Assembly: GCF_015841355.1 (NCBI RefSeq)
Contig: NZ_CP064908.1
Location: forward strand, 2,356,001-2,420,000
Direction of reading: 5' to 3'
Origin: Synechococcus sp. CBW1107
GTDB taxonomy: Bacteria > Cyanobacteriota > Cyanobacteriia > PCC-6307 > Cyanobiaceae
DNA length: 64,000 bases
The notes below the pieces were generated by a model. That model saw only the letters and a list, made by a program, of their open reading frames with translations, ran no database searches and was not told the DNA's origin. This document shows positions 1 to 64,000 of this stretch, piece by piece. The position numbers were made by a program, and so were the translations under genes. The number at the start of each line of letters is the position of its first letter. The stretch's first letter is position 1.

Positions 1-1
1 G

Positions 2-265
2 GATCGGTTCCTCGAGCTCTACCGGGAGCAGCGCGGCATCGCCCTCGCCCGGATCACGTCCGCATCCCCCCTCAGTGAGCAGCAGCAGCAAGCCCTGCAC
101 ACCAAGGTCCTGGCCGTCGCCGGCACAGACAAGGTCGAATTCGATCTCCATATCGATCCGTCCCTCATCGGTGGCTTCGTCGTCAGCGTGGGGTCCCAGG
201 TGATCGATGCCAGCCTGGCCGGCCAGGTGCGCCGTCTCGGACTGGCGCTGGCCAAGGCCGGCTAG
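2..265 (+). CDS. atpH: ATP synthase F1 delta subunit, C-terminal part (window starts inside gene)
   Basis: The reading frame enters from the left edge and gives the last 87 residues of the delta subunit, the stalk protein that fixes the F1 head to the membrane sector. The segment IDPSLIGGFVVSVG followed by IDASLAG is the characteristic C-terminal signature of the AtpH/OSCP family. The gene lies 63 bases before atpA on the same strand, the usual cyanobacterial order atpH-atpA-atpG. The N-terminal half is outside the window. Also called atpD in some cyanobacterial annotations. Confidence 0.93.
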   Translation, partial: DRFLELYREQRGIALARITSASPLSEQQQQALHTKVLAVAGTDKVEFDLHIDPSLIGGFVVSVGSQVIDASLAGQVRRLGLALAKAG

Positions 266-1846
<1,581 letters not shown>

Positions 1847-1858
1847 GGTCCCCCTACC

Positions 1859-2812
1859 ATGGCCAACCTCAAGGAAATCCGCGACCGGATCAGTTCGGTC
1901 AAGAACACACGCAAGATCACCGAGGCCATGCGGCTGGTGGCCGCCGCCAAGGTACGCCGTGCCCAGGAACAGGTGCTGCGCTCTAGGCCCTTCGCTGATC
2001 GGCTGGCCCGGGTTCTCGAGAATCTTCAATCACGCATGCGCTTTGAAGATGTCGCCAACACGCCCCTGCTCCAACAGGAGCGCCCCGTCAGCCATATCAC
2101 CCTGATGGTGGTCAGCGCCGACCGGGGTCTCTGTGGTGGCTACAACGCCAACATCATCAAGCGCACGGAGCAGCGCTTCGGGGAGCTGAAGGCGCAGGGC
2201 TTCGAGATTTCTCTCGTCCTGATCGGCCGCAAGGCCACCACCTACTTCCAGAACCGCTCCTATCCGATCACGGCCACGTTCACAGGCCTCGATCAGGTCC
2301 CGAACGCCGAGGAAGCCCGTGCCATCGGCGATCAGATCCTCGCTGAATTCCTCTCAGGATCCACCGACCGTGTGGAGATGGTGTACACCAAATTCGTCAA
2401 CCTGGTAAGCAGTTCTCCGATCTCCCAGACGCTGCTGCCTCTCGACCCTCAGGGCATCGCCAGTCCTGATGATGAGATCTTCCGTCTCACCACCCGTGAA
2501 GGACAGCTGGCAGTGGAGCGCGGCACCGCTCCGAACCAGGAGCCTGTACTCCAGTCTGATTTCGTTTTCGAGCAGAGTCCGGATCAGTTGCTCAACGCTC
2601 TGCTGCCGCTCTATCTGGAGAACCAGCTGCTGCGCTCCCTCCAGGAGGCAGCGGCCAGTGAGCTGGCCAGCCGGATGACGGCCATGAACAACGCCAGCGA
2701 CAACGCCAAGGCCCTCGCCAAGAGCCTCACCCTCGACTACAACAAGGCCCGCCAGGCGGCCATCACTCAGGAGATCCTGGAAGTGGTCGGTGGTTCCACA
2801 GCCATGGCCTGA
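1859..2812 (+). CDS. atpG: ATP synthase F1 gamma subunit
   Basis: A 317-residue central-stalk subunit that rotates inside the alpha/beta hexamer. The N-terminal [21 protein letters not shown] and the C-terminal helix ending in [10 protein letters not shown] are the coiled-coil shaft signatures of the family. It is longer than typical heterotrophic gamma subunits because of an extra stretch in the middle (about residues 195-235), as is usual for cyanobacterial and chloroplast gamma. I see no redox-regulatory cysteine pair there, which fits a cyanobacterial rather than a plant-type enzyme. The next gene overlaps its 3' end. Named atpC in some cyanobacterial nomenclatures. Confidence 0.97.
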
Positions 2813-3557
2813 GACGGATCGGGGCCTCCTCAGGCTGTTCCCCCTGGCGGTCGCCAGGGTGCAACTGCGGCCTGATCCTCTCGACTCGGCTCTGATGCTG
2901 CAGCAGGTGCTGGCCCTGCGCGGCGACTTGGACGCCAACCCCGATCCAGCATGCGCCTGGACCGGGGATTTTCATGGTGTCTGGCAGTTGCATCACCAGC
3001 CTGAGTTCCGATGGTTGCTGGACCAGGTGACCTGCGAAGCCCAGCATTACCTCCGGGCCCTCGGCTTCGATCTCCGGCGCATCAGGCTGCATCTGCAGCG
3101 CTGCTGGCCTGTGGTGGCCGAGCCGGGCCAGGTGGTGGGGCGTCACCACCATCCCAATGCCCATCTCAGCGCCGTGTACTACCTCAACGGCGATGGCAGC
3201 GGCCGCAGCGGTTGTCTGCGCCTCTTCGACGGGCGCTGCAGCAATGAGCTCGTGCCCGGCCTGGCGGTGGGCCATGACGGCCCGATCGCCTCATGCCATC
3301 CCCTCAATGCGGGCTGGCACGACCTGGCCCCGCAGGCGGGTCTGCTGGTGATCTTCCCCTCCAGCACCGACCACGCCGTGTTGCCCAGCGAGGACGAGGA
3401 GGACCTGCGCCTCTCGATCAGCTTCGATCTCTGCCTCACCGCTCCCGCCTGTGGCCCCGGGCAGCCCCAGCCGGCGGAATACCTGGCGCCCCATCCCGGC
3501 CAGTGGCTGGAGCTGCCACTCGATGCCGCCCCGCCGTCCGGGAAGATGGAGGGGTGA
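2790..3557 (+). CDS. Putative 2-oxoglutarate/Fe(II)-dependent oxygenase (TIGR02466-like)
   Basis: A 255-residue protein resembling the uncharacterised TIGR02466 family of 2OG-Fe(II) oxygenases. Visible family features are a His-rich [16 protein letters not shown] segment (about residues 120-135), a later strand FPSSTDHAV carrying the likely distal metal histidine, and RLSISFDL with the arginine expected to bind the 2OG carboxylate. The ATG at 2790 overlaps the end of atpG by 23 bases; a later start is possible, but the family's N-terminal [11 protein letters not shown] begins only about 15 residues in. The gene ends in a GTGA overlap with a possible upstream start of the ferredoxin gene. The substrate is unknown. 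Confidence 0.72.
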
Positions 3558-3598
3558 ACCGCTGGATCGACAGCCCCCTGCCGCGTACCCCCCACGCC

Positions 3599-3922
3599 AT
3601 GAGTGACAGCTTCACCGTGACCGCCGATCTCGGCGGCGTGATCCACACCTTTTCCTGCCGGGCGGATCAGACCGTGCTCGCCGCGGCCGAGGAGGCCGGC
3701 GTTCCCTTGCCCAGCTCCTGCTGTTCCGGGGTCTGCACCACGTGTGCTGCCCGTCTGCTCCAGGGGGACGTACACCAGCCCGATGCGATGGGTGTCAAGG
3801 CCGACTTGCAGGCCGAGGGCTATGCCCTGCTCTGTGTGGCCTATCCCCGCAGCGATCTGAACCTGTTGGCCGGCCAGGAGGATGCGCTCTACGAGGCTCA
3901 GTTCGGACGGTTCCAGCGCTGA
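3599..3922 (+). CDS. Plant-type [2Fe-2S] ferredoxin, FdC2-like
   Basis: A 107-residue ferredoxin. The cluster motif is CCSGVCTTC (C-x4-C-x2-C), with the fourth ligand in LLCVAYP. It differs from the main PetF at 43218: an extra cysteine next to the first ligand, fewer acidic residues, and a C-terminal extension ending YEAQFGRFQR, which resembles the extension of FdC2 proteins. It is therefore probably a specialised electron carrier rather than the bulk photosynthetic ferredoxin. The ATG gives the usual length; an in-frame GTG at 3554 would overlap the preceding stop as GTGA and add 15 residues. The FdC2 assignment is an inference from the tail. Confidence 0.85.
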   Translation: MSDSFTVTADLGGVIHTFSCRADQTVLAAAEEAGVPLPSSCCSGVCTTCAARLLQGDVHQPDAMGVKADLQAEGYALLCVAYPRSDLNLLAGQEDALYEAQFGRFQR

Positions 3923-3933
3923 ACCTTTCGTCT

Positions 3934-4128
3934 GTGCCCCAGCTCGAGACCGTGGACTTCTGGATGGAGGCTGCTCCCGGTCCGCTGCTTCCCCAGGTGC
4001 GCTCAGCCCTGAGGAAGCAGCGGGGAGAGGCATTGCGCTGGGCCATCACCGCCGCCCTGCCGGCTGAGGAGGGCTCCCAGCTGCGGCGGAGGCTGAGGGT
4101 CGAAGCTGTCCTGCTTCAGAGCCCTTGA
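3934..4128 (+). CDS. Small conserved-looking protein of unknown function (64 aa)
   Basis: A short frame starting with GTG 11 bases after the ferredoxin stop and running into the next gene. The product starts VPQLETVDFWMEAAPGPLL and is rich in Arg, Leu and Glu, with no membrane segment and no cysteines. Its stop overlaps the TTG start of the following gene, so ferredoxin, small protein and DUF3326 gene look translationally linked. That arrangement is the main support that it is real. I do not recognise a domain; a role tied to the ferredoxin is only a guess. Confidence 0.6.
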   Translation: MPQLETVDFWMEAAPGPLLPQVRSALRKQRGEALRWAITAALPAEEGSQLRRRLRVEAVLLQSP

Positions 4129-5276
4129 GCAGGCCGCTGCCCACCCTGCTGGTGATCCCCACCGGCATCGGCTGCGCCATCGGTGGTTATGCCGGCGATG
4201 GCCTGCCGGCGGCGAGGCTGCTGGCGGCAGCCTCCGGTTGCCTGATCACCCATCCCAATGCCCTCAACGCCGCGGCCCTCTACTGGAGTGATCCGCGCAT
4301 CCACTACGTGGAGGGCTGGGCCCTCAATCGCTTCGCGGCGGGCGACCTGGCTCTGGCTCCAGTCGCGTCACAGCGGGTGGGCCTGCTGCTCGATGCCGGC
4401 ATCGACGAGGACCTGCGCCTGCGTCACCTGCAGGTGGCCGAGGCCTGCCGCGCCAGCCTGGGCCTCGCGATCGGCCCTGTGCTCAGCACCGACGTTCCCC
4501 TGGAGGTGACCCTCTCGCTCGGCCCCAGCGGGGTGAGCAGCGGCCGGATCGGCCGGCCGGATGCCCTGATCCGGGCGGGGGAACGCCTGCATCAGGCCGG
4601 AGCCACCGCGATCGCCGTGGTGGCCCGGTTCCCGGATGACATGGGCAGCGAGGTCCTGGCCTCCTACCGCCAGGGAAGCGGCGTGGATGCCCTGGCCGGT
4701 GCCGAGGCCGTGATCAGCCATCTGCTCAGCCGTCAGCTGGGGATTCCCTGCGCCCATGCCCCGGCCCTGGCCCCCCTGGCGCTGGATCCGGGGCTGAATC
4801 CCCTGGCTGCGGCCGAGGAACTGGGCCACACCTTCCTCCCCTGCGTGCTGGTGGGTCTGAGCCGCGCCCCCGATCTGATCGCCCTGGGGCCCGCGTCCGG
4901 GCCTCAGCTCCTCCCTCCTGAGGCCCTGATTCATCCCAGCCGGATCGGCGCGGTGGTGGTGCCGGCCGGAGCCATGGGCGGCGAGGCTGTTCTGGCCTGC
5001 GCGGAGCGTGGCGTTCCCCTGATTGCCGTGGACGGCAACCCGTCCCTTCTGGAGGTGAGCGCCGAGCGTCTTGGGCTGCGCGCGATCGCCGCAGCCAGCT
5101 ATGCGGAAGCCGCCGGTCTGGTGCTGGCCCTGCGCGAGGGCCTGCAGCCCGAGGCCCTGAGGCGGCCCTTGCCTGCCCTGGAGTGGCTCAGCGCAGACAG
5201 GCCATCGGATGGCGGGTCGGCATCCCCAGGGCCTTGGCCACTCCGGGATGGCAGACGGCCCCATCCACTGTGTTGA
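4125..5276 (+). CDS. DUF3326 family protein
   Basis: A 383-residue cytoplasmic protein of the DUF3326 family, widespread in cyanobacteria and of unknown function. Recognisable parts are the N-terminal TLLVIPTGIGCAIGGYAGDG, the THPNALNAA stretch and a C-terminal Rossmann-like segment VVVPAGAMGGEAVLACAERGVPLIAV. The TTG start overlaps the previous stop. The last 89 bases overlap the 3' end of the convergent alanine dehydrogenase gene, so the low-complexity tail is probably not functionally important. No catalytic assignment is possible from the sequence. Confidence 0.82.
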   Translation: MSRPLPTLLVIPTGIGCAIGGYAGDGLPAARLLAAASGCLITHPNALNAAALYWSDPRIHYVEGWALNRFAAGDLALAPVASQRVGLLLDAGIDEDLRLRHLQVAEACRASLGLAIGPVLSTDVPLEVTLSLGPSGVSSGRIGRPDALIRAGERLHQAGATAIAVVARFPDDMGSEVLASYRQGSGVDALAGAEAVISHLLSRQLGIPCAHAPALAPLALDPGLNPLAAAEELGHTFLPCVLVGLSRAPDLIALGPASGPQLLPPEALIHPSRIGAVVVPAGAMGGEAVLACAERGVPLIAVDGNPSLLEVSAERLGLRAIAAASYAEAAGLVLALREGLQPEALRRPLPALEWLSADRPSDGGSASPGPWPLRDGRRPHPLC

Positions 5277-6327
5277 GGCCGGAGAGCAGCTCCGGCCGCT
5301 CGGTGACCGCCTCCACCAGTCCCCGTCCGGCGATTCCCATGATGTAGGGGAGAGTGACGCTGACGAGGGCTTCGGTGGAGGTGAAGGGCACGGCGCCGGG
5401 CATGTTGCCCACGGCGTAGTGCTGCACACCGTGGATGGTCACCACGGGATCGGTGTGGGTGGTCTCGCGGCTGGTGGCGATGCAGCCCCCCTGATCGATG
5501 GCCACATCGACGATCACCGAGCCTGGCTTCATCCGCTTCACCACGTCCTCCTCCACCAGGGTGGGGGCACGGCTGCCGGGGGTGAGCACGGCGCCCACCA
5601 CCAGGTCTGCGCTGGGCACCAGCCGCTCGATCAGGCTGTTGCTGCTCACCAGGCTCACCATCCGGCCGATCCGCTGGGGTTCGAGCAGGCGCAGGCGCTG
5701 GGGAGTGTGATCCAGCAGGAACACCTCCGCATCCATGGCCGCGGCCACACGGGCGGCATGCCAGCCCACGGTGCCGGCCCCGAGCACGATCACCCGCGCC
5801 GGCCGCACCCCGGCGCAGCCGCCCATGAGCACCCCCCTGCCGCCATGGGGTTTCTCGAGCAGATGGGCCCCCACCTGGGCGGCCAGGCGACCAGCGATTT
5901 CACTCATCGGCGCCAGCAGCGGCAGGTTGCCGTTGTCGAGCTGGACGGTTTCGTAGGCCACGCCGGTGGTGCCAGCCTCCAGCAGGGCACGGCCTACCTC
6001 GGGGTAGGCCGCCAGGTGCAGGTAAGTGAACAGCACCTGATCACCCCGAAGGAAGGCGAACTCCTCCGGCTGTGGTTCCTTCACTTTCACCACCAGATGG
6101 GCGCCCCAGGCCTCATCGCGCCCCACCAGGCGCGCTCCGGCCTCGGCATAGCTCGCGTCCTCCATGCCGGCCCCCTGGCCTGCTCCCGCCTCGACACGCA
6201 CCTCAAGGCCCTGGGACACCAGTTCCCTCACCCCATCCGGGCTGAGGGCCACCCGCTGTTCATCCCGTTTGATCTCCCTGGGTACACCGATGCTCGCGAT
6301 CGGTGCCGCTGGGCCCATGCTGGCCAT
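5188..6327 (-). CDS. ald: Alanine dehydrogenase
   Basis: A 379-residue NAD-dependent enzyme interconverting L-alanine and pyruvate plus ammonia. N-terminal GVPREIKRDEQRVAL, the catalytic-domain KVKEPQPEE (substrate-binding Lys) with YLHLAA, the dinucleotide fold VIVLGAGTVGWHAARVA, and C-terminal HYAVGNMPGAVPFTST are all diagnostic. The chosen ATG follows an AAGGAG ribosome-binding sequence about 12 bases upstream; an in-frame ATG at 6387 would add 20 unconserved residues. It is the last gene of the operon that also carries nadE and nadD, which supply its cofactor pathway. Confidence 0.95.
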   Translation of the reverse strand: MASMGPAAPIASIGVPREIKRDEQRVALSPDGVRELVSQGLEVRVEAGAGQGAGMEDASYAEAGARLVGRDEAWGAHLVVKVKEPQPEEFAFLRGDQVLFTYLHLAAYPEVGRALLEAGTTGVAYETVQLDNGNLPLLAPMSEIAGRLAAQVGAHLLEKPHGGRGVLMGGCAGVRPARVIVLGAGTVGWHAARVAAAMDAEVFLLDHTPQRLRLLEPQRIGRMVSLVSSNSLIERLVPSADLVVGAVLTPGSRAPTLVEEDVVKRMKPGSVIVDVAIDQGGCIATSRETTHTDPVVTIHGVQHYAVGNMPGAVPFTSTEALVSVTLPYIMGIAGRGLVEAVTERPELLSGLNTVDGAVCHPGVAKALGMPTRHPMACLR

Positions 6328-6405
6328 GCCAATGAGAAGCTCCTTCCAGGTTGGCGGGCTGGCCGCCGGATCGCCAGCTTTCGCCACGGATTGGGCACTG
6401 ACCCC

Positions 6406-8112
6406 TCAGGTGAGGGGGCCGGCGGCGATGGGCATGCGCCAGCCCCCGCCGAACGCCCGGCCGCTCACCTTCAGCAGAGGTGCTGCCTGGCGGCGTTTGA
6501 ATTCGGCCGTGCGCAGCAGCCGGTACACGCGCTGGGCCAGCTCGCCATCCACCTGCCCCTGGGCGATCAGCTCCTCCGGAGAGAGCAGCGCCTCGATGTA
6601 GGCCCTGAGCAGGGGGTCGAGCTGGTCGTAGTCGGGCAGGGAATCGGTGTCGCGCTGGTCGGGGCGCAGTTCGGCGCTGGGGGGCTTGGTGCGGATGGCG
6701 GCGCCGATCAGCTCGTCCCTGGCGGGCAGGCCCAGGGCCTGGCGGCAACCGGCTGCAGCCTCGCTGTCGAGCCATTCACAGAGCCGGAACACGGTGGTCT
6801 TGTAGAGATCGCCGATCACCGCGAGCCCGCCGTTCATGTCGCCGTAGAGGGTGCAGTAGCCCACCGCCAGCTCCGACTTGTTGCCGGTCGAGAGCAGCAG
6901 GCGGCCCTGCTGGTTGGCCACCGCCATCAGCAGCGTGCCGCGAATGCGCGACTGCAGGTTCTCGGCGGTCAGCCCCCGGGGAGCCCCCCCCAGAACGGGA
7001 TCCAGGCTCCGGTCGAAGGCCCCCATCAAGGGCTCGATCGCCACCGTCTGGTGGGGGAGTCCCAATCGGTTGGCGAGATCGATCGCGTCGAGCCGTGACC
7101 CTGCGGAGCTGTAGGGGGAGGGCATCAGCAGGGCCTGCACCTGCTCGGGTCCGAGGGCTGCTGCCGCGATCACGGCCACAAGGGCCGAGTCGATGCCACC
7201 GCTCAATCCCAGCACCACCCGCTGGAAGCCGCATTTGCGGGCGTAGTCGTGCACTCCCAGCACCAGCACCCGGAACAGCTGCTCCAGGGGCGCCGGCAGC
7301 GGCGACGCTGGGGCCGCTTCTGGCCTCTCCGGGGGGCTGGGCTCCCAGAGCTCGAGGGCCACCTGGGCGCAGGGCAGCTGACGCAGCACCCGGGCCTGGG
7401 GATCGATCACGAAGCTGCCCCCGTCGAAGACCAGCTCGTCGTTGCCGCCCACCTGGTTCACGTAGACCACCGGACAGCCCAACCGGGCGGCCGCCGCCGC
7501 CGCCAGCTCCAGCCGCAAGTCCGGTTTGCCCTGGGCGAAGGGGGAGGCGGAGAGGTTCAGCAGCAGGTCGGGGCGTTGGGGTGCCAGCTCCGCGATCGGG
7601 TCGGCACCCGCCAGCCGGTGCCCCTGAACCCGCTCCTCCACCCAGAGGTCTTCGCAGATGGTGAGACCCAGCCGCCAGACCCGATCGCCCACCGGCCACT
7701 CCAGCAGGCAGGCCTGGTCACCTGGCTGGAAGTAGCGCCGTTCATCGAAGACGTCGTAGCTGGGCAGCAGCCGTTTGCGCGCCACCACCCGCCAGCTGTC
7801 CCGTTGCACCAGCGCGGCGGCGTTGTGCAGGGCCGGCAGCTCGCGTCCGGTGATCGGATCCACCAGGCCCAGCAGCAGGCCCAGTCCCGGTGGCAGCTCG
7901 GCGGCGAGGGCCTCGAGCACCCGTCCTTGCTCCTGCAGCAGGGAGGGTCGCAGCAGCAGATCCCGTGGGGGGTATCCCCAGAGTGAAAGCTCCGGGGTGA
8001 TGACCAGATCGGCACCCGCCGCTGCGGCACGCCGACAGTGCTCCAGCATCTGGGCGGCATTACCGCGCAGATCCCCCACAAGGGGATTGATCTGTGCCAG
8101 GGCAAGACGCAT
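6406..8112 (-). CDS. nadE: Glutamine-dependent NAD(+) synthetase
   Basis: A 568-residue two-domain enzyme converting deamido-NAD, ATP and glutamine to NAD. The N-terminal nitrilase-type glutaminase domain (about 1-260) carries ITPELSLWGYPPRD and TICEDLWVEE with the catalytic Cys. The C-terminal synthetase domain has the ATP pyrophosphatase loop LGLSGGIDSAL and the STGNKSELAVGY segment. Length matches the bacterial Gln-dependent class. The ATG overlaps the nadD stop by one base (TGATG), so the last two steps of NAD synthesis are translationally coupled. Confidence 0.97.
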   Translation of the reverse strand: MRLALAQINPLVGDLRGNAAQMLEHCRRAAAAGADLVITPELSLWGYPPRDLLLRPSLLQEQGRVLEALAAELPPGLGLLLGLVDPITGRELPALHNAAALVQRDSWRVVARKRLLPSYDVFDERRYFQPGDQACLLEWPVGDRVWRLGLTICEDLWVEERVQGHRLAGADPIAELAPQRPDLLLNLSASPFAQGKPDLRLELAAAAAARLGCPVVYVNQVGGNDELVFDGGSFVIDPQARVLRQLPCAQVALELWEPSPPERPEAAPASPLPAPLEQLFRVLVLGVHDYARKCGFQRVVLGLSGGIDSALVAVIAAAALGPEQVQALLMPSPYSSAGSRLDAIDLANRLGLPHQTVAIEPLMGAFDRSLDPVLGGAPRGLTAENLQSRIRGTLLMAVANQQGRLLLSTGNKSELAVGYCTLYGDMNGGLAVIGDLYKTTVFRLCEWLDSEAAAGCRQALGLPARDELIGAAIRTKPPSAELRPDQRDTDSLPDYDQLDPLLRAYIEALLSPEELIAQGQVDGELAQRVYRLLRTAEFKRRQAAPLLKVSGRAFGGGWRMPIAAGPLT

Positions 8113-8726
8113 CAGCGCGGAGGAGGGCGGCTGGCCAGACAGGAGCGCAGACCGTAGAGATTCTGCTCCAGCAGCACCGGCCAGAGCTCCGGCGGCACCA
8201 GTTGGGGGTCGGGGTGGCGGCGGATGGCGGAGCTGGCCGTGGCCGGGATCTGCAGGGGCAGCACCTCCACCCGGCCGCCCCGTTGGTTCAGCTGCTCGAT
8301 CTGCCGGAGATCGAGCGGCCAGCCCAGTCTCGGGACCACCGCCAGTCGGCAGCGGCGCAGGATCTCTTCGGCCGCGTACCAGCGCTGGATCTGGGGCAGC
8401 AGGTCGCTGCCCACCACGAAGACGAGCTCCGCCTCCGGCCAGTGCCGTGACGCCCGCTCCAGGGTGTCGAGGGCCCTGGGGCTGCTCAGGCTCTGGTCGA
8501 CCTGCAGGTTGGGGCTCTCCAGGCCCGCCACCACCGCCTCCAGCAGGGCCGCCCGCACGTCCAGCGGTGCCCCATGGTTCTTGAAGGGATTGTCGCTCGC
8601 CCAGGTCCTCACCAGGGGGTAGCGCCGGCTGAGCCCCGCCAGCAGGCTGCGGTGACCGACTGTCGGGGGATCGGCGCTGGTGCCGAACAGCGCCACCGAG
8701 GCTGGCTGGCCGCCGGATTCGGTCAC
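8112..8726 (-). CDS. nadD: Nicotinate-nucleotide adenylyltransferase
   Basis: A 204-residue nucleotidyltransferase making deamido-NAD from nicotinate mononucleotide. The ALFGTSADPPTVGH loop holds the (T/H)xGH nucleotide-binding motif, and SSAIRRH near the C-terminus corresponds to the family's second signature (ISSTxIR). The start is a GTG at 8726 that overlaps the TGA of the upstream GTPase gene as GTGA; the frame is open further upstream, but that would run deep into the neighbour. The size fits the NadD family. Confidence 0.93.
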   Translation of the reverse strand: MTESGGQPASVALFGTSADPPTVGHRSLLAGLSRRYPLVRTWASDNPFKNHGAPLDVRAALLEAVVAGLESPNLQVDQSLSSPRALDTLERASRHWPEAELVFVVGSDLLPQIQRWYAAEEILRRCRLAVVPRLGWPLDLRQIEQLNQRGGRVEVLPLQIPATASSAIRRHPDPQLVPPELWPVLLEQNLYGLRSCLASRPPPR

Positions 8727-10051
8727 GGCAGCAGGCTGGCGTTCACGGCTTCGCGGCCCTCCAGCTGCCACTGCTCCAGCCATTGACGTGCCTGGGGGTC
8801 ATGGCGCCCCAGGCGGAGCAGCAGCGCCCCGGGGCGGGCCCGTCCGCGCTTGGCTCCATGGACCAGGGCGGCGGCAGCCAGCCGCCCGGTCCGGCGGGTG
8901 GTCTGGATCGCCAGGGCCGCCTGGGCCAGGGCCACCGGTGCCGCCGGTGCCAGGGACAGCCCGGCGGTGGCCGGCGCCGCCAGCAGCAGCAGCTGGCGCA
9001 CTCCTCCGAGCAGCAGCTGCAGGGCCAGCTGGGCGCCCCCCAGCAAGGCGCTGTGGCCGGAGAGGCGGCTGAGCAGGGTCCTGGCCTGGGGCCCACTGAG
9101 CGGCAGGCCGTAGAGGTCGCACAGTTGCAGCACCAGGGCCGTGTCCAGGGCCAGGCCTCCGGCCAGGTCCAGCAGGATCAGAGGGTTGGCGGCCACACCG
9201 GTGGCCTTGAGGGCCGCGAAGCGTCCGATCAGCGTCTGGGCCTGGCGGCGGTGCTGCCGCAGACGCCAGTGCGAGAGCCGCTGGTTGAAGCGATCGCCGG
9301 CTGCCAGGGCGTTGAGGGCCAGCAGCAGTTCCCCATGGGTCCGCAGCAGTCCGCTGAGCCGCTCGCGCAGGGGCTCCACCAGCGGTGGCAGGGGCTCGCT
9401 GCGCACCCGGCCGTCCGGCCGCAGCACGCCACCCCGAGGCGCCGCGGCGACGGCCACCAGCTCCAGCTCACGGGCCCCGGCGGGAAGCCGGCGGCGGATG
9501 CTGGCCAGCAGGGCCTCCCGTTCCTCCTCGGGCCAGCCGTCGATGCGGTTGACCACCAGCAGCAGGGGCTTGCCCGAGCGCAGCAACTGCTGCACCGCCT
9601 CGGCCTCCACCCGGCTGAGGTCGCCATCGAGCACCACCAGCACCAGATCAGCCCCGAGGGCCACCCGGGCCGCCAGGCGTTGCCTGGCGGCGGCGGCCAC
9701 CTCATCGATGCCGGGGGTGTCGACCAGCTGCACCTGAAGTGGCACAGCCATCGCCCCGGGCCAGAGCTGCCGCTGCTGCTCCCGGGTGGAGCCATGGGCC
9801 AGGTCGGTGGCGAAACGGTCCTCCCCGAGCAGGGCATTGAGCAGGCTCGATTTGCCCACGCCCACCCGGCCAAGCACGGCCACATGGAGCTCCCGCCGTC
9901 TCAGCCGCCCCAGCTGGCGATCCAAGGCGGCCAGTTCCGGCCCCAGGGCTGAGCGCTCCCGTGCGCTCAGGGCCAGCTGGCCACGCCAGCGCAGCAACAG
10001 CTGCTCGCAACGCTCGAGAACCGGTGGCGGGGCCGTGGCCGTGGCCGTCAT
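8723..10051 (-). CDS. GTP-binding protein with C-terminal membrane-associated domain (DUF697-like)
   Basis: A 442-residue Era/dynamin-like GTPase. G1 is GRVGVGKSSLLNAL, G3 is VDTPGID and G4 is VNRID, which should bind GTP. After the G domain a hydrophobic Leu/Ala-rich half (about residues 260-410) resembles the DUF697 domain found behind such GTPases, suggesting membrane attachment. The ATG at 10051 overlaps the stop of the CorC-like gene as ATGA. The function is not known; linkage to a CNNM/CorC-type protein suggests a membrane or transport regulatory role, which is an inference. Confidence 0.85.
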   Translation of the reverse strand: MTATATAPPPVLERCEQLLLRWRGQLALSARERSALGPELAALDRQLGRLRRRELHVAVLGRVGVGKSSLLNALLGEDRFATDLAHGSTREQQRQLWPGAMAVPLQVQLVDTPGIDEVAAAARQRLAARVALGADLVLVVLDGDLSRVEAEAVQQLLRSGKPLLLVVNRIDGWPEEEREALLASIRRRLPAGARELELVAVAAAPRGGVLRPDGRVRSEPLPPLVEPLRERLSGLLRTHGELLLALNALAAGDRFNQRLSHWRLRQHRRQAQTLIGRFAALKATGVAANPLILLDLAGGLALDTALVLQLCDLYGLPLSGPQARTLLSRLSGHSALLGGAQLALQLLLGGVRQLLLLAAPATAGLSLAPAAPVALAQAALAIQTTRRTGRLAAAALVHGAKRGRARPGALLLRLGRHDPQARQWLEQWQLEGREAVNASLLP

Positions 10052-11061
10052 CCCTGGGCCTCCCCGGCGGGCTGGGGCCGCCGCCACCAGCCGGCCAGCA
10101 CCGCCAGCACGGCGTCGGCACCGATCACCCCCACGAACCCGCCGAATTCATCCACCACCACCCGCACCGAATGGCTGCTGCGGCGGAACGCGGTGAGCAA
10201 CCGGTCGGCGCGGATCATCTCCGGCACGAACTCCACCGGTTCGGTGAGGCTGAGGGCGCTTTCGCGGCCGCGGCCCTCCACCAGGGCGACCAGCAGGGCC
10301 TCGCGGCTGGCGACCCCCAGCACCTCATCCACCTCCTCACCGAGCACCACCCACCAGCCGGCGGTGTTGGTGAGCAACAGATCGCGCACGCTCTCCAGGG
10401 GCGCATGGCCCGACACAGTGGGAGCGGCCACCCGGGGCACCATCAGATCCCGGGCGGTGAGATCGTTGAGCTGAAACACCTTGGCGATCATCGCGGCCTC
10501 GTCGGCTTCGATCTGGCCTTTCTGGGACCCGAGGCGGGCCAGCAGGCGGATCTCCTCCTCGTCGGTGGTGAGTTCGCTCTCGGCGGTGATCGCCGGCATC
10601 ATCCGCTCCAGCAGCAGCACCAGCGGCAGCATCAGCTTCAGGAGAAGGCTCACCGGTGCGGCGCTGGCCAGCGACACCGGCAGCGACAGGCGGCTGCCCA
10701 GGGCCTTGGGCAGGATCTCCCCGAGCATGATCACCAGCACGGTGAGCCCCACGGAGAAGAGCGGCAGGGCGATCCGGTCGACGCCGAGCCTGGAGAACAC
10801 CCAGCCGGCGTAGCTGCCCAGCATCAGGCTGCCGAAGATATTGAAGCCGTTGTTGAGGATCACCAGCACGGCCAGGGCGCGGCCCATGCGGTTCTTGAGG
10901 TCGAGCAGGGCCCTGGCCCCCCTCACCCGCCTCGGCCTGCTGGCCAGTTCATGCACCCGCAGGGGATTGACCGTGAGCAAAGCCGCCTCCACTCCGGAGC
11001 AGACAGCCGACCCGATCAGGATCACCACCACCAGGGCCGCCAGACCCAGGAGTTCATTCAT
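10048..11061 (-). CDS. CNNM/CorC-type membrane protein (DUF21 plus CBS pair)
   Basis: A 337-residue integral membrane protein. The N-terminal DUF21 transporter domain (about 1-175) starts with a hydrophobic helix and contains NNGFNIFGS and VIMLGEILPKALGSRLS, both family signatures. Two CBS domains follow (about 200-325), beginning at DLMVPR. It stops without the extra CorC/HlyC C-terminal domain. Members are linked to magnesium or other ion export; the substrate here is unknown. It is the first gene of the operon leading to nadD, nadE and ald, divergent from pepP. Confidence 0.88.
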   Translation of the reverse strand: MNELLGLAALVVVILIGSAVCSGVEAALLTVNPLRVHELASRPRRVRGARALLDLKNRMGRALAVLVILNNGFNIFGSLMLGSYAGWVFSRLGVDRIALPLFSVGLTVLVIMLGEILPKALGSRLSLPVSLASAAPVSLLLKLMLPLVLLLERMMPAITAESELTTDEEEIRLLARLGSQKGQIEADEAAMIAKVFQLNDLTARDLMVPRVAAPTVSGHAPLESVRDLLLTNTAGWWVVLGEEVDEVLGVASREALLVALVEGRGRESALSLTEPVEFVPEMIRADRLLTAFRRSSHSVRVVVDEFGGFVGVIGADAVLAVLAGWWRRPQPAGEAQG

Positions 11062-11145
11062 CGGGTTGTCGTCGCGGCCGATCGCGGCATGGGGATACGT
11101 TCATTCAATGGGGTATGCCATCTTCTCGCTAGAGGCGCAGACCCC

Positions 11146-12436
11146 ATGGTGATCCCCCAGACCGAGTTCCACCAGCGTCGTGTGCGTTTCCTGGAAGCCC
11201 TGGGCGGTGCGGCGGCGGTGATTCCGGCCGCACCGCTGGTGCGGCACCACGCCGATGTGGAGTACCCCTTCCGCCAGCAGAGCGACTTCTGGTACCTCAC
11301 CGGCTTCGATGAGCCGGGGGCCGTCGCGCTCTTCCTCCCCCACCAGAGCGACAATCCCTTCGTGCTCTTCGTTGAGCCCAGGGATCCGTCCGCCGAAGTC
11401 TGGAACGGCTTCCGCTGGGGCTGCGAGGGGGCGGTCGAGCACTTCGGAGCTGATCTGGCCCACCCTCGAGCCGAGCTGGCCTCCCGTCTTTCCGACTACC
11501 TCCAGGGCGCCGAAGGGATCGCGTTCCGTGTGGGCCGCGACGCCGCGGTGGAGTCTCTGGTGCTTCAGGCCTGGGGCCAGCAGCTGGATCGTGCGCCGCG
11601 CACGGGCCGTGCAGCCCTGGGGCTGGTGGCCCCCTGCCCGATCCTGCAGGACATGCGCCTGCGCAAGAGTCCGGCTGAACTGGACCGGTTGCGGGAGGCC
11701 GCGCGAATTTCCGCTGAAGCCCATGAGCTGGCCCGTGAGGTGGCCCGACCAGGGCTGAGCGAACGCCAGATCCAGGCGGTGATCGAGCAGCATTTCCTCG
11801 AGCAGGGAGCCCGCGGACCGGCCTATGGCTCGATCGTCGCCGGCGGCGACAACGCCTGTGTGCTGCACTACACCCGCAACGACGCACCGCTTCGGGACGG
11901 TGACCTGCTGCTGATCGACGCCGGCTGCAGTGTGTCGGATTACTACAACGGCGACATCACCCGCACCTTCCCTGTCAATGGCCGCTTCAGCGGCGAGCAG
12001 CGGGCCCTGTACGAGCTGGTGCTCGAGGCCCAGCTGGCCGCCATCGCCAGCGTGGCCCCCGGCGCCGATGCCGAGCAGGTCCATGGCGCGGCCCTGCGGG
12101 TGCTGGTGGAGGGCCTGCTTCACCTCGGCCTGCTCAACGGGTCGGTCGACGACCTGATCGAGCAGGGGGCCTACCGCCACCTCTACATGCACCGCACCGG
12201 CCACTGGCTGGGCCTCGATGTCCACGACGTGGGCGCCTACCGCCTCGGGGAGCATCCCCAGCCCCTGGAGCCGGGCATGGTCCTGACGGTGGAGCCGGGG
12301 CTCTATGTGAGCGACCGCCTGGCAGTGCCCGATGGACAGCCTCAGATCGACGAGCGCTGGAAGGGGATCGGGATCCGCATCGAAGATGACGTGGCGGTGA
12401 CCGAGGTGGGGCATGAGGTGCTCACCGCCTCCGCCC

Positions 12437-12465
<29 letters not shown>
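11146..12465 (+). CDS. pepP: Xaa-Pro aminopeptidase (aminopeptidase P, M24B)
   Basis: A 439-residue metallopeptidase releasing N-terminal residues next to proline. The N-terminal creatinase-like domain has FRQQSDFWYLTGFDEP. The catalytic pita-bread domain shows the five metal ligands in order: Asp in LLIDAGC, Asp in NGDITRTFP, His in HRTGHWLGLDVHD, Glu in TVEPGLY and Glu in RIEDDV. The frame is open far upstream, but MVIPQTEFHQRR is the conserved N-terminus. Its 3' end overlaps the convergent HAD gene by 29 bases. Confidence 0.95.
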
Positions 12466-13790
<1,325 letters not shown>

Positions 13791-13825
13791 CAGGGGCTGT
13801 TGACGGGCTGAGCGTCTGATGGGAA

Positions 13826-13843
13826 GGAGGGTTCCATCCCTCC
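13826..13843. other. Hairpin between convergent ycf65 and IMS-domain gene
   Basis: A perfect 6-bp stem, GGAGGG and CCCTCC around a TTCCAT loop, in the 142-base space between two convergent genes. It may help end transcription in either direction, but no T-run follows on either strand, so it is not a clear intrinsic terminator. Confidence 0.35.
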
Positions 13844-13932
13844 AGCTCTCCATTGGGGCGCTTTGTCCGGCCTGAAGGACCTGGCGGCGGCCCCTCGCCG
13901 GCCCCTGAACAACCTCGTGGGACGTCTCCCGG

Positions 13933-14964
13933 CTAGCGAGCCTTGATCACCCCCCCGAAGTCGCTCGCGATGATCAGGGCGGGAGTGCTGGCGGTGTCGA
14001 CGGTGAACCGGCGACTTTCGCTCTGGACGCTGCCGTCGGGATAGGCGAAGGTCACCACGCCTTCGAGGGTGACACTGGAGCCCTCCTGGCCGGTTTCGCG
14101 CAGGTCGGACACGCTCACCCGCTCGAACTGGTTGAAGAAGGCGGGATCGAACTGATCCGCCGCCGCTCCCCCGAAGAATTGGCGGGCCTGGTTGTAGGCC
14201 TTGCCGCTGAGGGCGGCGTACAGACCCTGAACGCTGGCGATGGCCTGGTCGGTGTTGGCGGCCGGCGGCTGCGGCGGAGTGGTTGGCTCGGGCTCCGGCA
14301 GGCTCGGTTCCCGGGGTGGCGTGACGGGCTTGGCGGTGGTCACGGCTGGCGCCGGGCTGGGCCTTGGGGTGGAGGGGCTCTCCAGGTTGCTGCGGGGGGG
14401 CTGCTGCAGCAGCATCACGGCCCCCACCAGGGCCACCGCCAGACCGCCCGTGAGGAAGGCAAGGACACCGAGCAGGGCATGGCTGCCTCCGCCTCGACTG
14501 GCCGGAACCTGCACGGATGGAGTGACTGGAGCGGGCATCGTCTTCACCACCGGCTTCACCGGAACTGACCTGGCCGGTCGGCGTGCTGCCGGACTGCGTG
14601 ACTCCGTGCTGGGCATGGGCATCGTGGCCGTCGGGGGGTCTGGGGCCTCCCTGGGTGGCAGGTCAAGCAGTCCTTCCACCACGCGCTCCATGCGTGTGCA
14701 GATGGCGGGATTGAAGACCTCCTCGAGTTCCTGCATCAGCCTGGGCAGCAACCGCGAGCCCGAGAGAGGCGGGCTCTGGCTGGCCGCACTGGTGAAGGCG
14801 GCCGAGAGCACCAGATGGCGCAGGGCTGGCAGCAGCTTGATCTGCTCCTCGCCGCAGAGGTCGCCGGCCAGCGCCTGCAGGCGGCGCCCCTCGGCGCCGC
14901 GGCCGTGCTGGAGATCGCTGAGCACCTGCTGCCTGAGGGCGGCTCCGAGCTGGTGGTCGTTCAT
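13933..14964 (-). CDS. Single-pass membrane protein with C-terminal IMS/ARC6-like domain
   Basis: A 343-residue protein with three parts. An N-terminal soluble helical region (1-100) is followed by a Pro/Ser-rich linker and one membrane helix (about 163-188, LLGVLAFLTGGLAVALVGAVMLL). After a second Pro/Thr-rich linker comes a C-terminal domain (about 238-343, from DQAIASVQGLYAALSGKAY to the end). This last part resembles the IMS domain (DUF4101) seen at the C-terminus of ARC6/Ftn2-type division proteins. It is the last gene of the kinase/phosphatase operon; its ATG overlaps the PP2C stop as ATGA. Domain calls are by eye and the role is an inference. Confidence 0.75.
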   Translation of the reverse strand: MNDHQLGAALRQQVLSDLQHGRGAEGRRLQALAGDLCGEEQIKLLPALRHLVLSAAFTSAASQSPPLSGSRLLPRLMQELEEVFNPAICTRMERVVEGLLDLPPREAPDPPTATMPMPSTESRSPAARRPARSVPVKPVVKTMPAPVTPSVQVPASRGGGSHALLGVLAFLTGGLAVALVGAVMLLQQPPRSNLESPSTPRPSPAPAVTTAKPVTPPREPSLPEPEPTTPPQPPAANTDQAIASVQGLYAALSGKAYNQARQFFGGAAADQFDPAFFNQFERVSVSDLRETGQEGSSVTLEGVVTFAYPDGSVQSESRRFTVDTASTPALIIASDFGGVIKAR

Positions 14965-16241
14965 CGGCGGGCGGGGAGATCAGGGATGGTCGGGGGTTGC
15001 CACTGCTGCTGCAGGGCAGCCGCGAGGAGCGGGCAGAGGCTGAGGGCCCCGAGGGCCTCCCCTTGCACCATCCCACCAGTGGCGGGATCGAAGCTGCTGG
15101 CGATCAGGGCCCCGAGGGGATCCAGATCGGCTCCGCGCAACAGCGGTGCTGCCGCCAGGCGCCCCTGGCGCAGCCCAGTGAACTGGCTGCGCCGGCTGCT
15201 GAGGGTGCCGGCGATGGCGCCGGCGGGGCCCTGGCAGAGCTGGTCGATCTGGCGTCGCACGGCAGCCGCCGGCGGTGACGGCAGGCTCCGCTGCTGCAGC
15301 CAGTACCAGCCCGCCCCGAGGCCGGTGCTGGCCACCAGCAAGGCCCCGAACAGGAGGGGTCTCCGAGCCGGCAAGGGGCTGGCCTTCATGGATGGATCGA
15401 AAGCGGGTGTCACCTCGCAGGGGGGGGAGAAACTGCCGTGCAGGGCCATCGCCACCGACACGTCGTCTCCGCTGCCCTCGCTGGTGATCTGATCCAGGTT
15501 CGCGCACAGCACTTCGCTGGCCCCGGCGGCGGGGGTGGCCATCAGGTGAGCGGCGAGCACAAGGAAGTCCGCGTCGGTGGCGCACGACTTGCGGATGCCA
15601 TCGGTGCTCAGCAGCAGGCCGAAGCTGGCTTCCGGGGGGCTGATCGGCTCCAGCCCGCTGCGGAACAGCTGGGCGGCCTCCTCCAGGCAGAGGCTGCCTG
15701 TGGCCTCACCGCCGCCGACTGCAGCCTCTTCCTCGCTCAGCAGTGCCCCCTGTCCATCGGCGTCCACCCGCACCAGATCCCAGTCCCCCAGACCGGTGTA
15801 ACCCCACCAGCGGGGGGCCATCACCACCACGCCCAGGGTGGTTCCATAAAGCCGTGACACCTCGGCCTCCGAGTCCATCGACTGCTGCTGCCCGTGCTGC
15901 CGTACCCGTGCCAGCCAGCGGCTGTGGATCCGTTCGGGCAGCTCCGCGCCCAGCCAGTGGGCCCAGGCATCGAGCCCCGGGGCCTGTGTGCCCTGCAGCG
16001 ACCAGAGGCTCAGCTGCTCCTCCACCGCCAGCAGCGCCTGTTCACAGGCCAGGGCGCTGCCCACGTCGCTGAAGGGATAGTGCTCACCTCCATGGCCATC
16101 GGCCACAGCCATCACCTCAACGGGCTGGCCGTCGCGACTGCGGCAGCGGGCGACGGCGACCGCGTCCTGGCAGGAGCGGCCCTTTCGCTGGTGAGCCGCA
16201 CCGACGCGCCGGGCCTGCAGCGGCGGCCTCCAGCCGCTCAC
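14961..16241 (-). CDS. PP2C-type Ser/Thr phosphatase with transmembrane anchor
   Basis: A 426-residue protein. The N-terminal PP2C domain (about 1-265) has the metal motif VADGHGGEHY near residues 46-55, LYGTTLGVVV, STDGIRKS and the late metal Asp in GSGDDVSVAMA. One hydrophobic segment (about 290-315, LLFGALLVASTGLGAGWYWL) anchors it, followed by an extracytoplasmic tail of about 110 residues with no recognised domain. The GTG start overlaps the vWA stop as GTGA; reading further upstream gives unconserved Arg/Gly-rich sequence. It should reverse phosphorylation made by the operon's kinase. Confidence 0.9.
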   Translation of the reverse strand: MSGWRPPLQARRVGAAHQRKGRSCQDAVAVARCRSRDGQPVEVMAVADGHGGEHYPFSDVGSALACEQALLAVEEQLSLWSLQGTQAPGLDAWAHWLGAELPERIHSRWLARVRQHGQQQSMDSEAEVSRLYGTTLGVVVMAPRWWGYTGLGDWDLVRVDADGQGALLSEEEAAVGGGEATGSLCLEEAAQLFRSGLEPISPPEASFGLLLSTDGIRKSCATDADFLVLAAHLMATPAAGASEVLCANLDQITSEGSGDDVSVAMALHGSFSPPCEVTPAFDPSMKASPLPARRPLLFGALLVASTGLGAGWYWLQQRSLPSPPAAAVRRQIDQLCQGPAGAIAGTLSSRRSQFTGLRQGRLAAAPLLRGADLDPLGALIASSFDPATGGMVQGEALGALSLCPLLAAALQQQWQPPTIPDLPARR

Positions 16242-17020
16242 CACACCAGGGGACCGACGTCGTCGGTGGGATCCATCAGGGTGGGAGGCAGATCCGGCAG
16301 GGGGATGTTGGCCTGGGGCCCCAGACCCGCCATGCGGCTGGCCGGCATCGAGGCGGCGCCCACCACGGCGGTGGAGGCCCACTGGATGTACTGGGCCAGG
16401 GAGGTGGCGTTGCTGGCCTGCAGGGGCCGGCGAGGCGAGCGGCCCGAGCGGTGCAGGGGCGTCTTCCCGCTGGCGCCTGGGATTTCCCCGGAGGGAAGCC
16501 CACCGCAGGGATCGCTGCCGATGAACTGCTGCAACACGTCGGTGTCGGCGTCGTGGCCCATGGCGATCGCCAGGCGCACCGCCTTCTGGGCCCAGGGCTG
16601 ACGCATCAGGCTGGCCAGGCCGGCATCGAAGTCGTCAGTGGGCTGGCCGTCGGAGATCAGCACCAGCACAGGCGGCAGCGCCCTCTCCTCCATCGGGGGG
16701 GACCGCAGCACCGCCGCCACCAGCTCCAGCGCTTCGCCCATGGCCGTGATGCCGCCGGCCTGCAGATCCAGCCACTGCAGCCGCTCCACCTCCGTGGGCT
16801 CCTCCAGGTGCCAGGCGGCCCGGTCGGCGAAACTCACGGCCCGCACCAGCACACGCGCCTCGGGGTTCTGGCGGGCCACCGCGGCCATCCCCGGCAGCGA
16901 TTGACGAATCGCCTGGTTCAGGGCCTGGATCTTGCCCTGGGCCGCCATGGAGCCGGAGCAATCGCAGATGTAGATGAAATGCAGGGGTCGGTTGGCGAGC
17001 CTGACGTTGGGGAAGGGCAT
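16238..17020 (-). CDS. vWA domain protein, TerY-like
   Basis: A 260-residue protein with a von Willebrand A domain over about residues 12-190. The MIDAS metal site is complete by eye: D20-C-S22-G-S24 in CDCSGSM, a Thr in GGITAMGEAL, and Asp in ISDGQPTDD. The tail (190-260) is Pro/Ala-rich. It sits between a protein kinase and a PP2C phosphatase, the same three families as the TerY-phosphatase-kinase triad known from tellurite/stress systems. In such triads the vWA protein is thought to act as a metal-dependent scaffold. Confidence 0.9.
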   Translation of the reverse strand: MPFPNVRLANRPLHFIYICDCSGSMAAQGKIQALNQAIRQSLPGMAAVARQNPEARVLVRAVSFADRAAWHLEEPTEVERLQWLDLQAGGITAMGEALELVAAVLRSPPMEERALPPVLVLISDGQPTDDFDAGLASLMRQPWAQKAVRLAIAMGHDADTDVLQQFIGSDPCGGLPSGEIPGASGKTPLHRSGRSPRRPLQASNATSLAQYIQWASTAVVGAASMPASRMAGLGPQANIPLPDLPPTLMDPTDDVGPLVW

Positions 17021-17043
17021 CGGATCCGGGCGCGTGAAGAGGC

Positions 17044-18381
17044 TCAGGTGGGCAGCTCGACCGCTCCGGCCTGTGTGGTCAGCCGCACCAGTGGCGCGAG
17101 ATTACAGGCTTGTCCAGACTCCACCACCACCACCCGGTTGCCGGCCCTGAGCTCGGCCTGCCAGGCCTGGCCGCTGAGGTTGCGCAGCCCGAGCAGGGAG
17201 CCATCGCTCGGATGGGCCTCCACCCGGGCCAGCGGCTGATCCAGCCTCAGGGGCAGCAGGCGGTCGAAGTGATGGGGATGCAGCTCGTTGCCGGCTGCCG
17301 CCGTCACCTGGCCGTGGGGCAGCCGCAGCCTTGTGGGCGGCGGTATGGGGCAGCCGCAGCTCCAGCACAAGGGACCTGGATCGCTCGCTGCCGGAAAGGT
17401 TTCCTGGCCGCAGTGGCCGCAGAGCTGACGCTGGTCGAGGGCCTCGGCCAGGGCGGCCATCCACTGGCCGGTGAGTGCCCGGCGCTGGGGCGCGTGCAGG
17501 CCGGCGCAGAAGGTCTGCTCGAACAGCCGCTTGATCGGCTCGGGATAGATCGGCCAGGTGATCAGGGCCGCGGCGTGCTCGATCGGGTCGGGACGGTTGC
17601 TCGGATTTGTGGGATCGAAGATGAACAGCGGGTCTTCGCCGTAGAGCCGGCGCCGGGCGGGTTCATCCAGGCAGCGGATCTCCAGTTCGCGGCGACCCCG
17701 CAGTGGGTCGTGACGGGTGAGCAGGCGGAAGATCAGCACCGCCAGGGAGAAGAGATCACTGTTGGCTCCCGGCCGGGCGATGCCCATCAGGATCTCCGGC
17801 GCCATGAACCCCGGGGTGCCCAGCACGCTGCCCAGATCCCGCCCATCCACATCCACGTTGTCGTTGTCGCAGATCAGGATGCGGCCGCTGGAGGGCTCGA
17901 GGAACAGATTGCCCAGGGAGATGTCCTTGTAACAGAGGCCCTTGAGGTGGAGGGCATGGAAGCCTTCAGCCAGGAAGAAGCAGGCCCGCAGCACCTGGAG
18001 CAGGCCGATGTCCAGGTGGCCGCCCACATGTTCATGGGCCCCCAAGAACCCCGGTGGGCGCAACTCCATCAGGTAGCCGAAGCCTGGTTCGCCAAGGCGC
18101 AGCAACGGCAAGGCACCAGGGCCGGGCGTCACCAGGGCCAGGGGCCAGAGGAAGGCCTCGCTGGGGGCCGTGGCGCGGATGCTCTCGCCCAGGCGCCGCT
18201 TCAGGTGGGGATCGCGGGCGATGCACGCTGGCAGATACCACTTCAGGGCCAGCCGCTCGCCGGCCACCTCCACCTCGAACACCTGGCCCTGGGTGCCGCC
18301 CCCGAGCCCGCGAAGCACCCGCAGCGGGCTGGAGATCCCCTCCAGGTCAAGACTGGCGCCTTCCGGCAGGATCCAGGTCAC
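17044..18381 (-). CDS. Atypical Ser/Thr protein kinase with zinc ribbon
   Basis: A 445-residue kinase from a GTG 19 bases after the FHA stop. The glycine loop GLGGGTQGQVFEV is near 25-37 and the Lys of ALKWY is K47. The catalytic loop reads YKDISLGN (D153, N158), lacking the usual HRD arginine. The DFG motif is replaced by DND (D172-174), and MAPEI follows. The acid residues needed for catalysis are present. After the kinase domain come a CGHC / CWSC zinc ribbon (about 335-365) and a small C-terminal beta-rich region ending in VVVVESGQACNL. This architecture fits the kinase of TerY-type triads. Confidence 0.87.
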   Translation of the reverse strand: MTWILPEGASLDLEGISSPLRVLRGLGGGTQGQVFEVEVAGERLALKWYLPACIARDPHLKRRLGESIRATAPSEAFLWPLALVTPGPGALPLLRLGEPGFGYLMELRPPGFLGAHEHVGGHLDIGLLQVLRACFFLAEGFHALHLKGLCYKDISLGNLFLEPSSGRILICDNDNVDVDGRDLGSVLGTPGFMAPEILMGIARPGANSDLFSLAVLIFRLLTRHDPLRGRRELEIRCLDEPARRRLYGEDPLFIFDPTNPSNRPDPIEHAAALITWPIYPEPIKRLFEQTFCAGLHAPQRRALTGQWMAALAEALDQRQLCGHCGQETFPAASDPGPLCWSCGCPIPPPTRLRLPHGQVTAAAGNELHPHHFDRLLPLRLDQPLARVEAHPSDGSLLGLRNLSGQAWQAELRAGNRVVVVESGQACNLAPLVRLTTQAGAVELPT

Positions 18382-18400
18382 GGAGGGCTGGCTTGGGGTC

Positions 18401-19141
18401 TCAGGACTCCAGACTCTGGCCGATGGCCTTGCGGATCCCGTTGCGGTGGGACAGGGCCGTGAGCCGGTTGGCGAAGCTGCGGCGCTGGGCGCGGCCATCA
18501 CGCAGCACCACGGTGAGGGTGTGCTCCTTGCGGGAACCCAGCAGGATCCAGCCGGCCAGGGCCGCCACTTCCAGGGGCCAGAACAGGAAAGGGAATGGCA
18601 GCAGCAGCAGCCCCCCCAGGCAAACCAGCAGCCACCAGCTGAAGATGTGGGGATGGCGGGGCAGGCTCTGCACGGTGGCCGAGCGGATCTGATCCAGGGC
18701 GATCTGCTGACCGCCGAAGTCGAGGCTGCTCACCACCGGCGCCACGGTTTTGGCCGCGGCCGCCACTGATTTGGCCGTGGCCACCACCGATTTGGCCGCT
18801 GGCTGGGCTGTGGCGGCGGGAGCCGGAGCGGCGAGTTCGAAGATCAGCACGGGACCGCTGAGTCCCAGCCGGATCTCGTCGCCATCGGCCAGGGGGCGGC
18901 ACTTCTGGAGTCGTTCCCCCTGCAGAAAGGTGCCATCGGCGCTCTGCCAGTCGCAGACCACCCAGCTCTGATGGCTGCTGGAGTGGCGGACCACGGCGTG
19001 ATGGGGTGAGAGCCCGGCTTGCTCAGGCATGCAGAGACGGTTGTTGCGCTCACGCCCGATGGTGAGGGGCCGTGCCGGATCGAGCCGGGCCACCTTGCCC
19101 GGCTGATCCCGCAACCGCAGCTGGGCTGCTGACGGGGTCAT
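18401..19141 (-). CDS. FHA-domain membrane protein
   Basis: A 246-residue protein. The N-terminal FHA domain (about 15-100) shows TIGRERNNRLCMPE, SPHHAVV, SADGTFLQGERL and DGDEIRLG, so it should bind phosphothreonine peptides. A linker with repeated AKSV/AKT units (about 114-136) follows, then a short beta segment, two hydrophobic stretches (about 158-195) and a basic tail. It is probably anchored by a hairpin with FHA in the cytoplasm. The ATG overlaps the preceding small membrane protein gene as ATGA. It is a natural reader for phosphorylation by the adjacent kinase. Confidence 0.88.
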   Translation of the reverse strand: MTPSAAQLRLRDQPGKVARLDPARPLTIGRERNNRLCMPEQAGLSPHHAVVRHSSSHQSWVVCDWQSADGTFLQGERLQKCRPLADGDEIRLGLSGPVLIFELAAPAPAATAQPAAKSVVATAKSVAAAAKTVAPVVSSLDFGGQQIALDQIRSATVQSLPRHPHIFSWWLLVCLGGLLLLPFPFLFWPLEVAALAGWILLGSRKEHTLTVVLRDGRAQRRSFANRLTALSHRNGIRKAIGQSLES

Positions 19142-19413
19142 GGGTGTCCGCGGCGGCGGCGCCACCACAGGCGCCAGTCGTCCTGGAGATCGCTCCACCA
19201 ACCGCCATCGCCCGTGCGCTGCGGCGTGACCCGGCCGGGGAAGAGCAGGGCCTTGCTGGCCAGCAGCAGGGCCACCAGCACCATGACCAGCAGAACCCAG
19301 CCCGGGATGGCCCCCACCCAGGTGGCGGCGAAGCTGGCCCTGATCGCATAGAGCCCGATCGTGATGGCCAGCCAGAGCCTGAAGGGCTCCCAGGGATCGC
19401 GCTGGCGCAGCAC
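19138..19413 (-). CDS. Small membrane protein, first gene of the FHA/kinase operon
   Basis: About 91 residues from the GTG at 19413 (product VLRQRDPWEPFRLW onward). Two hydrophobic helices are visible (about 11-32 and 36-58, the second being GWVLLVMVLVALLLASKALLF), followed by a Trp/Arg-rich tail, WWSDLQDDWRLWWRRRR. The frame stays open upstream, but that sequence runs into the divergent PBP gene and looks unconstrained. It overlaps the FHA gene by four bases. I do not recognise the family; an accessory or anchor protein is likely. Confidence 0.65.
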   Translation of the reverse strand: MLRQRDPWEPFRLWLAITIGLYAIRASFAATWVGAIPGWVLLVMVLVALLLASKALLFPGRVTPQRTGDGGWWSDLQDDWRLWWRRRRGHP

Positions 19414-19469
19414 GGGGCGGGGACATCGCTGCGCGTAGCGTATTCCCGGGCACGTCTGGTCCTCCCCGC
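19414..19469. promoter_or_regulatory. Divergent promoter region between FHA/kinase operon and FHA-PBP
   Basis: Only 56 bases separate the first codons of the minus-strand signalling operon and the plus-strand FHA-PBP gene, so both promoters must be compact and probably overlap each other. A TAGCGTAT element on the plus strand is a possible -10 for the PBP, but I cannot identify a convincing -35. Close pairing suggests joint control. Confidence 0.45.
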
Positions 19470-21785
19470 ATGGTCGAGCGCTCCGCTGCTGAGAGTGCCT
19501 GCGAGCCGGTCTCGGGATCCAGCACTGAGCCCCCTGCCGAGCCGCCACGGGGCGGTGGTCGTCGTGCGGCATGGCGGCGTTTTCTGACCGCCTGGAGCCG
19601 TGGCGGACCCGACGGACGCCCCGCCGCCATCCGCTCGGCCTGGGGCCAGCTGCTGGAGCGCCAGGCCGTGGCGGAGCTCTGGCTGGGGGAGCGGCGGATC
19701 AGCCGAACCGTGCTGAGGGAGGAGCGTTATCGCATCGGCCGCGATCCGACCTGTGAGTTGCCGATCGAGGCCGAGAGCCTCAGCCGCGTGCACGCGATTC
19801 TGGAGAAGCCGCGCCCCGGAGAGCGCGATTTCGCCCTCGAAGACTTCAACTCCGCCAACGGGCTCTTCCACCGCGACCGCCGCATCCGCGCCATTCGTCT
19901 GCGCCACGGCGATCAGGTGCAGCTGGGTTCGCCCCTCAAGGGCTCGGCTCCGCGCCTGCGTTATCTGCACCCCCGCAGCCCGCTGGAGCAGGCGGTGCAC
20001 CTGCTGGGGCTGGGCAGTCTGCTGGGGTCGGGGCTGTTGGTGGGGGGACTGCTGCTGGCCTCCACCGTCGGCGGCGGTTCCCGGATTCGCCTGATCTCAG
20101 GCCCGGTGAAGATCGTTTCGGCTTCGGGGCAGCAGATCGACGCCAGGGAGGGCTCCGCCACGGCCCTGCCTTCCCTGCAGGCCTATCCCCTGCACCTGCG
20201 CCAGGCGCTGCTGGCCTCGGAGGAGGCGCGCTTCGGCTGGAACAGCGGCATCGACCTGTTCGGCACCCTGCGCTCGGTTCTGCTGGGCAGCGGCGGTGGC
20301 AGCGGTCTCACCCAGCAGGTGGCCCGCATCTACTACCCCGAAGTGGGCACCGACTACAGCCTCAGCCGCAAGCTGCGGGAGTTGTGGGTGGCCCTGCAGC
20401 TGGAGGTGGGCTACAGCAAGAACCAGATCCTGAAAATGTATCTCGACCGGGCCCACCTGGGCCTCGGCACCGATGGCTTCGAGCAGGCGTCCAGGCTCTA
20501 CTTCCGCAAGTCGGCCAGTGACCTGGACGTGGGTCAGGCGGCCTTCCTGGTGGGTCTGCTGCCCAGTCCCAACGGGTACAGCCCCTGCAATGTCAAGGAC
20601 CCCACCGCAGGCCGCGAGCGCCGCGATCTGGTGCTCAAGCTCATGCACGAACAGGGGTACCTGCGCGATCAGCAGCTGATCGATGCTCTACGGCGTCCCC
20701 TCAACATCGATCCCTCGGCCTGCCGCGAGTCCAGCTTCTCCAGCTATCCCTTCTTCAGCGACTACGTGCTCGGGGAACTGGAGGGCACCCGCTTCGGCCT
20801 CAATCTCTCGGAGAAGGCTTCAGGCGGCAATTACTACGTGGTGAGCACGATCGATCCGACGCTGCAGCGGCTCGCCCAGCAGCAGTTGCAGCGCTTCCTG
20901 GAGGGGCCGGCCGCGCGGGTGGGCCTCACCCAGGGTGCCCTGATCTCCCTTGATTTCCGCAGCGGCAAGATCCTGGCCTATGTCGGCGGCGGCGACTATT
21001 CCCGCTCCAGCTTCGACCGGGTCCAGGCCATGCGTCAGCCCGGCTCCACCTTCAAGCTCTTCCCCTACCTGGCGGCGCTCGAGGCCGGCACCAGGCCCGA
21101 CCAGCTCATCTCCTGCGCCCCCCTGGCCTATGTGGCGGGCTGCCGCCATGGAGCTGCAGGGGGCAGCGTCAGCGTGGCCAGGGGCTTCGCCGATTCCGAG
21201 AACGTTGTGGCTCTGCGCCTGGCGGAGATCGCGGGCCTGAAACAGGTGGTGCGCAAAGCCCGCCAGCTGGGACTCAGCACCCCCCTCGACCCCGACTTCA
21301 ACACCATGCTCGGCGGCCGTGAAACCCTGCTGTACGAGATGGCCCGGGCCTATGCCGTGGTGGCCAACGGGGGTCGCAGCGTACCGATGCATGGCGTGAG
21401 CAGGATCTACGACCTGGGCATCTGCCGCTCGATCTACAGCCTTGCCAGCTGCCCGGAGCGGGGGGTGACGACCCCCATCGGTGAGCAGCCTCGCCAGCTG
21501 CTTCGTGGGGAGGATGCTGCCGTGATGGACGCTCTGCTGGCGGAGGTGGTGCGCAGCGGCACGGGACGGGCCGCCGCGGTCGTGGCCGATGCCCGCGGCA
21601 AGACCGGCACCACCGACAACGGTGTGGATGTGCTCTTCATCGGGTACTCCCCGGCGCTGGAGATCCTCACCGCCGTCTGGATGGGCAACGACGACAACCG
21701 ACCGGCGCAGGCGGCCAGCGGTGCCCTGGTGGCCGAGTTCTGGGGGCGGTACATGGCCGCGATCGGGTCAGGACGCCAGACCTGA
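19470..21785 (+). CDS. Class A penicillin-binding protein with N-terminal FHA domain
   Basis: A 771-residue bifunctional peptidoglycan synthase. Cytoplasmic N-terminus: FHA domain at about 70-160 (YRIGRDP, SLSRVHA, FNSANGLFHRDR). One membrane helix lies at about 176-199. The GT51 glycosyltransferase domain (220-400) has SEEARFGWNSGID with E251, GSGLTQQVAR and KMYLDRAHLGLG. The transpeptidase domain (450-760) has GSTFK with catalytic S526, SEN at 576-578 and KTG at 711-713. All catalytic motifs are present. The FHA fusion implies recruitment or control through a phosphothreonine partner; the divergent kinase operon is the obvious candidate. Confidence 0.93.
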   Translation: MVERSAAESACEPVSGSSTEPPAEPPRGGGRRAAWRRFLTAWSRGGPDGRPAAIRSAWGQLLERQAVAELWLGERRISRTVLREERYRIGRDPTCELPIEAESLSRVHAILEKPRPGERDFALEDFNSANGLFHRDRRIRAIRLRHGDQVQLGSPLKGSAPRLRYLHPRSPLEQAVHLLGLGSLLGSGLLVGGLLLASTVGGGSRIRLISGPVKIVSASGQQIDAREGSATALPSLQAYPLHLRQALLASEEARFGWNSGIDLFGTLRSVLLGSGGGSGLTQQVARIYYPEVGTDYSLSRKLRELWVALQLEVGYSKNQILKMYLDRAHLGLGTDGFEQASRLYFRKSASDLDVGQAAFLVGLLPSPNGYSPCNVKDPTAGRERRDLVLKLMHEQGYLRDQQLIDALRRPLNIDPSACRESSFSSYPFFSDYVLGELEGTRFGLNLSEKASGGNYYVVSTIDPTLQRLAQQQLQRFLEGPAARVGLTQGALISLDFRSGKILAYVGGGDYSRSSFDRVQAMRQPGSTFKLFPYLAALEAGTRPDQLISCAPLAYVAGCRHGAAGGSVSVARGFADSENVVALRLAEIAGLKQVVRKARQLGLSTPLDPDFNTMLGGRETLLYEMARAYAVVANGGRSVPMHGVSRIYDLGICRSIYSLASCPERGVTTPIGEQPRQLLRGEDAAVMDALLAEVVRSGTGRAAAVVADARGKTGTTDNGVDVLFIGYSPALEILTAVWMGNDDNRPAQAASGALVAEFWGRYMAAIGSGRQT

Positions 21786-21818
21786 GACCAGCCCCTGAGG
21801 CCGGTCCTCACCAGCTGC

Positions 21819-22964
21819 TCATCCGCCGGCAGCCCTCGACTTCAGAGCCAGCTGGACCAGGGTCTCCAACCGGTTGACCATCGCCCAGGCCACCCCGAGC
21901 ACCAGCCCCCACCACCACTGGCTGCTGAGCAGGCGATCGAGGGGACGGCTGACGTCGTCCTCGCTCTGGCGGGGCAGCTGCCAGCCCATCTGCAGGGCGC
22001 CGTACACCAGCAGCAGCACCCAGGTGGGAATGTCGATCGGGCCCAGGCTGAAGGACAGAGCCCGCCAACGCAGCAGGCTGGAGGCGGCCGCCAGCCCGAT
22101 CAGGGCGCTCACAGCCCCGGCGGCACCATCCCAGTGGCGTTCCGTGGTGCGCCGCTCCGCCAGCAGCAGGGCCAGAGCTGTGGTAGCCAGGCTGGTGAGC
22201 GCGTAGCGCAGCACCACATCGGGAAGCGGCAACGGTGAGGGAGTGCGCAGGATCAGCAGCAGCAGCGCCACGTTCACCACCGCTTCGAGATGGTTGTGAT
22301 GGATCCAGGGGGCCGTGATCCAGCGCCAGGCCTGACGGGGCTCGGTGGCATCGGCCTGCTCCAGGGGCCACTGACGCCGCGCCCACTTCAGCGGGCCGAG
22401 GCTGAGGGCCTGCAGCAGGGCCAGGGTGAGCGCCAGCACCAGCCAGCCTTGCCAGTTCCACGACCTGAACAGCCAGTGGTCGAGCTCGCCGCTGAGCCAG
22501 CGCAGCACCAGGGCAGCACCCGCTGCCAGGGCCAGGCCCGGTCCCATGGCCTGCAGCGAGTGCCAAAGAGACTCCCCTCGAGGCCGCAGGGCGGCAGGGG
22601 TGAGCTGTTGTGCTGATGAACCGGCCTCAGCGCCGGCCCCAGGGCCCTGGGGCCGGGAGAGCGGCACCCCCGTGGCGGCCTCCAGCAGATCAAGCAGTTC
22701 CTCCAGCACCGCCGGGGCATAGGTGCTCCCCAGCTGCTGGGCCAGCAGCTGAACGGAGGTGCTGCGGCCTGCCCCGCTGTCCTCAAGAGCCCTCAGCAGC
22801 AGGGGCTGGTCCGCCAGGTCACGCACGGGCCCCTTGAGGCGCTCCTCGGCCCCGAGCAGATCCACCAGCCGGTTGGCGATGGCCCTGCCGTTGTTCAGCC
22901 CCGGGCTGCGGGCCTCGTGCCAGGCCCGCAGCTGCAGTCCCAGCTCCCGTCCCTTGCCCTTCAC
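21819..22964 (-). CDS. Polytopic membrane protein, remotely rhomboid-like
   Basis: A 381-residue protein: a soluble Leu-rich N-terminal third, then about six or seven membrane helices. The stretch WRWITAPWIHHNHLEAVVN resembles the helix carrying conserved His/Asn in rhomboid proteases, and DGAAGAVSALIG resembles their GxSG helix, but with Ala where the catalytic Ser should be and no clear partner His near the C-terminus. If related, it is likely a non-proteolytic rhomboid-like protein. This is a tentative resemblance. Its start overlaps the transaldolase-like stop as ATGA. Confidence 0.6.
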   Translation of the reverse strand: MKGKGRELGLQLRAWHEARSPGLNNGRAIANRLVDLLGAEERLKGPVRDLADQPLLLRALEDSGAGRSTSVQLLAQQLGSTYAPAVLEELLDLLEAATGVPLSRPQGPGAGAEAGSSAQQLTPAALRPRGESLWHSLQAMGPGLALAAGAALVLRWLSGELDHWLFRSWNWQGWLVLALTLALLQALSLGPLKWARRQWPLEQADATEPRQAWRWITAPWIHHNHLEAVVNVALLLLILRTPSPLPLPDVVLRYALTSLATTALALLLAERRTTERHWDGAAGAVSALIGLAAASSLLRWRALSFSLGPIDIPTWVLLLVYGALQMGWQLPRQSEDDVSRPLDRLLSSQWWWGLVLGVAWAMVNRLETLVQLALKSRAAGG

Positions 22965-23635
22965 CGCTCCACCAGGGTGGTGTCGGCGTCGTCCTCAAAG
23001 CGTGCGGCGGCGGCTTCAGTGGCGGCGCAGCTGAACAGGGCCGCTGCCAGCCTGGGAGAGAGGGTGAAGGTGGTCATCCCAGCGGCGGCAAGACGGCTGA
23101 GGTCGCTGGTGGCCCGCAGGCTGGCCACAAGCAGTCGCAGGCTCGATCCACTGCGGTCAACGCATTGCTGCATCGTGATCAGCTCCTGGTGTGCGTCCCG
23201 GCCCAGATCCTGGATCCGGCCCAGGTAGGGAGCGATGTAGCGCGCACCGAGAGCAGCAGCTACAAGCACCTGGGGCGGCTCGTAGCAGGCGGTGAAGGTG
23301 AGTGGAATGCCCTGGGCGATCACCTTCACCGCCGCCCCGGTGCCGGCCCTGGTGAGCGGAACCTTGACGGTGATCCTCCCCGGGGCCATCTCCGCAAGGG
23401 CCAGGGCACAATCCAGCAAAGCCTCCGGCTCACGTCCCCAGGCCTGCAGGTGCAGCTCCTGACAGCCGAGATCGAGAGCCTGGCCGGTGAGGGAACGCAA
23501 CGCAGGGATCCGACAATCCTGGCCGGCCTGCCTCAGAAGCGAGGGATTGGTGGTGATGCCGTGGAACAACCCACAGGGCATCCACTCCTCCCAGGTGAGA
23601 GGATCGGCTGAATCGAGGAAGAAACGCAGGCTCAT
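22961..23635 (-). CDS. Transaldolase-like / fructose-6-phosphate aldolase-like protein (TalC type)
   Basis: A 224-residue TIM-barrel aldolase of the short transaldolase family. RFFLDSADPLTWEEWM at the N-terminus, GITTNPSLLRQAG and the Schiff-base lysine strand ITVKVPLT are diagnostic, followed by FTACYEPPQVLVAAALGARYIAPYLGRI. The size fits TalC/FSA rather than full-length transaldolase. The ATG at 23635 is 16 bases after the ATP synthase epsilon stop, so it appears to be read through from atpB-atpC. The exact sugar-phosphate substrate cannot be told from sequence. Confidence 0.87.
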   Translation of the reverse strand: MSLRFFLDSADPLTWEEWMPCGLFHGITTNPSLLRQAGQDCRIPALRSLTGQALDLGCQELHLQAWGREPEALLDCALALAEMAPGRITVKVPLTRAGTGAAVKVIAQGIPLTFTACYEPPQVLVAAALGARYIAPYLGRIQDLGRDAHQELITMQQCVDRSGSSLRLLVASLRATSDLSRLAAAGMTTFTLSPRLAAALFSCAATEAAAARFEDDADTTLVER

Positions 23636-23651
23636 GGAGAGCCCCGCGTCC

Positions 23652-24059
23652 TCAGTTGGCGCGGGTGGCCTGGAGCCTCGCACGGGAGCGGGCCAGGTTC
23701 TGCTGCGCCTTCACCTTCTCGGTGCTGGCAGGCTGACCCTCAAAGTCGGCGGCCTTCTGCTCGGCCATCTCCAGCTCCTGCTCGGCTTTGCTGGCATCGA
23801 TGCGCGAGCCGAGCTCCGCACCGTTGACCAGCACGGTGACCTCATTGGCCTCCACTTCAGCAAAGCCACCCATCAGGGCAATGCTGGTCCAGTCCTTGCC
23901 GGCCCGCAGACGCATCACGCCCACATCAAGGGCGGTGAGCATGGAGACGTGGCCGGTGAGGATTCCCACCTGACCGGAGGTGCTCGGCAGGATCACCTCA
24001 TCGGCGGTGCCGTCGAAGACACTCTGGTCGGGAGCCAGAACACGCAGGTTGAGAGTCAT
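23652..24059 (-). CDS. atpC: ATP synthase F1 epsilon subunit
   Basis: A 135-residue rotor subunit with an N-terminal beta-sandwich (NLRVLAPDQSVFDG, LPSTSGQVGILTGHVSMLTAL) and a C-terminal two-helix arm that regulates ATP hydrolysis. It lies 38 bases after atpB in the separate atpB-atpC operon typical of cyanobacteria. Also named atpE in some cyanobacterial schemes. Confidence 0.96.
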   Translation of the reverse strand: MTLNLRVLAPDQSVFDGTADEVILPSTSGQVGILTGHVSMLTALDVGVMRLRAGKDWTSIALMGGFAEVEANEVTVLVNGAELGSRIDASKAEQELEMAEQKAADFEGQPASTEKVKAQQNLARSRARLQATRAN

Positions 24060-24097
24060 GGGGGTGGGTGCTCAGGAAGGGGATGGGATGGTGAAAC

Positions 24098-25579
<1,482 letters not shown>

Positions 25580-25725
25580 TCAAGAAAAGGTTCGCGCAGC
25601 GGGTGCCCCCCGCCTTAAGCGGCGCAACCTTACCACTCCGGTCAGCCGGGCTCAGCGTGGACCCCGCAGCCTCAGGACCGGTGGCAACCGGCGGCGGCGG
25701 TTCGGTGACCCGCACAGGGATCTGA

Positions 25726-25755
25726 TTGTCGCGGCGCAGGGCCTCCGCCTAGGTT
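25726..25755 (+). promoter_or_regulatory. Candidate sigma-70-type promoter of groESL
   Basis: A TTGTCG -35-like hexamer at 25726-25731 and a TAGGTT -10-like hexamer at 25750-25755, separated by 18 bases. The -10 touches the left arm of the CIRCE repeat, so a bound repressor would block it. The position fits a transcript start about 70 bases before the groES ATG. Confidence 0.55.
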
Positions 25756-25780
25756 GGCAGTCGACGGGCCCGAGTGCCAA
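25754..25780 (+). promoter_or_regulatory. CIRCE operator (HrcA site) upstream of groESL
   Basis: Arms TTGGCAGTC (25754-25762) and GAGTGCCAA (25772-25780) flank exactly nine bases, matching the CIRCE layout (consensus arms TTAGCACTC and GAGTGCTAA). The left arm has one base that breaks perfect symmetry (G for C). CIRCE is the binding site of the heat-shock repressor HrcA, so groESL is expected to be released from repression on heat or light stress. Confidence 0.88.
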
Positions 25781-25833
25781 CTCCCCGTTGTCGTGGCGCC
25801 GAAGGCGTCACTTTGTCGCTTTTGCATGGAACC

Positions 25834-26145
25834 ATGGCTGCTGTTTCTCTGAGTGTTTCCACGGTTAAACCCCTTGGAGATCGCGTGTTCATCAAGGTGT
25901 CCGATTCGGACGAAAAGACTGCCGGCGGCATCCTCCTGCCCGACACCGCCCAGGAAAAGCCCCAGGTGGGTGAAGTGGTGCAGGTCGGCCCTGGCAAGCG
26001 CAGTGACGACGGATCCCGCCAGGCTCCTGAAGTGAGCGTGGGCGACAAGGTCCTGTACAGCAAGTACGCCGGCACCGACATCAAGCTCGGCGGCAACGAG
26101 TTTGTTCTTCTCTCTGAGAAGGACATCCTTGCCATCGTCAACTGA
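25834..26145 (+). CDS. groES: Co-chaperonin GroES
   Basis: A 103-residue lid protein of the chaperonin. The start [18 protein letters not shown] gives the normal cyanobacterial length; the frame is open 60 bases upstream, but that would cross the CIRCE region. The mobile loop [18 protein letters not shown] and the C-terminal [11 protein letters not shown] are intact. groEL follows after 96 bases. Confidence 0.97.
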
Positions 26146-26190
26146 TCACCACTGCTGATCGGCGAAGTCAGGCCATCTGCAGATCGGTAG

Positions 26191-27876
<1,686 letters not shown>

Positions 27877-27882
27877 TCCCCT

Positions 27883-27909
27883 GGGAGGAGCGGTCACAAC
27901 GCTCCTCCC
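27883..27909 (+). other. Perfect 10-bp hairpin just after groEL
   Basis: Arms GGGAGGAGCG and CGCTCCTCCC surround a seven-base loop, six bases after the groEL stop. It has no T-run, so it is more likely a 3' stabilising stem (or the first half of a tandem terminator) than a terminator by itself. Confidence 0.7.
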
Positions 27910-27922
27910 TCACGATCGAACC

Positions 27923-27949
27923 GGGGGGGCTTGGCCTCCCCTTTTTTTT
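27923..27949 (+). terminator. Intrinsic terminator of groESL
   Basis: A G-rich arm (27923-27929) pairs with GGCCTCCCC through about seven pairs including one G-T wobble, closed by a five-base loop, and is followed by eight T residues (27942-27949). This is a standard Rho-independent terminator on the plus strand. The convergent msrB ends 37 bases further on. Confidence 0.82.
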
Positions 27950-27985
27950 GGCCTGCGGTTGAGCGATCGGAGCTGACGCCGGTCT

Positions 27986-28474
27986 TCAGCCGGCCTTGAA
28001 CTCCAGGGCCACGCCGTTGTTGCAGTAGCGCTTGCCGGTGGGTCTGGGCCCGTCATTGAAGACGTGGCCCTGGTGACCGCCGCAGCGGCTGCAGTGGTAC
28101 TCGGTGCGGGGCACCAGCAGTTTGAAATCAGTCTTGGTGGCGATGGCCGAGGGAAGGGGCTGCCAGAAACTGGGCCAGCCCGTGCCGCTGTCGAACTTCG
28201 CCGAGGAGCTGAACAGAGGCAGGCGGCAGCCGGCGCACAGGTAGGTCCCCTGGCGCTTCTCGCTGTTGAGGGGGCTGGTGAATGGTCGTTCGGTTCCTTC
28301 CCGCCGCAGCACGTCGTAGGCGGCTGGGCTCAGACGCCTGCGCCATTCACTGTCACTGAGCCGCCAGCTGGGATCTGCGGCCTTAGAAGCCGCTTCAGCC
28401 CTCGCACCTCCCCAGAGCGAGCCGAGCAGAACGGCAAAGGTGGCAAGCAGGCCGCGGCGTTTGATCGGATCCAC
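27986..28474 (-). CDS. msrB: Peptide methionine-R-sulfoxide reductase, exported form
   Basis: A 162-residue MsrB that repairs methionine-R-sulfoxide. Zinc cysteines are in YLCAGC and HCSRCGGHQGHVF, FDSGTGWPSF is the conserved core, and the catalytic Cys is in KRYCNNGVAL. The N-terminus KRRGLLATFAVLLGSLWGG is a twin-arginine/lipobox-free signal-like segment ending at ARA-EA, so the enzyme probably works outside the cytoplasm or in the thylakoid lumen. Export is an inference. Confidence 0.94.
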   Translation of the reverse strand: MDPIKRRGLLATFAVLLGSLWGGARAEAASKAADPSWRLSDSEWRRRLSPAAYDVLRREGTERPFTSPLNSEKRQGTYLCAGCRLPLFSSSAKFDSGTGWPSFWQPLPSAIATKTDFKLLVPRTEYHCSRCGGHQGHVFNDGPRPTGKRYCNNGVALEFKAG

Positions 28475-28531
28475 AGGCAGGAACGGAGGCGAAGGGAACT
28501 CGGACTGGGTACCTGACCTGACGGGGCACCG

Positions 28532-28762
28532 TCAGCGCAACCAGCCGGCACTGAGCACGATCGCCAGGCCGAGAAAGAGTCCGAGAAGGGTCCAGCTGAT
28601 GCGGTTCAGGGTGGCCTCGGCACTTCGGGCGCTGCTGAACATTGAACCGCCGCTGCTGGCCAGACCGCCCATGCCATCCCCCTTGGGGCTATGCAAGAGC
28701 ACACTGCCGATCAGCAAAAGGCCGACGGCAGACCAGACCCAGGACAGAATGGTGGTGAGCAT
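28532..28762 (-). CDS. secG: Protein translocase subunit SecG
   Basis: A 76-residue membrane protein with two helices (about 3-23 and 54-74) flanking the conserved loop HSPKGDGMGGLASSGGSMFSSARSAEATLNRIS. It is a small non-essential part of the SecYEG channel. It lies 21 bases after gpmI on the same strand, so the two are probably cotranscribed. Confidence 0.95.
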   Translation of the reverse strand: MLTTILSWVWSAVGLLLIGSVLLHSPKGDGMGGLASSGGSMFSSARSAEATLNRISWTLLGLFLGLAIVLSAGWLR

Positions 28763-28783
28763 CCTGACAACATAACGAACAGC

Positions 28784-30448
28784 TCAGACCTGCAGTGCCT
28801 GGGCGAAGGAGGTCTTTGGGCTCACCAGATCTAGTGGCTTCACCAGGGAATCGCCTGTCATGCTCGAAGGCTGGGGCAATCCCAGGATCTGCAGCAGGGT
28901 GGGGGCGATGTCGGCCAGACCGCCGCCCTGGCGCAGCTGGGGTGCGGCCCCGTGGCCACCGATCTTGCGTTTCTCCCCCTCCACCAGGATCACAGGCACC
29001 GGGTTGGTGGTGTGGGCTGTCCAGGGGCGCCCATCCTCCCCTTCCATCAGCTCGGCATTGCCGTGGTCGGCGGTGATCAGCAGGGTGCCGCCCAGGCGGT
29101 TGGTGGCTTCCACCAGACGGCCGATGCAGTGGTCCACCGTGGCGATCGCCTGCTGGGTGGCGTCCATCCGGCCCGTGTGCCCCACCATGTCTGGGTTCGC
29201 GTAGTTGATCACCACCAGGGAATACACGCCCTTGTTCAGGGAAGCGATGCAGTTGTCGGTGAGTTGCTCAGCCGCCATGGCCGGGGCCTGGTCATAGGTG
29301 GCGACGCGTGGGGATGGAACGAGATGGCGGTCCTCGCCGGGGAAAGGCTGCTCGATGCCGCCATTGAGAAAGTAGGTGACGTGGGGATACTTCTCCGTTT
29401 CGGCGGTGCGCAGCTGGCGCAGCCCATGGGCGGAGACCACCTGGCCAAGCAGGCCGTCAAGGGATTCCGGAGGGAACGCCACCGCCACGGGCAGTCCCAG
29501 CTCGTACTGGGTGAAGGTGACCACATGCAGGGGGCTGATGCGCTTGCGCTCGAAGTGATCGAAGTCGTCGAGCACCAGGGCGCGGATCAGCTGGCGCACC
29601 CGATCGGGTCTGAAGTTGAAGCAGATCAGCCCATCACCGGGCTTGAGCGAGCCAGGAGCGAGGCGCAGGGGTTCGAGGAATTCGTCGTTGATGCCCTGGG
29701 CATAGGCCTCCACGATCGCCTCTTTGAAGGAGCGAGAGCTGATTTCGCCCTCGTCGCACAGAAGGCGGTAGGCCTTTTCGGTGCGCTCCCAGCGGTTATC
29801 CCGGTCCATGGCCCAGTAACGGCCGCAGATGGTGCTGATCCGCCCCACTCCGGCCGTCTCGACCTGGGCTTCGATGCGCTCCAGATAGGAGACGGCACTC
29901 TGGGGGGGCGTGTCACGGCCGTCGGTGATCACATGGATGCAGACGTCGCTGAGACCGCGGGAGGCGGCCCATTGCAGCAGGCCACCGAGATGATCGATGT
30001 GGCTGTGAACGCCGCCATCGGAGCAGAGCCCGAGCAGGTGAAGGGTGCCACCGTCGCGCAGCAGCCGATCGGCCAGTTCGTTGAGGGAAGGATTGGCCGC
30101 CAGGCTGCCGTCACGCACGGCCTTGCCGATCCGCACCAGTTCCTGACGGATGATCCGGCCGGAGCCGATCGTGAGATGACCCACCTCCGAGTTCCCCATC
30201 TGTCCGTCAGGCAGACCGACATCCCCGCCGCTGGCCTGGATCAGGGTGTGGGGATAGGCCTCCCAGAGGGCATCCATCACCGGAGTGCTGGCACCCTGAA
30301 CGGCGTTGTGACGCGCGTCCTCCCGAAAGCCCCAGCCATCGAGGATGGCCAGCACCACAGGGGCGACCGAGCCATCATGACCAGGGACCGAAGCTGACTC
30401 CCGGCCGGAGGAAAGGGTTGGAGATCCGGAGGTGGAAATTGCGCTCAC
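28784..30448 (-). CDS. gpmI: 2,3-bisphosphoglycerate-independent phosphoglycerate mutase
   Basis: A 554-residue two-domain manganese enzyme interconverting 3- and 2-phosphoglycerate. The catalytic serine is in [14 protein letters not shown], the metal-binding C-terminal motif is TADHGNAE, and ITDGRDTPP and [10 protein letters not shown] are conserved. The first 25 residues are a Ser-rich extension before [13 protein letters not shown]; the ATG chosen is the first in frame, and a later start near residue 25 is possible. It is divergent from pyrR across 142 bases. Confidence 0.97.
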
Positions 30449-30461
30449 CCTGACTTCCCGA

Positions 30462-30512
30462 ATGGTCGTTCAAGCGTCTTCCAAGGTCAGGTTACTCCTG
30501 ATGGTCGTTGAA
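30462..30512. repeat. Direct repeat between gpmI and pyrR
   Basis: ATGGTCGTTCAA at 30462-30473 and ATGGTCGTTGAA at 30501-30512 match at 11 of 12 positions and start 39 bases apart in the divergent intergenic region. They could be paired protein-binding sites or leader features of gpmI. There is no other support. Confidence 0.35.
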
Positions 30513-30538
30513 CCAGTCTGCAGTCCGGGGCCGTCAGC

Positions 30539-30567
30539 TTTTGGGAACATTCCCGGCTCCATACGAT
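30539..30567 (+). promoter_or_regulatory. Candidate pyrR promoter with internal dyad
   Basis: A weak TTTTGG (30539-30544) and TACGAT (30562-30567) are 17 bases apart, 24 bases before the pyrR GTG. A perfect small dyad, GGGAA-CA-TTCCC (30543-30554), sits inside the spacer and could be an operator. Both elements are read by eye. Confidence 0.4.
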
Positions 30568-30590
30568 GGACTCACCCCTTTCGGTTCCCT

Positions 30591-31154
30591 GTGAACACCT
30601 CCACGGCGCCGTCACCGGATCAGCGGCGGGTCGAGATCCTCTCTGCCGACGATCTCGCCCGCACGGTGCGTCGTCTTGCTTCCCAGGTGCTCGAAGGAGT
30701 GGTCGACAGCCACCAGTTGCTGCTGCTGGGCATCCCGACCCGTGGGGTCGCCCTGGCGCGGGTCCTGGCCCAGCAGCTTGAGGAGCTCTGTGGTCACCCG
30801 ATCGACCAGGGCAGCCTCGATCCCACCTTCCACCGTGATGACCTGGAGCGGGTCGGCACCCGCCTGGTGGAAGCCACCCACCTGCCCTCCGACATCGAAG
30901 GGCGGCAGCTCGTGCTGGTGGATGACGTGATCTTCACCGGCCGCACGGTGCGTGCGGCTCTGGATGCCCTGCACACCTGGGGGCGTCCCGATCAGGTGCG
31001 GCTGCTGGTGATGGTCGACCGTGGCCACCGGGAACTGCCGATTCAGCCCGATTTCTGTGGCCGTCTGGTGCCCACCAGTCGCCATGAGTCGATCCAGCTC
31101 TGCCTGCGCCAGACCGATGGTGAAGACGGAGTGTTCCTGATTCGTGCCGGTTGA
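30591..31154 (+). CDS. pyrR: PyrR-family uracil phosphoribosyltransferase / pyrimidine regulator
   Basis: A 187-residue type I phosphoribosyltransferase. The PRPP loop is LVLVDDVIFTGRTVRAAL; LLGIPTRGVALA and LVMVDRGHRELPI are typical of PyrR. The GTG start gives the usual family length; upstream codons lie in the promoter region. In Firmicutes PyrR controls pyr mRNA attenuation. No pyr operon adjoins it here, so UPRT activity for uracil salvage is as likely as regulation. Confidence 0.92.
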   Translation: MNTSTAPSPDQRRVEILSADDLARTVRRLASQVLEGVVDSHQLLLLGIPTRGVALARVLAQQLEELCGHPIDQGSLDPTFHRDDLERVGTRLVEATHLPSDIEGRQLVLVDDVIFTGRTVRAALDALHTWGRPDQVRLLVMVDRGHRELPIQPDFCGRLVPTSRHESIQLCLRQTDGEDGVFLIRAG

Positions 31155-31192
31155 GCCGGGTCCTCGACGAGCGGCAGTCCGGGCCTGGCCTC

Positions 31193-31450
31193 TCAGCCCA
31201 CGGCTTCGAGTTCGTCGGAGCGGAAGTGGGCCCGGAAACGTCCGAATGCCACGATCACCGGCAGGGTTGGGCTGATCGGCTTGCCCTTCCAGTCGTCCAG
31301 GACCTGCAGCACTTCACCCCGTTGTCCGAGAAGATCGAAGGCCTTGCCGCGGTGCTCCGGGTGGGTGTAGACGACCACGCTCTGGCAGACCTTGACCTGT
31401 TCTCCGGGCTTCATGCGCAGGGGACCCTGTGGAAGATCCAATCCTGTCAT
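31193..31450 (-). CDS. ftrV: Ferredoxin-thioredoxin reductase, variable chain
   Basis: An 85-residue beta-barrel subunit of ferredoxin-thioredoxin reductase, which passes electrons from ferredoxin to thioredoxin in light regulation. VKVCQSVVVYTHPEHRGKAFDLLGQRGEVLQV, read here in shorter pieces, contains the family's Y-HPEHR and FDL-G-GEV motifs, and it ends with FRAHFRSDEL. It has no catalytic cysteines, as expected for this chain; the catalytic partner ftrC is not in the window. A possible start inside at Met12 would shorten it slightly. Confidence 0.93.
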   Translation of the reverse strand: MTGLDLPQGPLRMKPGEQVKVCQSVVVYTHPEHRGKAFDLLGQRGEVLQVLDDWKGKPISPTLPVIVAFGRFRAHFRSDELEAVG

Positions 31451-31483
31451 GGGCCTCAGTGCTGAGGGCTGCCCTGCGCGCCT

Positions 31484-32323
31484 TCAGCGGCGGCAGGTGG
31501 TCTCCGGGCCCGCCTCCACCACCCGTCCGCCCAGCTCGGCACAGGCCTTGGTGAAGGCCGTCCACTCGTCAACGCCCGTGGCCAGCTGGCGCTGGACGGC
31601 GGCATCGAGGCTGGCGATCGGCACGCTGTCGAGCGGCTGATCACCATGGCTGTGGTGCTCCTGTTCCTTGCTCTTCAGCCCGGCGATGGCCTGATCCACC
31701 TGCTTGCACAGGGGTGCCGTCGCTGTGGTCCACCAGGGGTGATCGATCCGGTTGAGGGCATCGAGGGCTTCCCACCAGCGCTTCTCGGCCACGAACTTCA
31801 CCGCCCGCTGCTGCTGCAGCTGATTCCGTGCCCAGAACTCCCGCAGGTTGTCGCCGAGGGCTGAGCCGTCGGGCCGGTGATGTTCTCCCATCGGCTTGAG
31901 CAGGGCGAGGGCCCCATCCAGGTCTCCCTGCTGGAAACGGGACAGGGCCCGGTTCTTGAGGTCCTGCTGCCAGGCCAGCAGCTGCTGGCGGTCGGCCTCG
32001 GTGCCCGCGACTGAATTGGCCAGCAGCAGTTGCAGCTTGAGGGCCTCCTCCGGTTTCTGCTGTCGCCAGAGCTGTTCAGCCTTGGCCCTGCGGCAGCGGC
32101 CCTGCTCAGACGGAGCACGCCCGCTCAACCAGCGCAGCGAGGCCAGCTGGTCGCTGTAGCGGATGCAGTCATCGAACCGCCCCTCGTTCGCGGCCCGCTC
32201 CAGCCGACGCGGCAACTGGGATTCCCACCACCAGGCACCACCGACCCCAGCAGCCACCAGGCCGAGGGTAAGAGCCAGCCAGAAGCGCGGAAGCCTGTGG
32301 CGGCGGATGGCCAAGATGGACAA
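31484..32323 (-). CDS. Membrane-anchored helical-repeat protein of unknown function
   Basis: A 279-residue protein with an N-terminal signal anchor (about 13-32, FWLALTLGLVAAGVGGAWWW) after a basic start, followed by an alpha-helical region resembling degenerate TPR repeats (AKAEQLWRQQKPEEALKLQ, RFQQGDLDGALALL, VAEKRWWEALDAL). Trp/Gln/Leu-rich helices continue to about 215. It ends with a small domain containing two cysteines. I do not recognise a family. It lies between ftrV and an Hsp70-like gene on the same strand, 107 bases after the latter. Confidence 0.72.
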   Translation of the reverse strand: MSILAIRRHRLPRFWLALTLGLVAAGVGGAWWWESQLPRRLERAANEGRFDDCIRYSDQLASLRWLSGRAPSEQGRCRRAKAEQLWRQQKPEEALKLQLLLANSVAGTEADRQQLLAWQQDLKNRALSRFQQGDLDGALALLKPMGEHHRPDGSALGDNLREFWARNQLQQQRAVKFVAEKRWWEALDALNRIDHPWWTTATAPLCKQVDQAIAGLKSKEQEHHSHGDQPLDSVPIASLDAAVQRQLATGVDEWTAFTKACAELGGRVVEAGPETTCRR

Positions 32324-32430
32324 TCAATTCTGTCTCTCCGTTCTATGAACAGAGGGGCCCGGGAAGCACGTCGAGGGGGCAGCCGCCGTGTCGTCCACTG
32401 CCGCCGGTCTGGCGTCGACGGGTCAAGTCT

Positions 32431-34014
32431 TCAGCGCACCGGACCGAGCACCCTGGGGGCTGTGAGCGTGCCGACGATCAGGTCTTCACTTTCGAGCAGC
32501 AACTGCCCTTCGGCGTCGATGCTGAAGCGGAGTCGCAGGCGGTCGGTGCCGCAGCTGCCGGGGGGGTCGAGGGTCAGAGGGGCTGGCTGAACGCTCCAGG
32601 GCTCGATTCTGGCTTCGCCAGCGGGCCGGCGCCGCACCTGGGGAAGGCCGTCGATGAAGACCACCTCGCTGCGTTCCTCCTCGACCGGCTCGCCGAGCAC
32701 CAGCTCCAGGCGGCTCTGCCCATCGCGGCTGCAGCTGAGCACCATCTCCAGGGGCTGGTCTGTGGGCCAGCTCTGGCCAGCCAGGAAGAGCGGGTGCCAG
32801 CGGTGCTCCCCTCCGCGCCGATCCCAGCAGCGCAGCGATACTCCCCGGGCCAGCACGTCCTTGAGCCGCACTCCGGGCGTGAGGGCGAGGGCCCCGAGGG
32901 CCACCGCTTCCACCGGCCGCTGGTCGCGCAGAGGGATGGAGCCGCAGCGGTCCGCCAGCCAGTCGCGGATCGTGGGCAGACGGCTGGTGCCCCCCACCGG
33001 CAGGACGGCATCGATCTGATCGCGGTCCAGTCCCTTCGCGCGTGCCGCTGCCAGCACCCGCTCCAGCAGGCCGTCGAGCAACTGCAGCAGCCCCCGTTCA
33101 CGCAGCAGCCGGTCAAGCTGGGTGCGATCGAGGCGCAGAGCTCGGCTGTCGGCCTCTGCCGAGCTCCAGATGCCTGTCATCTCCTCGGCCTCGCTCAGGC
33201 CGCACTTGAGCCGCTCGCTGATCTCCAGCAGGCCGGGGTCTTCTCCAAGGTCAGGGGCGAGGCTCGCCGCGATCCAGCGGTCGATGTCCCGCCCCCCGAG
33301 GGCGGCGCCGGCCTTGCCGATCACCTCGGCGCAGCGCAGGGCCTGTCGCCCCCCATCGAGCTCCCGGCCACCGAAACGCAGCAACTGGGCAATCGGTGCC
33401 GCCCGGCCCTCACCGCCCTGGAGGGCCACGAGCGAGAGATCGATCGTGCCGCCGCCCAGATCCACCACCAGCACCCGGCTTCCCGCAGGCAAGCCCGCCC
33501 CGATGGCGGCTGCGGTGGGTTCATCCACCAGGGCCACTTCCTCCACGGGAATCTGGCTGCTGACCTGCTGCAGCCACTGCCGGTAACCCCGGTAGCCCTC
33601 GATCGGGGCGGTGAGTACGAGTCGGGTGGGCACCACTCCCGTGGGAAGGGCCTGCCACAGCCGGGTGATCAGCAGGCTGCCGGCCTGCTCCGGTGTGAGC
33701 GGTTCGCCGCTGGAGCCCGCGTGAGCCGTCGCCGGGCCGGGCTCGCCTGCGAAGGCGCCGATCCTGCGTTTGAAGTCGCGGCAGAGGCCTTCGCCGCCGC
33801 TGGCGGCCAGGCCCGCATCCAGCACCTGGCGGCCGATCAGGGGCTGATCGCTCCGGGGGCTGGCGAGCCAGATCAGGCTGGGGACCACACAGGGATCTTC
33901 GCTGCTGAAGGGTGGAATGGCGAGCAGCTCCGGTGCACCGCCTGCGCTGGGCTGAAAGGCCAGCACCGTGGTGCTGCTGCCCAGGTCGATCGCCAGGGTG
34001 CCGGTCACGGCCAT
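32431..34014 (-). CDS. Hsp70-family protein (divergent DnaK-like)
   Basis: A 527-residue protein with an intact Hsp70 ATPase domain: LAIDLGSSTTVLAF (phosphate 1), ALVDEPTAAAIG, VLVVDLGGGTIDLS (phosphate 2) and VLPVGGTSRLP (adenosine). The C-terminal part is a shortened beta-type substrate domain (about 390-527) with no long helical lid, so it is about 100 residues shorter than DnaK. It is probably a specialised cyanobacterial Hsp70 relative rather than the main DnaK. It is divergent from rpoZ across 104 bases. Confidence 0.87.
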   Translation of the reverse strand: MAVTGTLAIDLGSSTTVLAFQPSAGGAPELLAIPPFSSEDPCVVPSLIWLASPRSDQPLIGRQVLDAGLAASGGEGLCRDFKRRIGAFAGEPGPATAHAGSSGEPLTPEQAGSLLITRLWQALPTGVVPTRLVLTAPIEGYRGYRQWLQQVSSQIPVEEVALVDEPTAAAIGAGLPAGSRVLVVDLGGGTIDLSLVALQGGEGRAAPIAQLLRFGGRELDGGRQALRCAEVIGKAGAALGGRDIDRWIAASLAPDLGEDPGLLEISERLKCGLSEAEEMTGIWSSAEADSRALRLDRTQLDRLLRERGLLQLLDGLLERVLAAARAKGLDRDQIDAVLPVGGTSRLPTIRDWLADRCGSIPLRDQRPVEAVALGALALTPGVRLKDVLARGVSLRCWDRRGGEHRWHPLFLAGQSWPTDQPLEMVLSCSRDGQSRLELVLGEPVEEERSEVVFIDGLPQVRRRPAGEARIEPWSVQPAPLTLDPPGSCGTDRLRLRFSIDAEGQLLLESEDLIVGTLTAPRVLGPVR

Positions 34015-34118
34015 GGATGGGGAGCTGCGGTGAAGGGACCTGTTGCGGCGCAGCTTGGCCGATGGGGCCGGGGTCCAGGCGACAGCTGAACTAAGGTGAT
34101 GGAAATGGGTTCGCTTCG

Positions 34119-34349
34119 ATGTACACCGGTCCGACTGTTCATCCCAAGGAACTGGCCCAGCGGGCTGAAAGTCTGATCGGTCAGTCGAGCAATCGTTACC
34201 TCACGACCGTTCGCATCGCCTTCCGGGCCAAGCAGCGCCGCTTCGATGATTTTGATGGCCTGCTCGAAGACTCGATGGTGAAGCCCGTGCAGCGGGCGAT
34301 CGTTGAGCTCAGCGACGAGCAGGATCAGCCCGACCTGCTGCCCGGCTGA
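34119..34349 (+). CDS. rpoZ: RNA polymerase omega subunit
   Basis: A 76-residue subunit. [34 protein letters not shown] and [18 protein letters not shown] are the cyanobacterial omega signatures. A TAAGGT box at 34092-34097 could be its -10 element, identical to the one proposed for kaiA. A small gene with a TTG start follows three bases after the stop. Confidence 0.93.
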
Positions 34350-34352
34350 TCC

Positions 34353-34730
34353 TTGCCCCCCAGTGGGTACAGCGCTGAAGCGGAAGGATGGCGCCTGGTC
34401 TGGGATCCGTCCAGGACCCCGTTTCCTGTGCTCATCGGCGGATCCGACTGGGCGGTTGAGCTCACCTCGGAGGAAGCGAGCAGCCTGCGCGCCGGCCTCC
34501 TCCGGCTGCTGGACCAGCTCGAGGCCATCTCCGATCAGCTGATGGACGACGAATTGATCAGTCTCGAGCTGGAGAGCGGCGGCTGGTGGCTGGGCCTGGA
34601 TGGCGACCCGGGCCACTGGCACCTGCGCTGCATTCTGTTCCCTGCTCCAGGACTGAGGGGATGGGAGGGCACCTGGGCCCCGGGTGCTGGCCTTGAGCTG
34701 ACTCGGGCCCTGGAGCCCTTGCCCCTGTGA
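34353..34730 (+). CDS. DUF1818 family protein
   Basis: A 125-residue protein matching the cyanobacterial DUF1818 family: GWRLVWDPSRTPFPVLIGGSDWAVELT and GGWWLGLDGDPGHWHLRCIL, with a late GWEGTW segment. No membrane helix or cysteine motif. The TTG start directly follows the rpoZ stop, so the two are almost certainly cotranscribed. The function is unknown; the repeated link with rpoZ suggests, but does not show, a role in gene expression. Confidence 0.83.
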   Translation: MPPSGYSAEAEGWRLVWDPSRTPFPVLIGGSDWAVELTSEEASSLRAGLLRLLDQLEAISDQLMDDELISLELESGGWWLGLDGDPGHWHLRCILFPAPGLRGWEGTWAPGAGLELTRALEPLPL

Positions 34731-35073
34731 GACAGGCTGCGGGATTGCGGAGCGATCAGCACTGCTGATTGCCTGACTCCTCCCCAGTCACGGCTCCGTC
34801 ACTCCAGTGTTTTGCACAGGTTTTCCACAGGCTCGGGCTCCGGGACCCCGCTGGCGGCAGCTGTCTGGGGAGAACCGGCCTTTGCCGGACTCTCCCCTTG
34901 ACAGGCCTCCTGTTCGGCTTCAAGGCCATCCCCCGCCGGGACTGCGGCTGGGCCGTGCTCCTGCGCTGCAGTCAGTCTCAGGGTTGGAAGGAACGGCCGC
35001 CCGGCTGGGTCAGTGATTTGACGCGGCCCCGGCGTTGTGGAGAAGTGGATGACATCACCAGCTCAACCTGTCC
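34731..35073. other. 343-base non-coding region with DnaA-box-like sites and a hairpin
   Basis: No convincing gene in any frame. It holds two DnaA-box-like nonamers in direct orientation, TTTTGCACA (34810-34818) and TTTTCCACA (34821-34829), and a third on the other strand (TTCTCCACA, 35036-35044). A long hairpin at 34867-34897 has outer arms GGGGAGA/TCTCCCC, inner arms CCGGC/GCCGG and a CTTT loop. The hairpin could end the rpoZ-DUF1818 transcript, although no T-run follows. Confidence 0.6.
34867..34897 (+). other. Two-part hairpin downstream of DUF1818
   Basis: Seven-base outer arms GGGGAGA and TCTCCCC and five-base inner arms CCGGC and GCCGG pair perfectly, separated by a small bulge and closed by CTTT. 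It is stable enough to be a terminator stem or part of a small RNA, but it is followed by TTGAC rather than a T-tract. Confidence 0.6.
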
Positions 35074-35406
35074 ATGGACATCGCCCCGGTCATGACCGCT
35101 TCCGTCGTTGGGGTTGCCCAGGCTGCGCAGGCTGAGCCCGAAACCGGTGTGGTGAGTTTCCGGGCCGATGTTCCCGAGGCTCTGCTCAACTCGATGGCTC
35201 ACTTCATCGATGCCCACCCCAACTGGGATCAGTACCGCCTGATCCAGGCGGCTCTGGCGGGCTTTCTCGTGCAGAACGGGGTTCAGAGCCGGGCCGTCAC
35301 CCGCTGCTACGTGGCCAACATGTTCCAGCGGACGACAGAGGGGAGATCCGATCAGGTGGCGCCTGCCAGGCCTCCCCGGTCTTCGCTGCCGACGATCTCC
35401 CGGTAG
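35074..35406 (+). CDS. DUF2811 family protein
   Basis: A 110-residue protein whose core VSFRADVPEALLNSM, FIDAHPNWDQYRLIQAAL and AGFLVQNGVQSRAVTRCY is the DUF2811 domain, restricted to cyanobacteria as far as I know. The first 15 residues vary, and a start at the second ATG (35092) is equally possible. The C-terminal 20 residues overlap the convergent membrane protein gene. The function is unknown. Confidence 0.85.
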   Translation: MDIAPVMTASVVGVAQAAQAEPETGVVSFRADVPEALLNSMAHFIDAHPNWDQYRLIQAALAGFLVQNGVQSRAVTRCYVANMFQRTTEGRSDQVAPARPPRSSLPTISR

Positions 35407-36173
35407 CCGGCGGTCAGGCTGCAGAGGACCAGGGGCCAGGCCACCAGCAGGCCTGCAGCGAGGGGCCAGGCGATCAGGAGGGCAAGCCCCAGGGGGAGCA
35501 GAACGATCAGGACCAGGCTGAGGCTCAGAGCCAGCAACTCCCAGCCATGGGATGCCGCCAGGATCCGCCCATGGCGGAAGGTGGCCACCGGGGAGAGGCC
35601 GCCGGCCACGGTCAGCGGCAGGTGAAAGATCTGCGTCACGAACAGGGCCGCCAGCAACGTGGCGCCGATCAGCAACGGCGCCAGAGCCAGCAGCGGGTGG
35701 ATCAGGCTCACCAGCCCTGCCGCCAGACCGGCCGTGGCCAGGATCAGCAGGTTCAGCAGCAGCAGCAGCAGTGCCACCGCCAGCAGACGGCCCATGGCCG
35801 CGGCCTGCCAGCGGACCAGCTCGGCCAGCCGGGGCGTTCGACCGTCAAGGGCAATCCAGGCACCCCGCAGCAGCCCCACATTCAGCCAGAGAAGGCTGCC
35901 CACGCTGAGCAACAATCCCCCCAGCACCAGGCCCATGGACACCACCACGGGATCCTCCCCCACGGCCAGGGCATCACTGGCCCGGTTCTGCACCGTCTGG
36001 CCCAGCAGTTGGGCGCCACCGCCCATCAGGGTGAAACCGCTGAACAGCCACGGAGCGCGCCGGTAGGCCCTGCGCCCCTGCCTCAGCCAGCCCCGGACCG
36101 CCTGAATCGCGACCAGGGCATCCCGAGCGCCATCCACCAGTCGGGCCCCGCGTCCTCGGGGCTGAGGGGTCAT
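35352..36173 (-). CDS. Polytopic membrane protein of unknown function
   Basis: A 273-residue protein with a basic N-terminus (about 1-40), then about five or six hydrophobic helices separated by short loops (for example SMGLVLGGLLLSVGSLLWL, LLAVALLLLLLNLLILATAG and LALSLSLVLIVLLPLGLAL). The FRHGRILAASHGWELLALS segment before the last helices recalls DUF975/BPSS1780-like integral membrane proteins, but I cannot assign it firmly. The start overlaps the EVE-gene stop as ATGA. Confidence 0.7.
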   Translation of the reverse strand: MTPQPRGRGARLVDGARDALVAIQAVRGWLRQGRRAYRRAPWLFSGFTLMGGGAQLLGQTVQNRASDALAVGEDPVVVSMGLVLGGLLLSVGSLLWLNVGLLRGAWIALDGRTPRLAELVRWQAAAMGRLLAVALLLLLLNLLILATAGLAAGLVSLIHPLLALAPLLIGATLLAALFVTQIFHLPLTVAGGLSPVATFRHGRILAASHGWELLALSLSLVLIVLLPLGLALLIAWPLAAGLLVAWPLVLCSLTAGYREIVGSEDRGGLAGAT

Positions 36174-36631
36174 CGGCCGGGATCCAGCAGCTCCAGCAGG
36201 CGCAGGGCCGTGGTCTCGGGGACCGGCAGGATCGACAGGCGATTGCCCCGGCGCACCACGGCCAGTTCCTGCTCACTGAAGCTGCTGCGCAACTCTTCCA
36301 GGCTGAGAAGCTGGGGATAGGTGCGCCGGTAGGCCAGGCGGACGCAGTCCCAGCGTGGAGCTTCGCGAGTTGACGCTGAATCGAAGTATTTCGAGGTCGG
36401 ATCGAACTGGCTGGGATCAATCAGCCCTGTTTCAATCACCTCCATCAGGCCGATGATGCCAGGGGGCTTGGTGTTGGAGTGATAGAAAAAAGCCTGATCA
36501 CCGATCGCCATGCTGCGCATGAAATTGCGCGCCTGGTAGTTGCGGATGCCATCCCAGAGGGTGCTGCCCTCGCGTTCGAGATGGTCGATGCCATACACGT
36601 CCGGCTCACTTTTCATCAACCAGTAAGCCAT
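36170..36631 (-). CDS. EVE domain protein
   Basis: A 153-residue single-domain protein of the EVE (PUA-like) family. AYWLMKSEPDVYGIDHL, LWDGIRNYQARNFMRSM, GDQAFFYHSNTKPPGIIGLMEV and WDCVRLAY are its conserved blocks. EVE domains are thought to bind modified nucleotides in DNA or RNA. The frame is open upstream, but the ATG at 36631 begins the conserved MAYWLMKSEP start. It overlaps the downstream membrane protein gene by four bases. Confidence 0.93.
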   Translation of the reverse strand: MAYWLMKSEPDVYGIDHLEREGSTLWDGIRNYQARNFMRSMAIGDQAFFYHSNTKPPGIIGLMEVIETGLIDPSQFDPTSKYFDSASTREAPRWDCVRLAYRRTYPQLLSLEELRSSFSEQELAVVRRGNRLSILPVPETTALRLLELLDPGR

Positions 36632-36676
36632 CTCGCCTTGGGGAGCCCTGCTGGGCTGAAGGGTCAGGGAAGCTTG

Positions 36677-36682
36677 ATTGTA
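36677..36682 (-). promoter_or_regulatory. Candidate -10 box of the EVE gene
   Basis: TACAAT on the minus strand, about 45 bases before the EVE ATG, is a near-consensus -10 hexamer in an otherwise GC-rich gap. I cannot identify a -35 with confidence. Confidence 0.4.
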
Positions 36683-36758
36683 TCCAGCGGCTCTGTGTCG
36701 TTTGGGTTGGCCGGAGCGCGCTCCCTGCCTTAGACAGCAGCAGGAACAACCTGGCGAG

Positions 36759-37496
36759 ATGATTGTGATGGGCCTGTCCTCAGCACCGAAGCCCACCCTC
36801 CAGTCGGCGTGGAACCTGTACGTGGCTCACTGGCGCACCTATCTGGCCCTGCAGCTCACCGTGCTGGCGCTGGCGCTGGTCTCAGTGGCGGTCAGTCTGA
36901 TCATCACCGTGATCGCGGTGGCGGTGACCGCCGGTGTCTCCGCTGATCTGCGCGACAGCGTGACCCAGCTGGTGTCGTCTGTGCTGAACCTGCCTTTCTC
37001 GATCCTTTATCAGGTGGTGGCGGGGCTGGTCGGGGTGCTGCTGTCCGCTCTGCCGGCCCTCTGGTTCGCCACCGGGCACCATCCGAACTACCGCGAAGGC
37101 CTGGCCCTGCTGCGCGCCAATCCCCGCCGCTACGTGCTCGCTGGGCTGCTGGTCTCCGTCGCCGCCGGACTCGGCATCCTGCTCTGCGTGATTCCAGGCC
37201 TGATCGTGATGGCGCTCACCCCCATCTACGTGCGGCGGGTGTTCACCAGCGAGGAACCGCTCTGGCCTGCCTTCCGCACCTGTTTCAACGATCTCTTCTC
37301 AAGCCCCCACAGCTGGGGACTGGTGGGCTATGAAGTGCTTTCTGCATTGCTGATCGCCATTTCAGCCCTGTTCTGCCTGCTGCCGTTGCTGGTGACCGTC
37401 CCCCTGGCGGCGATCTTCATCCAGCAATATCTGGCAGCCTGGGAGATCGGAGCGCCGCCCCCGCCGACCGAGGAGGCCGTCACCGCCCTGCTGTGA
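36759..37496 (+). CDS. Polytopic membrane protein of unknown function
   Basis: About 245 residues from the ATG at 36759 (a second in-frame ATG lies at 36768). A short leader with KPTLQSAWNLYVAHWRTYLALQL is followed by about five membrane helices, two short Pro-rich loops, GLLVSVAAGLGILLCVIPGLIVMAL, and a C-terminal helix before a Pro/Glu tail. The CVIPGLIVMALTPIY segment is typical of bacterial DUF975-like membrane proteins. Divergent from the EVE gene, and perhaps functionally close to the membrane protein on the other side of it. Confidence 0.7.
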   Translation: MIVMGLSSAPKPTLQSAWNLYVAHWRTYLALQLTVLALALVSVAVSLIITVIAVAVTAGVSADLRDSVTQLVSSVLNLPFSILYQVVAGLVGVLLSALPALWFATGHHPNYREGLALLRANPRRYVLAGLLVSVAAGLGILLCVIPGLIVMALTPIYVRRVFTSEEPLWPAFRTCFNDLFSSPHSWGLVGYEVLSALLIAISALFCLLPLLVTVPLAAIFIQQYLAAWEIGAPPPPTEEAVTALL

Positions 37497-37522
37497 ACGG
37501 GGCCTGGTTCTGCAAGGGGCGT

Positions 37523-38914
37523 TCAGAGGGCGGCCACCAGGGCGCGGAAATGCTCTCCACGCGCCTCGAAGTCCTTGTATTGATCAAAGCTGGCGCAGGC
37601 CGGTGAGAGCAGAACCGTGGGGCAGCCGAGGCGGCGGGCCAGCTCCCGGGCCAGCGGAACCGCCTCAGCCTGGCCTTCCACCAGGTGCACCGTGCCCGGA
37701 TAGCCGCTGCCGCTCAGCAGGGCGGCGAAGGCCTCCCTGGCCGCGCCGAACAGCACCACCGCAGCAGCCTGGCGGCCCAGGGCCTCGAGCCACGCCCCGG
37801 GGTCTCCCTGTTTGATCTCACCTCCAGCCAGGACCACCATCGGTCCCTCCACGGCCGTGATCCCCACTTCGGAAGCGTCGTAGTTGGTGGCCTTGCTGTC
37901 GTTGAACCAGCGCACACCATCCAGCAGGCGGATCTGCTCGAGCCGATGGGGCACTCCTGGAAAGCTGCGAAGGGCGTCTTCGATCTGGGAGGGCTCCAGT
38001 CCCAGCCTGAGCGCGGCGGCGGCAGCCAGCACCATGTTCTGACGGTTGTGAGCCCCTGGCAGGGCCAGGGCTGTGGCAGGGAAGAGGGGGCCGGAGGCTG
38101 CCGTCACCAGTCCACGGTCAATCCAGAGGAAGGGCTGCAGGCTGGCACCCAGCTGCTGGCGGGGGCCGGCGGTGACCCAGCTGGCCCGGTCCCAGCTGCC
38201 GGCATGGGCGCGCAGGTCGGCGTCGTCGGCGTTGAGCAGTTGCTCCCCGCAGTTCTCAAGCAGGCTCCGCTTGATCGCCCGATAGGCCTCCAGAGTCCCG
38301 TGCCGCTCGAGATGGTCGGGTGTGAGGGTGGTCCAGAGGCCCAGGCGTGGTGCCAGCTCCGGGGACGACTCGATCTGGTAGCTGCTCAGCTCCACCACCA
38401 GCCAGTCGGGCGGCGGGGTTCCGGCCTCGCGGCGCTCGATCAGCAACTCGGCGGCCGAAATCCCGACGTTGCCCACCATCGGCGCGTCGAGACCGGCCTG
38501 GCTGAGCAGGTGACTGAGCAGATGGGTGACGGTGGTCTTGCCGTTGGTGCCGGTGATGCCGATCCAGGGGATCCCGCCGCTGGCCTCCCAGGCCACCGAC
38601 ATCTCTCCGCAGACCCGGACGCCCCGGTCCCTCAGGGTCTGCAGCACAGGATGATCCCAGCGGATGCCGGGGCTCACCACCACCCGGTCGGAACCTGCCC
38701 GGAGCTGGGCCAAGGACCCGGTCGCCAGGGACTGGCCGAGCTCCACCTCCACGCCCCGGGCCCTCAGCTCCTCGGCCTGCTGCTCCAGCTCGGGATTGCG
38801 GCGGCTCTCCAGAACCAGCACCCGCTGGCCGCTGGCCCTGAGCAGACGGGCGGCACCGCTGCCTGAACGTCCCAGACCAATCACCACCGCCAGGGGGTGT
38901 GACGTGCTGGGCAT
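37523..38914 (-). CDS. murD: UDP-N-acetylmuramoyl-L-alanine--D-glutamate ligase
   Basis: A 463-residue cytoplasmic Mur ligase that adds D-Glu to the peptidoglycan precursor. N-terminal Rossmann domain VVIGLGRSGSGAARLL, ATP loop GITGTNGKTTVTHLL, the ELSSYQIE segment, and C-terminal FNDSKATNYDAS with AGGEIKQGD. Full length for the family. It ends 26 bases after the convergent plus-strand membrane protein gene stops; tRNA-Val lies upstream on the same strand. Confidence 0.97.
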   Translation of the reverse strand: MPSTSHPLAVVIGLGRSGSGAARLLRASGQRVLVLESRRNPELEQQAEELRARGVEVELGQSLATGSLAQLRAGSDRVVVSPGIRWDHPVLQTLRDRGVRVCGEMSVAWEASGGIPWIGITGTNGKTTVTHLLSHLLSQAGLDAPMVGNVGISAAELLIERREAGTPPPDWLVVELSSYQIESSPELAPRLGLWTTLTPDHLERHGTLEAYRAIKRSLLENCGEQLLNADDADLRAHAGSWDRASWVTAGPRQQLGASLQPFLWIDRGLVTAASGPLFPATALALPGAHNRQNMVLAAAAALRLGLEPSQIEDALRSFPGVPHRLEQIRLLDGVRWFNDSKATNYDASEVGITAVEGPMVVLAGGEIKQGDPGAWLEALGRQAAAVVLFGAAREAFAALLSGSGYPGTVHLVEGQAEAVPLARELARRLGCPTVLLSPACASFDQYKDFEARGEHFRALVAAL

Positions 38915-38941
38915 ACTGAACTACTGAGGCAGAGGATTCAG

Positions 38942-39013
38942 TGGGCGATACTGGAATCGAACCAGTGACTCCTACCGTGTCAAGGTAGTGCTCTACCTCT
39001 GAGCTAATCGCCC
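38942..39013 (-). tRNA. trnV-GAC: tRNA-Val (anticodon GAC)
   Basis: The 72 bases fold as a complete cloverleaf: acceptor arms GGGCGAT/ATCGCCC, a D-arm with GCTCAGAGGTAGAGC, anticodon stem CTACC/GGTAG around loop TTGACAC giving anticodon GAC, and a T-arm with TTCGATT. The discriminator is A. The 3' CCA is not encoded and must be added by tRNA nucleotidyltransferase. It should read GTC and GTT valine codons. Confidence 0.96.
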
Positions 39014-39117
39014 GGGTTCGGGAACAGAAAGTCCCGTCGGTGAGATCCCGGAATGACGTCCGCTCAGCGGTGCCATCAGGGTCGAAGCAGGCAACCTAGC
39101 AGTCGGCCTGCCTCCAC

Positions 39118-39912
39118 TCAGTGGCGTTCCAGTTCCAGGCGCCAGCGCTCACGCTTGGTGGGCTGGATCGAGAGCACCTTCAGCTCCCCGCGGTTCTCGA
39201 GCTGGATGCGATCCCCGGATCTGAGCTCGCGGCTGGGGGTGGTCACGGGCTGCCAGTTCACGCGAGCGGCTCCACGGCGGACCAGCTCCGCCATGCGGCT
39301 GCGGGAGAGCCCGAACCCTGCCGAGGCCACCGCGTCCAGCCGCAGGGAGGCTTCCACGGTGGCCAGCAGACGTGGTTGGGGCCTGGTGGGAGGTTGCAGC
39401 TGATCCAGACCCCTGGCCTCCAGCTCCACCTCCACGCTGCGTACCCGGGCCGTGGTGCCCCCCAGGCGGGCGGCCAGCTGGGGGTCCACGACCACCTGGG
39501 CGCCCCGGTCGCCCCGCATCCAGAGATCACCCAGCTCCCCATCGAGGGCGCCGGCCGCCAGCAGGGCGGCGCGGACATCGCCCGGTCCGGCTGGATCGAA
39601 GAGGAAGTTGCCGCTGACGTCCAGGCCGGCCAGGGGCGCTGTCGGCGGGGCGGACGCCGTGGCCAGATCGCGGCGAAGCAGCAGCAGCCGGCAGCGTTCA
39701 GCCCGGGGTCTGCCGCCCTCAGCCTCCAGATGAAGCTCGCTGAGGCTGCCCAGCCGCTCGAGCGCCTCCTCGCGGGTCACGGCGGAGAGAAACCACGACC
39801 AGTGGGGCTGCCAGTCGCGCAGGGCCTGCTCGGCCAGGGCGATCAGGGGCTCGAGCGCGGCTGGATCACGGCTGCCGCGCAGCAGGTCGGCGCCGGGGGG
39901 CGTGCAGCTCAT
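39118..39912 (-). CDS. Photosystem II S4-domain protein
   Basis: A 264-residue protein resembling the cyanobacterial/plant 'photosystem II S4 domain protein' family (TIGR03069). The C-terminal S4 RNA-binding domain spans about 175-245, with LDAVASAGFGLSRSRMAELVRRGAARVNW. The N-terminal part resembles YlmH-type proteins. Family members are associated with PSII or ribosome maintenance; direct evidence for a function is limited. The downstream end lies 104 bases from the tRNA; the start overlaps the upstream gene as ATGA. Confidence 0.88.
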   Translation of the reverse strand: MSCTPPGADLLRGSRDPAALEPLIALAEQALRDWQPHWSWFLSAVTREEALERLGSLSELHLEAEGGRPRAERCRLLLLRRDLATASAPPTAPLAGLDVSGNFLFDPAGPGDVRAALLAAGALDGELGDLWMRGDRGAQVVVDPQLAARLGGTTARVRSVEVELEARGLDQLQPPTRPQPRLLATVEASLRLDAVASAGFGLSRSRMAELVRRGAARVNWQPVTTPSRELRSGDRIQLENRGELKVLSIQPTKRERWRLELERH

Positions 39913-40388
39913 CCTTCGCCCAGTCGCACCACCGCCTGGGGACCGGCCTGCTGAATCACCAGCCAGGGAATCTCCTGCCCCGGGCTGCTCTCCACCAGCA
40001 GCAGCCAGCTTCCTTCCTCCAGCCGGTTGCGCAGGCTGCGGATGCGGTCGTCGGCCTCGGAGCGGACGCTGGCGGCGGCGGCGTAGCTGCCCATCCAGCC
40101 CGAGCCCATGCCCAGGAGTCCGCCGATCACCGGTTCGCCGTAGGTGCCGGCGAAGGCAAAGGTGTGAAGGTCGGTGATGAAGGTGAACATCAGCCCGGCG
40201 AAAAAACCGAACGGCATCAGCCAGCGCACCATGCTGCGCTGCCGCCGCTGCCGGGCCAGAGCCGGGTTGAGCAGCTCGACGGAATCGATGCTGCTTTCTC
40301 CTTCCCCCAGGATGGTCAGGACCCTGGGGGCGGGCTGGAGTTCAGTGAGCCGATCGCGCAACCGCTGCAGCTTGCGCCGGTCTTTCAT
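39909..40388 (-). CDS. Conserved-type membrane protein of unknown function
   Basis: A 159-residue protein starting at MKDRRKLQRLRDRL. A charged N-terminal coil (1-50) is followed by a hydrophobic helix (about 56-72, LMPFGFFAGLMFTFIT) and a Gly-rich hydrophobic stretch with glycine-zipper spacing (about 85-105), then a soluble C-terminal domain ending in GPQAVVRLGEG. Open frame continues upstream, but that lies antisense to serA. Coupled to the PSII S4 protein by an ATGA overlap, so a shared role is likely. Confidence 0.75.
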   Translation of the reverse strand: MKDRRKLQRLRDRLTELQPAPRVLTILGEGESSIDSVELLNPALARQRRQRSMVRWLMPFGFFAGLMFTFITDLHTFAFAGTYGEPVIGGLLGMGSGWMGSYAAAASVRSEADDRIRSLRNRLEEGSWLLLVESSPGQEIPWLVIQQAGPQAVVRLGEG

Positions 40389-40494
40389 CACCACCACCAC
40401 CGACAGTCCCAAGATCCAGAGCCACAAAGACCCGATTCTCGGCGTTGGCGGGGGATGCCGTGGCCACCGCTCACTACACTTCACCCCCGGCAGC

Positions 40495-40512
40495 GTCTGG
40501 GATTCTCCAGAC
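40495..40512 (+). other. Dyad in the serA leader
   Basis: GTCTGG and CCAGAC, separated by six bases, form a perfect inverted repeat ending 23 bases before the serA ATG. A TACACT box 16 bases upstream could be a -10. The dyad would lie at the 5' end of the message and may be an operator or leader hairpin. Confidence 0.4.
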
Positions 40513-40535
40513 CCCCTCTCTCTCCGTCCCTGGTC

Positions 40536-42122
40536 ATGACAAAGGTTCTGGTTTCTGATCCCATCGACCAGACGGGAATCGACATCCTCTCCCAGGTGGC
40601 GCAGGTGGATGTGCGAACCGGGTTGCCTCCGGAGCAGTTGCAGCAGATCATCGGCGACTACGACGCCCTGATGATCCGCTCCGGCACCCAGGTGACCGCC
40701 GCCATCATCGAGGCCGGCACCCGCCTGAGGATCATCGGCCGAGCCGGTGTCGGTGTCGACAATGTCGATGTCGAGGCCGCCACCCAGCGGGGTGTGCTGG
40801 TGGTGAACTCCCCTGAGGGCAACACGATCGCGGCAGCGGAACATGCGCTGGCGATGATGCTGGCCCTCTCCCGCCACGTGCCCCAGGCCCACGTCAGCAC
40901 CATGGCCGGGGGCTGGGACCGCAAGAAGTACGTCGGCAACGAGCTCTACAAGAAAAAGCTCGGCGTGGTGGGGCTGGGCAAGATCGGCTCCCACGTGGCC
41001 CGCGTCGCCAAGGCCATGGGCATGGAGGTGCTGGCCTACGACCCCTACATCTCCGCCGAGCGCGCCCAGTTGCTGCAGGTGCGCCTGATGGCGGTCGGCC
41101 CCCTGTTCGCCGAAGCGGATTTCATCAGCCTGCACCTGCCCCGCACCCCGGACACCGAGAACCTGGTGAACGCTGAGCTGCTGGCCACGATGAAGCCGAC
41201 GGCGCGCCTTGTGAACTGCGCCCGGGGAGGCATCGTCGATGAGAAGGCCCTGGCCGAGGCCGTCAGCTCAGGCACCATCGCCGGCGCCGCCCTCGATGTC
41301 TACAACAACGAACCCCTGGAGGCGGACTCGCCGTTGCGCCAGGTGGACGACCGCCTGATCCTCACGCCACACCTGGGGGCCTCCACCGAAGAAGCCCAGG
41401 AGAACGTGTCGGTCGATGTGGCCGAGCAGATCCGCGACGTGCTGCTGGGGCTCCCCGCCCGCAGTGCCGTGAACATCCCCGGCCTGACCCCGGAGGTGAT
41501 GGAGCGGCTCAAGCCCCACCTGCAGCTGGCGGAAACGCTCGGACTGCTGCTCAGCCAGCTGGCTGGAGGCTCGATCCAGGACCTGGAGGTGCGTCTCCAG
41601 GGTGAATTCGCCAGCCATCCCTCTCAGCCGCTGGTGGTGGCCGCTCTCAAGGGCCTGCTCTCGAGCGCCCTGGGCGATCGCATCAACTACGTCAATGCCG
41701 GGATCGAAGCCCGCAGTCGCGGCATCCACGTGCTCGAGGTCAAAGACGACGCCAGCCGCGACTTCGCCGGCGGCTCCCTTCAACTCACCTGCCGAGGCGG
41801 CCAGGGCAGTCACAGCGTCACCGGAGCGGTGTTCGCCGACGGCGACCTGCGCATCACCACGATCGACGAGTTCCCGGTCAACGTGATGCCCACCCGGCAC
41901 ATGCTGATCACCCGCCACCGCGACATGCCCGGGATCATTGGCAACATCGGCTCGCTGCTGGGCGAGCACAACGTCAACATCGCCTCGATGCAGGTGGGCC
42001 GCCGCATCGTCCGTGGCGACGCGGTGATGGTGCTGAGCCTCGACGATCCGATCCCCCCCAGCCTGCTGATCTCGATCCACGGGATCAACGGGATTCAGGA
42101 AGCCCATCCGGTCACGCTCTGA
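40536..42122 (+). CDS. serA: D-3-phosphoglycerate dehydrogenase
   Basis: A 528-residue NAD-dependent enzyme starting serine synthesis from 3-phosphoglycerate. The dinucleotide fold is LGVVGLGKIGSHVARVAKAMG; the catalytic Arg (NCARGGIVDE), Glu and His (LTPHLGASTEEA) are present. The middle ASB domain and C-terminal ACT domain (HRDMPGIIGNIGSLLGEHNVNIASM) are intact, so it is the long, serine-regulated type. The ATG starting MTKVLVSDPIDQTG is the conserved start. prmA follows after 11 bases. Confidence 0.97.
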   Translation: MTKVLVSDPIDQTGIDILSQVAQVDVRTGLPPEQLQQIIGDYDALMIRSGTQVTAAIIEAGTRLRIIGRAGVGVDNVDVEAATQRGVLVVNSPEGNTIAAAEHALAMMLALSRHVPQAHVSTMAGGWDRKKYVGNELYKKKLGVVGLGKIGSHVARVAKAMGMEVLAYDPYISAERAQLLQVRLMAVGPLFAEADFISLHLPRTPDTENLVNAELLATMKPTARLVNCARGGIVDEKALAEAVSSGTIAGAALDVYNNEPLEADSPLRQVDDRLILTPHLGASTEEAQENVSVDVAEQIRDVLLGLPARSAVNIPGLTPEVMERLKPHLQLAETLGLLLSQLAGGSIQDLEVRLQGEFASHPSQPLVVAALKGLLSSALGDRINYVNAGIEARSRGIHVLEVKDDASRDFAGGSLQLTCRGGQGSHSVTGAVFADGDLRITTIDEFPVNVMPTRHMLITRHRDMPGIIGNIGSLLGEHNVNIASMQVGRRIVRGDAVMVLSLDDPIPPSLLISIHGINGIQEAHPVTL

Positions 42123-42133
42123 GCCCTGCTGCC

Positions 42134-43075
42134 ATGTCCCCGGCTCCCCGCTGGTGGCGTCTGGAGATGGAGGCTCCTCCCGAGCTGGAGGAATCCCTTC
42201 TCTGGAAGCTGCCCTCCCTCGGCATCCGCCGTGTGGCCATCCAGTTCAGCCCCGATCAGCCCGGTTTCCACCAGCTGGTGGCCTGGCTGCCGGAAGCCGA
42301 CTGGCCGGAACCGGAGCGGCAGAAGCTGGCCCGGGAGCTCGAGTGCCTCACCGAGCCCTTCGCCATCGCCCTGCCTCCCCTGACCTGGGCGCTGCAGGAC
42401 GAGGAGGACTGGAGCCTCAGCTGGAAGCGCCACTGGCAGCCTGATCCCGTGGGCGAGCGGTTGCTGATTCTGCCCGCCTGGCTGGATCCCCCCCCGGAGC
42501 ACGCCGGCCGTGAGCTAATCCGGATCGATCCTGGCAGCGCCTTCGGCACCGGCAGCCACCCCACCACGCGCCTCTGCCTCGAGGCGATGGAGCGGCTGGC
42601 GCCGATCGATCAGCGGGTGGCCGATCTGGGCTGCGGCAGCGGAATCCTCGGCCTCGGTGCCCTGCGTCTGGGGGCCCGCTTCGTGGCCGCGGCCGACACC
42701 GACCCCCTGGCGGTGCGGGCCACGGCCAGCAACGCAGAGCTCAACGGCTGTCCCGTGCGGCCCGGCGGACCGCTGCAGGTGGTGGAGGGATCGGCCCTGG
42801 AGCTGGCGGTCCTGCTGGGGGAGGACGGACCGGCCGATCTGCTGCTCTGCAACATCCTGGCGCCGGTGATCGCCGAGCTGGCCGGCCAGTTCCGCACCCT
42901 GCTGGCACCAGCCGGCGTTGGCCTGCTCAGCGGCCTGCTGGTGGACCAGGCCGAAGAGCTCTGCCGGCTGCTGGCTCTGGAGGGCTGGAGCGCCGAGCTG
43001 GTGGCCTCCCAGGGCGTCTGGGGACTGCTTCAGATCCAGTGGTGCCGGGCTGCGATCCCCGGAGATGTCGCATAA
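42134..43075 (+). CDS. prmA: Ribosomal protein L11 methyltransferase
   Basis: A 313-residue SAM-dependent enzyme methylating lysines of ribosomal protein L11. The N-terminal recognition domain (about 1-120) is followed by RIDPGSAFGTGSHPTTRLCLE and the SAM loop VADLGCGSGILGLGALRLG, and NILAPVIAELA with the conserved Asn. Cotranscribed with serA. Confidence 0.95.
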   Translation: MSPAPRWWRLEMEAPPELEESLLWKLPSLGIRRVAIQFSPDQPGFHQLVAWLPEADWPEPERQKLARELECLTEPFAIALPPLTWALQDEEDWSLSWKRHWQPDPVGERLLILPAWLDPPPEHAGRELIRIDPGSAFGTGSHPTTRLCLEAMERLAPIDQRVADLGCGSGILGLGALRLGARFVAAADTDPLAVRATASNAELNGCPVRPGGPLQVVEGSALELAVLLGEDGPADLLLCNILAPVIAELAGQFRTLLAPAGVGLLSGLLVDQAEELCRLLALEGWSAELVASQGVWGLLQIQWCRAAIPGDVA

Positions 43076-43154
43076 ATCACGCTTATGCGTGCTCAGCCTT
43101 TGATTGGGCTTCTGGGGCTGCGCCTCCAGGATCGCCGTCAACGCCCCTGTCCGA

Positions 43155-43176
43155 TGTAGGACGGTGCGGTCCTACA
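43155..43176. promoter_or_regulatory. Perfect 8-bp dyad upstream of petF
   Basis: Arms TGTAGGAC (43155-43162) and GTCCTACA (43169-43176) flank six bases, ending 41 bases before the petF ATG. This could be a regulator-binding site at the petF promoter or a 5' hairpin controlling message stability. It is not an NtcA or LexA consensus. Confidence 0.55.
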
Positions 43177-43217
43177 GGCCCTGAACACTCAGGAGTCTGT
43201 GAGCCCCAATCCTTTCC

Positions 43218-43517
43218 ATGGCTTCCTACAAGGTCACCCTCATCAACGAGAGCGAGGGACTCAACAAGACCATCGAGGTTCCCGACGATCAGTACATCCT
43301 CGATGCCGCTGAGGAGCAGGGCATCGATCTGCCTTACTCCTGCCGCGCCGGTGCCTGCTCCACCTGCGCCGGCAAGCTCACCACCGGCACTGTCGACCAG
43401 TCGGATCAGAGCTTCCTCGACGACGACCAGATCGAAGCCGGCTTCGTGCTGACCTGCGTGGCTTACCCCACCTCCGACTGCACCATCAAGACCCACGCCG
43501 AAGAAGAGCTCTATTGA
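43218..43517 (+). CDS. petF: Ferredoxin I, photosynthetic [2Fe-2S]
   Basis: A 99-residue plant-type ferredoxin, the main soluble electron acceptor of photosystem I. The cluster motif is CRAGACSTC with the fourth Cys in [10 protein letters not shown]. It is strongly acidic and ends in the typical EEELY. Single-gene unit with its own dyad upstream and an intrinsic terminator 40 bases after the stop. Confidence 0.98.
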
Positions 43518-43557
43518 GCTTCAGTCCAGGTTTGGCTTGAATCCAGATCCCACTTCT

Positions 43558-43580
43558 GCCACCCTTCGGGGTGGCTTTTT
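43558..43580 (+). terminator. Intrinsic terminator of petF
   Basis: A perfect 7-bp stem, GCCACCC and GGGTGGC, with a stable TTCG tetraloop and five T residues. It ends one base before an in-frame ATG of the next gene, which argues that the next gene starts further in or has its own promoter here. Confidence 0.9.
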
Positions 43581-43605
43581 CATGCCCGCGTTGGTGGATA
43601 CCCTG

Positions 43606-43968
43606 ATGGAGCCCGGCAGTGAGCACTGCAGCCCTGGAGGCCAGTACAGCTTCCGGGTGCTGGGTCCCTGCTGTCGGCTCTTCGACCGCGATGAGCTGCC
43701 CTGGCCCTGCTGCCGTCTGGCCTGGCGCAGCAAGGAGCCCAGCTGGCGCCGCATCGGCCGGCGCTTCGTGGCCGATCTGGCCTCCAGGCGCTGTCCCTCC
43801 TATGCCGTGGAACTGCTCCAGCCTGGCTCCAGGCCCACCTGCACCGTGCTCACCCTGTTCCCCCAGCGCCTGTCCCCGGCCCTGCAGGAGTGGTGGTACA
43901 GCAAGCAGCCTGGAACCATGGAGGCCACCAATGTGAGCCCGCCCCAGCCTCCCGCTGCGGTGGCCTGA
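43606..43968 (+). CDS. Cys/Trp-rich protein of unknown function
   Basis: About 120 residues from the ATG at 43606 (MEPGSEHCSPGGQYSF). Notable are GPCCRLFDRDELPWPCCRLAWR, RRFVADLASRRCPSYAVELL and TCTVLTLFPQRLSPALQEWWY, with about six cysteines in paired positions that could bind metal. An upstream ATG at 43582 abuts the petF terminator and is less likely. The ordered composition and codon use suggest a real gene; I do not recognise the family. Confidence 0.68.
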   Translation: MEPGSEHCSPGGQYSFRVLGPCCRLFDRDELPWPCCRLAWRSKEPSWRRIGRRFVADLASRRCPSYAVELLQPGSRPTCTVLTLFPQRLSPALQEWWYSKQPGTMEATNVSPPQPPAAVA

Positions 43969-44003
43969 GCCTGGCCTTGGCGTGGCGTGGGCCTCGTGAG
44001 GCC

Positions 44004-44032
44004 AAAAAAAACCGTGGTCCAGAGGACCACGG
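44004..44032 (-). terminator. Intrinsic terminator of psbV
   Basis: On the minus strand, CCGTGGTCC and GGACCACGG form a perfect 9-bp stem with a TCT loop, followed by eight T residues, 28 bases after the psbV stop. A strong, textbook Rho-independent terminator. Confidence 0.92.
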
Positions 44033-44060
44033 CATCAGCCGCTGGATTCAGTCAGCTGGA

Positions 44061-44582
44061 TCAGAAGTAGACCTTGCCGCCGCCCCACTGGGTGCCGCTC
44101 ACTTTCGGGGCCACCAGGATGTAGCCGGCGATCACGCGCAGGTCGTCATCGTCGAGGTCGCGCATCTTCACGAACACATCGCTGCTGCGCATGCTGGGAT
44201 GCACGTCGGCAATGCTGTATTCCCCGTCGTAGGAGGTGGGGTCCTTGATGAAGTCCACCAGGGCCTCGACCGAGTCGCGGGAGGGGGTGGCCAGGGAGAG
44301 GGTCTCAGGGTCGAGGCCGACGTTGTAGTTGGTCTTGGTGACGCCGCCTGCATGGCAGGTGCCGCAGCTGTCGTTGAACAGCTTGCGGCCGGTCTTGATC
44401 TCCGCTTCGCTGAAGGTGACCAGGTTGCCGTCGGGGTCACCCGGCACCGTGAGGGTGGCGGTGTCCCATTGGGCGGCCTGGGCAGCAGTCACGCAGAAGC
44501 CAAGACTGAGCAGAAGCGCCAGGGGCAGAACCAGCAGGGTCCGGGCAACCGCCCGAAGGGCAGTGAGAACGATAGAGGCCAT
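44061..44582 (-). CDS. psbV: Cytochrome c550 of photosystem II
   Basis: A precursor of about 173 residues for PsbV, the lumenal c-type cytochrome that stabilises the oxygen-evolving Mn cluster. A Sec signal peptide with hydrophobic core ARTLLVLPLALLLSLGF ends near AQA-AQW. Heme attachment is CGTCH, followed by AGGVTKTN; VGLDPETLSLATP and the C-terminal WGGGKVYF are PsbV hallmarks. The ATG at 44582 begins a normal signal peptide; a second ATG at 44612 would add ten residues. Confidence 0.96.
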   Translation of the reverse strand: MASIVLTALRAVARTLLVLPLALLLSLGFCVTAAQAAQWDTATLTVPGDPDGNLVTFSEAEIKTGRKLFNDSCGTCHAGGVTKTNYNVGLDPETLSLATPSRDSVEALVDFIKDPTSYDGEYSIADVHPSMRSSDVFVKMRDLDDDDLRVIAGYILVAPKVSGTQWGGGKVYF

Positions 44583-44699
44583 GAAGGGAGCCGGCGAAAA
44601 GGCGGTAGGCACCGCACCTGAGACCTTGTATCACGGGGGAAGGGCCCGCCGGCCGGGAATCAAGAACTGTTGCAGCGATCACCGTTGCCAGTCGGCTCC

Positions 44700-45662
44700 T
44701 CAGGCGGCCTTGGCCGCTCCGCCGGCACTCACCTCGAGGCTGAGAAAGTCCTTGGCCACGAGGGTGTTCGGGAAGATCGCACGGGCCTCGTTCACCAGGT
44801 CGTCGGGGGTGAGGGTGTTGCCGGCCACGTAGCGCGGGCTGAGGTGGGTGAGCACCAGCTGCTTCACCCCGGCGAGAGCCGCCGTCTGCGCCGCCATGGT
44901 GCTGGTGGAGTGCTGGCGTTGGAAGGCCATCTCCGCCTCGCCATGGGCAAAGGTGGATTCGTGGATGAGCAGATCGGCTCCGCGGGCCAGTTCCACCGCC
45001 GCTTCACTGAACACCGTGTCGGTGCAGTACACCATGCTCACGCCTGGGCGGTCGGGACCGCAGAGGGTCTCGCCCCGGATGATGCGTCCGTCGTCGAGGC
45101 ACACCTCGCGACCGGCCTTGAGCTCGGCATAGACCGGCCCCGGCGGGATGCCGAGCTCGCGGGCCTTCTCGATGTCGAAGCGGCCGGCCCGGGGTTTCTG
45201 CTCCACCCGATAGGCGTAGGCCGGGATGCGGTGGGTGAGCGGGGTGCAGCGCACCACCAGGTCGCCGTCGTCGAGCAGCACCGTCCCGGCGTGGGCGGCC
45301 CTGTGGACCCGGTGGGTGCGCAGGGGATAGCCGATCCGGGTCGAGGAGGTGCGCAGCACGCCCTCGAGGTAGTCGCGCAGGGGATCGGGGCCATAGAGAT
45401 CGACGCCGCTGCAGGCTCCGGCCAGCCCGAGGCTGGCCAGCAGTCCCGGCAAGCCGAAGACGTGGTCGCCGTGCATGTGGGTGATGAAGATGCGCCGCAG
45501 CTGCGACACCCTCAGTTCACTGCGCAGGAACTGGTGCTGGGTTCCCTCGCCGCAGTCGAACAGCCAGAGCTCGGCCCTCTGGGGCAGGCGCAGAGCCACC
45601 GCTGAGACATTGCGGGAACGGGTGGGTACACCCGAACTGGTGCCCAGGAAGGTGACTTGCAC
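44700..45662 (-). CDS. rnz: Ribonuclease Z
   Basis: A 320-residue metallo-beta-lactamase-fold endonuclease that trims tRNA 3' ends. The zinc motif [16 protein letters not shown] (HxHxDH) is intact, as are the N-terminal [18 protein letters not shown] and the late THLSPRY histidine motif. The GTG start gives the family length; the upstream open frame is not conserved-looking. A CCA-less tRNA-Val nearby is the sort of precursor this enzyme processes. Confidence 0.95.
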
Positions 45663-45775
45663 TCCGGATGACCCTTTGGCGCATGCTGCCACGTCAGGCT
45701 CTGTCCAGGTCGGCTCTGGCGTCGCCGGGATGTGCTGGTCACAATGGCGCGCACGTTTCATGGCTGCTGCCGTTG

Positions 45776-47161
45776 ATGGCTGTTCCCAAGACCGGTCGGA
45801 TCCGCACCCTGTTCCTCGCTGTGGCCCTGCTGCCGCAGGCGCTGCTGACGGGGCCAGGCGGACTGGCAGGAGCCCAGGCTGCGGTCGGGGATGGAGCCGA
45901 GGACGTGGCGGCCCTTGACCAGCTCGAGCCCCTGACGGCCAGCCGGGCCACCAATCCTCAGATGCGGGTGCTGCTGCTGGACCTGCCGGCGATCAGGGTG
46001 GCGGGCAGCAGCGGGCTGCGTCTGCGCGACACCAGGGGCGGGGAGCTGCTGCGGATGCCTGCCGGCGCCACCCTCGCCCTGCGCCAGGCCGGCGGCCGCA
46101 TCCAGGTCCAGCCCTCGGCCGTGACCCAGGGCACCCCCGGTGTCCTCAGTCTGGGTGAGCTCTGGCTGGAGCCTCTGCCGGATTCGAACGGTCTCGCCAG
46201 CCTTCAGGTGGAGAACCGCCGCTACAGGGGGCGGCTGCAGGTGAGGGTTGAGGCCTCGAAGCTGAGGGCCATCAACGTCATCGCGCTGGAAACCTATCTG
46301 CCCAGTGTCGTGGGCAGCGAGATGCCCGCCAGCTGGCCCCTGGAGGCTCTGCGGGCCCAGGCTGTGGCTGCGCGCACCTATGCCCTGCGCCACCGCAAAC
46401 CCTCGGCCCCCTTCGATCTGCACGCCACCGTCACCAGTCAGGCCTACAAGGGACTGGAGTCGGAGACCGCCTCCACCCGCGAGGCGGTGCGCAGCACCCA
46501 GGGCCTGGTGCTGATGCATGGCAACAGCCTGATCAATGCCGTCTTCCACAGCAGCAGTGGCGGCAGCACGGAGAACAGCGGTGATCTCTGGTCGCGTCAG
46601 CTGCCCTACCTGGTGAGCGTGCCCGACTACGACGACACCAGCCCCGTGGCCCGCTGGGAGAAAACCCTCTCCCCCCAGCTGCTGGCCGGAGCCTTCGCGG
46701 AGATCGGCGGCGCCAGCCGCATCGACGTTCTCTCAACCACGGGCAGCGGCCGGGTGCGCCAGGCGCGGGTGATCGGACCCTCCGGCTCCCTGGTGCTCAC
46801 AGGCGCCCAGCTGCGCAGCCGCCTGGGGTTGCGCAGCACTCTGGTGCGATTCAAGGCCGCTCCCTTCACCTTCACCGCCCCGTCCCTCGCCGACGGCACA
46901 CCGTTGCCAGCTGACATGGGTTCGCTGCTGGCACCGCCCCCACCCCGGCCCCTGGCTCCGCCGTCGCCGGTGATCATCGCCGTGGGCCGCGGCTTCGGCC
47001 ACGGAGTCGGCATGAGCCAGTGGGGGGCCTATGCGCTCGCCCAGCAGGGCCGCCGATTCGACCAGATCCTCCAGCACTACTACCGCGGCGTCGAGGTGCA
47101 ACCGCTCCGGGCGGGATCCGGCCCCCTGGCGTCGGGAGCCGTCGCTGGGCGAGGCTCCTGA
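45776..47161 (+). CDS. SpoIID/LytB-domain protein, exported
   Basis: A 461-residue protein with an N-terminal signal sequence ([17 protein letters not shown], ending near GAQA-A) and a SpoIID/LytB domain over about 170-300 and onward. [38 protein letters not shown], read in pieces, is the core signature, and [19 protein letters not shown] is its conserved C-terminal motif. SpoIID proteins are lytic transglycosylases acting on peptidoglycan; cyanobacterial members are presumably periplasmic wall-remodelling enzymes. The start chosen gives a proper signal peptide. Confidence 0.88.
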
Positions 47162-47215
47162 GCACCGGTCCTGCGGCTGAAGCGGCGGAGCGGCTGACCA
47201 TCTCGCCTGCCTTCG

Positions 47216-47989
47216 GTGCCAACGCCTGCTTCTCCCGCCTGGTTGGCCGGTCGCTTCGAATGCTTCGAGCAGCCGTCTGATCTTGCCGGTCGCGTTGCTG
47301 AACTGCTCCATCTGGAACTCAGCGGCTCCATGGTGCGCCCCCTGGGCCTCGCCACCGGACGCACCATGAAGCCCGTCTACGCAGCGCTGGTGGCGAGGCT
47401 GCTGGCCCTTGGGCCCGATCAGCTCCAGGCCGTGCGCCAGCGCTGGCGGAGCTTCAACCTCGATGAATATGTGGGACTGGGGCCGGCGGATTGCGGCTCC
47501 TTCGCGGCGGAGATGACCCGCCGGCTGAGCGGGCCTCTCGGCCTGGATCCTGCCCGGGTGCAGCTCCCCGACGGTCTGGCGGCGGATCCCGCCGCCGAGG
47601 CCCTCCGCTACGCCGAAGCCGTTCAGGCGGCCGGAGGCATCGGACTGCAACTGCTGGGGCTGGGCAGCAACGGCCACGTGGGCTTCAACGAGCCCCCCTG
47701 TGCGCCCGACGCTCCCAGTCGCAGCCTCCGCCTCAGCGCCGCCACCCGACGCCAGAACGCGGCGGCCTTCGGGGGGGATCCGGACCTGGTGCCAGCCGGG
47801 GCGATCACCCTTGGCCTGGACCGGATTCTGGGGGCCGAGCGCATCCTGCTGGTGGTGAGCGGTCCGGCCAAGGCGGGCATCCTGGCGCGGCTGCTGAGGG
47901 AGCCTCCGGAGCCGTCGCTGCCGGCCAGCTGGCTGCAGGGCCATCCAGGCCTGCGTCTGATCGTCGATCGCTCCGCCCTGGAGGGCTGA
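47216..47989 (+). CDS. nagB: Glucosamine-6-phosphate deaminase
   Basis: A 257-residue isomerase/deaminase turning glucosamine-6-phosphate into fructose-6-phosphate and ammonia. The Rossmann-type core has LGLATGRTMKPVYAAL, FNLDEYVGL with the catalytic Asp, and LLGLGSNGHVGFNEP with the ring-opening His. A GTG start follows the SpoIID gene after 54 bases. It suggests turnover of amino sugars from wall material released by neighbouring wall enzymes, which is an inference. Confidence 0.93.
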   Translation: MPTPASPAWLAGRFECFEQPSDLAGRVAELLHLELSGSMVRPLGLATGRTMKPVYAALVARLLALGPDQLQAVRQRWRSFNLDEYVGLGPADCGSFAAEMTRRLSGPLGLDPARVQLPDGLAADPAAEALRYAEAVQAAGGIGLQLLGLGSNGHVGFNEPPCAPDAPSRSLRLSAATRRQNAAAFGGDPDLVPAGAITLGLDRILGAERILLVVSGPAKAGILARLLREPPEPSLPASWLQGHPGLRLIVDRSALEG

Positions 47990-47994
47990 GGGGC

Positions 47995-48768
47995 TCAGCC
48001 CATCACGGCATCAAGCAGGTCGGCGTCGGCCTCCAGGTTGGAGGTGAGGCTGCGCACGTCATCGAGATCCTCGAGGGCGTCGAGCATGCGCAGGCAGCGG
48101 CGCAGCTGGTCCTCGCACTCCAGACGGCAGGACGTGGAGGACACCCAGCGCGACTCCCAGTCGCGCACAGCCCAGCCCAGTTGTCGCAGGTGGTGCTGCA
48201 GGGGCTCCAGATCGGTGAAGCGGCAGAACACCTCGGCGTTCTCCCCCTCCAGGCTGTAGCCCAGCACCGGCGGACCCCCCTGGTCCTCCAGCCTCAGCAG
48301 GCTCTCGAGCAGGTCCTCTTCGCTGGGCACCGGGGGCTCCAGCCGCACGACCCCCTGCTGCTCGAAGAGGTACCCCACGCAGCCGCTCTCCCCCAGGTTT
48401 CCCCCCTGCTTGCTGAAGGCCAGGCGCAGGTCGGCGGCGGTTCGGTTGCGGTTGTCGGTGAAGCACTCCACCAGCACCGCGACCCCGCCTGGGCCGTAGC
48501 CCTCGTAGCGGACGGCCTCGAACTGGTCGGCCTCGCCGCCCCCCTGGCCTGAACCCTTGGCGATGGCCCGCTCGATGTTGGCGCTGGGCATGCCGGCAGC
48601 CTTGGCCTTGTCGATGGCAGTGCGCAGCTGGAAGTTCCCGGCGGGATCGGCCCCATGGCGGGCCGCCACCGTGATCTCGCGCCCCAGACGGGTGAAGACA
48701 ACCCCGCGCCGCGCGTCGACCACCGCCTTCTGGCGTTTGATCTGGGCCCACTTGCTGTGGCCGGCCAT
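47995..48768 (-). CDS. YebC/PmpR-family transcriptional regulator
   Basis: A 257-residue protein starting [18 protein letters not shown], the universal N-terminus of the YebC/TACO1 family, with [32 protein letters not shown] and the [19 protein letters not shown] block. Family members bind DNA or help translate proline-rich stretches; the precise role here is unknown. The open frame upstream is spurious. It ends six bases from the convergent nagB stop. Confidence 0.95.
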
Positions 48769-48838
48769 GACGGATCGATCGATGAAGGGTGGGGACGTGG
48801 CGGGGCGCCACGTTGCGGCAGGTGGATCCCCGAGGGGA

Positions 48839-49762
48839 TCAGCCCATGGCCTCCAGCACCAGCCGGGGCTGGAGCCAGCCGTCGGGCATGGCCCTGGCCA
48901 TCCCTGCCAGGTTGCCATCCGGATCGAGCACCACCACCACCTGGTGCTCGCTCAGGTGGGAGGGGCCGGCCAGGCGCCGGCCGCAGCGCCAGCTCACCAG
49001 ATCACCGGGCTCCAGGGTGAAGGCGGGGTAGTGGGCCAGGGCAAGGAGGGGAGCCAGGGGCGGCGGCGGCGGCTCCGCCTCAAGCTCCTCGAGGTTCACG
49101 GCTGCGCTGAGGGTGAAGCCCAGGGCTTCGGTGCGACGCAGCTCGGCGAGGGCTCCGCCGCAGCCGAGGGCCTCACCAAGATCCCGCGCCAGGGAGCGGA
49201 TGTAGGTGCCGGCGCTGCAGCGCACCTCCAGCTCCAGCCGCCCGGAGCTGGGCTCCCAGCCCAGCAGGTCCAGCCGCTCGACCATGACGGCTCGCTCCTG
49301 CAGGTCCGAGTGTTCTCCGCGGCGGGCTCTGGTGTACGCCCGCTCCCCCTGCACGTGCACCGCAGACACCTGGGGCGGTCGCTGCAGGATCGGGCCGCGG
49401 AAGGGGGCCAGGGCCGCCGCCAGCTCCTGCCGGCTGAGTGGCGGCAGGAGCTGGCGCCTGAGGACAGTGCCGCTGAGGTCGTCACTGTCGGTGGTCAGGC
49501 CCAGCTGAATCACCCCCCGGTAGGCCTTGGCCCCATCGAGGTAAGGCAGCAGTCGGGTGGCCGACCCCAGTGCCAGGGGCAGGACGCCGGTCACGGCCGG
49601 ATCCAGGGTGCCGCCATGGCCGACACGTTTGAGGCCATAGCGGCGTCGCACCCGTGTCACACAGCCATGGGAGGTGATGCCTGCCGGTTTGTCGAGAATG
49701 AGGAAACCGCATGGCGTCCTTGCCTGCTGGGTCGCTCTGGGCTGGCTGCCGGACGAGGTCAT
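48839..49762 (-). CDS. truB: tRNA pseudouridine(55) synthase
   Basis: A 307-residue enzyme making pseudouridine in the tRNA T-loop. [41 protein letters not shown] with the catalytic Asp, [15 protein letters not shown] and [15 protein letters not shown] are intact, and a PUA-like C-terminus follows. The ATG at 49762 is preferred over one three codons upstream. It is 70 bases upstream of the YebC gene and probably cotranscribed with it. Confidence 0.96.
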
Positions 49763-49830
49763 GGCAGGCACTGTTGCATCCGGGCTCCCGGCCTGCAGGC
49801 TGGAGGGCGCGCCCGTTCCCCCTTTCGCCC

Positions 49831-50586
49831 GTGACCCTGCAGCAGCGCCGTGACCTGGCTTTTCTCGTGCTGGCGGGCCTCTTCCTGGGCACGATGGGGA
49901 TGCTCAACATCCTCGGCCTCACCCGCTTTCTGACCCTGGGCTCGATCGGCGGCTGGCCGATCGTGGTGGCGGTGGGGGCCCTTCCCTACCCGGTCACGTT
50001 CCTCTGCACCGACCTGATCAGCGAGATCTGGGGGGAGCGGCAGGCCAGCCAGCTGGTGTGGGTGGGGCTGCTGCTCAACGGCTGGATCGTTCTCATCCTC
50101 TGGCTGGGAGGAGTCCTGCCGGGGCTGGATGGTCATGGGGGCAGTGCCGGTCTGCCGCTGGCGGCTGCGGGGGAGCGCCTGCCGCTCTTCTATGAGATGC
50201 GAACCCTGGCGTTCGGAGCCGTGGGGGCTTCGATGGTGGCCTATCTGGCCGCCCAGTTCACCGATGTGCGGCTGTTTCATTTCTGGAAGCGCCTCACCGC
50301 AGGCCGGGCCCTGTGGTTGCGCAACAACGGGTCCACCCTGATCAGCCAGCTGGTGGACACCACGGCGGTGGTGCTGATCAGCCACTACGCCGCCCACGTG
50401 CTGCCCCTGCGGGCCGAGGAGGCGATCCTGCCCCAGCTGGGGAGTTTCATCGCCAGCGGCTACCTGTTCAAGCTGGTGGCGGCCCTGCTCGACACCCTGC
50501 CGTTCTATCTGCTGGTGGCCTGGCTGCGCCGATGGCTGGAGGTGCCAGGCGCCGGTGCGGAGCTGGAGGATCCGGGCTCCCCGTAG
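49831..50586 (+). CDS. Queuosine-precursor transporter (YhhQ/VUT family)
   Basis: A 251-residue membrane protein of the YhhQ family, importing 7-deazaguanine precursors of queuosine. Six or seven helices are visible; FLCTDLISEIWGERQASQLVW is the strongest signature, with DVRLFHFWKRLTAGRALWLRNNGSTLISQLVDT, in shorter blocks, following. The GTG start gives MTLQQRRDLAFLVLAGLFLG as N-terminus; the frame reads further upstream antisense to truB. Transport activity itself is inferred from the family. Confidence 0.9.
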   Translation: MTLQQRRDLAFLVLAGLFLGTMGMLNILGLTRFLTLGSIGGWPIVVAVGALPYPVTFLCTDLISEIWGERQASQLVWVGLLLNGWIVLILWLGGVLPGLDGHGGSAGLPLAAAGERLPLFYEMRTLAFGAVGASMVAYLAAQFTDVRLFHFWKRLTAGRALWLRNNGSTLISQLVDTTAVVLISHYAAHVLPLRAEEAILPQLGSFIASGYLFKLVAALLDTLPFYLLVAWLRRWLEVPGAGAELEDPGSP

Positions 50587-50636
50587 CCTGGCTTCAGTTC
50601 CAGCGATCAGACGATTTGCCAGAAGGTGGATGCCCC

Positions 50637-51428
50637 ATGACCTGGCCCACGGCGACCCTGGAGGGAGGGAAAGCAGCGGCCCGTGAAGGCCTTGATCTGG
50701 AGGATTTTCTCGGCGATGGCTTTGGCTTGCGTCAGCAGCTGGCGTCCTATCTGGGCCTCACTGCTGAACAGCTTGAGGAGCGCCTGCCGCAGAGCTGCGC
50801 CGACCTCGCCTCTCTCCATCCCGGTGCGGTGGGCTTCGATCCGCAGCGGGTGGAGGCGTTCTATGAGCAGACCGTGGGCACCGGACACCTGCTCGAGTTG
50901 GCAGCCTGGCATCTGGGCAGTGCGGACTACATCGGCGACACCCTGCGTCTGCAGGCTCGCTTCGCCCGCGGAGCGGTGCTCGATTTCGGTGGTGGGATCG
51001 GCACCCATGCCCTGGCGGCCGCGGCACTGGCCGAGGTGGAGCAGGTCTGGTTCGTGGACATCAACCCCCACAACCGCGCGTTTGTGGCGGAGCGGGCCGC
51101 ACACTTCGGGCTCAGTGATCGTCTGAAGGTCTGCCGCGATCTTGACGATCCAGATCTGCCTCAGCACTTCGACACCGTGGTCTGCCTGGATGTGCTGGAA
51201 CATCTGAGTGATCCAGCCGGCCAGCTCGAGCGCTTCGCCTCGCGCATGAGCGAAGGGGCCATCGCCCTGCTCAACTGGTACTTCTTCAAAGGCTTCGACG
51301 GGGAATACCCGTTCCACTTCGATGATCCTGCGCTGGTGGAGCAGTTCTTCCGCTCGCTGCAGAGCCGGTTTCTGGAGGTTTTCCACCCCTACCTGATCAC
51401 CACCCGGGCCTATCGGCTGATGGGATGA
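50637..51428 (+). CDS. Class I SAM-dependent methyltransferase
   Basis: A 263-residue protein. The SAM loop is AVLDFGGGIGTHALAAA (about residues 113-129), the acidic end of strand 2 is VWFVDINPHN, and FDTVVCLDVLEHLSDPAGQLERF is the VLEH segment of Ubie/Coq5-like methyltransferases. An N-terminal helical region (1-105) precedes it. An AGAAGGTGG sequence is seven bases upstream of the ATG. The substrate is unknown. Confidence 0.85.
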   Translation: MTWPTATLEGGKAAAREGLDLEDFLGDGFGLRQQLASYLGLTAEQLEERLPQSCADLASLHPGAVGFDPQRVEAFYEQTVGTGHLLELAAWHLGSADYIGDTLRLQARFARGAVLDFGGGIGTHALAAAALAEVEQVWFVDINPHNRAFVAERAAHFGLSDRLKVCRDLDDPDLPQHFDTVVCLDVLEHLSDPAGQLERFASRMSEGAIALLNWYFFKGFDGEYPFHFDDPALVEQFFRSLQSRFLEVFHPYLITTRAYRLMG

Positions 51429-51435
51429 GCGGGGA

Positions 51436-51451
51436 GGGGGGAAGACCCCCC
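51436..51451. terminator. G/C hairpin between convergent methyltransferase and rpmA
   Basis: GGGGGG and CCCCCC separated by AAGA form a perfect 6-bp stem in the 38-base gap between the two convergent genes. It may serve both, but no T-run follows on either strand. Confidence 0.5.
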
Positions 51452-51466
51452 GGCAGCTCGGAACCT

Positions 51467-51733
51467 TCAGACGGCTTCGGACACGTGGATGCGCTTGCGA
51501 GCGCGTAGACCGCGTTTGATCGACTCGAAGCTCACCACACCCGGCACAAGCGCGAACAGAGTGTCGTCGGAGCCGCGACCGACGTTGACGCCAGGCATCA
51601 CCGAGGTCCCGCGCTGGCGCACGAGAATGGAGCCGGCGGTGACGGTTTCACCGCCGTAACGCTTGACGCCGAGACGTTTGGAGTTGGAGTCGCGTCCGTT
51701 GCGTGTGGAGCCTGTGCCTTTCTTGTGGGCCAT
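51467..51733 (-). CDS. rpmA: 50S ribosomal protein L27
   Basis: An 88-residue protein starting [22 protein letters not shown], which is the L27 signature, with [19 protein letters not shown] following. It stabilises tRNA 3' ends at the peptidyl transferase centre. There is no N-terminal prosequence that would need cleavage. It follows rplU by 53 bases on the same strand. Confidence 0.98.
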
Positions 51734-51786
51734 GGGGTGGGGGGAGGTGGTGGGATGGATTCGGAGGTGGACTGAAGCGCCGCCGC

Positions 51787-52200
51787 TCAGGCGATCGCCT
51801 TGCCGTTGACGCTGATCGACTCGACCATCACCCGGGTGAGTTCCTGACGGTGACCGTTCTTGCGGCGGGTTTTCTTCTTCGGGCGCATCTTGTACACCAG
51901 GATCTTCGGGCCACGGCGATGGGCCATCACCTTGAGTTCGATGGTGGCTCCGCTCACGTAGGGGTGGCCCAGGTTCGTGCCCTGGCCGTCGCGCACCAAC
52001 AGCACGTTCTCCAGGGTCACCGTCTCGTCCACCTCAGCGGCGATGCGGTCCAGGTCGTAGTACCGGTTCGGCTGGAACCAGAACTGCTGGCCGGAAGCCT
52101 CGGCGATGGCATACAGGTCGGCTCCGGCGGCAACGGGAGCGGAGCTCTCCGTTGCGGTGGCTGGACTCTCGGGAGCGGGGCTCTCGGTGGCTTGACTCAT
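51787..52200 (-). CDS. rplU: 50S ribosomal protein L21 with acidic N-terminal extension
   Basis: A 137-residue L21. The core (about 28-137) runs from [22 protein letters not shown] through [23 protein letters not shown] to the basic [16 protein letters not shown] tail. The first 28 residues ([20 protein letters not shown] onward) are a Pro/Ala/Thr/Ser-rich extension absent from E. coli L21. The start is divergent from kaiA across 176 bases. Confidence 0.96.
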
Positions 52201-52319
52201 GGGCTCAGGGGGCGTGGACAGGCCAGTGGGTGTGGAGGCCGGCCTTCGCCGCCATCCGCTCGCCACTGTTCAGGCCTCTCGCACAACCGAACAATCGACA
52301 AGCAAACATCTTCTCTCTT

Positions 52320-52347
52320 TGCCTGCCGACTCGTCAACACTAAGGTC
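52320..52347 (+). promoter_or_regulatory. Candidate kaiA promoter
   Basis: TTGCCT (52320-52325) and TAAGGT (52342-52347) are separated by 16 bases and lie 29 bases before the kaiA ATG. The surrounding gap is the least GC-rich part of the rplU-kaiA interval. Read by eye. Confidence 0.5.
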
Positions 52348-52376
52348 GGACCACCGCTGCCGCTGCTTCTCTCCCC

Positions 52377-53264
52377 ATGACCCAGCCGGCGCTCACCGTG
52401 GCCTCGCTGATCCGCGATGAGCAGTTGCGCCAGGCCTGCAGCGCCTGGTTGCCCCAGGGGCGCTACGAATTGATCGAGCTGGGTCTGCATCAGGATCCCG
52501 CCGCTGAGCTGGAGCGCTGCTGGGAACAGTTCGATGCCGTACTCCTGGAGCCCGGGGTGCTCTCGATCGAGGCCTTCCAGCGCCTGCGGGCCCAGGGCCG
52601 GATCCTGCCGGCGGTGGTGCTGGGGCAGCTCAGCGGGCCGATGGAGTACTTCCAGGACGAAGTGCATCTCCCTCCTGATCAGATGGAGCAGCTCAGCTAC
52701 AGCCTTGATGCGGCCATTTCGCGCTGCCTGCGTCGCAGAAGTTCAGGCGGATCGGGGGGTGACCCCGAGGCCAGCGATCCCGATGTCGGGGAAGGTGCCC
52801 AATCCAACTGGAGGTTGCCCCATCGCCTGCGCGAGAGGCTTGGCTACCTTGGGATTTTCTACAAGCGTGATTCCTCCCGCTTTCTGCGCAATCTCTCCGC
52901 GGCTGAGCGAAAGGTGCTGCTGGGCTCCCTTCGGCGAACCTACCGAGACCTGCTCGTCAGCTACTTTCGAGATCCTGCAACTGCCAATCAGGCCCTGGAG
53001 AGCTTTGTGAATACGGCCTTTTTCAGTGACCTTCCGATCACTAAAACAGTAGAAATTCACGTGGATATGATCGACGAATTCTGGAAAAAACTTCAACTAG
53101 AAGGCCATGAACAGGATTTTCTGAAGGACTATCGTCTGGCTTTGCTTGATGTCATGGCCCATCTCTGTGAGATGTATCGTCGCTCACTCCCCCCGGAAAC
53201 GATCGACAAGGCTGGCGGAGGAATGACCGCCAAGGTTGTCACCTCATCTCCGCTGAAATCATGA
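52377..53264 (+). CDS. kaiA: Circadian clock protein KaiA
   Basis: A 295-residue clock protein that stimulates KaiC autophosphorylation. The N-terminal pseudo-receiver domain (about 1-120) keeps the fold but is poorly conserved; the C-terminal four-helix KaiC-binding domain runs from about 165 ([75 protein letters not shown]). Full length is preserved, unlike Prochlorococcus, which has lost kaiA. Its stop overlaps the kaiB start as ATGA. Confidence 0.96.
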
Positions 53265-53599
53265 GTCCCAAGAAAGCCTACATTCTTAAGCTCTACGTGG
53301 CTGGGAACACTCCCAATTCGATGCGGGCTCTCCAGACCCTGCGTCAGATTCTTGAACAGGAGTTCAAGGGCGTGTATGCCCTCAAGGTGATTGATGTACT
53401 CAAGAATCCGCAACTGGCAGAAGAAGACAAGATCCTGGCGACCCCCACTCTGGCCAAGATCCTGCCGCCACCGGTGCGTCGCATCATCGGCGATCTCTCC
53501 GACCGTGAGCGGGTGTTGATCGGTCTTGACCTGCTCTATGACGAGCTCACCGACCGCCAGATCGCCGACGAGATGATGGACGAGCCTGATGAAATCTGA
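53261..53599 (+). CDS. kaiB: Circadian clock protein KaiB
   Basis: A 112-residue fold-switching clock protein that opposes KaiA on Kai[38 protein letters not shown] and [21 protein letters not shown] are the conserved core, with an acidic tail. Translationally coupled to kaiA by a four-base overlap; 76 bases separate it from kaiC. Confidence 0.98.
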
Positions 53600-53631
53600 A
53601 TTCTTTAGATCACCCCTGCCTTTTTTGTCCT

Positions 53632-53647
53632 GGTCCAGCCTGGGACC
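53632..53647 (+). other. Dyad in the kaiB-kaiC spacer
   Basis: GGTCC and GGACC flank AGCCTG in the middle of the 76-base gap between kaiB and kaiC. It could be a stem that adjusts kaiC expression relative to kaiB, or a protein site. There is no direct support beyond symmetry. Confidence 0.4.
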
Positions 53648-53675
53648 TAGATTCTGGGCCTAAGTTCAAGGCCTC

Positions 53676-55220
53676 ATGCAGGATCTCAGTGCCACCAGCC
53701 AGCCCAGCATGAAGCTGCAGAAGCTGCCCACAGGTGTGGAAGGCCTTGATGACATCTGTCAGGGGGGCTTGCCGATCGGGCGTTCCACCCTGATCAGCGG
53801 CACATCGGGAACGGGGAAGACGGTATTTTCGCTTCATTTTCTCCACAATGGCATTCGTCACTTCGACGAGCCCGGGATCTTCGTGACCTTTGAGGAATCA
53901 CCCCTCGATATCATCCGTAATGCTGCCAGCTTCGGCTGGAACCTGCAGGAACTGGTGGCCCAGGGTAAGCTCTTCATTCTGGATGCCTCTCCCGATCCAG
54001 ATGGTCAGGATGTGGCCGGTAATTTCGATCTCTCCGGATTGATCGAGAGGATTAACTATGCCATCCGTAAGTATAAGGCAAAGCGCGTTGCGATCGACTC
54101 AATCACCGCCGTCTTTCAGCAGTATGACGCCGTCTCGGTCGTGCGACGTGAGATTTTCCGATTGATCGCTAGGTTGAAGGAAATCGGTGTCACCACTGTG
54201 ATGACCACTGAGCGGATCGACGAATATGGGCCAATCGCTCGTTATGGCGTTGAAGAGTTTGTTTCCGATAATGTGATTATTCTGCGTAATGTACTTGAAG
54301 GCGAGCGCCGACGGCGCACGGTCGAGATTCTCAAGCTGCGCGGTACCACCCATATGAAGGGTGAATTTCCGTTCACCATGGGAGCCCACGGAGTTGCCAT
54401 CTTCCCGCTCGGGGCGATGCAGCTCACCCAGAGGTCCTCAAATGTGCGCATCAGTTCGGGAGTACCGCGGCTCGATGAGATGTGCGGCGGTGGCTTCTTC
54501 AAGGATTCCATCATCCTCGCCACCGGTGCAACCGGCACGGGTAAAACCTTGCTGGTCAGCAAGTTCGTTGAAGATGCTTGCAACAACAAGGAACGTGCCA
54601 TCCTCTTTGCCTATGAAGAGTCGCGGGCCCAGTTGCTGCGCAATGCCACCAGCTGGGGTATTGATTTCGAGCAGATGGAGCAGGATGGGCTGCTCAAGAT
54701 CATCTGCGCCTACCCGGAATCCACCGGTCTGGAGGATCACCTGCAGATCATCAAAACGGAGATCGGCCAGTTCAAGCCGGCACGGATGGCCATCGATTCT
54801 CTGTCGGCACTGTCCAGGGGCGTCAGCCACAATGCTTTCCGCCAGTTCGTGATCGGAGTTACCGGCTATGTCAAGCAGGAAGAGATTGCCGGTTTCTTTA
54901 CCAATACATCGGAGGAATTCATGGGCAGTCACTCCATTACCGACTCCCACATCTCTACGATCACCGACACCATTCTCCTACTTCAGTATGTGGAAATCCG
55001 TGGCGAAATGGCGCGTGCCATCAACGTGTTCAAGATGCGGGGTTCCTGGCATGACAAAGGCATCCGTGAATTCGTGATCACCGGTAATGGCCCTGAAATC
55101 AGGGATTCCTTCTCCAATTTCGAGCGCATCATCAGTGGTGTTCCCCATCGGGTCACCACCGATGAGCGCACCGAGCTCTCACGCATCGCTCGCAGCTTCG
55201 AAGGTGAGGAGTCGTTCTAG
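53676..55220 (+). CDS. kaiC: Circadian clock ATPase/kinase KaiC
   Basis: A 514-residue double-RecA protein, the core of the clock. CI Walker A is GTSGTGKT (42-49) with catalytic Glu pair in TFEESPLD (73-74); CII Walker A is GATGTGKT (284-291). The autophosphorylation pair is S427-T428 in DSHISTITD, equivalent to S431/T432 of Synechococcus elongatus. The C-terminal KaiA-binding tail is present. Its TAG stop lies in CTAG shared with the convergent nblS. Codons ending in A/T are much more frequent than in neighbouring genes. Confidence 0.98.
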   Translation: MQDLSATSQPSMKLQKLPTGVEGLDDICQGGLPIGRSTLISGTSGTGKTVFSLHFLHNGIRHFDEPGIFVTFEESPLDIIRNAASFGWNLQELVAQGKLFILDASPDPDGQDVAGNFDLSGLIERINYAIRKYKAKRVAIDSITAVFQQYDAVSVVRREIFRLIARLKEIGVTTVMTTERIDEYGPIARYGVEEFVSDNVIILRNVLEGERRRRTVEILKLRGTTHMKGEFPFTMGAHGVAIFPLGAMQLTQRSSNVRISSGVPRLDEMCGGGFFKDSIILATGATGTGKTLLVSKFVEDACNNKERAILFAYEESRAQLLRNATSWGIDFEQMEQDGLLKIICAYPESTGLEDHLQIIKTEIGQFKPARMAIDSLSALSRGVSHNAFRQFVIGVTGYVKQEEIAGFFTNTSEEFMGSHSITDSHISTITDTILLLQYVEIRGEMARAINVFKMRGSWHDKGIREFVITGNGPEIRDSFSNFERIISGVPHRVTTDERTELSRIARSFEGEESF

Positions 55221-57277
55221 ACCCCTGCCAGATTCGGCTCCGCCAGACGGGCCTGCTGGGAGCGGCGTTCTCCTTCCACCATCAATTCATCGCTGTCGGC
55301 CTGCTCGAGGGGCAGGTCGAACCAGAACGTGGTTCCTACCCCAGGCTCGCTCGCCATCTGGATCGCGGTGCCGTGCTTCTCAAGGATGCCACGCACGATC
55401 GAGAGACCAAGCCCCGTGCCCACTTCGGTGTGAACGGCGTTCTCCACCCGGTAGAAGCGCTCGAAGATGCGCAGCTGGTCTTCCCGCGAAATGCCTGTGC
55501 CCGAGTCGGCGATCTCCACCCGCAGCCTTGGCAGGGGTGAGCTGAGCTCACAGCTCGGGGCGTCCAGCGCCGGCAGGTTGGCGGGATCGAGATGGCAGGA
55601 ATCTGGCCACGGGTAGGCCCGCAGCATCACGCGGCCCCCGGCTGGGGTGAACTTGAGCCCGTTGCCCACGAGGTTGTCGAACACCTGCAGCAGCAGATCC
55701 CAGTTGCCCCGCACTCCGGGTAGGTGAGCATCCACCTCCAGCTCCAGCTGCACCCCCTTCTCCTCGGCGTTGAGGCGGTAGTTGCGCAGGGTCTGCTCCA
55801 TGGCCGGGCGCACTTCCATCGGCTCAAGCGTCCAGGTGCGGTCGGATTCGAGCCGCGAGAGATCGAGCACGTCGTTCACCAGCCGGGTGAGGCGGTCGGT
55901 CTCGGCGTTGGCGATCGCCAGAAATTCCTGGGTTTCTTCCTCGCTGAGCTGATCGCGCAGATCGTGCAACGTCTCCACGTAGCTCTTGATGTTGAACAGC
56001 GGGGTGCGCAGCTCATGGGACACGTTGCTGATGAAGCGGCTCTGGGCGGCGTTGAGCTCCACCTCCCGCGTCAGGTCCTGCACCGTCATGGCGATGCCCT
56101 TCAGGCTCTCCCCGGCGGCGTCCTTGACCGTCTGCAGAACGATGCGCAGGGTGCGCGGCGGTTCGCCGAAACTGCAGCGCACATCGGCACTGTCCTTGTC
56201 CCCGCTCACGAGGGAGTCCAGCGGCCCATGCAGCTCCATCGCCAGCACGTCGGGCAGTTCACTGCCCAGCTCGTTGCCTTCGAGATTGCGGCCTTCCCAG
56301 CGGAACAGACGTCTGGCGGTGGGATTGACCAGCACGATCCGTCCTTCACCATCGAGCAGAGCCGCGCCATCGGCCATGGTGGCGATCAGGCTCTGCTGCT
56401 TCACCTGGGCGGCGGTGAGCTCCTCGATGTTGGCGGCGTCGTAGGCCTCCAGCTGGGAGGCCATGTCGTTGAAGCCATTCAGCAGTTCCCCCAGCTCTCC
56501 GCCCACGGGGAGGGCGATGCGGGCCTCGAAATCGCCACCTGCGATGGCGCGCACACCCCGCAGCAATTCCTTCACAGGGCGGGTGATCGTGAGGGCATTG
56601 AAGACTGCCCCCAGGATCACCAGCACCCAGATCGAGATGAACACCGCCACGGTCACCTCACGGGTGAGGGCCGCGCTGGCGAGCACCGCTTCGTTGGGGT
56701 TTATCCCGAGGGCGAGCACCCCGAGATAGCGCCCCTCGCTCACCATCGGCACGAACACATCGGTCACCTGGCCATCGGGGCTGAGGTGTTGCCGGATCAG
56801 GGGGTTCTGGGGACGGCGCTGCAGTTCGGCCGGCAGTTCGAGTTTGCGGCTGAGCAGCAGTTCGCTGCCGCCGTTGGTCGCGCTGATGGGGATCCCGAGG
56901 TAGATCACCCCTTCGGGATCGGCGAAGAAGATGTAGCGCAGGCTGCGGCTTGAGCGCCAGAAGCGCTCCGCCACAGCCGCCAGCTCCCGGTCGTTCCCCT
57001 CCGCCACCAGAGGCGTCACATTCGCTGAGAGCAGCAGGCCCAGGTCCCGGGCGAATCGGGTGTCACTCATGCGCGCATCCCTCTGGATGCCATTGAGCGC
57101 AAAGAAGGTGATGCCGGTCATCATCAGGCTCACCACCAGGGTGGCCACCGCCAGGAGCTTGGTCTGGAGGCTGAACTCCGCCCACCAGAGGTTGAGTTGC
57201 TCCCACCAGCCCAGGGGCAACGGCGCAGCGCCGGCGTGATCGGGACTGGTGGTCGGGGACGGCGAGGCGTCGTTCAC
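55217..57277 (-). CDS. nblS: Sensor histidine kinase NblS (Hik33/DspA)
   Basis: A 686-residue membrane sensor. Two membrane helices (about 41-62 and 206-228) enclose a periplasmic domain; HAMP follows at 231-280, PAS at 285-400, HisKA with H421 in NVSHELRTPLFNIKSYVE, and the ATPase domain with DNLVGNGLKF, DSGTGISREDQ and GTGLGLSIV. It is the conserved cyanobacterial kinase for high light and nutrient stress, acting with the response regulator RpaB. Its 5' end lies 27 bases before purD's stop region on the same strand. Confidence 0.93.
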   Translation of the reverse strand: MNDASPSPTTSPDHAGAAPLPLGWWEQLNLWWAEFSLQTKLLAVATLVVSLMMTGITFFALNGIQRDARMSDTRFARDLGLLLSANVTPLVAEGNDRELAAVAERFWRSSRSLRYIFFADPEGVIYLGIPISATNGGSELLLSRKLELPAELQRRPQNPLIRQHLSPDGQVTDVFVPMVSEGRYLGVLALGINPNEAVLASAALTREVTVAVFISIWVLVILGAVFNALTITRPVKELLRGVRAIAGGDFEARIALPVGGELGELLNGFNDMASQLEAYDAANIEELTAAQVKQQSLIATMADGAALLDGEGRIVLVNPTARRLFRWEGRNLEGNELGSELPDVLAMELHGPLDSLVSGDKDSADVRCSFGEPPRTLRIVLQTVKDAAGESLKGIAMTVQDLTREVELNAAQSRFISNVSHELRTPLFNIKSYVETLHDLRDQLSEEETQEFLAIANAETDRLTRLVNDVLDLSRLESDRTWTLEPMEVRPAMEQTLRNYRLNAEEKGVQLELEVDAHLPGVRGNWDLLLQVFDNLVGNGLKFTPAGGRVMLRAYPWPDSCHLDPANLPALDAPSCELSSPLPRLRVEIADSGTGISREDQLRIFERFYRVENAVHTEVGTGLGLSIVRGILEKHGTAIQMASEPGVGTTFWFDLPLEQADSDELMVEGERRSQQARLAEPNLAGV

Positions 57278-57304
57278 GCCTGGAAGCGAAGCTGTCCTGG
57301 CACC

Positions 57305-58630
57305 CTAGGGGCGCCGGACCTGGTGACCGATGTCTCGGCGAAAGGTCATGCCTTCGTAATACACCTGATCAAGGCCGGCGTAGGCGCTGGCGAACGCCGC
57401 ATCGAAATCCTCCTCCTGGGCGACCACCGCCAGCACCCGTCCCCCGGCGGTCACACAGGCGCCCGACTCCTCCAGGCGGCTGCCGGCATGGAAGAGCTGC
57501 CGCCGCGAAGTGGTCAGCGGCTGGGCGTGGATCACATCCCCCCGGCGCACCTCTCCGGGGTAGCCCGCGGCGGCGGCCACCACACAGGCACTGCAGCCCC
57601 CGGCAATGGTCAGTGGTGGCGCCTGCTCCAGGGCCCCACGGGCGCAGGCCAGCAGCACTGCCGCCAGTTCACCGCCCAGGAGGGGCATCAGGGTCTGGCA
57701 TTCCGGATCGCCGAAGCGGCAGTTGAACTCGATGACCCTGGCGCCGTCGTCGCTCAGCATCAGGCCTGCGTAGATCACGCCGCGGTAGTCGATGCCGCGC
57801 TGGCGCAGGGCCTTCAGGGTGGGCTCCAGCACCTCCCGGCGCACCTGCTCGAGGGCCTCGGCATCGAGCAGTGGGGCAGGGGCGTAGGCCCCCATACCGC
57901 CGGTGTTGGGTCCGGTGTCACCCTCCCCGATGCGTTTGTGATCCTGGGCCGGCGGCAGCAGCACCATCGACCGGCCGTCGGTGAGGGCGAACACCGACAC
58001 CTCAGGGCCGCTCAGCCGTTCCTCCAGCACCAGGCTGTGGCCGGCCTCACCGAACCGTCCCGCAAAGATCTCCTCGATGGCGGCGCGCGTGTCCTCGAGG
58101 CTCTCAGCCACCGTGACCCCCTTGCCGGCCGCCAGACCATCAGCCTTGACCACAAGGGGTCGCCCCTCCTGTTTCAGCACCGCCAGGGCCTCGCTGCGGC
58201 TGGAGGCAGCCCAGTAGCTGGCGGTGGGCACGCCCGCCTCCATCATCAGGGCCTTGGCCCACTGTTTGCTGGCTTCGAGCTGGGCCCCGTCGGCCCCCGG
58301 CCCGAACACCGCGAGCCCCCCGGCCCGAAGGCGGTCGGCCAGTCCTGCTGCGAGCGGACCTTCCGGGCCCACCACCACCAGAGTCACCCCAAGCTCCAGG
58401 GCTGAACGCAGCAGACCCTCCTGGTCGGACTCGCCGATGGGCAGGGCCTCACAACCCTCCAGCTGTGACGTGCCGCCATTGCCCGGAGCCACCCAGACAC
58501 GCTCCACCCCCGGACAGCGGGCCAGGGCCCAGGCCAGGGCATTTTCACGGCCGCCCGAGCCCACCACCAGCAGCCTGCGCGCGCTGGCCTCGGAGGAGTC
58601 GGGGGCTGTGGAGCGGACCGAAGCTGTCAT
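57305..58630 (-). CDS. purD: Phosphoribosylamine--glycine ligase (GAR synthetase)
   Basis: A 441-residue ATP-grasp enzyme of purine synthesis. [18 protein letters not shown] begins the biotin-carboxylase-like N-domain; [16 protein letters not shown] and [17 protein letters not shown] are in the ATP-grasp, and [12 protein letters not shown] is the PurD signature. The first 18 residues are an unconserved extension. It lies upstream of nblS on the minus strand, an adjacency typical of picocyanobacteria as far as I know. Confidence 0.96.
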
Positions 58631-58701
58631 GGGGCCGGGGTGGCGCGGAGAGGACGTGGCCGATCGGTTCCCTTAGGTTGACCCCCGGTGGACCGCCAGC
58701 C

Positions 58702-59838
58702 GTGTCATTCCTTCTCTACTTGCCGGTGGTTCCCCCTGCACCGCCTTCCAGCCGTGACCTGGCCCGCTGGGTCGGGCGGGCGGCCGGTCTGCTGACGCTG
58801 CTGCTGGGCGTCGGCGTTTCCGGGGTCAGTCGTGCTCAGCAGCAACCGCGTCCATCGGCGCCGGTCCCGATCCCCCAGGCGCCCCCCCCAGGGTCCCCGG
58901 CCGTGCCCCTCCCGATGGACGAGAAGGCCTATGCCGCCGCCCTGGCGTCCGATCAGCTGCCGGTGCTGGAGCAGGCCTGCCAGGACGCCGCCCGGTTTGA
59001 TCTGCCCGTGCGGTTGCGCCAGCTCAAGGACCGGCTGGTGGCCCTGTACCCAGCTCCCCAGCCCCTGCCGGTGGTGCTCGCCAATGCCAATGCTCTGATC
59101 AGTTGCCTGGCGCCGGAGGCGGCCCTGTCGGTGCTTGACCGCTATGGACCGGGCCCCGGGCTCGAGCGCCAGCAGTGGCTGACCCTGCAGTGGCGGGCGG
59201 CCAATGCCGGCCTCAACCACCGGCGGGCCGCCGAGGCCCTGCGGCGGCTGGCCGACGGCGAGCGCAGCCGCCTGGAGACCATGGCGCTGCCGGTGCGGCT
59301 GCGCGACGACGGCACGCTCGACACCCGCTCGGCCCTCGACGTGCTCGCCTTCCATCTGGCAGCGATGGACCGACGCCAGGAAGCCGCTGAGGTGCTCCTG
59401 GCCGGGCGCCTGCCGGGTGTGGTGGCGGCTGAGCGGCTGAAGCTGGCGGTGGCGCTGCTGGACGAGCTTCCCCTGGCCCAGCGCAACGCCCTCATGGAGA
59501 TGGCCCTTGATCAGGCCGCCACAGGTGGGGCCTGGGGTCTGGCGGCCCAGCTGCTCGATGATCAGCAGGCCCTGCAGCGGCTCGAGGGGGGGGATCCGGA
59601 ACCGGCGCGGCAGCGGCGGTTGCGCCTCAGCCGCCGCATTGACGACACCTACGCCGAATGGCTGCTGCGGCGCGATGATCCCTCCGAGGCGGAGCGCAGC
59701 AAGGTGCTGGAGCAACGCCTGCGCTCCCCGCGCGACCCTGGAGGCCATGCCCCCTCCGCGGCACAACCGGCCAACCCGGCCCCCCAGGATCCAGTCGTCC
59801 CATCAGCCCCCGAGTCCGCCGAACCCATCACCCCATGA
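58702..59838 (+). CDS. Exported protein of unknown function, coupled to purC
   Basis: A 378-residue protein from a GTG start. A signal-like hydrophobic stretch (about 27-45, [15 protein letters not shown]) ends near SRA-QQQ, followed by a Pro-rich linker and a long alpha-helical body rich in Leu, Ala, Arg and Glu (about 75-330), with repeated [28 protein letters not shown]-type helices resembling TPR-like packing. It ends in a Pro/Ala tail. The family is unknown to me. Its stop overlaps the purC start as ATGA. Confidence 0.75.
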
Positions 59839-60590
59839 CCGCCTATCAGCTGGGCCCGCTTCTCTACGAAGGCAAGGCCAAGCGGGTTTTCCGGACCGAC
59901 CGGCCAGATCTGCTGGCCGTGGAGTTCAAGGACGAGGCCACCGCCTTCAACGCCCTCAAGAAGGCCGAACTGGCGGAGAAGGGCGCCCTGAACTGCCGCA
60001 TCTCTGCTCTGTTGTTCGAGCACCTCCAGCGCGCGGGGGTGCCCACCCACTACCTGGGGATGCAAGGCCGGCACTGGATGCTGGTGCGGCCGGTGCGGGT
60101 GATCCCGCTGGAGGTGGTGATCCGCAACGTGGCGGCCGGATCGCTGTGCAAGCAGATGCCGATCGCGCCGGGTACGCCGCTGGATCCGCCCCTGCTCGAT
60201 CTGTATTACAAGGACGATGCCTACGCGGATCCATTCCTGAGCGAAGCCCGGCTGGAGCGGCTGGCCCTGGTGACCAGCGAAGAGCGCCAGGAGCTGGAAG
60301 CCCTCGCCCGCCGGGTGAACGGGCTGCTGCTGGAGCTGTTCGCCGGCGTCGGCCTGAAGCTGGTGGACTTCAAGCTCGAGCTGGGCTTCACGGCCGAGGG
60401 CCAGCTGGTGGTGGCCGATGAGATCAGTCCGGACACCTGCCGCCTCTGGGACCTCGATGTGGACGATGACAAGGATCGGATTCTTGACAAGGATCGGTTC
60501 CGCCAGGACCTGGGCGGGGTGATCGAGGCCTATGGGGAGGTCCTCAAACGGGTCCAAGGGGTGATCCAAGGTCCCAGCCTCTACGGGTAA
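59835..60590 (+). CDS. purC: SAICAR synthetase
   Basis: A 251-residue enzyme of purine synthesis joining aspartate to [47 protein letters not shown] and [16 protein letters not shown] are diagnostic. Translationally coupled to the exported protein by a four-base overlap; the omp85 gene begins 43 bases later. Confidence 0.97.
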
Positions 60591-60633
60591 GGTCACGGCA
60601 ATTTGCGGCCATGCCGCTTTGATTCGGAGAACC

Positions 60634-63009
60634 ATGGGTGTCATCCCCAACGCCCGCACCAGCACTGCCTTCTCCGATGTCGGGCTTCGGTCCATGCCCC
60701 TCACCGTCTGGCTGGGGCTGCCTCTGCTGGCTCTGCTGGCGGTTCTGAGTCCCCCGAGGGCCGCTGCCCAGAGCCAGCAACCGGCTGTTGAAGTGGCCCA
60801 GGCCGCTGAGCCAGTTCCCGCCACCGGTTCAGAGCCTGGAACTGCTTCAGAGCCGGGCACGGCCGCCCCGGAAGCCGGCGAAGGAACTCCTGAGGCCGGC
60901 ACTCCCGTTCCTGCACCGGCTGAGACGCCGGCGACGCCTCCCACCGGCGAGCCCCCCAGCTCGGCTAGCCCCGAAAGCCTTGCGCCGGCCAAGCCGGATG
61001 AACCGCGGGTTCTGGTCAGTGAGGTGGTGGTTCAGGGCCTCGAGGGTCACCCCGAGCGGGAGCGCCTGGAGCTGGCCGTCTACGACGCCATGGTGGTCCG
61101 GCCCGGCAGCCGGGTGACGCGCAGCGAGTTGCAGACGGATCTCTCCGCCATCTATGCCAGCGGCTGGTTCTCGGATGTGCGCATCCAGCCGGTGGATGGT
61201 CCCCTCGGGGTGCAGGTGGTGGTCATCGCCACCGCCAACCCGGTGCTGCAGAAGGTTGAGTTCGACGCCGCCAAGGTCAAGCTTCCGCCCACGGTCCTGG
61301 CGGACACCTTCGCCGCGGATTACGGCAGGACCCTCAACCTCAACACCCTGCAATCGCGCATGCAGGAGCTGCAGAAGTGGTATTCCGATCAGGGCTACTC
61401 CCTGGCGCGGGTCACCGGTCCCAACCGGGTGAGTCCTGATGGCACGGTGCTGCTCACGGTTCGAGAGGGCACCGTCGAGGGGGTGGAGGTTCAGTTCCTC
61501 AACAAGGAAGGCTCGGCCACCAACGACAAGGGCGAGCCGATCCGTGGCAAGACCAAGCCATGGGTCGTGAGCCGCGAAATCTCGATCAAGCCTGGGGAGA
61601 CCTTCAACCGCCGCAACCTCGAGGAGGACATCAAGCGCCTCTACGGCACCGGCCTGTTCGGTGACATCAAAGTGACCCTGCGGCCCGTGCCGGCCAAGCC
61701 CGGCGAAGTGGTGATCGTGCTGGGGATCGTCGAGCAGTCGTCGGGATCCCTCTCCGGCGGTCTCGGTTACAGCCAGAGCCAGGGTGTGTTCGGCCAGATT
61801 CAGCTGCAGGACAGCAATCTGCTCGGCCGGGCCTGGGACCTGGGGGTCAACTTCACCTATGGCCAGTTCGGAGGCCTCGCCGACATCTCCTTCACGGATC
61901 CCTGGATCAAAGGAGATGCGTACCGCACGGCCTTCCGCGCCCGACTGTTTCTCAGCCGCGACGTTCCCCAGATTTTCCAGAGTCAGAACAACGGCAACAT
62001 CAATACGGTCACCGACTTCTACAAAGCGCCGGGTACCAGCGTTGCGTACAACATCAACAACAACAACAACCCTGAGAGCAAAACCTTCCGCTCGGTCTCC
62101 GAAGCCGAATCACAATCTCCCGACAACAGCTGGTTTGATTACGAAGGTAACTCCGTTGCCATTCAGCGCGCTGGCGGCAATATTCAGTTCGTGCGCCCTC
62201 TCAACGGCGGTAACCCCTTCAAGCGGGCGCTCTGGAGTGTGGTGCTCGGCCTCAGTGCCCAGGAAGTCAGGCCGATCAACTTCGCCGGCTCAAGCCGACC
62301 CTTCGGCGTCAGTACCAATGATTTCAACGGCTCGGATGCTCCAGTCGACGATGTGATCTGCATCGCCTTCAACTGCGCCACCACCAATCAGTTGGTGGCC
62401 CTGCGGGTGGCGGCCACCCGCAACACCCTCAACGATCCCCGCAATCCCACATCCGGCTCCTTCCTCAGCGTCGGGACGGAGCAGTACGTCTCTGTGGGGC
62501 CAGATTCGCCCACGTTCAACCGCCTGCGCGCCAGTTACAGCTACTTCATTCCAGTCAACTGGCTGAAGTTCTACAAGGGTTGCCGGCCGAAGCCCGGTGA
62601 AACTCCCGACTGCAAGCAGACCCTGGCGTTTCAGTTCTCGGCCGGCACCAACATCGGTGATCTGCCTCCCTACGAAGCCTTCTGCCTGGGAGGTTCCAAC
62701 TCCGTGCGCGGCTATGCCGACTGCGACATGGGCGTGGGACGCAGCTTCGGGGAGGCCACGATCGAATACCGCTTCCCCCTGTTCAGCATCGTCAGCGGAG
62801 AGCTGTTTGTGGATGGCGGCACGACCTTCGGCAGCCAGTCGGGAGTGCCGGGAAGTCCGGGCACGCTGCTCGACAAGCCCGGCAGCGGCTTCTCGGTCGG
62901 CACCGGTCTGATCGTCACCACACCGGTTGGTCCGCTGCGTCTGGAGGTGGCCAGCGAGGGCTTCACCGGTGACTGGCGCTTCAACCTCGGTGTGGGCTGG
63001 AAGTTCTAG
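60634..63009 (+). CDS. Omp85/BamA-family outer membrane protein
   Basis: A 791-residue outer-membrane insertase. A signal sequence (LTVWLGLPLLALLAVLS, near residues 23-39) is followed by a Pro/Ala/Glu low-complexity linker with repeated SEPGT/EAGTP units (about 60-110). Three POTRA-like domains follow (about 125-360), then a 16-strand barrel ending FNLGVGWKF with the terminal Phe. A loop near 470-510 is Asn-rich (NINNNNNPE). GGAG lies eight bases before the ATG at 60634; a start at 60694 is an alternative. lpxC overlaps its stop. Confidence 0.93.
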   Translation: MGVIPNARTSTAFSDVGLRSMPLTVWLGLPLLALLAVLSPPRAAAQSQQPAVEVAQAAEPVPATGSEPGTASEPGTAAPEAGEGTPEAGTPVPAPAETPATPPTGEPPSSASPESLAPAKPDEPRVLVSEVVVQGLEGHPERERLELAVYDAMVVRPGSRVTRSELQTDLSAIYASGWFSDVRIQPVDGPLGVQVVVIATANPVLQKVEFDAAKVKLPPTVLADTFAADYGRTLNLNTLQSRMQELQKWYSDQGYSLARVTGPNRVSPDGTVLLTVREGTVEGVEVQFLNKEGSATNDKGEPIRGKTKPWVVSREISIKPGETFNRRNLEEDIKRLYGTGLFGDIKVTLRPVPAKPGEVVIVLGIVEQSSGSLSGGLGYSQSQGVFGQIQLQDSNLLGRAWDLGVNFTYGQFGGLADISFTDPWIKGDAYRTAFRARLFLSRDVPQIFQSQNNGNINTVTDFYKAPGTSVAYNINNNNNPESKTFRSVSEAESQSPDNSWFDYEGNSVAIQRAGGNIQFVRPLNGGNPFKRALWSVVLGLSAQEVRPINFAGSSRPFGVSTNDFNGSDAPVDDVICIAFNCATTNQLVALRVAATRNTLNDPRNPTSGSFLSVGTEQYVSVGPDSPTFNRLRASYSYFIPVNWLKFYKGCRPKPGETPDCKQTLAFQFSAGTNIGDLPPYEAFCLGGSNSVRGYADCDMGVGRSFGEATIEYRFPLFSIVSGELFVDGGTTFGSQSGVPGSPGTLLDKPGSGFSVGTGLIVTTPVGPLRLEVASEGFTGDWRFNLGVGWKF
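62056..62070 (+). repeat. (AAC)5 microsatellite in an Omp85 surface loop
   Basis: Five in-frame AAC codons encode consecutive asparagines, preceded by Asn-Ile. Slipped-strand changes here would lengthen or shorten an extracellular loop without shifting frame. Confidence 0.85.
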
Positions 63010-63860
63010 TGACCGTCTGGCCCGAGGACTACAGCCAGGCCTGGACCCTGGGGACGTCTGTCGAGCGCACAGGGGTCGGGCTGCACAGCGGCACCTCCTG
63101 TCGCGTCCGCCTGCAGCCCAGCGAACGACCCGGTTATTCGGTGGGCTGGCTGGACGCACCGGCACTGGAGGCGGTGGCCCTGCACCCGTCGCAGGTGAGC
63201 GACACCCGCCTGTGCACGGCCCTGCGGCTGGATCAGCGCCGGCTGGCCACGGTGGAGCATCTGCTGGCGGCCCTGGCCGGCACCGGCCTCTCCCATGTGG
63301 AGCTGCTGGTGGAGGGTGAGGAGATCCCCTTGCTCGACGGGTCTGCTCTGCCCTGGGTGGAGGCGATCGCCGCAGCGGGTCTGCGACACCTGGGTCCCCG
63401 GGAGCCTCTCCGGCCTCTGGACGCTCCGATCACCCTGCAGCAGGGCCAGAGCTTCGCCACGGCCCTTCCCAGTGACACGCCAAGGATCGGTGCCGCGATC
63501 GAATTCAGCCAGCCCGCCATCGGCCGCCAGGTCTACTCGCTTGAGCTCACCCCTTCCTCCTTCGTGGAGCAGATCGCGCCAGCCCGCACCTTCGGCTTCC
63601 GGGATCAGATCGATCAGCTCCGGGCCGCCGGCCTGATCCGGGGCGGAGATCTGGAGAGTGCCCTGGTCTGTGATGGGGATCACTGGCTCAATCCCCCCCT
63701 GCGGTTCCCCCAGGAACCGGTGCGCCATAAGCTCTTGGACCTGCTGGGGGACCTGGCGCTGGCGGGCTTGCCCCAGGCCCAGGTCTTCGCCTTCCGTGGA
63801 TCCCACGGGCTGCACACTGCCCTGGCAGCGGCCCTGGCCGCTCCATCCCGCTCGACCTGA
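63009..63860 (+). CDS. lpxC: UDP-3-O-acyl-N-acetylglucosamine deacetylase
   Basis: A 283-residue zinc enzyme committing lipid A synthesis. GVGLHSGTSCRVRL is the N-terminal signature; zinc ligands are His in TVEHLLAAL, and His/Asp in RHKLLDLLGD, with catalytic FRGSHGLH late. The GTG shares one base with the omp85 stop (TAGTG), so the two are coupled, and fabZ follows after six bases. This indicates a working lipid A pathway. Confidence 0.95.
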   Translation: MTVWPEDYSQAWTLGTSVERTGVGLHSGTSCRVRLQPSERPGYSVGWLDAPALEAVALHPSQVSDTRLCTALRLDQRRLATVEHLLAALAGTGLSHVELLVEGEEIPLLDGSALPWVEAIAAAGLRHLGPREPLRPLDAPITLQQGQSFATALPSDTPRIGAAIEFSQPAIGRQVYSLELTPSSFVEQIAPARTFGFRDQIDQLRAAGLIRGGDLESALVCDGDHWLNPPLRFPQEPVRHKLLDLLGDLALAGLPQAQVFAFRGSHGLHTALAAALAAPSRST

Positions 63861-63866
63861 AGCCCG

Positions 63867-64000
63867 TTGTCCGTTACTCCCGCTGGCGCTCCCCTGCTCA
63901 CCTCCGAGCAGATCCTCAACCTCCTGCCCCACCGTTATCCCTTCGCGCTCGTGGACCGCGTGATCGAGTACGAACCAGGTAAGCGAGCTGTTGCCCTCAA
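63867..64000 (+). CDS. fabZ: 3-hydroxyacyl-[acyl carrier protein] dehydratase, N-terminal part (runs off window)
   Basis: The first 44 codons of FabZ: a TTG start six bases after lpxC, then [42 protein letters not shown] is the conserved FabZ opening, and its His is the catalytic residue. The order omp85-lpxC-fabZ is the usual start of a lipid A cluster, with lpxA expected beyond the window. Confidence 0.93.

Follow-up and report, generated by a model that had tools for sequence, protein, structure and literature searches.

The locus at positions 13933-21785 of the window, i.e., of the whole 64,000-nucleotide stretch of DNA analyzed here, is a real, strongly conserved, and lineage-specific signalling-synthase unit built from known parts. 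It joins a kinase-vWA-PP2C triad to a class A PBP carrying an FHA domain; both were already known separately, and what is new is their dedicated, co-inherited pairing, found only in Cyanobiaceae. The coupling of Ser/Thr phosphorylation to peptidoglycan synthesis in cyanobacteria is poorly known, and this neighbourhood suggests that wall synthesis is switched by protein phosphorylation in Cyanobiaceae. The locus is probably a co-inherited phospho-signalling unit with the FHA-class A PBP as its dedicated output, and phospho-control over this wall synthase is plausible from the sequences.

The host genome, a 3.2-Mb single contig, is closely related to Synechococcus WH 5701 and to Cyanobium-like strains. 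ORF coordinates and Pfam domains confirmed the layout given in a preliminary description of this DNA, that is, six genes on the minus strand and a divergent one on the plus strand, located 56 bases away and encoding an FHA-tagged class A PBP. The latter, denoted G (19470-21785, plus strand), contains a cytoplasmic FHA domain (residues 87-153; Pfam E-value 2e-14) and a TM segment (~178-196), together with the transglycosylase (Transgly, 1.6e-40) and transpeptidase (Transpeptidase, 6.3e-21) domains. The first gene of the minus-strand operon is F (19138-19413), for which the sequence and TM prediction indicated a small hydrophobic membrane protein of 91 aa with a GTG start. It is followed by E (18401-19141), which has an FHA domain (2.5e-13) and a membrane domain weakly resembling DUF6232, and by D (17044-18381), a soluble Hanks-type kinase (Pkinase, 3.7e-13) with a GTG start, a zinc-ribbon-like CxxC..CxxC segment, and a C-terminal beta-rich domain. 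Gene C (16238-17020) encodes a soluble vWA protein with a complete MIDAS (VWA, 3.6e-6), and B (14961-16241), also with a GTG start, encodes an N-terminal PP2C phosphatase (PP2C_2, 1.9e-23) followed by a TM segment and a two-cysteine C-terminal tail. All these Pfam matches passed the cut-offs. The last gene, A (13933-14964), encodes a helical N-terminal domain, a TM segment (163-186), a proline-rich linker, and an NTF2-like C-terminal domain recognized with AlphaFold2 and Foldseek. Some lineages lack this gene in the operon, and a transaldolase-like gene occupies its place at L076, L077, L078, and their relatives.

The ATGA and GTGA overlaps that had been ascribed to most of the genes were found at three of the five junctions in the window, namely F/E (ATGA), C/B (GTGA), and B/A (ATGA), whereas E/D and D/C are separated by gaps of +19 and +23 bp. 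Among the relatives, a value of -4 is frequent at E/D as well, and 54 of 55 loci have an F/E overlap of 1-4 bp and 45 of 51 a C/B overlap of 1-7 bp. Such overlapping junctions in most relatives imply a single operon. The divergent genes F and G are separated by a 56-bp spacer (19414-19469), in which a search detected no sigma-70 consensus promoter. A short inverted repeat in this spacer, CGCTACGCGCAGCG, is largely kept in an alignment of nine close relatives and is a possible operator.

Conservation of the linkage was evaluated by searching 400 Cyanobiaceae genomes with kinase D and with PBP G, where an identity of about 56% or more defined an orthologue of the latter. Kinase D was found in 72 genomes, distributed over 8 of the 59 genera, and PBP G in 71; 70 genomes have both, two have the kinase only, one has the PBP only, and 327 have neither. 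The two kinase-only genomes are Prochlorococcus-like (genus g6), and the PBP-only genome is 78% complete. The kinase and PBP genes are 1.1-2.7 kb apart in every genome that holds both on one contig, and they are on separate contigs in one genome consisting of about 570 contigs. The core order was intact in 28 of the 29 loci viewed at about 9-17 kb, the exception being the Prochlorococcus locus L074, and the G-F-E-D-C-B order is kept in several genera at kinase identities of about 54-97%. In a phylum-wide sample, full-length matches to kinase D above 50% identity were confined to Cyanobiaceae, all others being 41% or less. The preliminary description had staked its reading on a search for this gene order in related genomes, and the linkage held in 70 genomes, with the order kept across differing flanks. 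The conservation of the kinase-PBP linkage far exceeds chance.

The arrangement might instead be a functionless neighbourhood, in which an ancestral juxtaposition was kept by vertical descent and by a shared divergent promoter region. Its flanks are syntenic too in many genomes, most of which have the locus next to atpB/atpE and the h13218/HAD/pepP genes, a conserved housekeeping position, and the distance correlations with flanking-gene control are high. The linkage nevertheless survives differing flanks, as at L075, L080, L081, L088, and L090, where atpB/atpE and the pepP side are missing while the core order is retained. The joint gain and loss evident from the genome counts and the strict constraint on the FHA domain of the PBP also argue against this explanation, which we regard as the least probable of those considered. 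Once shared ancestry was accounted for, the agreement between the gene-tree distances of D and G was only moderate (partial r about 0.5), and this correlation was set aside as a proof of co-evolution. Two entries of the data set are peculiar. In genome G405, a frameshift or sequencing error has split kinase D across two frames (L088:7746-9070), and the record titled MAG Bifidobacterium breve (L134) has a copy of the Cyanobiaceae-type locus, which is probably a mislabelled or contaminated bin.

The enzymes of the triad look intact. The Gly-loop, K47, D153, N158, D172, and the APE motif of kinase D were invariant in 19 family sequences. An alignment of 32 sequences, reaching Chloroflexota, Methylococcales, and other cyanobacteria, showed invariance of K47, D153, N158, D172, and E196 together with the four cysteines C321, C324, C339, and C342. 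The AlphaFold2 model of this protein (pLDDT 92, pTM 0.92) matched protein kinases in a structure search, and no TM segment was predicted. A degenerate FHA domain was considered for the C-terminal beta-rich domain and rejected, as the profile-profile probability was 0.5% and the Foldseek list was dominated by kinase-domain matches. For the vWA protein C, residues D20, S22, S24, T92, and D124 were invariant in 19 sequences. Its C-terminal Trp (W260) is also invariant, including in Prochloron, Trichodesmium, and Crenothrix, and may be part of a docking tail. The metal-site residues of PP2C B (D26, D48, G49, D214, D259, and D260) were likewise invariant, so that both B and D would be expected to be active enzymes. 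Almost every PBP-linked locus has a PP2C with one TM segment followed by the two-cysteine tail. The two Prochlorococcus triads, one of which is on a short contig, have a PP2C of 287-295 aa with neither the TM segment nor the tail, and they lack G, F, and E.

On the side of the synthase, G possesses the FHA domain, TM segment, transglycosylase, and transpeptidase with intact motifs; Glu251 and Glu304 of the transglycosylase, SxxK (526-529), SxN (576-578), and KTGT (711-714) were invariant in 13 sequences. All 52 sequences compared had identical FHA residues at G90, R91, S105, R106, H108, N130, and G131. Of 57 E sequences, 26 kept all four canonical residues (R, S, H, and N) and 44 kept R, S, and H. 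The invariance of these positions in G, while the FHA domain of E drifts, indicates that it is the synthase-borne reader that selection maintains. Of the two FHA readers proposed previously, G hence retains its phosphothreonine-binding residues throughout, whereas E has lost part of them in about half of its orthologues and probably does not act as a strict phospho-reader in every lineage. The resemblance of its membrane domain to DUF6232 was detected in 10 of 16 E orthologues (best E-value 0.0039). The host genome contains three FHA domains, two at this locus and one on a paralogous FHA-PBP, and two detectable Hanks kinases, which leaves a short list of possible partners. Protein A had been called an IMS/ARC6-like membrane protein; this label was abandoned, as Pfam IMS (PF13355) was absent among the matches at E <= 1 for all 22 orthologues, and the C-terminal domain of its AlphaFold2 model matched only the generic fold of NTF2-like structures in Foldseek (best E 3.7e-3).

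An FHA-tagged class A PBP is not peculiar to this locus. Paralogous FHA-class A PBPs (about 35-45% identity) were found in nearly all other class members sampled, and this pan-cyanobacterial protein shares with G the order FHA-TM-transglycosylase-transpeptidase. The host genome also has one (G000:C1:2588092-2590191), which is about 43% identical to G. No kinase, vWA, or PP2C gene was recognized among its neighbours examined. In this second region (L196:7033-10823; G000:C1 about 2588032-2591822), a DUF697 GTPase gene comes directly after the paralogue. The paralogue is present in family members without kinase D, showing that carrying an FHA domain does not in itself tie a PBP to this kinase.

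The working model is a writer/eraser/reader circuit in which the reader is inside the synthase. The soluble kinase D would write phosphothreonine and the membrane PP2C B would remove it, setting the phosphorylation of a local partner, and the vWA protein C may act as a scaffold that binds D and/or B through its MIDAS. The cytoplasmic FHA domain of G would dock onto a phosphothreonine of a partner, which may be D, A, B, E, or F, and this docking may recruit or activate the synthase. Two parts that the predicted topology places on the other side of the membrane, the two-cysteine tail of B and the NTF2-like domain in A, may feed the envelope status into the phosphatase/kinase balance, and the proposed role of E and F is that of assembly factors in the membrane. 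That the FHA domain of G switches a second, lineage-specific class A PBP on or off in this manner seems to us about equally likely to be right or wrong. The initial prediction of phospho-dependent control over wall synthesis is partly supported: the linkage and the conserved active-site and binding residues are in its favour, and the FHA-PBP found elsewhere, the known and widespread triad, the drifting reader E, and the lost IMS/ARC6 assignment are points of correction. PBP-less triads, which occur in Prochlorococcus and in other phyla, count against the proposed mechanism.

The logic of the circuit has parallels in other systems. The T6SS threonine phosphorylation pathway PpkA-PppA-Fha brings a kinase, a PP2C, and an FHA reader together at a membrane machine, and the locus is alike in this respect except that its machine is a PBP. 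The T6SS sheath protein VipB (PF05943) was found in none of eight genomes. The locus also resembles the wall control by PknB/StkP-type kinases (PMC6213207) in having a Ser/Thr kinase that would act on wall synthases and FHA readers. Those kinases, however, have a TM segment and extracellular PASTA domains, whereas kinase D has no TM segment and no PASTA match in Pfam, and the reader domain at the locus belongs to the synthase itself. No paper on an FHA-PBP or on a triad-PBP linkage was found in the open-access literature, subscription journals being outside the scope of this search, in line with the early claim that the connection of the triad to wall synthesis in a cyanobacterium was undescribed. 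An FHA reader built into the synthase would be a mode of wall control absent from that literature. The whole putative circuit is contained in one small picocyanobacterial operon (e.g., in the relatives of Synechococcus WH 5701), and, for the widespread kinase-vWA-PP2C triad, the locus offers a clue to an output that is otherwise obscure. With an unlinked FHA-PBP paralogue in the host genome and PBP-less triads in Prochlorococcus for comparison, the function of an FHA domain on wall synthases is directly testable.

The triad had been described as known from Ter-type systems, and adjacent homologues were indeed found on Ter plasmids. Homologous kinase, vWA, and PP2C genes are adjacent in both cases, the catalytic and MIDAS residues being intact at the Cyanobiaceae locus, and kinase D is 31% identical over residues 128-345 to the kinase of the TerY/vWA-PP2C-kinase cluster on enterobacterial plasmids. 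The Cyanobiaceae locus differs from this cluster by the addition of the FHA proteins and the PBP. TerD (PF02342), which was detected in control genomes, was absent from all eight family genomes searched. A kinase with a zinc ribbon and a beta-rich domain also adjoins a PP2C and a standalone vWA protein in GAP1-N2 conflict systems (PMC7159879). These share the three components with the locus, which is additionally linked to a wall synthase and in which no GAP1-N2 GTPase component was recognized among the genes. Such relatives, together with a low-level resemblance of kinase D to the kinases of defence and Ter systems, would fit an anti-phage or conflict system, in which infection would be sensed by the triad together with the FHA proteins and answered by the PBP with a change in the wall. 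PADLOC gave no confident component match (generic kinase matches and a weak TerY at 0.0016), and most genomes hold the locus at the housekeeping position rather than in a variable island. On these grounds, along with the lack of TerD, this defence role was rejected as highly improbable.

Relatives of the kinase adjoin vWA and PP2C genes in Klebsiella Ter clusters, Prevotella, Chloroflexota, Methylococcales, and other cyanobacteria. Outside Cyanobiaceae, full-length matches to kinase D were found only in another subfamily (38-43%), and no FHA gene was detected near the kinase in 32 loci with a home-made FHA profile, some of these loci being short. The very different neighbours of the triad, which include plasmid Ter genes and, at distances of up to about 8 kb in Prochlorococcus sp. 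MIT 0701, an FHA-ABC transporter together with trypsin-TPR proteins, are consistent with a general envelope stress response. The PBP would then be one of several outputs, and its FHA domain would mainly anchor it to the complex rather than control catalysis; the predicted extracytoplasmic domains in A and B also fit this explanation. Since the PBP is the only constant enzyme partner in Cyanobiaceae outside Prochlorococcus (70 genomes), we regard a general response as rather unlikely and prefer the PBP as the dedicated output. The PBP-less triad of MIT 0701 (L148:2852-14705) is accompanied by a two-FHA ABC-2 transporter, the trypsin-TPR proteins, and a DUF2939 protein, and this transporter is possibly a second FHA-tagged partner machine of the triad, as seen in one genome. 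In Chloroflexota, two family kinases are arranged in tandem at L175, L176, L177, L178, and L186, the second of which is included in a much longer reading frame.
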